Shown here in pieces: positions 1 to 23,724 of a stretch of 23,724 bases of DNA; within the stretch, counting starts at the first letter, position 1, and each line of letters starts with the position of its first letter. The notes below the pieces were generated by a model, which was not told the origin of the DNA, ran no database searches, and saw nothing but the letters and a program-made list of their open reading frames with translations. A program made the translations under genes and the position numbers. Origin of the DNA: Syntrophaceae bacterium UBA5619 (GTDB lineage Bacteria > Desulfobacterota > Syntrophia > Syntrophales > UBA5619); NCBI GenBank assembly GCA_002424545.1, contig DIKL01000086.1, positions 14,805 through 38,528 on the forward strand. The letters are read 5' to 3'.

Positions 1-2
1 TG

Positions 3-1124
3 CGCGGCGCGGTGTCGATCGCGCGGCGCCTGCAGGATCCGCTGGCGGAGCTGGTGAAGATCGATCCGAAGGCGATCGGCGTGGGACAGTACCAGCACGA
101 CGTCGATCAGACGGAACTCAAGCAGAGCCTGGACGATACGGTCATGAGCTGCGTGAACGCGGTCGGCGTCGAGTTGAACACGGCGAGCGCGGCGCTGCTC
201 ACCTACGTATCGGGCCTCGGGCCGGCCCTGGCGGCCAAGATCGTCGCCTGGCGCGACGAGCACGGTCCGTTTCCTTCGCGCGAAGCGCTTAAGGAGGTTC
301 CCCGCCTCGGGATGAAGGCCTTCGTCCAGGCCGCCGGATTCCTCCGGATCCGCAACGGGGAAAATCCCCTGGACGCCTCCGCCGTCCACCCCGAAAGCTA
401 CGCGGTCGTCGATCAAATGGCGGAAGATCTGAACTGTTCCATCGCCGACCTGATGCGCGACGAAGCGCTCCAGAAGCGAATCGATCCGACCCGATACGTC
501 ACCGGCGAGGTCGGCCTTCCGACCCTCAATGACATCCTCGCCGAACTGGCCCGACCCGGACGCGATCCCCGGGAGAAGTTCGAGATTTTTCGGTTCACCG
601 ACGGGATCGAAAAGATCGAGGACCTGCGCGCAGGGATGAAGCTCCCCGGGATCGTGACGAATCTCACGGCCTTCGGCGCATTCGTCGATATCGGCGTCCA
701 CCAGGACGGCCTCATCCATCTGAGCCAGATCGCCGACCGTTACGTGAAGGACCCGGGCGAGGTGCTGAAGGTCCGGCAGACCGTGGAGGTGACCGTTCTC
801 GATGTGGACCTGGAGCGCAGAAGGATCTCGTTGACGCTGAAGAAGGAGCCGGGAAAGAAGGTGGATCCGCAGGCCAAAGCGGCGGCGCCCGCGAAGGAGC
901 GGCGGCAAAACATCACATCGGCAAAAGGCGATCCTTCAGGGACAGGGGCCGATCGGGGGAAAAAGCCGCGGGAAAAAGAGGCCCCGGACAGGCCGGACGG
1001 ACGGGCCGGATCGGGACAGACGCGGCGGGAGAAGCCCGGTCGCGGCCGGCCGCAGCCGAAGCCCCCTCGTACCGAAAAGGTCCCGTTCAACAACCCGTTC
1101 GTCGCGGTCTTCGGAAAGAAGTAG
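3..1124 (+). CDS. tex: Tex-like RNA-binding transcription accessory protein, C-terminal part (5' end outside window)
   Basis: The frame is open to the left edge, so this is the C-terminal part of a longer protein; the GTG at 12 is internal. The first visible residues (SIARRLQDPLAELVKIDPK) and the following IGVGQYQHDV are the highly conserved Tex core. A helix-hairpin-helix region follows (about residues 55-115 counted from the GTG, with GLGPALAAKIVAWR), and then an S1 RNA-binding domain (about 205-280, GIVTNLTAFGAFVDIGVHQDGLIH). The last 90 residues are a Lys/Arg/Pro-rich, probably disordered tail that ends with NNPFVAVFGKK. Tex proteins bind nucleic acid and affect transcription, probably as cytoplasmic RNA polymerase-associated factors. 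The gene ends 10 bp from the convergent SRAP gene. Confidence 0.95.
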   Translation, partial: RGAVSIARRLQDPLAELVKIDPKAIGVGQYQHDVDQTELKQSLDDTVMSCVNAVGVELNTASAALLTYVSGLGPALAAKIVAWRDEHGPFPSREALKEVPRLGMKAFVQAAGFLRIRNGENPLDASAVHPESYAVVDQMAEDLNCSIADLMRDEALQKRIDPTRYVTGEVGLPTLNDILAELARPGRDPREKFEIFRFTDGIEKIEDLRAGMKLPGIVTNLTAFGAFVDIGVHQDGLIHLSQIADRYVKDPGEVLKVRQTVEVTVLDVDLERRRISLTLKKEPGKKVDPQAKAAAPAKERRQNITSAKGDPSGTGADRGKKPREKEAPDRPDGRAGSGQTRREKPGRGRPQPKPPRTEKVPFNNPFVAVFGKK

Positions 1125-1134
1125 AAGGTCGAAG

Positions 1135-1797
1135 TCAGAATCCCATCAATGATGATGGCTTTCTTTCGATTCCGGACAGCGATCCCGGATCCACCGGAAA
1201 CACCGTCATTTCTTCGGACGGATAGGGCTTCAACAGGGCCAACAATCCCTCCGGATTTCGATTGTCCGGATCCATCCAGGCCGTTTCCCACTCCTTCGGC
1301 AGGATCACCGGCATCCGGTCATGGATCGGCCGCATCAGTTCATTGGGCTCGGTGGTGATGATCGTGCAGGTTTGAATGGATTTCTTCTCCGGGGATATCC
1401 AGGTTTCGTGGAGCCCCGCAAACCCGAAAGGTTCTCCCGATTTCAACGAGAATCGAAGGGGTTTCTTTACTTTCCCCAATTTTTGCCACTCATAAAAACC
1501 GTCCGCGGGGATCAGGCAGCGTCTCTTCCGGAAGGCGCTTCGGAAACTTGGTTTCTCCGCAACGGTTTCCGCCCGGGCATTGAACATCCTGCTCCCGATC
1601 GAGGGATCCCTGGCCCAGGAGGGGATGAGTCCCCAGCGGCAACCGATCAGGCGGTTCTTGTCCTGATGGATGATCACCGGGATCTCCCGGCCGGGAGAGA
1701 GGTTATGATCCGGCCGGTAATCGCAGGCCACCTCCTGAATACCGAAGGATTGGACGATTACGGATAAATCGGTCAGCAGAACAAAACGTCCGCACAT
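1135..1797 (-). CDS. yedK: SRAP (SOS response-associated peptidase / YedK-HMCES) family protein
   Basis: 220 aa, full length for the SRAP family. These proteins cross-link through Cys2 to abasic sites in single-stranded DNA and so shield them. The visible family residues fit E. coli YedK closely: Cys2 directly after the initiator Met (MCGRF), Asn73 in MFNARAE, Glu103 in GFYEW, and His159 in IHDRMPVIL. The start is fixed by the need for Cys at position 2 and by a GAGGA ribosome site about 6 nt upstream. The gene is convergent with tex and only 37 bp downstream of the pseudogene at 1835-2224. Nothing suggests truncation. The enzymatic label peptidase is historical; the DNA-protein cross-link role is family knowledge, not seen here. 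Confidence 0.93.
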   Translation of the reverse strand: MCGRFVLLTDLSVIVQSFGIQEVACDYRPDHNLSPGREIPVIIHQDKNRLIGCRWGLIPSWARDPSIGSRMFNARAETVAEKPSFRSAFRKRRCLIPADGFYEWQKLGKVKKPLRFSLKSGEPFGFAGLHETWISPEKKSIQTCTIITTEPNELMRPIHDRMPVILPKEWETAWMDPDNRNPEGLLALLKPYPSEEMTVFPVDPGSLSGIERKPSSLMGF

Positions 1798-1834
1798 GGC
1801 TTCCTCGGAATGGTGATCGGCAAACTTACGGAAT

Positions 1835-2224
1835 TCATCGGGTCGCCATCATCGGCGAAACCTTGCGAAGAGGCCCGGCGTGCAGCGGCGAGAGAATGAA
1901 ATCCTGCACGACATCGCGCTGAACGGGTCCCAGGGTTGCGAAATCCGGAAGGAAGTAATAGCCGCTCAGGGACGGCCTGACGATGCCTCTCCATCCGGAC
2001 CGGACCACAAGCGCATAATGCCCGCCGCCGGTTGTTTTCAGGGTTTGACTGTTCAACCCATCCGAAAAGGTGACGGTCACGCCGTCAATTCCCTCGGTCG
2101 TTCAGGAATCGGTGACTCTCCCGGAAATGGTGTGCGTCTGGGCGCCGACCGACTGAGACTGGACAAGGATCAAAAACAATGCCGGCAAGAACAGCAGCCA
2201 CATTGGCCTCTTGCACATTTTCAT
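1835..2224 (-). pseudogene. Small secreted Ig-like/carboxypeptidase-regulatory-like domain protein interrupted by in-frame TGA
   Basis: Reading from ATG 2224-2222, a clear signal peptide (MKMCKRPMWLLFLPALFLIL, then VQSQSVGAQ) leads into THTISGRVTDS and then meets TGA at 2104-2102. The same frame continues without a shift as TTEGIDGVTVTFSDG and GGGHYALVVRSGWRGIVRPS up to a stop at 1837-1835. That is one compact beta-sandwich repeat of the SGRV-DGVTVTFS-GYYF type common in secreted proteins. The two halves are therefore one 129-codon gene broken by a single nonsense codon, or a small domain left over from a larger surface protein. AGGGGGAG lies about 8 nt before the ATG, and a TTGATT-16-TATAAT promoter lies upstream. 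Selenocysteine read-through seems unlikely because this is not a redox domain and no family precedent is known to me. Confidence 0.6.
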
Positions 2225-2285
2225 GACAAGGCTCCCCCTATCTCCGCGCTGCCCAAGTTTCCTATTGGCGGACACATTCGTTCTG

Positions 2286-2313
2286 ATTATAGCCAGGGAT
2301 GATTTGAAATCAA
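2286..2313 (-). promoter_or_regulatory. Putative sigma70 promoter for the secreted-protein pseudogene
   Basis: On the minus strand TTGATT (2313-2308) and a perfect TATAAT (2291-2286) are separated by 16 nt, about 60 nt upstream of the ATG at 2224. The -35 overlaps that of the divergent korA promoter. Confidence 0.5.
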
Positions 2314-2332
2314 CCTGTTTTGATGCTACTGT
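2304..2332 (+). promoter_or_regulatory. Putative sigma70 promoter for korAB
   Basis: TTGAAA (2304-2309), a 17-nt spacer and TACTGT (2327-2332) place a transcription start near 2339, about 30 nt before the korA ATG at 2371. The -35 lies inside the small palindrome TTGAAATCAA, which also forms the -35 of the divergent promoter. Confidence 0.45.
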
Positions 2333-2370
2333 TTGCGCAACGGAAGAAAATCCGCACCGGGAGGGCAGTC

Positions 2371-3999
2371 ATGGAATTCAACGTTCTGATCGGCGGAGAA
2401 GGGGGACAAGGGGCCTTTTCCGTGGAAATGGAATTGACGGAGGCCTTGACCAGGCTCAACTACCATTTTTTCGCCACCAAACATTACATGTCGCGAATCC
2501 GGGGCGGCCACAACTTTCACATGATCCGCGTCGCCGACCAACCGGTCCACGCCTTGAACGGCGGGAAATGGGAGATGGTCGTCGCCCTCGACGACGAGAC
2601 GGAACCGCTTCACAAGCCGGACCTCCGTGAAGGCGGCCTCTTCCTCTCCCGCGTGATGACGAAGGAGATCGCGGAGGAGGGGAAGAAACGCTTCGGGGAG
2701 ATCCGCTCCGCCAACACGGCCCTGGTCGGCTGCGTGCTGGCCGTGATCGGCGTCGCGCCGGAGAAAATGGCGGAGACGGCCGAACCCGGGAAAGAGGAAT
2801 ACCTCAAAATGGGGTATGATTTCGCCGCGCGGTGGAACATTGCCGGGGCGTTTCCCATTTCCGCGGCCGCGGGCTGCCCCGTCCGGTTCGACGGAAATCA
2901 GGCCCTCGCCTTCGGGGCGCTTCTGGGCGGCTGCCGGTTCGTGTCCGGCTACCCGATGACGCCCGCCACCTCCATCCTGCACTACTTCTCCGAAGCGGCG
3001 CGGGAACTCCCCGTCCATTTCGAGCAGGCCGAGGATGAAATCGCCGCGATCAACATGGCCTTGGGCGCCTCCTACGCCGGCGTCCGGTCGATGGCGGCCA
3101 CGTCCGGCGGAGGCTTCGCGCTGATGCAGGAGGGAGTGTCGCTCGCGGGGATGACGGAGACGCCGATCGTCATAGCCGTCGCCCAGCGTCCCGGTCCGGC
3201 GACCGGGCTCCCCACCCGGACCGAACAGGGCGATCTGAACTTCATCCTCCACGCGGGCCACGGGGAGTTCCCCAGGGTCCTCTTCGCCCCCGGCTCCATT
3301 CTCGAGACCATTGAACTGGCGCGGAAGGCCTTCGATCTCGCCGACCGGTTCCAGATCCCCGTCTTTTTACTGACCGATCAGTACTTCGCCGACTCCGTTC
3401 AGGTCGTCGAAGAGGAGGATATCCCGCTGGAGCCGAGCGCCCGCGAATGCCCGGTCTTGGACGCCGCCTACAAGCGGTACCGTCTGACGGAGGACGGAAT
3501 TTCTCCGCTGACCTTCCCGGGGCTTTCCGACGCGCGGGTCAAGCTCGACTCGGACGAGCACGACGAGGAGGGGAAAATCACGGAGGACCCCGATCTGCGG
3601 AAGCGAATGGTGGACAAACGACTCGGGAAGATCGAACGGTTGAAAACGGAGGCGGTCATGCCGACCTTCTCCGGCGCTCTGGAATCCGCCGCCGTCATCC
3701 TCTGCTGGGGCTCGAACCGCCTCATTGCCGAGGAGGCCGCCGGGCGGCTCATGGCGGAGGGGATCTCGGTTTCCGTTCTTCACTTCGGCCAGGTTTATCC
3801 GCTGACGGCCGCGATGGTCGCCCCTTACCGGTTGGAGGAGAAGAAGCGGATCTGCGTGGAGAACAACGCGACGGGCCAGTTCGCCGGACTGCTGAAACGG
3901 GAACTCGGTCTTGCCGTCGATCACAACGTCCTCAAATACGACGGCGACTGTTTTACCGTGGAGGAGCTCTATCAAACGCTGAAAAGCCTTCTCGCGTAA
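2371..3999 (+). CDS. korA: 2-oxoacid:ferredoxin oxidoreductase, fused gamma-alpha subunit (KorA-type)
   Basis: 542 aa. It oxidatively decarboxylates a 2-oxoacid (2-oxoglutarate most likely) to acyl-CoA with reduction of ferredoxin, together with the beta subunit encoded next. Residues about 1-180 form the gamma domain (VLIGGEGGQGAFSVE, then HYMSRIRGGHNFHM). Residues about 190-542 form the alpha domain with the diagnostic GYPMTPATSI, FEQAEDEIAAINMALGASYAG, and TSGGGFALMQEG segments. The C-terminal ILCWGSNR to FGQVYPL stretch matches the transketolase-C-like domain. ATG 2371 is chosen over an upstream in-frame ATG at 2320 because homology starts at MEFNVLIGGEGGQG and GGGAGGG stands just before it. 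korB follows after 10 bp. Substrate (2-oxoglutarate versus branched-chain 2-oxoacid or pyruvate) cannot be fixed from sequence alone. Confidence 0.93.
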   Translation: MEFNVLIGGEGGQGAFSVEMELTEALTRLNYHFFATKHYMSRIRGGHNFHMIRVADQPVHALNGGKWEMVVALDDETEPLHKPDLREGGLFLSRVMTKEIAEEGKKRFGEIRSANTALVGCVLAVIGVAPEKMAETAEPGKEEYLKMGYDFAARWNIAGAFPISAAAGCPVRFDGNQALAFGALLGGCRFVSGYPMTPATSILHYFSEAARELPVHFEQAEDEIAAINMALGASYAGVRSMAATSGGGFALMQEGVSLAGMTETPIVIAVAQRPGPATGLPTRTEQGDLNFILHAGHGEFPRVLFAPGSILETIELARKAFDLADRFQIPVFLLTDQYFADSVQVVEEEDIPLEPSARECPVLDAAYKRYRLTEDGISPLTFPGLSDARVKLDSDEHDEEGKITEDPDLRKRMVDKRLGKIERLKTEAVMPTFSGALESAAVILCWGSNRLIAEEAAGRLMAEGISVSVLHFGQVYPLTAAMVAPYRLEEKKRICVENNATGQFAGLLKRELGLAVDHNVLKYDGDCFTVEELYQTLKSLLA

Positions 4000-4009
4000 G
4001 GAGGGAGAG

Positions 4010-4834
4010 ATGGAACCGAAAATCAAAACGGGCTGGTGCCCCGGTTGCGGCAATTTCGCGATTCGCGATGTCCTGGAGAAGGTCTTCCGGGAACTCCCCG
4101 TCCCGCGGAACAAGATCGTCCTCACCTCGGGGATCGGGCAGGCCGCCAAGATGCCGCATTATCTCGACGTGAACTTTTTCAACGGCCTTCATGGCCGTTC
4201 CCTGCCGCCCGCCGTGGGGATCAAGCTGGCCCGACCCGACCTGACCGTCATCGCCTATTCCGGCGACGGCTGCATGTACGGAGAAGGGGGGAACCACTTC
4301 ATCCATACCCTCCGCCGGCGTCTGGATATCACGATCCTGGTTTCCGAAAACCGGGTTTACGCGCTGACCAAGGGGCAGAGTTCCCCCACAACGGGCCTTG
4401 CCGTGAAAAACGACCTGGCTCCCGGCGGGAATCCGAACCGCCCGCTGAATCCGCTCGCCCTTGCCGTGCTGATGGGCGCCCCCTTCGCCGCCCGGGGATT
4501 CGCCGGCGACAAGGAGCACCTTGCGGCGCTCATCCGGGAGGCGATCCTGTTCAACGGAACGGCCGTCGTGGACATCCTTCAGCCCTGCGTCAGCTTCAAC
4601 AAGATCAACACCTACGCCTGGTACCGGGAGCGGGTGTTCAAGCTGGAGAAGCCCCCGAGCGACCGCTACGAGGCCATCCGGACGGCCGAGATCTGGGGGG
4701 AGAAGATCCCGATCGGCGTGATCTGGCGCGACGACGCATCCCCCCTCCGCGAAATCAAGAATATCTTTGAAACGCCGCTGACGAGAGAAGACGTTGCTTC
4801 CCGCCTCAACATGCGCTGTGTGATGATGAGGTGA
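4010..4834 (+). CDS. korB: 2-oxoacid:ferredoxin oxidoreductase, beta subunit (KorB-type)
   Basis: 274 aa, the usual length of the TPP-binding beta subunit. GWCPGCGNFAI (Cys10, Cys13) opens the protein and supplies ligands for the proximal 4Fe-4S cluster. The TPP/Mg site is GDGCMYGEGGNHF (85-97) followed by ENRVYALTKGQSSPTT (113-128), and a further Cys lies near residue 197 (LQPCVSFN). At the place where many homologues have GIGCS this protein has GIGQAAKMPHY, so one frequent cluster ligand is absent. I recall the GIGQ form as a recurring subgroup of this family. The ribosome site GGAGGGAG lies in the 10-bp gap after korA, so the two subunits are translated from one message. No separate ferredoxin-type delta subunit is present nearby. 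Confidence 0.93.
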   Translation: MEPKIKTGWCPGCGNFAIRDVLEKVFRELPVPRNKIVLTSGIGQAAKMPHYLDVNFFNGLHGRSLPPAVGIKLARPDLTVIAYSGDGCMYGEGGNHFIHTLRRRLDITILVSENRVYALTKGQSSPTTGLAVKNDLAPGGNPNRPLNPLALAVLMGAPFAARGFAGDKEHLAALIREAILFNGTAVVDILQPCVSFNKINTYAWYRERVFKLEKPPSDRYEAIRTAEIWGEKIPIGVIWRDDASPLREIKNIFETPLTREDVASRLNMRCVMMR

Positions 4835-4888
4835 TCCCCAAGTGCATTCCGTCCGGAGCGGAAACCGCTATCCTAAAGGAGGTCTTTC

Positions 4889-5971
4889 ATGGCAAAGATC
4901 GACGCATTTTTCCAGTTGATGCACGATCAAGGTGCATCGGATCTGCATCTCGTCACGGGCCAGCAACCGGTCCTCCGGATCGATGGGGAGATGGAACGGA
5001 TCAAATTCGACATTCTCACCAATGACGGCCTGAAGGCAATGCTCTACGAGATCACCCCCGAGCAGAAGATCAAACAGTTTGAAGAGACGGGCGATGTCGA
5101 CTTCGCCTACGAGATTCCGGGACTGGCCCGTTACCGCGCCAACTTCTTTCAGCAGCAGTTCGGCTGTGCGGCGGTCTTTCGGGAAATTCCGAGCAAAATC
5201 AAGACCGCGGCGGACTTGGGTCTTCCCTCGGTCGTCTCCAAGCTGGCCGGCCTGCCGCGAGGGTTGGTTCTGGTCACGGGACCGACGGGATGCGGCAAGT
5301 CCACGACGTTGGCGGCGATCATCGACGAAGCGAACCAAACCCGCAAGGACCACATCATCACGATCGAGGATCCGGTCGAGTTCGTTCACCAGAGCAAGAA
5401 CTGCATCGTGAACCACCGGGAGGTCGGCCGGCACACGCGATCCTTTGCGGCGGCCCTGCGGGGAGCCCTGCGCGAGGATCCGGACATCATCCTGGTCGGC
5501 GAGATGCGCGATCTGGAAACCATCTCGCTGGCCATCGAGGCGGCCTCCACTGGTCATCTGGTCTTCGCCACCCTCCACACGACCAGCGCCGCCAAGACCG
5601 TCAACCGGATCATCGAGGTTTTCCCCACAGACGAACAGATGCAGATCCGATCGATACTGGCCGACGGGATCCGGGCCGTTGTCGCCCAGGTCCTCTTCAA
5701 GAGGATCGACAAAAAGGGACGCTGCGCCGCCCTGGAGATCATGATTGCCAATTCCGCGGTCCGGAACCTGATCCGGGAATCGAAAACCTTCCAGATTCCC
5801 TCGATGATCCAGACGGGGAAGAAATACGGCATGCAGCTTCTGGACGACGCGATCATGGAGTTGCTCAACAGGGGCTGGATCAGCGGGGACGAGGCATACA
5901 TAAAAGCAAACGAACAGCAGCGGTTCCGGCGGTTCCTGAAGAATCCGCCGACGGACTTCACCGAGGCGTAG
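4889..5971 (+). CDS. pilT: Type IV pilus retraction ATPase PilT
   Basis: 360 aa, standard PilT length. It is a cytoplasmic hexameric ATPase that depolymerises type IV pili during twitching and DNA uptake. The N-terminal PAS-like domain contains the typical GASDLHL start (15-21). The ATPase core shows Walker A GPTGCGKST (131-139), the Asp box TIEDPVEF (158-165), Walker B DPDIILVGEMRD (197-208), and the His box GHLVFATLHTTSA (222-234). The C-terminal IANSAVRNLIRE motif (about 286-297) is the AIRNLIRE signature that separates PilT from PilB. AAAGGAGG lies about 8 nt before the ATG. It starts 54 bp after korB with no visible terminator between, so it may be partly co-transcribed. No pilin or PilB gene is in the window. 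Confidence 0.96.
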   Translation: MAKIDAFFQLMHDQGASDLHLVTGQQPVLRIDGEMERIKFDILTNDGLKAMLYEITPEQKIKQFEETGDVDFAYEIPGLARYRANFFQQQFGCAAVFREIPSKIKTAADLGLPSVVSKLAGLPRGLVLVTGPTGCGKSTTLAAIIDEANQTRKDHIITIEDPVEFVHQSKNCIVNHREVGRHTRSFAAALRGALREDPDIILVGEMRDLETISLAIEAASTGHLVFATLHTTSAAKTVNRIIEVFPTDEQMQIRSILADGIRAVVAQVLFKRIDKKGRCAALEIMIANSAVRNLIRESKTFQIPSMIQTGKKYGMQLLDDAIMELLNRGWISGDEAYIKANEQQRFRRFLKNPPTDFTEA

Positions 5972-5973
5972 GC

Positions 5974-5990
5974 GACCGCATCGGTCTCTT
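5974..5990. terminator. Small hairpin between convergent pilT and the TPR gene
   Basis: GACCG, a CAT loop and CGGTC (5974-5986) followed by TCTTTC form a 5-bp stem directly after the pilT stop. It is weak and could help terminate pilT. Confidence 0.35.
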
Positions 5991-7052
5991 TCAAGAACGA
6001 TTCCCGCCGTGATCGGCCGGGAAGGATTTCCGTGCTTCGGCCCGGCGGAGGGCCTCTGCGGCGAGCCCGTTCCGTCCGTCGGCGGCATAGGATTGCGCCA
6101 GGCGCAGCGCATGAAGAGGGTTGCCCGGTTCGGCGGCGACGGCCTTGATGAAGGCTTCCGCCGCGCGGGAATGAAATCCTTTCCGGGAGAGGCCGCGGCC
6201 CAGACGGTTCCAGAAGGCCGCCGCGGACACGGGCCGGAGTTCTGCGGCCCGGCCGTAAGCCTCCGCGGCCGCATCCGGTTTCCCCAGACAAAGCAGGCAA
6301 TCGCCGATCCCCGACCAGGCCAAAGGTTCGTCGGGACACGCCTTCAGAGATTTTTCCCATGCCTTCGCGGCCCATTCCGGGAATCCGGAACGCAGGAGAC
6401 CTTCCGCCAGGCGGTTCAGAAAAACGGCCGTCGCCGCGGGATCGATTTCCATGGCACGGTTGTACGCGGTCTCAGCCCGGCCGGGATCCCCTTCGGCAAG
6501 CCGGACATCGCCAAGCGAACACCAGTGTCCGGGTGCATCCGGTTCCCGTTCGGTCAGTTTCTCAAATACTCCCGAGGCCTCGGCGGCCATTCCCGTCGAG
6601 AGATAGGACTCTCCCAGGGTTTGAAGGATGCCGACATCCTCCGGTTGCGCAGCCGCGGCCCGCTCGCAGACCGAGATCAACGCCTTCCCGTTTTTCCTCT
6701 CCCGGTATATCCGGACGAGTTCATCGTAGGCAAAACCGGTGAAGAGTCCGCGCGCGAGCTCTTTCCGGAACAGTCGCTCAAAACAGGCAACGGCCTCGTC
6801 GCTTTCTCCGCTGTCGTGGAGCGCCCAGGCCAGCGCAAGGAGATGCGAATCCTCCTCCGGAGAGATTTGAACCAGCCTGCGATAGATGGGCACCGCCTCG
6901 GCGAAACGTCCCGCTTTCATCAGGTCGTCCGCGCGGTTTCGGTCGCGGGAAGAGGAATGAGCGGTGATTGTGGGATGCAAGGAAGGCACTTTTATGAAAC
7001 GGAACAGCCGTTGACTGAAAAGCCCCGGGAACGGTTCCGGTTCCCGGGGCAT
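5991..7052 (-). CDS. Tetratricopeptide-repeat protein
   Basis: 353 aa composed mostly of consecutive TPR units, recognisable by the repeated W/A-G-Y/F-A-P pattern, for example AGRFAEAVPIYRRLVQISPE, LGESYLSTGMAAEASGVFEK, LGDVRLAEGDPGRAETAYNR, and IGDCLLCLGKPDAAAEAYGR. No signal peptide or membrane segment is obvious, so it is probably a cytoplasmic scaffold. The first 44 residues look less like TPR. A start at ATG 6920 (MKAGRFAEAV) would remove them, but ATG 7052 has GGAGA just upstream and lies 10 bp from the end of the HesB-like gene, which suggests coupled translation. Its partner and task are unknown. The operon position behind an Fe-S-type selenoprotein gene may be only coincidental. Confidence 0.8.
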   Translation of the reverse strand: MPREPEPFPGLFSQRLFRFIKVPSLHPTITAHSSSRDRNRADDLMKAGRFAEAVPIYRRLVQISPEEDSHLLALAWALHDSGESDEAVACFERLFRKELARGLFTGFAYDELVRIYRERKNGKALISVCERAAAAQPEDVGILQTLGESYLSTGMAAEASGVFEKLTEREPDAPGHWCSLGDVRLAEGDPGRAETAYNRAMEIDPAATAVFLNRLAEGLLRSGFPEWAAKAWEKSLKACPDEPLAWSGIGDCLLCLGKPDAAAEAYGRAAELRPVSAAAFWNRLGRGLSRKGFHSRAAEAFIKAVAAEPGNPLHALRLAQSYAADGRNGLAAEALRRAEARKSFPADHGGNRS

Positions 7053-7062
7053 GATTCTCCGA

Positions 7063-7380
7063 TCAGCAACTCGTACAGGAACCGCAGGCGCTTTCCGCCG
7101 GTTTCAGGCTTGACGTCAGTTTGAATCCACCGCCGCGCGGCGTGGTGATGAATTCGACCGCGATCGGTTTAATCTTTTCAAACAGCTCCTTTTCGACCAG
7201 ATAGGTCACTCCCCGATCCTCGAACACCTCGTCGTTCTGTTTTGACTCATCCAGAGCCATGCCCAAAGAGGGCCCCGATCAGCCGCCCTCCTGCATCAGG
7301 ACTCGGATGGAAGCCGCCTCCGTGCGGTTTTTCAAGAATTCTTTGATCATCTCACTCGCTTTTTCAGATACGGAAAACAT
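7063..7380 (-). CDS. HesB/IscA-like selenoprotein with in-frame TGA (Sec34)
   Basis: Read from ATG 7380-7378 (AAAGGAGATAATC upstream), the product begins MFSVSEKASEMIKEFLKNR, runs to VLMQEGG, meets TGA at 7281-7279, and continues in the same frame with SGPSLGMALDESKQND to a stop at 7065-7063: 105 aa if the TGA is decoded. In A-type HesB/IscA relatives this position is the conserved Cys of the GGCSG motif. A HesB-related family with Sec at this Cys is known (TIGR01911, as I recall), mainly in Deltaproteobacteria. The half after the TGA is clearly conserved, with GVTYLVEKELFEKI, VEF and the C-terminal CGSCTSC (Cys99, 102, 105). The protein probably handles an Fe-S or thiol/selenol-linked metal centre in the cytoplasm. 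A pseudogene or a separate small ORF from codon 39 is the alternative. Confidence 0.87.
7251..7278 (-). promoter_or_regulatory. Candidate bacterial SECIS hairpin after the Sec TGA
   Basis: Starting one base after the TGA on the minus strand, UCGGGGCC (7278-7271) can pair with GGCUCUGG (7258-7251) in eight pairs including G-U, leaving a 12-nt loop that contains UUUGGG. A shorter alternative is GCCC-UCUUU-GGGC (7273-7261). Bacterial SECIS elements lie directly 3' of the UGA within the coding region and present G/U in the apical loop, so position and loop content fit. The fold was done by eye. Confidence 0.5.
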
Positions 7381-7428
7381 GATTATCTCCTTTTTTGGAC
7401 CCTCTCTCGGCCCGTCTGATTTTCGCTT

Positions 7429-7456
7429 AACCTAATGATTATTTTCTTTTTGTCAA
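7429..7456 (-). promoter_or_regulatory. Putative promoter for the HesB-like selenoprotein/TPR genes
   Basis: Minus-strand TTGACA (7456-7451), a 16-nt A/T-rich spacer, and TAGGTT (7434-7429) lie about 50 nt upstream of the ATG at 7380. The -35 is consensus and the -10 is weak. Confidence 0.5.
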
Positions 7457-7519
7457 ACGGTATTTTTTAGATGGGTGTTTTTACGGGATGGGTCGCCGTC
7501 CTTCGAAATGCAATAATCG

Positions 7520-7548
7520 TTGACACGAATTCCCTGGTTCACTATAGA
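7520..7548 (+). promoter_or_regulatory. Near-consensus sigma70 promoter
   Basis: TTGACA (7520-7525), a 17-nt spacer and TATAGA (7543-7548) predict a start near 7555 and a 30-nt leader before the ATG at 7586. It is one of the strongest promoters by eye in the window. Confidence 0.75.
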
Positions 7549-7585
7549 AGACGATCCATCCCAAACCATGAGCAGGAGGACAAAA

Positions 7586-8176
7586 ATGACAGCACCCGCA
7601 TCTTTTTTGGAGATTCCCTGCCGGTATTTTTCGAAACCCGGTCCCGCCGATACGGAGGCGGTCCTCGAGGCGGTGTGCAGGCGGGCAGAGGCGTTGTCGA
7701 TCAACCGGATCATCATGGCGACGTGCAGCGGCCGGACGGTTTTCGAGGCGCTGAAACGTTTCAACCCGGCGCTGAAGATCGTCGCCGTCACGCATGTGAC
7801 GGGATTCAACGAGCCCAATGTTCAAGAATTGAGCGAAAAGGATCGACAGTCGCTCCAGGCGCGGGGCGTGCAGGTTCTCACCTGCGCACATGCCTTCGGC
7901 GGCGTCGGCCGCGGGGTGCGGAACAAGGTCGGCACCTATCAGGTCGACGAGATCATGGCCTTCACCCTCCGGATCTTCGGCCAAGGGACAAAGGTCGCCG
8001 TCGAGATCGCGCTGATGGCCGCTGATGCCGGCCTCGTCCGGACAGACGAAGACGTAATCTCCGTCGGCGGCACGGGGAAAGGTGCGGACACGGCACTTGT
8101 CCTCCGGCCTGCGATCAGTTCCCGCCTATTCGATCTCCGGGTCCGGGAGTTGATCTGCAAACCATCGAATCCGTAA
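7586..8176 (+). CDS. Pyruvate-kinase C-terminal (alpha/beta) domain-like protein
   Basis: 196 aa. The sequence resembles stand-alone proteins with the fold of the pyruvate kinase C-terminal domain (COG1751 type): INRIIMATCSGRTVFEALKR, then LKIVAVTHVTGFNEPN, AHAFGGVGRGVRNKVGTY, and the closing VISVGGTGKGADTALVLRPA. In pyruvate kinase this domain binds the allosteric effector; the free-standing family has no established function that I know of. ATG 7586 is chosen because AGGAGG stands 7 nt upstream; the in-frame ATG/TTG at 7520 lies inside the promoter. The gene appears to be a single-gene unit with its own promoter and a long hairpin directly after its stop. Confidence 0.85.
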   Translation: MTAPASFLEIPCRYFSKPGPADTEAVLEAVCRRAEALSINRIIMATCSGRTVFEALKRFNPALKIVAVTHVTGFNEPNVQELSEKDRQSLQARGVQVLTCAHAFGGVGRGVRNKVGTYQVDEIMAFTLRIFGQGTKVAVEIALMAADAGLVRTDEDVISVGGTGKGADTALVLRPAISSRLFDLRVRELICKPSNP

Positions 8177-8179
8177 AGC

Positions 8180-8215
8180 GCCGGGAACCCGACGTGCCGC
8201 CCTCAGGTTCCCGGC
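8180..8215. terminator. Perfect 10-bp inverted repeat between convergent genes
   Basis: GCCGGGAACC (8180-8189) pairs perfectly with GGTTCCCGGC (8206-8215) across a 16-nt loop. It follows the stop of the 7586-8176 gene directly and faces the end of the small gene at 8245. There is no T-run on the plus strand, so terminator activity is inferred from position and stem strength. Confidence 0.55.
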
Positions 8216-8244
8216 AACAACATATCTTACGGAGGATCAGAAAA

Positions 8245-8313
8245 TCACTTCTTCGCCTTGGCCGGCGCCTTCTTTACCGCAGCCTTCTTCACGACCTTCT
8301 TCACTGTTGCCAT
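8245..8313 (-). CDS. 22-residue Lys/Ala/Val-rich basic peptide
   Basis: A 22-codon ORF with product beginning MATVKKVVKKAAVKKAP and ending with AKAKK. An AAGGAGGG ribosome site sits about 8 nt before ATG 8313, much better placed for this ATG than for the one two codons earlier. The composition (Lys 10 of 22, the rest Ala, Val, Pro) resembles the KKAxKK tails of histone H1-like or HU-type bacterial DNA-binding proteins, so it may bind nucleic acid. Nothing here proves that. It follows the hydrolase gene after 109 bp and is bounded downstream by the strong inverted repeat at 8180-8215. Being this short, it could also be a leader peptide, but no gene follows on the same strand within reach. Confidence 0.6.
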   Translation of the reverse strand: MATVKKVVKKAAVKKAPAKAKK

Positions 8314-8422
8314 GCGCATCTCCCTCCTTGCACTTGAAATATTCGATCCCACCTCACCGGGCTCCGGCCCAACCGCTTTGCCCTCCTGCGTGTGAAATCG
8401 TTGACTCGTCCAGATGATTCCC

Positions 8423-9397
8423 TCATGCCCCTGCGGCGCCCCCGATCGCACCGGAATATTCCATTGAGGCGCCTTCCCCCCCGCTCGATCCCATTCCCGG
8501 CTTCTCTTCACAATTTTCCGCTCCCGGTCGCAGCCGCAGGAAAAACCGACGGATGAGGCTCGTCACCTCCCGTGGTTTTTCCATGGGAATCAAATGACCG
8601 GCGCCGCCGACCAAATGGTAGAAGCAATCCGGGATAAGGGATCTGATCCGGGTCTGATCGATGAGTTCCCGATTGTAGCTCTTTTCCCCTTCGAGGATGA
8701 GTACCGGGCAGGAGACCCGGGACAGAAGCGGCCAGGGATCGTAATGAACTCCTCCCATGAAGAGCGCCGCTTCCCGGAGAGGGCTGCATGTGAGTCGAAG
8801 GCCTCCGCCATCCCCGGACATGCCGTGCCGGATGTACAGTTCCAATATCTCTTCATCCCAACTCTGAAATAGGGAACGGGAATGGAGATAGGCAAGAGCC
8901 TCGTCCCGGTCTCTCCAGAAATTCGTTCTCCGGATCGACTTGGACGCGAGCGGATGCTGCTCCATGCTGATGTCGGATTTGTAGAGCTCCGATGGAAGGA
9001 GAATGGGTTCGATGAGAACCATGCCGGCCGCGGGAAGACCTGCGCGGGCATGGGCCATCATGGACACCGTCGCCCCCATGGAATGGCCGACCAGAAAGGG
9101 TTTTTCCAGACGCAGCGCCTCGCAGAAACGGAAGAGGTCTTCGGCGAGGGTTACCCAGCTTAACCCCCCGGTCGCCGGATCGGCTTCCCGGTGATCACAA
9201 AAGTAAGGGGCGAAAACGCGGTAGCTGCCGGCGAGATCCCGAGCCAGCGGGTGCCAGAGCCACGGGAGAAAACCCGTGGCATGGAGAAAGATCAGAGGCG
9301 GGCCGTTTCCTTCGTAGAAGAGATAGGAGACTTCCGCGTCGCCGATCTTCTGCGTGCGGTTCTCGGGAATATGGTTATCCGCGGCCTTCAGGTTCAT
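8423..9397 (-). CDS. Alpha/beta-hydrolase fold protein
   Basis: 324 aa. The fold is shown by LIFLHATGF (oxyanion region, 35-43), the nucleophile elbow GHSMG with Ser106 (104-108), the acid strand LILEGEKS with Glu236/Glu238, and GAGHLIPMEKP with catalytic His268. It is cytoplasmic, with no signal peptide. Esterase, thioesterase or C-C hydrolase activity is possible; the substrate is unknown. The C-terminal 30 residues are Gly/Ser/Ala-rich and probably disordered. The ATG overlaps the stop of the nitroreductase gene in an ATGA, so both are translated as a coupled pair. Confidence 0.88.
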   Translation of the reverse strand: MNLKAADNHIPENRTQKIGDAEVSYLFYEGNGPPLIFLHATGFLPWLWHPLARDLAGSYRVFAPYFCDHREADPATGGLSWVTLAEDLFRFCEALRLEKPFLVGHSMGATVSMMAHARAGLPAAGMVLIEPILLPSELYKSDISMEQHPLASKSIRRTNFWRDRDEALAYLHSRSLFQSWDEEILELYIRHGMSGDGGGLRLTCSPLREAALFMGGVHYDPWPLLSRVSCPVLILEGEKSYNRELIDQTRIRSLIPDCFYHLVGGAGHLIPMEKPREVTSLIRRFFLRLRPGAENCEEKPGMGSSGGEGASMEYSGAIGGAAGA

Positions 9398-10059
9398 TTG
9401 AACCAGAGGGCAAATTCGTCCGGGTTCGCCCTGTCCCGGGTAAACTGGTTGACCGGCGCCTCCGTATCGGGATAACCCATTGCGGCGCCGATGATGATCG
9501 CCTTGGTGTCCGGAATCGGAATGATTTTCCGGATCAGCGCGGGATAGCTGACCGATGCCGCCAGGATGCAGCTCCCCAGCCCCCGTGCATGTGCCAGCAG
9601 GCAGACGGTCTGCACGATCAAGCCGATGTCCAGCATCGCATATTCCCGGGCCAGGCTTCTGTCCACGCAGAACAACAGCAGGCAGGGAGCACCGAAGAAA
9701 GAGGACATATCGCCGCTGTAGCGGAGTCGCCCCTCCCGGTCCTCACGGGCAATCGAAAGCGCCGTCAATACCTTTTTCCCGATCCCCTGATACCGCTGTT
9801 TCTGCAGCTCCGGCCAGACCGCGGGCATGGGGGTGTCCGGTTTCGGAATGACCTTGTCCAGAAAGCTCTGCCGATTGGCTGTCCGCAGGCGCTCCAACGC
9901 TTCACCGGTGATGACGGCGATTTCCCAGGCTTGTGTGTTTCCCCAGGAAGGCGACCAGCGGGCCGTCTCCAGAATCTCCCGGATCAACGCCTCCGGAACG
10001 GGGTCCGGCTTGAACTTCCGGATACTCCTTCTTGTCTTGACGGTTTCAAAGATCTCCAT
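9394..10059 (-). CDS. Nitroreductase family flavoprotein
   Basis: 221 aa, normal for the FMN-dependent nitroreductase family, which reduces nitroaromatics, quinones or related substrates with NAD(P)H. TRRSIRKFKPDPVP (about 9-22) and ARWSPSWGNTQAWEI (about 33-47) are the N-terminal FMN-contact motifs. DIGLIVQTVCLLAHARGLGSC and AAMGYPD are the conserved C-terminal half. ATG 10059 is preceded by AAAGGAGAACG; an upstream extension to 10152 would overlap the arginine decarboxylase end and has no homology. It overlaps the hydrolase gene by 4 bp. Its actual substrate is not predictable. Confidence 0.92.
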   Translation of the reverse strand: MEIFETVKTRRSIRKFKPDPVPEALIREILETARWSPSWGNTQAWEIAVITGEALERLRTANRQSFLDKVIPKPDTPMPAVWPELQKQRYQGIGKKVLTALSIAREDREGRLRYSGDMSSFFGAPCLLLFCVDRSLAREYAMLDIGLIVQTVCLLAHARGLGSCILAASVSYPALIRKIIPIPDTKAIIIGAAMGYPDTEAPVNQFTRDRANPDEFALWFK

Positions 10060-10118
10060 CGTTCTCCTTTCGTGCCGGTCCGCAATGGGAACCCCTCGTC
10101 CCCGTTTTGAATAGGATC

Positions 10119-10145
10119 CGTTGAAAAAAGTCCGCGGTTTCAACG
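10119..10145. repeat. Inverted repeat between pdaD and the nitroreductase gene
   Basis: CGTTGAA (10119-10125) and TTCAACG (10139-10145) are perfect 7-bp arms separated by 13 bp. The right arm and part of the loop lie just downstream of or at the 3' end of pdaD. On the minus strand the stem is followed by GATCC rather than T, so it is more likely an operator or mRNA-processing hairpin than a terminator. Confidence 0.35.
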
Positions 10146-10148
10146 CCG

Positions 10149-10697
10149 TCAAAAGATGAAAACCGCCGCCGCGAGAACCGTTGTGTAGCCGCTGTTCTTG
10201 ACGATGGTCGACTGGGTGACATTTCGCGTTCGAACGATTTTCCCGCTGATCTTGAAGATCTCCTTCTTTTCGTCCCAGCTTTCATCGACGTTGAAATCGA
10301 TGCCGAGCGTCGAGGCGAGCATGGCCGCGGCCATGTCTTCCGCATAATCCCCCGCCTGTTTTTCCGTCTGGCCGAAGGCGTGATGCTCGCTGATATACCC
10401 ATAGGATCGTTGATCGGCCGGAATCGCGCAGCCGACCGACGCAGCCAGGAGGCGCTTCTGCTCGTTGCTGCAGCAGCGGCTCATGACACAGAAGGTGATC
10501 GCCCCGGCAACGAGCTCCTTGAGTCCCTGCGTTTTCGATATCATCCTGCACTCGGGAGGAAAGATGCTTGAGACTTGGACCAGATTGCACCGTTCGATCC
10601 CCGCATCGCGCAGCGCCCGCTCGAAGGAATGGAGTTCGTCCTTGTGGGTGCCGACACCCTTGGTAAAAAAAATTTTCCTGGGAACAAAGCTATCCAT
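10149..10697 (-). CDS. pdaD: Pyruvoyl-dependent arginine decarboxylase proenzyme
   Basis: 182 aa. The family converts arginine to agmatine, the first step of one polyamine route. The proenzyme self-cleaves between two serines to give a beta chain and a pyruvoyl-capped alpha chain. The cleavage site is visible as QVSSIFPPECR (Ser43-Ser44). Other family blocks are the N-terminal KIFFTKGVGTHKDELHSFE, GAITFCVMSRCCSNE, and the ISEHHAFGQTEKQAGDYAED block with the conserved acidic residue. It lies 17 bp downstream of the ferritin-like gene and probably in the same operon. No agmatinase or agmatine deiminase gene is in the window. Confidence 0.93.
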   Translation of the reverse strand: MDSFVPRKIFFTKGVGTHKDELHSFERALRDAGIERCNLVQVSSIFPPECRMISKTQGLKELVAGAITFCVMSRCCSNEQKRLLAASVGCAIPADQRSYGYISEHHAFGQTEKQAGDYAEDMAAAMLASTLGIDFNVDESWDEKKEIFKISGKIVRTRNVTQSTIVKNSGYTTVLAAAVFIF

Positions 10698-10714
10698 CCG
10701 TCCCCTCTCTTTCT

Positions 10715-11182
10715 CTATCCCCCGGCCGTCTGGGTGAAGGCGGTGTTGGCGTAGAGGTATTCAAACTTCTCTTTGTGCTTGAGTTCCTCCGTCGCCATGC
10801 GCAGCAACATCTCCCGGATGTCGCCCGCCGGGTGGAGTTCGGCCAGCCCCTTGTAGAAATTGTGCGCGTTGAGTTCGCGGTTGGCCGCAATGAGATAGAC
10901 ATCCTTGCTGTCGATATCCTTCTGAATGTCCGGTTTGACGAGGTTCTCCGCGACCTTGTAGTCAATCACCGGCTTCGACGGACCGGCAAAACCGGACTGG
11001 CGGTATTTGAGCAGGTACTCCTTGTGCCCCTTTTCTTCCCGAGCCATGAACAGAAGCGTATCCTTCGCGTCCCGGTCTTCGACTTTGCCGGAGAGATCCA
11101 TATAAAACTCATAGGCCTCCTCCTCGTTCCGGATGGCCCGCTCAATAATGGATTCCGAGTCCTTCAGGTTACAATCAGCCAT
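10715..11182 (-). CDS. Ferritin-like di-iron protein (rubrerythrin-type, no rubredoxin domain)
   Basis: 155 aa four-helix-bundle protein. Two ligand pairs are visible: NEEEAYEFYMDL with Glu20/21 and MAREEKGHKEYL with Glu49/50 and His53 in the first half, then ANRELNAHNFY and MATEELKHKEKFEYLY with the second Glu and Glu-His set. This matches rubrerythrin-like peroxide-detoxifying or iron-handling proteins of anaerobes. The C-terminal rubredoxin domain is absent, so an external electron donor would be required. GGAGG lies about 9 nt before the ATG. It sits 48 bp after the CNB-fold gene and 17 bp before pdaD. Confidence 0.88.
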   Translation of the reverse strand: MADCNLKDSESIIERAIRNEEEAYEFYMDLSGKVEDRDAKDTLLFMAREEKGHKEYLLKYRQSGFAGPSKPVIDYKVAENLVKPDIQKDIDSKDVYLIAANRELNAHNFYKGLAELHPAGDIREMLLRMATEELKHKEKFEYLYANTAFTQTAGG

Positions 11183-11230
11183 TTTTTTAAAACCTCCATG
11201 TCAATATTTTCGGCGATATCCGCAAACAGA

Positions 11231-11716
11231 TCAATATTCGGTCAATGTCGACAGTCCGCGTTCACCGACCAAAATGATCCGCGTATGGTTGAGGCGGTTG
11301 GCGATGACCCGGGCGGTGGCCTTCATGATCCGGTATCCGAGACACGTATCCTCATCCATGAGTTTTCGGAGTCCCGGCGCATCGAAACAAATGAGCTTGG
11401 CCCGGTCGATGCAAAGCGCCCCCAGCGTGTAGATATAGGGCTCCACGACAGCCGACCAACCCATCGACTCCCCTTTTGTAATGACATCCACCGTCACCTG
11501 CATTGGGGGCCTGTGGGGACCCAGGTAGCTGTCCATGACCAGGACGACCTTACCCTCCTGAACCAGGAAAAGTCCCCGCGCCGGGTCCCCGTTTTTATAC
11601 ATCTGGGTTCCGGCCTCGAAGATTTCCTCAGACGCGAGCGCGGTCAATTTCCCCAGTTCCTGATCATTGAATCCCGCGAAGAATGCAAACTCTTTAAGGT
11701 GATTTGCCGAGACCAT
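11231..11716 (-). CDS. Cyclic nucleotide-binding-fold (cupin-like) protein without DNA-binding domain
   Basis: 161 aa from ATG 11716, which has GGAAGGAGG about 9 nt upstream; an ATG at 11749 has no ribosome site. The beta-roll is recognisable: FAGFNDQELGKL, AGTQMYKNGDPARGLFLVQEGKVVL, then the GESMGWSAVVEPYIYTLGA segment in the phosphate-binding cassette position, and LICFDAPGLRKLM. The cassette lacks the classic R-[ST]-A signature for cAMP binding, so the ligand may differ or be absent. There is no helix-turn-helix after the C-helix, so this is not a Crp-type regulator by itself. It is the first gene of a likely operon with the ferritin-like gene and pdaD. Confidence 0.82.
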   Translation of the reverse strand: MVSANHLKEFAFFAGFNDQELGKLTALASEEIFEAGTQMYKNGDPARGLFLVQEGKVVLVMDSYLGPHRPPMQVTVDVITKGESMGWSAVVEPYIYTLGALCIDRAKLICFDAPGLRKLMDEDTCLGYRIMKATARVIANRLNHTRIILVGERGLSTLTEY

Positions 11717-11848
11717 ACGCTGTTTCCTCCTTCCGTCTTGCTGGTTCATTCAAGATCCATTCCGGCCCTGTTTTTTCCAACGTGTAAAACTTGTGAAGGA
11801 ATATACCAAGCTTCGCAGTTGAATGCCATAAAAATTTGCAGGCCGCCG

Positions 11849-12406
11849 TTAATTCATCAGCAGAAAATGGCCGAGACCGGCAAAGATCAAGATCAGCAAT
11901 CCCGTGATCAATTGGGAATGAAAGAGATGTCCCTTCCTTTTCAGGAATGCCGGGGCCATCCGCGTTTTCAACACCAATCCCCAGACACCCTGCCAGGCGA
12001 GAAGGGCCAGGACAATGCGAAGCGGCAGGAGGTTGTAAAAACGGGAGATGAAGTAACAATGAAAATAGATGACGGCAATGGCCGCTACCCCGAAATAGGG
12101 GTGACTCTTGTTCAGGTAAAATAAAATCTTGCCGGATAACGTCTTGATTCTACCGTAATCGATGTTGAACGGTTCGAGGCGTTTCCAGAAAGAGTCCCTG
12201 CGGACGAGCAGCTTGAATGCCGTCCGCGCATAGACGAAAACCAACAGGGAGAGACCGATCGGTCCCAGAGCCTCGCCCAACGCCCTGTCGACATCGTCTC
12301 CCGGCTCTCGCGGAAAAAAGGAAAAGAAAAAGACGGCGCCAAGCAGGAGCACCGCGGCAAAAAAGAGTAGAAGCCGGTTCCTTGATTTCCTGTCATCGGT
12401 GTTCAT
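11849..12406 (-). CDS. Polytopic membrane protein with paired histidines (possible b-type haem protein)
   Basis: 185 aa with about five hydrophobic segments (near residues 11-31, 47-65, 103-122, 128-147, 165-184). His102 and His116 are 14 apart, as are haem-ligating residues in one helix of ferric-reductase/cytochrome b561-like proteins. His160, His163 and His180 occur in the last part. This supports, but does not prove, haem b binding and transmembrane electron transfer. I do not recognise an exact family. ATG 12406 is chosen because AAGGAA stands about 10 nt upstream and the upstream in-frame extension is hydrophilic and Arg-rich without homology. It follows the DUF3343 gene by 154 bp of non-coding sequence on the same strand and could be in that operon. 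Confidence 0.7.
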   Translation of the reverse strand: MNTDDRKSRNRLLLFFAAVLLLGAVFFFSFFPREPGDDVDRALGEALGPIGLSLLVFVYARTAFKLLVRRDSFWKRLEPFNIDYGRIKTLSGKILFYLNKSHPYFGVAAIAVIYFHCYFISRFYNLLPLRIVLALLAWQGVWGLVLKTRMAPAFLKRKGHLFHSQLITGLLILIFAGLGHFLLMN

Positions 12407-12560
12407 GGCGGATGGTTCCTTGTTCCGTGTATCGTCCGCGCCGCGATTCGGCTCTTCCCGCGCATGCCGCACGGTCCCGCGTTGTCCGCCGCCTCATCCG
12501 CGACAAGCGACCCGCGGAACGTCCGGTTTGTCGTTTGCCTGCCGGCGACAACCTCTTCGG
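12407..12560 (-). other. Non-coding gap between DUF3343 gene and membrane protein
   Basis: No supported gene was seen here. TTGTCG and CGACAA flank TTTGCCTGCCGG, a weak 6-bp hairpin near the DUF3343 stop, with no T-run. Confidence 0.4.
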
Positions 12561-12785
12561 TTACAGCAGAACCGTCCTCTCCCATGGCACGCCCCCCCGC
12601 AGCGCATCCGTCACGGCGTCCTTCCGTTCCGCCTCCACGCGCAGACAAACGCCGCAGTCCGTACTGATATCCCGCGGGACCGGGATCACCTGGTTTGCGA
12701 TGCCCGCGGCCTTGAGGATCTTTTCCGCCTTCAGGACGTGGCTGACCGAGAGAAACAGAAATATGGCGTGCTTCGGCGTCTCCAT
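12561..12785 (-). CDS. DUF3343 protein (putative Se/S carrier-like)
   Basis: 74 aa. The pattern AIFLFLSVSHVLKAEKILKA then GIANQVIPVPRDISTDCGVCLRV matches DUF3343, a small ferredoxin-fold domain annotated in Pfam as putative Se/S carrier protein-like and often found near selenium or sulfur-relay genes. The family Cys is Cys44 in STDCG; a second Cys at 47 turns it into CGVC here. It probably ferries persulfide or selenide in the cytoplasm. Its ATG overlaps the stop of the preceding small ORF (TGATG) and has no good ribosome site of its own, so it seems to be translated by coupling. The neighbouring permease and arsenic genes fit a thiophilic-element context. Confidence 0.85.
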   Translation of the reverse strand: METPKHAIFLFLSVSHVLKAEKILKAAGIANQVIPVPRDISTDCGVCLRVEAERKDAVTDALRGGVPWERTVLL

Positions 12786-12919
12786 CAGGATCTCATCGGC
12801 CGGTCGGCATCCGGAATCGTTTCGTCAACATCATACTGTTTGAGGATGCGGACCACCGCGATCCGATCGCCGACGTCGAAATCATTCAAGCCGTTTCCAT
12901 TTTGTTCGACATGCTTCAC
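12785..12919 (-). CDS. Unrecognised 44-residue ORF translationally coupled to the DUF3343 gene
   Basis: From GTG 12919 the frame reads MKHVEQNGNGLNDFDVGDRI, then AVVRILKQYDVDETIPDADR and PMRS. Its TGA shares one base with the ATG of the DUF3343 gene (TGATG), a typical reinitiation junction, and the codon use looks coding. TTG 12889 (LNDFDVGDR) is an alternative start. The promoter at 12955-12927 would put a transcript start near 12921, almost at the GTG, so a nearly leaderless start or the TTG must be considered. No family is recognised, and no membrane segment or Cys is present. It may be an acidic partner peptide, or simply a leader that delivers ribosomes to the next gene. Confidence 0.5.
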   Translation of the reverse strand: MKHVEQNGNGLNDFDVGDRIAVVRILKQYDVDETIPDADRPMRS

Positions 12920-12926
12920 GCACAGA

Positions 12927-12955
12927 CCGATAAATGATCCACAATAACTTGTCAA
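12927..12955 (-). promoter_or_regulatory. Putative sigma70 promoter for the mini-ORF/DUF3343 operon
   Basis: Minus-strand TTGACA (12955-12950), a 17-nt spacer and TATCGG (12932-12927). The consensus -35 abuts the palindrome at 12954-12968. Confidence 0.6.
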
Positions 12956-12968
12956 CAACAATGTTGTT
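12954..12968. promoter_or_regulatory. Palindromic operator candidate overlapping the -35
   Basis: AACAACA-A-TGTTGTT: perfect 7-bp arms around one central base, overlapping the first two bases of the -35 of the promoter for the DUF3343 operon. It is a good candidate regulator site; the regulator is unknown (the nearby PadR protein is one possibility). Confidence 0.5.
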
Positions 12969-13016
12969 TTATGGAAGGCTGCAAAAACGACACGAAAATC
13001 GGCTGCCGTAGGATTG

Positions 13017-14129
13017 TTAATAGATGAACAGATCTACCAGATAACCGGCTACAATGGCCACGAGGAAAACATTCAGGACGAAGGCGGCGATCAGCTTCTT
13101 TTTGAACATGGAGCCGAGGATGATGATCTCCGGGATGCTCGCCCCCGCCCCGCCGATGATGAGGGCCAGAACCGTCCCCAACCCCATCCCCTTTCCGACG
13201 AGGGCGGCGCTGATCGGGATGATGGTTTCCGACCGGATGTACATGGGCACCCCGATCAATGCCGCGATCGGAATGGACCAGGGGTTGCCCGGTCCCGCCA
13301 TTTTCACGACAAGGTCCTGCGGGAAAAATCCATAGATAAAGGCCCCGATGGCGGCGCCGAGGAGGAGATACCAGAAGACCCCCTTGAACGTCGCGACGGC
13401 GGACAGGGAGGCCCTTTTCATCTTTTCCTGAAAAGGAACCCGTACCGCGCCTTCGGCTCCGGTCGCGTCGAAGGCGGCGGCGCAACAGGACGACGGGGCC
13501 GTCGTCTTGGCACTCTTCCCTGCTTCCCCGGAACAGCATGCGCCGTCGGCCGGAAAAGACGGCAGCGTGATCATCGTCACGGGCGAAGCGTCGCCGGAAG
13601 GACAGCAGCCGGCCGCGGCGAGCGCTTTCGCGGGGCCCTGCTTCGGCTTGGCCTCCTGATCGCAGCAGGAGGCCTCCAGGCCGATCAGCGGCTTCACCTG
13701 GTCGACCATCCCCAGTCTCGACAGCAGGGCCGCCGTCACCATGGAGCCGAAGAAGGTGACGACCACATAGAAGACTGTTACCTTGACGCCGAAAAGCGAA
13801 AGCAGCAGCGCGATGATGACCGGGTTCAGGACCGGCGAGGAGAAGAGAAAGGCCATGACCGGACCAAAGGGGACGCCACCTTTGAGTAGGCCGGCCGTGA
13901 TCGGAACGGTGGAACAGGAGCAAAAAGGCGTAACGGCCCCCAGACCGGCGCCCAGGAGGTACTGCACCCAGGTCAGCTTGTCGGAGAGATAATCCCGGAT
14001 CCGGGACGGGGGGAGATATTCCGTCAAAAGCCCGATGAGAAAGGAGACGGCCACGAAAATCAGAATCAGCTCGCCGGCAATCACCAGGAAGAACCGGCCG
14101 GCGACGACAAAATTATTCAACTCGAACAT
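13017..14129 (-). CDS. ArsP/DUF318-type permease with Cys-rich cytoplasmic loop
   Basis: 370 aa, two bundles of about four membrane segments with duplicated permease motifs. The first bundle has GAVTPFCSCSTVPI (Cys70, Cys72) and FSSPVLNPVI; the second has MYIRSETIIPIS and GGAGASIPEI. This is the PF03773 permease family, whose members export organoarsenicals or thiophilic metals such as Cu/Zn. The loop between the halves (about 150-225) carries four separate CC pairs (155-156, 175-176, 198-199, 215-216), well suited to capture As, Sb, Se or soft metal ions. GAGGAGG lies 9 nt before the ATG. It follows the PadR gene by 36 bp in one operon. The true substrate is undetermined; arsM nearby favours an arsenic species. 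Confidence 0.88.
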   Translation of the reverse strand: MFELNNFVVAGRFFLVIAGELILIFVAVSFLIGLLTEYLPPSRIRDYLSDKLTWVQYLLGAGLGAVTPFCSCSTVPITAGLLKGGVPFGPVMAFLFSSPVLNPVIIALLLSLFGVKVTVFYVVVTFFGSMVTAALLSRLGMVDQVKPLIGLEASCCDQEAKPKQGPAKALAAAGCCPSGDASPVTMITLPSFPADGACCSGEAGKSAKTTAPSSCCAAAFDATGAEGAVRVPFQEKMKRASLSAVATFKGVFWYLLLGAAIGAFIYGFFPQDLVVKMAGPGNPWSIPIAALIGVPMYIRSETIIPISAALVGKGMGLGTVLALIIGGAGASIPEIIILGSMFKKKLIAAFVLNVFLVAIVAGYLVDLFIY

Positions 14130-14165
14130 GGATAATGCCTCCTCTAAATTGGAATGAATGAATGA

Positions 14166-14561
14166 CTATTTTCCGGCAAGACGCCGTTTCGCATCCTCTA
14201 TGGAAATGGCTTTCCCGCCTTCGATGGCCTTGTAAATGTAAGGGATCGAAGAGCGCCAGGCGTCGAGAGCCGCACGATAGGCCTTCACCCCCAGAGGGGT
14301 CAGGGCGTAGACCTGCCGCTTTTGAGCGCCCTTGAGTTGCGGCTCCTCGCCGACCTCTGCATAACCCTGTTTCGTCAACTCCTTGAGAATGGGATAGATG
14401 GTGCCCAGGGTGGGCGTGCAGCATCCGCTGGTTATGGATGCGAGTTCCTTGAGAATCCCATAGCCATGGTTGGGCTTCTTGGACAGGGTTTTCAAGACCA
14501 GAATCTTGGTAAACCCGATATTGATCAGCGATTTCCAGTAAGCGACTTCCGTGAGTTTCAT
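14166..14561 (-). CDS. PadR-family transcriptional regulator with vicinal cysteines
   Basis: 131 aa. The winged-helix PadR signature is LVLKTLSKKPNHGYGILKEL, followed by TPTLGTIYPILKELTKQGY and the wing RQVYALTPLGVKAY. Cys47-Cys48 (ITSGCCTPTLG) stand immediately before the recognition helix, a position where metalloid binding could alter DNA contact. The gene is divergent from arsM and upstream of the permease, so it probably controls both. It has a clear TTGACA-17-TATTTA promoter in the shared intergenic region, consistent with autoregulation. Ligand and sign of regulation are inference. Confidence 0.88.
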   Translation of the reverse strand: MKLTEVAYWKSLINIGFTKILVLKTLSKKPNHGYGILKELASITSGCCTPTLGTIYPILKELTKQGYAEVGEEPQLKGAQKRQVYALTPLGVKAYRAALDAWRSSIPYIYKAIEGGKAISIEDAKRRLAGK

Positions 14562-14613
14562 CAGGGACTCCCTTTATTGTTGGCTTTCTTTATATTGGAG
14601 AGCATTATAATGG

Positions 14614-14642
14614 TAAATACAGTAGCAGATTGCACCTGTCAA
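14614..14642 (-). promoter_or_regulatory. Putative padR-permease promoter in the divergent arsM region
   Basis: Minus-strand TTGACA (14642-14637), a 17-nt spacer and TATTTA (14619-14614). The quasi-palindrome CACCTGTCAAGTG (14633-14645) covers the -35, and TGTTCACATCAACA (14651-14664 region) is a second short inverted repeat nearer arsM; both are operator candidates. On the plus strand TATAAT (14606-14611) is a -10-like hexamer without a convincing -35. Confidence 0.55.
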
Positions 14643-14685
14643 GTGATATTGTTCACATCAACATTGCTCTGTAGGGGAGGTTCAA

Positions 14686-15492
14686 ATGAACAGGCAAAGA
14701 AATGACGAGATTCGCGGTGCGGTTCGAAAAAAGTACGGGAAGGTCGCCAAATCGGATCGGGCCGGTTGCGGCTGCTCGGCCCCATCGTGCTGCGGAACGC
14801 AGGATGCGTTCAATGCGGTCGATATCAGCCTTGCCTTGGGTTATTCCCGGGAGGAGGCGACGTCCGTCCCGGAAGGCGCGAACATGGGGCTCGGGTGCGG
14901 CAATCCGCAGGCCATCGCTTCCCTTCAAACCGGCGAGACCGTCCTCGATCTCGGCAGCGGCGGGGGATTCGACTGCTTTCTGGCGGGGAGGGCCGTGGGG
15001 GAAGAAGGACGGGTCATCGGTGTCGACATGACGCCGGAGATGATCACCAAATCCCGCCGGAACGCGGATCAGGCCGGTATCCGGAATGTCGATTTCCGGC
15101 TCGGCGAATTGGAGAATCTCCCGGTGGCCGACGGGATCGTTGATGTAATCATTTCAAATTGCGTGATCAACCTTTCCCCGGAGAAGGAGCGGGTGTTCGG
15201 CGAGGCGTTCCGTGTATTGAAACCGGGCGGACGCCTGGCGATTTCCGATGTGGTCACGACCGCCGAATTGCCCGCTGACATAAAAAATGACATGGCCTTT
15301 CACACCGGTTGCATAGCGGGAGCCTCCTCGATTGAGGAACTCGAATCGATGCTGGCGAGGACCGGCTTTAAGGACATTCAGATCAAGCCGAAGGCCGGAA
15401 GCAGGGAATTCATCCGCAACTGGATGCCGAACAGCAGGATCGAGGACTATGTGGTGTCGGCAACCATTATGGCCGTAAAACCACGGGCATGA
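14686..15492 (+). CDS. arsM: Arsenite S-adenosylmethionine methyltransferase
   Basis: 268 aa. ArsM methylates As(III) to mono-, di- and trimethyl species with SAM. The SAM-binding Rossmann core is VLDLGSGGGFDCFLAGR (87-103) with VIGVDMTPEMI (110-120). The three conserved arsenic-binding cysteines occur in their usual contexts: Cys71 in GLGCGNP, Cys159 in SNCVINLSPEK, and Cys209 in FHTGCIAGA. Extra N-terminal cysteines (GCGC, SCC at 28-36) are common in bacterial ArsM. GGGGAGG lies about 7 nt before the ATG. It is divergent from the padR-permease operon and is followed at once by a terminator, so it forms its own unit. Confidence 0.96.
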   Translation: MNRQRNDEIRGAVRKKYGKVAKSDRAGCGCSAPSCCGTQDAFNAVDISLALGYSREEATSVPEGANMGLGCGNPQAIASLQTGETVLDLGSGGGFDCFLAGRAVGEEGRVIGVDMTPEMITKSRRNADQAGIRNVDFRLGELENLPVADGIVDVIISNCVINLSPEKERVFGEAFRVLKPGGRLAISDVVTTAELPADIKNDMAFHTGCIAGASSIEELESMLARTGFKDIQIKPKAGSREFIRNWMPNSRIEDYVVSATIMAVKPRA

Positions 15493-15493
15493 C

Positions 15494-15516
15494 GGAGGTC
15501 TGGCCCTCCTTTTTTC
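15494..15516 (+). terminator. Rho-independent-type terminator of arsM
   Basis: GGAGG (15494-15498), a 6-nt loop, CCTCC (15505-15509) and a run of T (15510-15515) directly after the arsM stop. Confidence 0.65.
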
Positions 15517-15521
15517 CAAAG

Positions 15522-15677
15522 GGAGAGCCTAGCCGGGCCGTCGGCGAGGAGCCGCTCGCGCGGTCGCTCTTTGGCGGGCCAGCTCTTGATCGGCTCGGCA
15601 CAGAGGGTGCGTTTCGGCTCTTTCGTTGAAGCGGGCACTTTCATGAAGAGGCCCTTTTTGGGTGAGCGTGTTTTCAT
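15522..15677 (-). pseudogene. radC: Truncated radC (N-terminal fragment only)
   Basis: The first about 52 codons from ATG 15677 end in the sequence EPIKSWPAKERPRERLLADG followed by PARLS, which is the conserved N-terminal RadC motif (usually IKxWPxxERPREKLLxxG followed by ALSDAELLAI). Immediately after LS the homology stops and the frame runs into the reverse complement of the arsM terminator and 3' end. The helix-hairpin-helix remainder and the JAB/MPN metalloprotease domain are missing, so the gene cannot be functional. Its ATG overlaps the vapC stop in an ATGA, so it was the third gene of the vapBC transcript. The break at about 15521 is the edge of a rearrangement. Confidence 0.72.
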
Positions 15678-16096
15678 TTCGCCTTGTAGGGAAGCGCCTC
15701 CATGGTCAGGAGACCGGCGAGGGCGTCGAATTCCGGGTCCTTGTGGATCAGGACCGCGTTGTTCCGGATGGCAAAGGCGGCCACCACGGCATCGGCCAGC
15801 GAGACATGATGCTCCGCCTTCAGACGGGCCGCAGTCAGCAGGATCGGCTCGTCCATGGCCCAGAGGATCTCCGCCCGCAATTGACGGAGCAGGGCGTAGC
15901 GGCGGTCCGCTTCGGCGCGCCCCTTCTCCTGGAGGGTAATATAGTAGGTCTCCATGAGGACCGGCCAGGGCAGGAGAATGGAGGCGTCCTTCAGGACCTC
16001 CTCCACCCGGTCGCTGCCCGCTTCGTCCTCGATGAGGGTCAACAATGCCGAGGTGTCGAGGAGATAGGGGCCTCGGGGTGCGGTCGGCTTGGCCAT
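15674..16096 (-). CDS. vapC: PIN-domain ribonuclease toxin (VapC-like)
   Basis: 140 aa. The PIN acidic site is visible: Asp14 in LLDTSALL, Glu49 in PVLMETYY, Asp102 in SLADAVVAA, and Asp120 in IHKDPEFD. VapC toxins cleave RNA (often tRNA) with Mg2+ and are neutralised by the cognate antitoxin. It begins one base after the stop of the upstream AbrB-type gene, the standard antitoxin-toxin order. AAGGGG lies just upstream of the ATG, within the antitoxin 3' end. The stop overlaps the radC remnant start by ATGA. All catalytic residues are present, so the toxin could be active. Confidence 0.88.
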   Translation of the reverse strand: MAKPTAPRGPYLLDTSALLTLIEDEAGSDRVEEVLKDASILLPWPVLMETYYITLQEKGRAEADRRYALLRQLRAEILWAMDEPILLTAARLKAEHHVSLADAVVAAFAIRNNAVLIHKDPEFDALAGLLTMEALPYKAK

Positions 16097-16097
16097 C

Positions 16098-16334
16098 TTA
16101 GCCCCTTTCTTCGCGCTTGCTGTCCGCGCGACGCTCCTTCAACAGACGCGTGGTTAATCCTTCCCCCCGGCCCCGGCCCCGCAGCGAGGCGATCGGGTCC
16201 GCCGGCGTGGGAACGATGCGGATCGTTTCGCCGTCGTCGAGCCAGACCAGACGCGCCCCTCCGCCGATCTGATGGCGCTTCCGGATCGCCGCCGGGATGA
16301 CCGTCTGCCCCCGTTTCGTAACTGCCGTTTGCAT
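16098..16334 (-). CDS. vapB: AbrB/SpoVT-type antitoxin (VapB-like)
   Basis: 78 aa. The N-terminal swapped-hairpin DNA-binding domain is evident in VTKRGQTVIPAAIRKRHQIG and LVWLDDGETIRIVP. The C-terminal half (residues about 45-78) is Arg/Glu-rich and would be the toxin-binding tail. GGAGG lies 7 nt before the ATG, and a TTGCAT-17-TAAGAT promoter stands 20-48 nt upstream. As in other VapBC pairs, the antitoxin probably represses its own promoter. Confidence 0.87.
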   Translation of the reverse strand: MQTAVTKRGQTVIPAAIRKRHQIGGGARLVWLDDGETIRIVPTPADPIASLRGRGRGEGLTTRLLKERRADSKREERG

Positions 16335-16353
16335 AATTCACCTCCGATTGGAG

Positions 16354-16382
16354 ATCTTACAAGGCATTATCTGAAAATGCAA
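16354..16382 (-). promoter_or_regulatory. Putative vapBC promoter
   Basis: Minus-strand TTGCAT (16382-16377), a 17-nt spacer and TAAGAT (16359-16354), giving a leader of about 15 nt before the vapB ribosome site. Confidence 0.55.
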
Positions 16383-16638
16383 GCCGTAGATGTCTCCCTT
16401 GGCAGGCAGGGGTGGCGCACCAGCGTCCCCCGGATCTTCTCCTCTCGCATATCTTCCTGGACCAGGCGGGGGAGAGGCGACGCAGAACAGTGGGGTCCTC
16501 CCTTGGCGAGAAAGGCTGGCCACCTAACCAGGAAAATAGAGTCGGGGCTGCACGATGGGTCTCCCTAAATCACGGGGGATCCAGCCCTCGACCAGCTATC
16601 CGGCGCGGCATCCCTGCGGATGGCATGGGAATGTCGGA
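16383..16638. other. Gene-free spacer with a nested hairpin
   Basis: No convincing coding frame was found in 256 bp. CCTCTC (16441-16446) and GAGAGG (16472-16477) enclose a perfect CCTGG-A-CCAGG hairpin (16456-16466). CATCC-ctgc-GGATG near 16610 is another small hairpin close to the end of the beta-barrel gene and may aid termination of that operon. Confidence 0.4.
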
Positions 16639-18009
16639 TTAAAAATAGTACCCGACCTTGAGCTCCAGCTTGAAGTCATAGGGCTTCTCGCCGAATTCGC
16701 TGTTGGTCGGACCGTTGATGAAGCTCGCCTTGAGGCGCAAATCGAAGTTCGTGAAGCCCGTGTAGGCCGCCTCCGGAGAGATCTGGAAGCTCCGATCGTT
16801 CAGGTTCACGATCGTCGTGACTGCCGGCGTGAAATAGAGCAAATCGAAGGGCTCCTTCTGGGAGATCCGCAGATAGAGGTAATCCCGCATCGGATTTGCC
16901 CGGCCGAAGTTGCCCTCGGAGAGCTGCGCGGCCTTCGTCAGGGCGGCGTCACTGCCGGTGCTCCGGTAGGTCCGGTCGGCGTTGTTGACGAAGCCGAAGA
17001 AATCCGCCATCTCCTGCCCGGAAAACCCGGTCCCGTTCCGGTAGTACTCCAGGATCCAGGTCGTGTCCCGGGCCGTGAGGTAGCGTGTCCCCAAGAGATA
17101 ACTCGTGGCATCATATTCCACCGTCGAGACCTGGCCGGCCGGATCGGTCAGTTTCGCCTGGACGTCCTTGATATAGGCGATCTCGCCGTGAACCTCCCAG
17201 TTGGTTCCAATATTCCTTGAAAAGTCCGCCCCGTAGCGTGTCGTCCGGCTGCCGCCGGTGAAGACGATCAAGTCGATGTCGGTGTCGTAGAGGAGCAGGT
17301 AGAGCTTCCCGGCCAGGTTCAGGTAGTCCTTCTTGCCGAACTCGGCATTGATATGGTCGTAGACGGGCTGGACCACCGGCGTGAAGGAGAGGGTCTTGAG
17401 CGGACCGGCGAAGCTTTTTGTGTAATCGGCCGACAGGGCAAAGATCCCCTCCATGCCCACCTCGGGGTCGTCGGGGTCCTTGGCACGGTCGATGAACGCC
17501 ACGGGGTTCCAGGCGTACCCCTTCCCCCACTTGAAGGTCTTTTTCCCCGCATCGATCTTCCAGGAAGACGAGGGGTTCAGAGAAAGAAACCCCTCGTAGA
17601 GGTCGGTCTTCTCCTGATCCTCCAAACGGGAGATTTTGTAGTCCGTGTTGGTCTTGAAATAGAGGCGGCCGATACCCGCCTCCCAACTCCCCTCCAACTG
17701 GAGCTTGAGGTTCGCCTCCTCCAGCGACGATCCAATATCCCGGTTGTAATACTTCAGACGGTAGAGGGAAGAGTCCCGGCGGGTCCGGAAGAGGGTCGGC
17801 TTCATCTCCACGTACCCCCCGAAGTGGTAGGGTTTCTTCTCGATTTCGTTGAGATCGAAGGTATAGGTCTCCTCGGCGGGCAACGGGGCCGGCCAATGAA
17901 GAAGGAGAAACAAGGAGAAGAGGAGGAGGCCCATTCCCCCTCCGATGATCCTTCGGCGTCGGTAAGGGGGTTCCCCGTTTCGCCTGGTCGGCACGGCTGT
18001 CCCTTTCAT
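16639..18009 (-). CDS. Outer-membrane beta-barrel protein of an ABC/LolA-like export operon
   Basis: 456 aa. An Arg-rich N-terminus leads into a hydrophobic signal segment (MGLLLFSLFLLLHWPAPLPA, 26-45), after which the mature part contains alternating aromatic/polar beta strands (YHFGGYVEMKPTLF, LYFKTNTDYKI, TWILEYYRNG, YLYLRISQKEPF). The C-terminus LELKVGYYF ends in Phe, as BAM substrates do. This supports an outer-membrane barrel. The start overlaps the LolA-like gene stop in ATGA. ATG at codon 26 is an alternative start that would remove the basic leader. Being last in an operon with an ABC transporter and a LolA-like carrier, it may be the outer-membrane end of that system. I do not assign a family name. 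Confidence 0.8.
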   Translation of the reverse strand: MKGTAVPTRRNGEPPYRRRRIIGGGMGLLLFSLFLLLHWPAPLPAEETYTFDLNEIEKKPYHFGGYVEMKPTLFRTRRDSSLYRLKYYNRDIGSSLEEANLKLQLEGSWEAGIGRLYFKTNTDYKISRLEDQEKTDLYEGFLSLNPSSSWKIDAGKKTFKWGKGYAWNPVAFIDRAKDPDDPEVGMEGIFALSADYTKSFAGPLKTLSFTPVVQPVYDHINAEFGKKDYLNLAGKLYLLLYDTDIDLIVFTGGSRTTRYGADFSRNIGTNWEVHGEIAYIKDVQAKLTDPAGQVSTVEYDATSYLLGTRYLTARDTTWILEYYRNGTGFSGQEMADFFGFVNNADRTYRSTGSDAALTKAAQLSEGNFGRANPMRDYLYLRISQKEPFDLLYFTPAVTTIVNLNDRSFQISPEAAYTGFTNFDLRLKASFINGPTNSEFGEKPYDFKLELKVGYYF

Positions 18010-18743
18010 TTCCGCAATGATTCGATGTTGGGCATGAAGGTCAGGGTGAAGATCTCATCCTTGAAATCCCGCTTTTTGAGTCCGGCGAAGATCATCACCG
18101 ACTTGTATCCCTTGAAGAGGGGGCTGTCCGTCTCGATCACCGCCGGTCGCTTGATCCCGCCGCCGAAGTCCTTGACGTCCTTGAAATAGAGGGTCTTGAT
18201 CAGCATGTTCGCCTCGGTGAGGCACTCGATCTTCGTGGGCAGGACGCTCTTTTTATCCGCCCAGATCTTCAGCCGGTCGTAGGCCACGGTCTTGGTCTTG
18301 GCCTTCAGGAAGAGGAGGTATTCACCGCCCGTCTCCTCCACCTTTTCCACGTCGTATTCCGCCGCGTAGTCGAGCTGGAGGATGTCGGCGTTGTTGAAGA
18401 CGCCGCCCACGACGGACTGGAGGCTCGTGATCCGGATCGGTTTGCCGACATTGGGGATGTACAGCCACATGTTCTCCCCGAGCCTGAGGGTGCTCCGCCC
18501 CTTTTCGCTGGCCGGGGCGATGAAGAGGGAGGCCACCTTGTCGAGCCCCTTCTTCACCGTGAAGAGGGTGAACTCCTTCTTTTTGCCGTCGGGCTCGACG
18601 TTGATGAGCTTCCGGTAGGACTCGTAAGAGTCGGGGCTGAGGTTCCGGTCCACCTGCTTCAGGAGAGCCGCGCCGTCAACGGCATAAACCGGCAGGGCGA
18701 TGCAGAGTGACAGTAACACGATGATCGTTTTGATGATTCGCAT
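18006..18743 (-). CDS. LolA-like periplasmic outer-membrane lipoprotein-sorting family protein
   Basis: 245 aa with a standard Sec signal peptide (MRIIKTIIVLLSLCIALPVYA, cleavage after Ala21 likely). The mature part resembles the LolA/outer-membrane-lipoprotein-sorting fold: LLKQVDRNLSPDSYESYRK, LRLGENMWLYIPNVGKPIRI, FNNADILQLDYAAEYDVE, and DRLKIWADKKSVLPTKIE. These are half-barrels that carry a lipid or acylated cargo through the periplasm. No lipobox is seen, so it is probably soluble. AAGGAG lies 6-7 nt before the ATG. It sits 12 bp after the ABC permease and overlaps the barrel gene by 4 bp. Cargo is unknown. Confidence 0.87.
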   Translation of the reverse strand: MRIIKTIIVLLSLCIALPVYAVDGAALLKQVDRNLSPDSYESYRKLINVEPDGKKKEFTLFTVKKGLDKVASLFIAPASEKGRSTLRLGENMWLYIPNVGKPIRITSLQSVVGGVFNNADILQLDYAAEYDVEKVEETGGEYLLFLKAKTKTVAYDRLKIWADKKSVLPTKIECLTEANMLIKTLYFKDVKDFGGGIKRPAVIETDSPLFKGYKSVMIFAGLKKRDFKDEIFTLTFMPNIESLRK

Positions 18744-18755
18744 GACAGTCTCCTT

Positions 18756-19994
18756 TTACGTGTGCCTGAGCGCCTGGATCGGCTCCATCCGCGACGCCTT
18801 GAAGGCGGGCTGGAGGCTGGCGATGACCGAGACGACAATGACCGTGGCCGAGATCATGAGGACGTCGGCCGGGGAAACGCCGACCTGGAGGATGAGCCCC
18901 TGCTGCTGGCCGAAGTTGTAAGTGAGTTCGAGGGCATTGAGGATGTAGACCAGGCCAATCCCGACGAGATCGCCGATCAAGGCGCCGACCACCCCCATAC
19001 AGAATCCTTCGATCACAAACATGTTCAGGATCTTTCCGGGGAGCGTGCCGATCGCCGCGATCGTGCCGATCTCCCGGATCCGTTCGTAGACCGCCATGAT
19101 CATGACGTTCATGATGCTGATCAGGACGATGGCGATGAGCATGAGCTTGATGAAAAAGGTCATCACGTCGATCATCCGGGCAATGTTGAAGAAGGGCGAG
19201 AGCTTCTCCCAGATGTGGAGCTCGAAAATCGGCTTCCCCTGCTGATTGGATTCCCGGGCCAGAAGGCCGTCCAGTTTTTCGCCGAAGGCGGCAAGCTTTC
19301 CGAAGTCCTTGAGGCGGACGGCATATTCGCTCACCTGCCGGCCCTCCATCCGCAGGAGTTCCCGGGCGTCGTCCATGTGGACATAGCCGTCCCGGCCGCC
19401 GGGTCCGGTGGCGCTCTCCATCACGCCCGTCACAATGAACTGCTTGCCGTTTACGGAGCCGTCGGCGTTCGTGGCCACGATGACCGCCGCGTCGCCGGGT
19501 TTGACCTTCATCCCCCGGGCCAGAAGCTCGGGAATCAGGATCCCGCCCGGCTTCAGATCCTTGCTTCCTTCGGTGACCCGGCCGGGGAGAAGCGGAACGG
19601 TCTTGAACTCCCGTTCCGGCACGATGGCAGTGAGTCGGATACTCGAGGTCTCGGTAAAGTTGCTGAACATACCGCCGAACTTCACCCGCGGCGAGTAGGC
19701 CTCGATCTCGGGTTGGGCGTCGAGGATCTTCTCCAGCCGGCCGATGGCGCCGTCCTTCAGATTGAGGTTCAAAGGGAGCGTCTCGATGGAGGCAACGAAT
19801 CCTTTGCGGTGCACCTGGAGGTGGCCCAGCATCGAGTCGGTGATCTGGCCGATCATCATGTTCTTGAAGGAGCCGGAAATGGAGACAAAGGCCAGGACGA
19901 AGACCACGCCCACGGTGATCAGCGAGGCGGTCAGAAGCGTCCGCCTTTTATAGCGGAGCAGATTCCGGATTGCGATTTTAAAGAGATTTCCCAT
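18756..19994 (-). CDS. ABC transporter permease (MacB/LolC-E/FtsX type)
   Basis: 412 aa with the type-VII ABC layout: one N-terminal membrane helix (about 20-40, after IAIRNLLRYKRRTLL), a large periplasmic MacB-PCD-like domain (about 45-280), and three C-terminal helices (about 285-400) ending in LQPAFKASRMEPIQALRHT, a very typical FtsX/MacB ending. AAAGGAGG stands 8 nt before ATG 19994; the longer upstream frame lies within the ATPase gene. It overlaps the ATPase gene by 17 bp. These transporters usually extrude lipoproteins, lipids or peptides from the periplasmic leaflet by mechanotransmission. The single permease would act as a homodimer, unlike LolCE. Confidence 0.92.
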   Translation of the reverse strand: MGNLFKIAIRNLLRYKRRTLLTASLITVGVVFVLAFVSISGSFKNMMIGQITDSMLGHLQVHRKGFVASIETLPLNLNLKDGAIGRLEKILDAQPEIEAYSPRVKFGGMFSNFTETSSIRLTAIVPEREFKTVPLLPGRVTEGSKDLKPGGILIPELLARGMKVKPGDAAVIVATNADGSVNGKQFIVTGVMESATGPGGRDGYVHMDDARELLRMEGRQVSEYAVRLKDFGKLAAFGEKLDGLLARESNQQGKPIFELHIWEKLSPFFNIARMIDVMTFFIKLMLIAIVLISIMNVMIMAVYERIREIGTIAAIGTLPGKILNMFVIEGFCMGVVGALIGDLVGIGLVYILNALELTYNFGQQQGLILQVGVSPADVLMISATVIVVSVIASLQPAFKASRMEPIQALRHT

Positions 19995-20691
19995 GGCCGT
20001 TTCCTCCTTTGCCTTTAGCCCCGTTGAGTTTTCCGTCTTCGAGGGTGAAGATCGTTTCCGCCTCTCCGACGATCTTCGGGTCATGGGTCGAGAAGATGAA
20101 CGTGGTATTGAATTCATCCCGCATCTTTTTCATCAGATTGAGAACCATGTAAGCCGTATCGTGGTCCAGATTGGCGGTGGGTTCATCCGCGAGGACCAGT
20201 TTTGGGTTCGTCACCAGCGCGCGGGCGACGGCCACCCGCTGTTTCTGTCCTCCCGAGATCTGGTCGGGCTTTTTATCCCGCTGGTCCGCCATCCCCACGG
20301 CGGCCAGCAGAGCGATCACCCGCTTTTTCCGCTCCCCGGGCTCAACCCTCTGGACCATGATAAGGGGATATTCAATGTTCTCATAGACCGTTAAGACCGG
20401 CAAGAGGTTGAAGTCCTGAAAGATGAAGCCGATGTTCTTGCCCCGGAACTCGGCGCTCGCCCTGCGGTCCAAGGCGGCTACCTCCGTATCGGCGACGGTT
20501 AGAACACCCTCGGTTGGCTTGTCCAGGCAGCCGATCAGGTTCAAAAGCGTTGTTTTGCCGCTCCCGGACGGCCCAATGAATGAGACAAACGAGGCGGGTT
20601 CGATCTCGAAACTGACGTCCCGAAGGGCCTGAACCGCCACCTCCCCCACATGGTACGTCTTGCTGATTTGGTTTGCTGAAATCAGTGCCAC
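19978..20691 (-). CDS. ABC transporter ATPase (MacB/LolD type)
   Basis: 237 aa starting from GTG 20691, which has AAGGAGGG 9 nt upstream; the longer frame to 20808 adds residues without homology. Motifs: Walker [10 protein letters not shown] (40-48), Q-loop Gln92 in [10 protein letters not shown], signature SGGQKQR (146-152), Walker B LVLADE (165-170), and H-loop His203 in STHDP. The [12 protein letters not shown] sequence after the Q-loop is typical of the LolD/MacB/FtsE subgroup. It energises the permease encoded next. It is the first gene of the four-gene minus-strand operon. Confidence 0.95.
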
Positions 20692-20959
20692 TGTCCACGC
20701 CCTCCTTCTATTATGATTCGTACGAACCCTTCCATCATCAGCCGCTTCCCCTTTCCCCGCCTTTGAAACCGAAGGAAAGACCGCAACAGCGGAAGATGTC
20801 TCGATCAAGTCTTATTCTATCACAAAACAGCGGAAAGGTCGAAGCATCAGCGCGTCGCGCTTTTCCCGTCTTCCGTGGGCAACCCCGCCGGTCCGTCCCG
20901 GCAAAAGGACCGTGCGCCAGAGCCGTTCATTTTCGGTACCGGTTTTTTCAGGAACGGCC
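20692..20959. other. Divergent intergenic region upstream of the ABC operon
   Basis: No gene was seen. On the minus strand TAGAAT (20819-20814) is a plausible -10, with only a weak TTCGAC 18 nt upstream; it would give a leader of about 115 nt for the ABC operon. The plus-strand half belongs to the arsR control region. Confidence 0.35.
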
Positions 20960-20987
20960 TTGACAGGGGACAGGGCATTATTATATT
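20960..20987 (+). promoter_or_regulatory. arsR promoter
   Basis: TTGACA (20960-20965), a 16-nt spacer and TATATT (20982-20987), with the start expected near 20994, inside the operator palindrome. Confidence 0.7.
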
Positions 20988-21004
20988 TGCACGTAAACGC
21001 AAAT
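20985..21004. promoter_or_regulatory. ArsR/SmtB-type operator palindrome
   Basis: ATTTGC (20985-20990), 8 bp, GCAAAT (20999-21004): perfect 6-bp arms, extended by one further A-T match outside a mismatch. It overlaps the -10 and the predicted start, ideal for repression by the ArsR-type protein encoded 19 bp downstream. Confidence 0.68.
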
Positions 21005-21022
21005 GTACAAGAAAGGGAATTC

Positions 21023-21424
21023 ATGAACGCAGAGCCGAAACACGCCAGGAAGGAGGATCTCGATCGCCTGCTCTCCCCGCAACTCTTCAAGGCCATCGGC
21101 GATCCAAACCGGATCGCCATCCTGCGCGACCTCAGCAAGAGGTGCGCCCCCCTGACCGTCGGCCAGATCGCCGAGGGTTTGCCGGTGGACGTCTCGGTGG
21201 TTTCGCGGCACCTGGCGCTTCTCCGCGACGCCGAAATCCTGATCGCGCGCAAGGAGGGCAAGGAGGTCCGCTACTCCCTCAATTCGCGAAACCTGATCGG
21301 GACCCTAAGGGCCATTGCCGACGCCTTCGAGGCCTGCTGTCCCGAGGAGTGCGTCATGGGCGATGAGACGAATGCCCAGCCGAAGGGGTCCCGGATTCGG
21401 AAAAGCAAGGGCAGTTCACGGTAA
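21023..21424 (+). CDS. arsR: ArsR/SmtB-family metal(loid)-responsive repressor
   Basis: 133 aa from ATG 21023 (GAAAGGGAATTC upstream). Upstream in-frame starts lie within the promoter and operator. The ArsR winged helix is clear: LFKAIGDPNRIAILRDL, LTVGQIAEGLPVDVSVVSRH, LALLRDAEILIARKEGKEVRY. Cys41 lies before the recognition helix. A C-terminal cluster Cys105-Cys106-x3-Cys110 (EACCPEEC) is a likely thiolate sensor site, so the inducer could be As(III), Sb(III), or a soft divalent metal. The Lys/Arg/Ser-rich tail is not conserved. It is followed by the DUF2703 gene after 96 bp on the same strand. Confidence 0.93.
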   Translation: MNAEPKHARKEDLDRLLSPQLFKAIGDPNRIAILRDLSKRCAPLTVGQIAEGLPVDVSVVSRHLALLRDAEILIARKEGKEVRYSLNSRNLIGTLRAIADAFEACCPEECVMGDETNAQPKGSRIRKSKGSSR

Positions 21425-21520
21425 CAGCGGGACCGGCATTGGACCAATCGAGCCCGAGCTGCCCGGGTCTCAGGTTCATCAAGCGGACGTCCCCGATTCG
21501 ATAAGAAAGGAAGCCTATCC

Positions 21521-22114
21521 ATGGAAAACGAGAAGAATAAGGAACTGTTCACGATGGCACCGGAGGACGGCTGCGGATGCGGAGGCAACACCACCGACGC
21601 AACGGAAGGAGACACCGCCGCCGAGCCGGCAGCGAAAAAGGTGTTGGCGGTCGAACTGCTCGTGATCGACCTGACCACCTGCAAGCGCTGCGTCCCCACG
21701 GGAGACCAGTTGCAGCAGGCCGTCCGCCTGCTTGAACCGGTGGCCGAGTCACTGGGAATCGAATTGAGACATCGCCAGATCGTCGTCCAGACGCCGCAGG
21801 AGGCCAAGGACCACGCCCTGTTGAGTTCACCGACGATCAGGCTCAACGGTCGGGACATCGAACAGGACATCCGCGAATCCCTCTGCGAATCCTGCGGGGA
21901 TCTGACCGAGAACAACACCCTGGTGGACTGCCGCGAGTGGCACTACCGCGGCAAGGTATACCCCGCGGCGCCGCTGCCCCTGCTGGTTGAGGCGATCATG
22001 GCCGCCATGCTGACGATCGACGAACCACCGGTCATCCCCCAACCCCTTGACGCTTTGCCGGAGAACCTTGAACGGTACTTCGCCAACAAGAAGCTCCCGA
22101 TGAGCTGCTGCTGA
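21521..22114 (+). CDS. DUF2703 thioredoxin-fold-like Cys-rich protein
   Basis: 197 aa. LLVIDLTTCKRCVPTG with Cys54-x2-Cys57 followed by LLSSPTIRLNGRDIE is the DUF2703 core, which looks like a thioredoxin-fold domain with a CxxC in the active-site place and the usual cis-Pro (SPT). A second pair LCESCGD (Cys122, Cys125), an N-terminal GCGCGG (18-22) and a C-terminal MSCC raise the number of thiols unusually. DUF2703 genes commonly accompany arsR and metal-resistance genes. It may bind or reduce a thiophilic metal(loid); the function is not established. AAAGGAAG lies about 8 nt before the ATG. No signal peptide, so it is cytoplasmic. Confidence 0.85.
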   Translation: MENEKNKELFTMAPEDGCGCGGNTTDATEGDTAAEPAAKKVLAVELLVIDLTTCKRCVPTGDQLQQAVRLLEPVAESLGIELRHRQIVVQTPQEAKDHALLSSPTIRLNGRDIEQDIRESLCESCGDLTENNTLVDCREWHYRGKVYPAAPLPLLVEAIMAAMLTIDEPPVIPQPLDALPENLERYFANKKLPMSCC

Positions 22115-22162
22115 ACAGCGGGATCCGTTGATCGCCCAGGGTCTCTTGCGCCGGTGATTTTT

Positions 22163-23098
22163 TCAATTGCAGTGGCTGCAATGCTCCATCTCCCCGGCCG
22201 ACGCCGGCAGGATCTGGAGTGTCGTATGGTTGATTCGATACTTGTGGAGCAGCATCTCCTGAACGGCACGGATGATGGCTTCGTGGTCTGGGTTATCCTC
22301 TCCGGAGACCAGATGGGCGGAGAGCAGCTTCTGTTCGGAACCGGTCTCCCAGATGTGGAGATCGTTCACCTCCGACACGGCGGGGATCGTCAGCAGGTCA
22401 TTCTTGACCTGAAGGAAATCGATACCGGGGGGTACGGCGTCCAGGAGTGAATTGACCGCCTGCCGGACAATCTTGTAGATTTCGCGGGCGATGACCAGAC
22501 AGATCAACAGGGAGAGGATCGGATCGACGAAACGCCAGCCGAAAAACAGGATCAGCAGGGCGCCGACGATCACCGCGAGGGAGAACAAGGAATCCTGGAG
22601 CGAATGGAGCCAGGCGCTCTTCATGTTGATGTTCCGTGCCGCGACCTTCCGCAGCAGGAGCGTGGCCGCCCCGTTCCCGACGAGGGCCACGACGGCGACC
22701 CACAGCATCGTCTGGCCGGGGACCGCCGCCGGCGCCGTGAATCGCTTGACGGTCTCCCAAAAGACGAAGGCGATCACGACGGACAGACCGATGCTGTTGA
22801 CAAAGGCGGCGATGAACTCGATCTTCCGATAGCCGTAGGTCTTCCGCTCGTTGGCGGGACGGCGGGCAACCTTCTCCGCCCAGTAGCTGAAGAGCATGTG
22901 GGCGATGTCGCTCAGGTTGTGGACGGCGTCCGAGATCAGCGCCATGCTCTGGATCAGCAGACCGAACACCAGTTCGAAGGCCACGATCCCGCCGTTGATC
23001 ACGATGGCCAGGATCAGGTTCTTCAGCGAAGCCGGCGGTTCATGACGATGGCTGTGACCGGGGCTGTGGTCTTGGTCGTGGCTGTGTTCCATGTTCAT
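22163..23098 (-). CDS. Cation diffusion facilitator (Zn/Cd/Co exporter, CzcD/ZitB-like)
   Basis: 311 aa. A His-rich N-terminus (HSHDQDHSPGHSHRHE, 5-20) is followed by six membrane segments and a cytoplasmic ferredoxin-like domain. The metal site of CDF exporters is seen as DAVHNLSD in TM2 (His60, Asp64) and HSLQD in TM5 (His165, Asp169), the HD-HD pattern typical of Zn2+/Cd2+ transporters. ASAGEMEHCSHCN at the C-terminus adds a Cys/His cluster. It exchanges metal for H+ across the inner membrane. It is downstream of the 4Fe-4S gene by 36 bp and convergent with the DUF2703 gene. Confidence 0.94.
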   Translation of the reverse strand: MNMEHSHDQDHSPGHSHRHEPPASLKNLILAIVINGGIVAFELVFGLLIQSMALISDAVHNLSDIAHMLFSYWAEKVARRPANERKTYGYRKIEFIAAFVNSIGLSVVIAFVFWETVKRFTAPAAVPGQTMLWVAVVALVGNGAATLLLRKVAARNINMKSAWLHSLQDSLFSLAVIVGALLILFFGWRFVDPILSLLICLVIAREIYKIVRQAVNSLLDAVPPGIDFLQVKNDLLTIPAVSEVNDLHIWETGSEQKLLSAHLVSGEDNPDHEAIIRAVQEMLLHKYRINHTTLQILPASAGEMEHCSHCN

Positions 23099-23134
23099 TT
23101 GTCTTTTGCTTTCTCAGACCCGCAAGAACGGAAA

Positions 23135-23338
23135 TCAGCGCATTTCGACGGCATTACCGCAGCATGCCGTTGAGCAGAGGCCGCACCCATCGCACTTTTC
23201 ATGGTCGAAAGCGATCCTGCCGCCGAGCGGTTCCGCGTCATCTTCGATATAGGCAACCGCTCCGCGCGAACAGGCCTCGACGGCTTTGCACAGCGCCTTG
23301 ACTGCCGGACATTTCCTCTTGTCAAGATGGGGTCTCAT
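23135..23338 (-). CDS. Small 4Fe-4S ferredoxin-like protein
   Basis: 67 aa. The C-terminal CDGCGLCSTACC gives the ferredoxin pattern Cys49-x2-Cys52-x2-Cys55-x3-Cys59, enough for one 4Fe-4S cluster. The N-terminal half has Cys10, Cys17 and Cys23 with irregular spacing (KCPAVKALCKAVEAC) and so may not be a second complete cluster. The gene starts 3 bp after the stop of the CcdA-like gene, so the pair is coupled. It may pass electrons to or from the membrane thiol-redox protein. Confidence 0.85.
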   Translation of the reverse strand: MRPHLDKRKCPAVKALCKAVEACSRGAVAYIEDDAEPLGGRIAFDHEKCDGCGLCSTACCGNAVEMR

Positions 23339-23341
23339 GGT

Positions 23342-23724
23342 TCACCCGATCAAAAATGGACTGCCGATGAAATAGATCCCCAGAAGACCGATCACCACTC
23401 CGGCGCTCTTCTTGAACCAACCCCCGGAAGCGATCCAGGCATCGCTCTCGGTCAGCCGCCGGACAGCCGCCGTGGAGCTGCCGGCGATCATGATGGGAAG
23501 GCAGTGACCCAGAGCGAACAGCAGGCTCAGCAGAACCCCGGTCATAACCTTCTGCTGAACCGTGATGATCGCCAGGATCGGGGCGATGAAGCCGAAGGTG
23601 CAGGAACCGGACAGAACCCCGTAGGCCAGCCCCAGAAATAAAGCGCCGCGGAGGCCCCTTACGTTCAGCTTTTGCAGTCGGCCGCCGGAAAGATTGCATT
23701 TCTCCACCCCCAGCATCCCCAGGG
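23342..23724 (-). CDS. CcdA/DsbD-type membrane thiol-redox protein, C-terminal part (5' end outside window)
   Basis: The frame is open to the right edge; about 127 codons are visible. GALFLGLAYGVLSGSCTFGF and LLFALGHCLPIMIAG are the second-half membrane motifs of CcdA with their conserved Cys; further helices follow at VMTGVLLSLLFAL and AGVVIGLLGIYFIG. CcdA proteins carry reducing equivalents from cytoplasmic thioredoxin to periplasmic thiol partners. The stop is 3 bp before the 4Fe-4S gene ATG. Co-occurrence with a metal exporter and, convergently, ArsR/DUF2703 resembles arsenic or metal clusters in anaerobes where CcdA-like genes sit beside thiol carriers. Confidence 0.85.
   Translation of the reverse strand, partial: LGMLGVEKCNLSGGRLQKLNVRGLRGALFLGLAYGVLSGSCTFGFIAPILAIITVQQKVMTGVLLSLLFALGHCLPIMIAGSSTAAVRRLTESDAWIASGGWFKKSAGVVIGLLGIYFIGSPFLIG

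What the first reader, a model, noticed from the sequence alone, without database searches (positions are those of the whole stretch)
7063..7380. HesB-like selenoprotein hidden by an in-frame TGA
The frame before and after TGA 7281-7279 is one continuous HesB/IscA-like protein, and the TGA falls exactly at the conserved Cys of the GGCSG motif. Related selenoproteins are known in this family, so the genome is predicted to have Sec machinery (SelA, SelB, SelD, SelC tRNA). Standard annotation would give a 33-residue stub or start at codon 39.
Basis: partly seen in the sequence, partly recalled or inferred. Interest (0 to 1): 0.75.

Follow-up and report, generated by a model that had tools for sequence, protein, structure and literature searches.

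The report
HesB-like selenoprotein, plus second candidate
The stop codon inside this small gene is almost certainly read as the rare amino acid selenocysteine, giving an iron-sulphur-carrier-like protein of a known selenium-containing kind; a second gene in the same window shows signs of the same trick and has no counterpart in the published inventory that was checked.

Summary
Confirmed. Minus-strand frame 7380-7063 is one 105-codon IscA/HesB-like protein with TGA (7281-7279) at the conserved Cys of GG[C/U]SGP. Its genome, a MAG whose nearest named relatives are Syntrophales, has tRNA-Sec, SelA, SelB and SelD. A hairpin 23-37 nt behind the UGA (GGCUC-UGGAU-GAGUC) forms fully in 71 of 72 distinct UGA-bearing relatives but 2 of 11 Cys relatives, with compensatory changes: the SECIS. 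Of 135 over-cut-off matches in 149 genomes of the order, 122 carry one TGA (my count). The protein belongs to NCBIfam NF038090 (IscA_HesB_Se), not TIGR01911, whose cut-off it misses. HesB-like selenoproteins are known (PMC1794560, PMC13188914): a new member of a known kind. Two points go further. Those 149 genomes show no ordinary IscA/SufA/ErpA over the TIGR00049 cut-off, so this protein may be the order's A-type carrier. And a second in-frame TGA (2104-2102) lies in a secreted beta-sandwich protein; the same codon is TGA in another family's genome at 51% identity: a candidate selenoprotein without counterpart in the inventory read.

The parts
7063..7380 (-). HesB/IscA-like selenoprotein gene, 105 codons plus stop, Sec at codon 34
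7279..7281 (-). in-frame UGA read as Sec
   Evidence: TGA in 23 of 24 relatives fetched from named genomes; tRNA-Sec, SelA, SelB, SelD in the genome
7244..7258 (-). SECIS hairpin GGCUC-UGGAU-GAGUC, 23-37 nt behind the U of UGA
   Evidence: all 5 pairs in 71 of 72 Sec sequences, 2 of 11 Cys sequences; compensatory changes
7385..7390 (-). GGAGAT, ribosome-binding-site-like
   Evidence: sequence; similar purine-rich stretches in the relatives
7022..7050 (-). terminator-like hairpin (11 pairs, then TTTT) just behind the gene
   Evidence: consensus scan only, 3 sites found in the region against 1.2 in shuffles
5991..7052 (-). TPR-repeat gene downstream; true start uncertain, because the longest frame begins before the terminator-like hairpin
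   Evidence: Pfam TPR families; a similar frame downstream in 30 of 50 other loci
1835..2224 (-). separate, second candidate selenoprotein gene: signal peptide plus CarboxypepD_reg-like beta-sandwich
2102..2104 (-). in-frame TGA of the second candidate (codon 41)
   Evidence: same codon is TGA in G116 (L016/L110) and G093 (L111)
2071..2087 (-). candidate SECIS-like hairpin UGACGG-CGUGA-CCGUCA of the second candidate; weak
   Evidence: 15 of 15 core nt identical in L111, but the best fold of L111 is in another register and synonymous recoding gives the 6-pair stem in 5% (window) and 20% (L111)

Best explanation
The gene encodes a selenoprotein of the IscA/HesB fold. At UGA codon 34 the ribosome does not stop: SelB with Sec-tRNA-Sec, bound to the hairpin GGCUC-UGGAU-GAGUC just behind the codon, inserts selenocysteine, and translation runs on through a Cys-rich tail. 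Sec insertion rests on comparative genomics, not on experiment. Inferred function: Sec34 with tail cysteines (C99, C102, C105) takes the place of the Cys ligands of IscA, so that the protein binds and hands on an Fe-S cluster, iron or a sulphur/selenium species; it may be the A-type carrier of these bacteria. Confidence in Sec insertion about 0.97 (the figure given here); in the Fe-S carrier role about 0.5.
For: Frame, family and conserved position; tRNA-Sec 79.2 bits with anticodon tca, SelA 613.8, SelB 372.6, SelD 375.9 bits, each over its curated cut-off; TGA in 122 of 135 over-cut-off matches of the order (my count); hairpin in 71 of 72 Sec against 2 of 11 Cys sequences, and absent from 7 of 7 Cys copies that lie beside a Sec copy; synonymous recoding gives the hairpin in only 2-3%. 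IscA-like fold. For the carrier role: no TIGR00049 match over cut-off in 149 genomes other than six that are NF038090 proteins themselves, while IscU/NifU occurs in 133 of 149.
Against: No protein or selenium data. The cut-off for tRNA-Sec was also passed by 5 of 14 control genomes, so that model alone is not proof, and the MAG is 7.6% contaminated. Relaxing the hairpin to 4 pairs and UGGA, 5 of 11 Cys sequences also have it. For the carrier role: 28 of 149 genomes have no match; 6 of 14 control genomes also lack an A-type carrier over cut-off, and these carriers are reported absent from many anaerobes (PMC2682760, passages); the tail is not resolved in the model; no cluster binding was tested.
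Confidence: 0.97

Rival explanations
1. The TGA is a nonsense mutation or sequencing error in a Cys gene.
For: Cys forms exist (L026, L043, L044, L049).
Against: The TGA recurs in the great majority of relatives across the order and phylum; the SECIS is conserved with it.
Confidence: 0.01
2. UGA is read as Trp (another genetic code) or by unspecific readthrough.
For: Of 121 protein records held (one is the query itself), 41 matched my motif: 24 show W at this site and 17 C; W is what code-4 gene calls would give.
Against: TGA ends many genes of this window; Sec machinery is present; the site is TGC or TGT in the Cys relatives and in none of the loci read TGG; the hairpin goes with UGA.
Confidence: 0.01
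3. Function rival: the selenoprotein is not an Fe-S carrier but a redox or metal-handling protein on the IscA fold (thiol/selenol chemistry of Sec34 with the CxxCxxC tail).
For: PF01521 is not reached (21.6 of 26.3 bits) and TIGR00049 just missed (56.8 of 58.8); some genomes keep Sec and Cys copies side by side, suggesting specialised roles; not every genome has it.
Against: Fold and position of the first ligand as in IscA, invariant C102 and near-invariant C99 and C105; no other A-type carrier over cut-off found.
Confidence: 0.45

Closest known systems
NCBIfam NF038090, IscA_HesB_Se (IscA/HesB family protein)
   Same: 115.3 bits over the full model, cut-off 85; most members of the order also carry a TGA
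   Different: nothing tested sets it apart; it is an ordinary member
HesB-like selenoprotein, TIGR01911 (HesB_rel_seleno), motif UxGP in the review PMC13188914
   Same: motif U-S-G-P, Sec at the same Cys
   Different: 43.7 bits against the cut-off of 66.35; 0 of 149 genomes of the order over it
IscA / SufA A-type carriers (E. coli IscA 1r94, 1s98; 2Fe-2S IscA 1x0g; SufA 2d2a)
   Same: fold (Foldseek E 1.2e-6, TM 0.75 to 1r94) and position of the first Cys ligand
   Different: Sec for the first Cys; tail CGSCTSC instead of CGCG (IscA ligands and tail recalled)

Membership tests
NF038090 IscA_HesB_Se | score over the curated cut-off (85 bits) | tested here: met
   115.3 bits, residues 1-101 of model 1-101
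TIGR01911 HesB_rel_seleno | score over the curated cut-off (66.35 bits) | tested here: not met
   43.7 bits; 0 of 149 genomes of the order
Bacterial selenoprotein gene | in-frame UGA at a conserved Cys, kept in relatives | tested here: met
Bacterial selenoprotein gene | SECIS hairpin close behind the UGA with G early in a small apical loop (loop rule partly recalled; [quoted passage not shown]
   GGCUC-UGGAU-GAGUC, 71 of 72 Sec sequences
Bacterial selenoprotein gene | tRNA-Sec, SelA, SelB, SelD in the genome | tested here: met
Bacterial selenoprotein gene | selenium in the protein | not testable with these tools
   needs 75Se labelling or mass spectrometry
A-type Fe-S carrier (PF01521 / TIGR00049) | score over the curated cut-offs | tested here: not met
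   PF01521 21.6 of 26.3 bits; TIGR00049 56.8 of 58.8 bits
A-type Fe-S carrier (PF01521 / TIGR00049) | IscA fold | tested here: met
A-type Fe-S carrier (PF01521 / TIGR00049) | three Cys ligands (first Cys plus two of the tail; recalled) | tested here: inconclusive
   first is Sec; tail Cys 99, 102, 105 conserved but not resolved in the model
Second candidate (2224-1835) as selenoprotein | in-frame TGA conserved at one codon between distant relatives, frame kept on both sides | tested here: met
   G000, G116 and G093, 51% identity between window and G093; only three genomes
Second candidate (2224-1835) as selenoprotein | SECIS under selection | tested here: inconclusive
   core 15 of 15 nt identical, but L111 folds best in another register and the stem is not rare by recoding
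Second candidate (2224-1835) as selenoprotein | Cys homologue at the Sec site | tested here: not met
   none among the aligned distant domain relatives; nine database homologues lack the upstream part and could not be judged

The most novel reading that the evidence does not exclude
The window encodes two selenoproteins. Besides HesB-Se, gene 2224-1835 is a selenoprotein family not in the inventory read: an exported single-domain transthyretin/CarboxypepD_reg-like beta-sandwich with Sec at residue 41 and, in the window's version, no cysteine in the mature part, so that Sec would act alone outside the cytoplasm. (A further bold reading, not needed for this one: HesB-Se is the order's only A-type Fe-S carrier, which would tie Fe-S delivery to selenium.)
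Probability: 0.65. Interest if true: 0.62.

Novelty: new member of a known kind. Interest (0 to 1): 0.42.

Why it matters
HesB-Se is mostly a clean confirmation, but it yields a SECIS consensus for NF038090 with a natural control (Sec and Cys copies side by side, full hairpin only in the Sec copy) for a gene that gene callers truncate. If the Sec form is the order's A-type carrier, the reported absence of such carriers from many Delta-proteobacteria (PMC2682760, passages) may be partly an annotation effect, and iron-sulphur maturation would depend on selenium supply, which can be tested. If the second gene is real, it adds an exported selenoprotein on a fold not in the inventory read and with no Cys homologue seen, a class that searches based on Cys/TGA pairs would miss.

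Tried and rejected
Rfam scan of 7000-7450: three sub-threshold hits, taken as chance. TIGR01911 membership: rejected. Terminal TGA as a second Sec: rejected, since the last codon is TGA in 31, TAA in 15 and TAG in 5 of 51 loci. RNAalifold also proposed a stem upstream of the SECIS; not pursued. Second NF038090 copy in G000 (contig C8): 98.5% identical over 2333 nt to a genome of another family (G007), so probably contamination of the MAG, not counted as a paralogue. Viral contigs (one scan) and plasmids (one search) for relatives of the second candidate: none. One search listed 127 frames with an internal TGA and printed those overlapping my rough gene mask by less than 60%; besides 2104, one precedes a MazE-like antitoxin start (TGA 16340) and the rest I judged by eye as non-coding. 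A ferredoxin-like frame follows the stop of the DsbD-like gene; it has its own ATG.

Rows dropped: L040 from all SECIS counts; 5 duplicate loci; 7 duplicate sequences. My first motif search missed 12 loci, added by coordinates. L095, L101 and L103 were not picked up by the motif search and are not among the 83. Genome searches gave at most 30 loci each as DNA, so the SECIS count covers part of the genomes with matches. The shuffles do not correct for relatedness. Alignment A1 (32 rows) was my choice from the 120 proteins listed: full-length rows with C at the site; rows with W and truncated rows were left out.

Mended on checking: the conserved-hairpin argument for the second gene is weaker than I first wrote (L111's best fold is in another register, and another 15-nt stretch of the gene reaches 14 of 15), L111 has a Cys in its longer tail, and 5 of 14 control genomes pass the tRNA-Sec cut-off. 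The novel case is now the second gene alone, at 0.65; Sec there is put at 0.65 instead of 0.7.

Full report
WHAT IS THERE. On the minus strand GGAGAT (7390-7385) precedes ATG 7380; the frame runs 105 codons to TGA 7065-7063 and holds TGA 7281-7279 at codon 34. It matches NF038090 (IscA_HesB_Se) with 115.3 bits over the full model (cut-off 85); TIGR00049 (56.8 of 58.8), TIGR01911 (43.7 of 66.35) and PF01521 (21.6 of 26.3) fall short. Neither half alone hits Pfam.

SEC MACHINERY. The own genome (2.6 Mb, 135 contigs, 88.5% complete, 7.6% contaminated) has tRNA-Sec (79.2 bits; ARAGORN anticodon tca), SelA (613.8), SelB (372.6) and SelD (375.9 bits), each over its cut-off; SelD holds a TGA itself, at GAG-U-ACK. 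Among 14 control genomes the cut-offs were passed by 5 (tRNA-Sec), 1 (SelA), 2 (SelB) and 2 (SelD). Nearest named relatives are MAGs labelled Syntrophales, Syntrophaceae or Deltaproteobacteria; L016 is 97% identical.

CONSERVATION OF THE TGA. Of 25 loci from named genomes 23 have TGA at this codon, L026 has TGC and L040 is an ordinary HesB-type protein. In 149 genomes of the order 121 match NF038090, 116 over the cut-off; of the 135 over-cut-off rows listed, 122 hold one TGA and 13 none (my count). In 297 genomes of the phylum 165 match, 125 over cut-off. tRNA-Sec is over its cut-off in 131 of the 149.

SECIS. In 47 distinct Sec genes the codons +8 to +11 behind UGA are nearly fixed at synonymous sites (GCT 42 of 42 Ala, CTG 47 of 47, GAT 43 of 47, GAG 45 of 47), while Leu at +32 uses six codons. 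They form a hairpin, GGCUC-UGGAU-GAGUC in the window, 23-37 nt behind the U of UGA. With loci from the phylum 83 distinct sequences were compared: all 5 pairs and a UGG loop in 71 of 72 Sec and 2 of 11 Cys sequences; with 4 pairs and UGGA allowed, 72 of 72 and 5 of 11. Pair 25/35 turns from C-G to U-A in 4 sequences, pair 24/36 from G-C to U-G in 3 and to G-U in 23; 359 of 360 cells pair against a shuffle mean of 349.4 (sd 0.8; 0 of 2000 reach it). Synonymous recoding with the window's codon usage gives the hairpin in 2-3%. Seven loci of the phylum (L078, L079, L080, L086, L093, L096, L099) hold a Sec and a Cys copy close together on one strand: the full hairpin is present in 7 of 7 Sec copies and 0 of 7 Cys copies.

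THE PROTEIN. AlphaFold2 on 32 chosen rows gives pLDDT 84 with an unresolved tail (96-105); best PDB matches are E. coli IscA, 2Fe-2S IscA and SufA (by sequence). Sec34 lies where IscA has its first Cys ligand (ligands recalled); C102 is invariant and C99 and C105 nearly so in those rows.

CONTEXT. A TPR gene follows downstream in 30 of 50 other loci (E 1e-8; 49 of the 50 have at least 1000 nt from the gene's start; the 25 hits displayed run in the same direction). In the window a terminator-like hairpin separates the two, so a shared transcript is unproven. The PK_C-domain gene upstream is shared by 12 loci, PilT by 14.

FUNCTION. 6 of 149 genomes have a TIGR00049 match over cut-off, and all six places are NF038090 matches; 8 of 14 controls are over cut-off. 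IscU/NifU occurs in 133 of 149. So, within the reach of these models and of incomplete genomes, the order has scaffold proteins and no ordinary A-type carrier, and HesB-Se is the only candidate seen. Against: 28 of 149 genomes have no match to it; 6 of 14 controls have no carrier over cut-off; and such carriers are reported absent from many Delta-proteobacteria, Firmicutes and others (PMC2682760, passages). I put the carrier role at one in two.

COMPARISON WITH PRINT. HesB-like selenoproteins were listed in 2006 for Syntrophus aciditrophicus, Syntrophobacter fumaroxidans, Geobacter sulfurreducens and others, with a SECIS remnant in a Cys form of Desulfitobacterium hafniense (PMC1794560, passages and tables). 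A 2026 review lists 'HesB-like protein', TIGR01911, UxGP, under 'experimentally verified' (PMC13188914, section 7 parts 1 and 2 read). No held paper contains 'NF038090'. I did not see the 2006 sequences, so which subfamily they belong to is open.

A SECOND IN-FRAME TGA. A script showed TGA 2104-2102 in a frame from ATG 2224 (GGGGGAG upstream) to TGA 1837-1835: signal-peptide-like start, then ISGRVTDS-U-TTEGIDGVTVTF. Read through, residues 32-76 match CarboxypepD_reg weakly (24.3 bits, cut-off 32.3). The AlphaFold2 model (9 rows, of which 3 span the start) has strand 30-39, before the TGA, within a confident beta-sandwich (block pLDDT 92-96), like the transthyretin-like domain of carboxypeptidase D. 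In 149 genomes 18 have some match; three carry the TGA: G000, G116 (L016/L110, 90% identity) and, at the same codon, G093 of another family (L111, 51% over 110 residues); the other 15 are distant domain relatives without stops, none with Cys at the site where aligned. The 15-nt core of a hairpin 18-32 nt behind the TGA is identical in window and L111 (5 of 5 codons, against 21 of 40 at other shared residues), but another 15-nt stretch reaches 14 of 15, and L111's best fold there is in another register. All 11 database homologues found start at the same Val eight codons behind the TGA (a GTG in the DNA read), as expected if the frame upstream is closed; P0122 is the window's own and P0132 is L111's. 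For the other nine no DNA was available. Further weak points: recoding gives the stem in 5-20%; before the TGA the two close relatives differ by 3 synonymous and 9 non-synonymous codons, after it by 2 and 1; L111 has a Cys in its longer tail. Starting at the GTG would lose the signal peptide and the first strand, so reading through is the better explanation. No row of the review's table shows this domain, its text has neither 'carboxypeptidase' nor 'PF13620', and 'carboxypeptidase regulatory-like' with 'selenoprotein' finds 0 held papers. I put Sec here at 0.65.

VERDICT. Observation confirmed; interpretation supported with the family corrected; a new member of a known kind. What is added: the SECIS with its paired control, the apparent lack of ordinary A-type carriers in the order, and the second candidate.

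Noticed in passing
window 1835-2224 (-), TGA 2104-2102: Second conserved in-frame TGA, in a secreted CarboxypepD_reg-like protein; the same codon is TGA in two further genomes, one of another family. Candidate selenoprotein family without counterpart in the inventory read.
   Followed up: partly
L078, L079, L080, L086, L093, L096, L099: Sec and Cys copies of the HesB-like gene close together on one strand; only the Sec copy keeps the full SECIS hairpin.
   Followed up: partly
G000 contig C8 (L041/L046): Second TGA-bearing NF038090 gene in the MAG, 98.5% identical over 2333 nt to a genome of another family (G007): probable contamination.
   Followed up: partly
window 5991-7052 (-): TPR-repeat gene conserved downstream of HesB-Se in 30 of 50 other loci; a possible functional partner.
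   Followed up: partly
window 13017-23722: Arsenic-type neighbourhood: ArsP_1 permease, a methyltransferase that looks like ArsM, a small regulator that looks like ArsR, DUF2703 protein, DsbD-like frame (Pfam; ArsM and ArsR names recalled).
   Followed up: no
L014 (G000:C16): SelD of this genome carries an in-frame TGA itself, at GAG-U-ACK.
   Followed up: no
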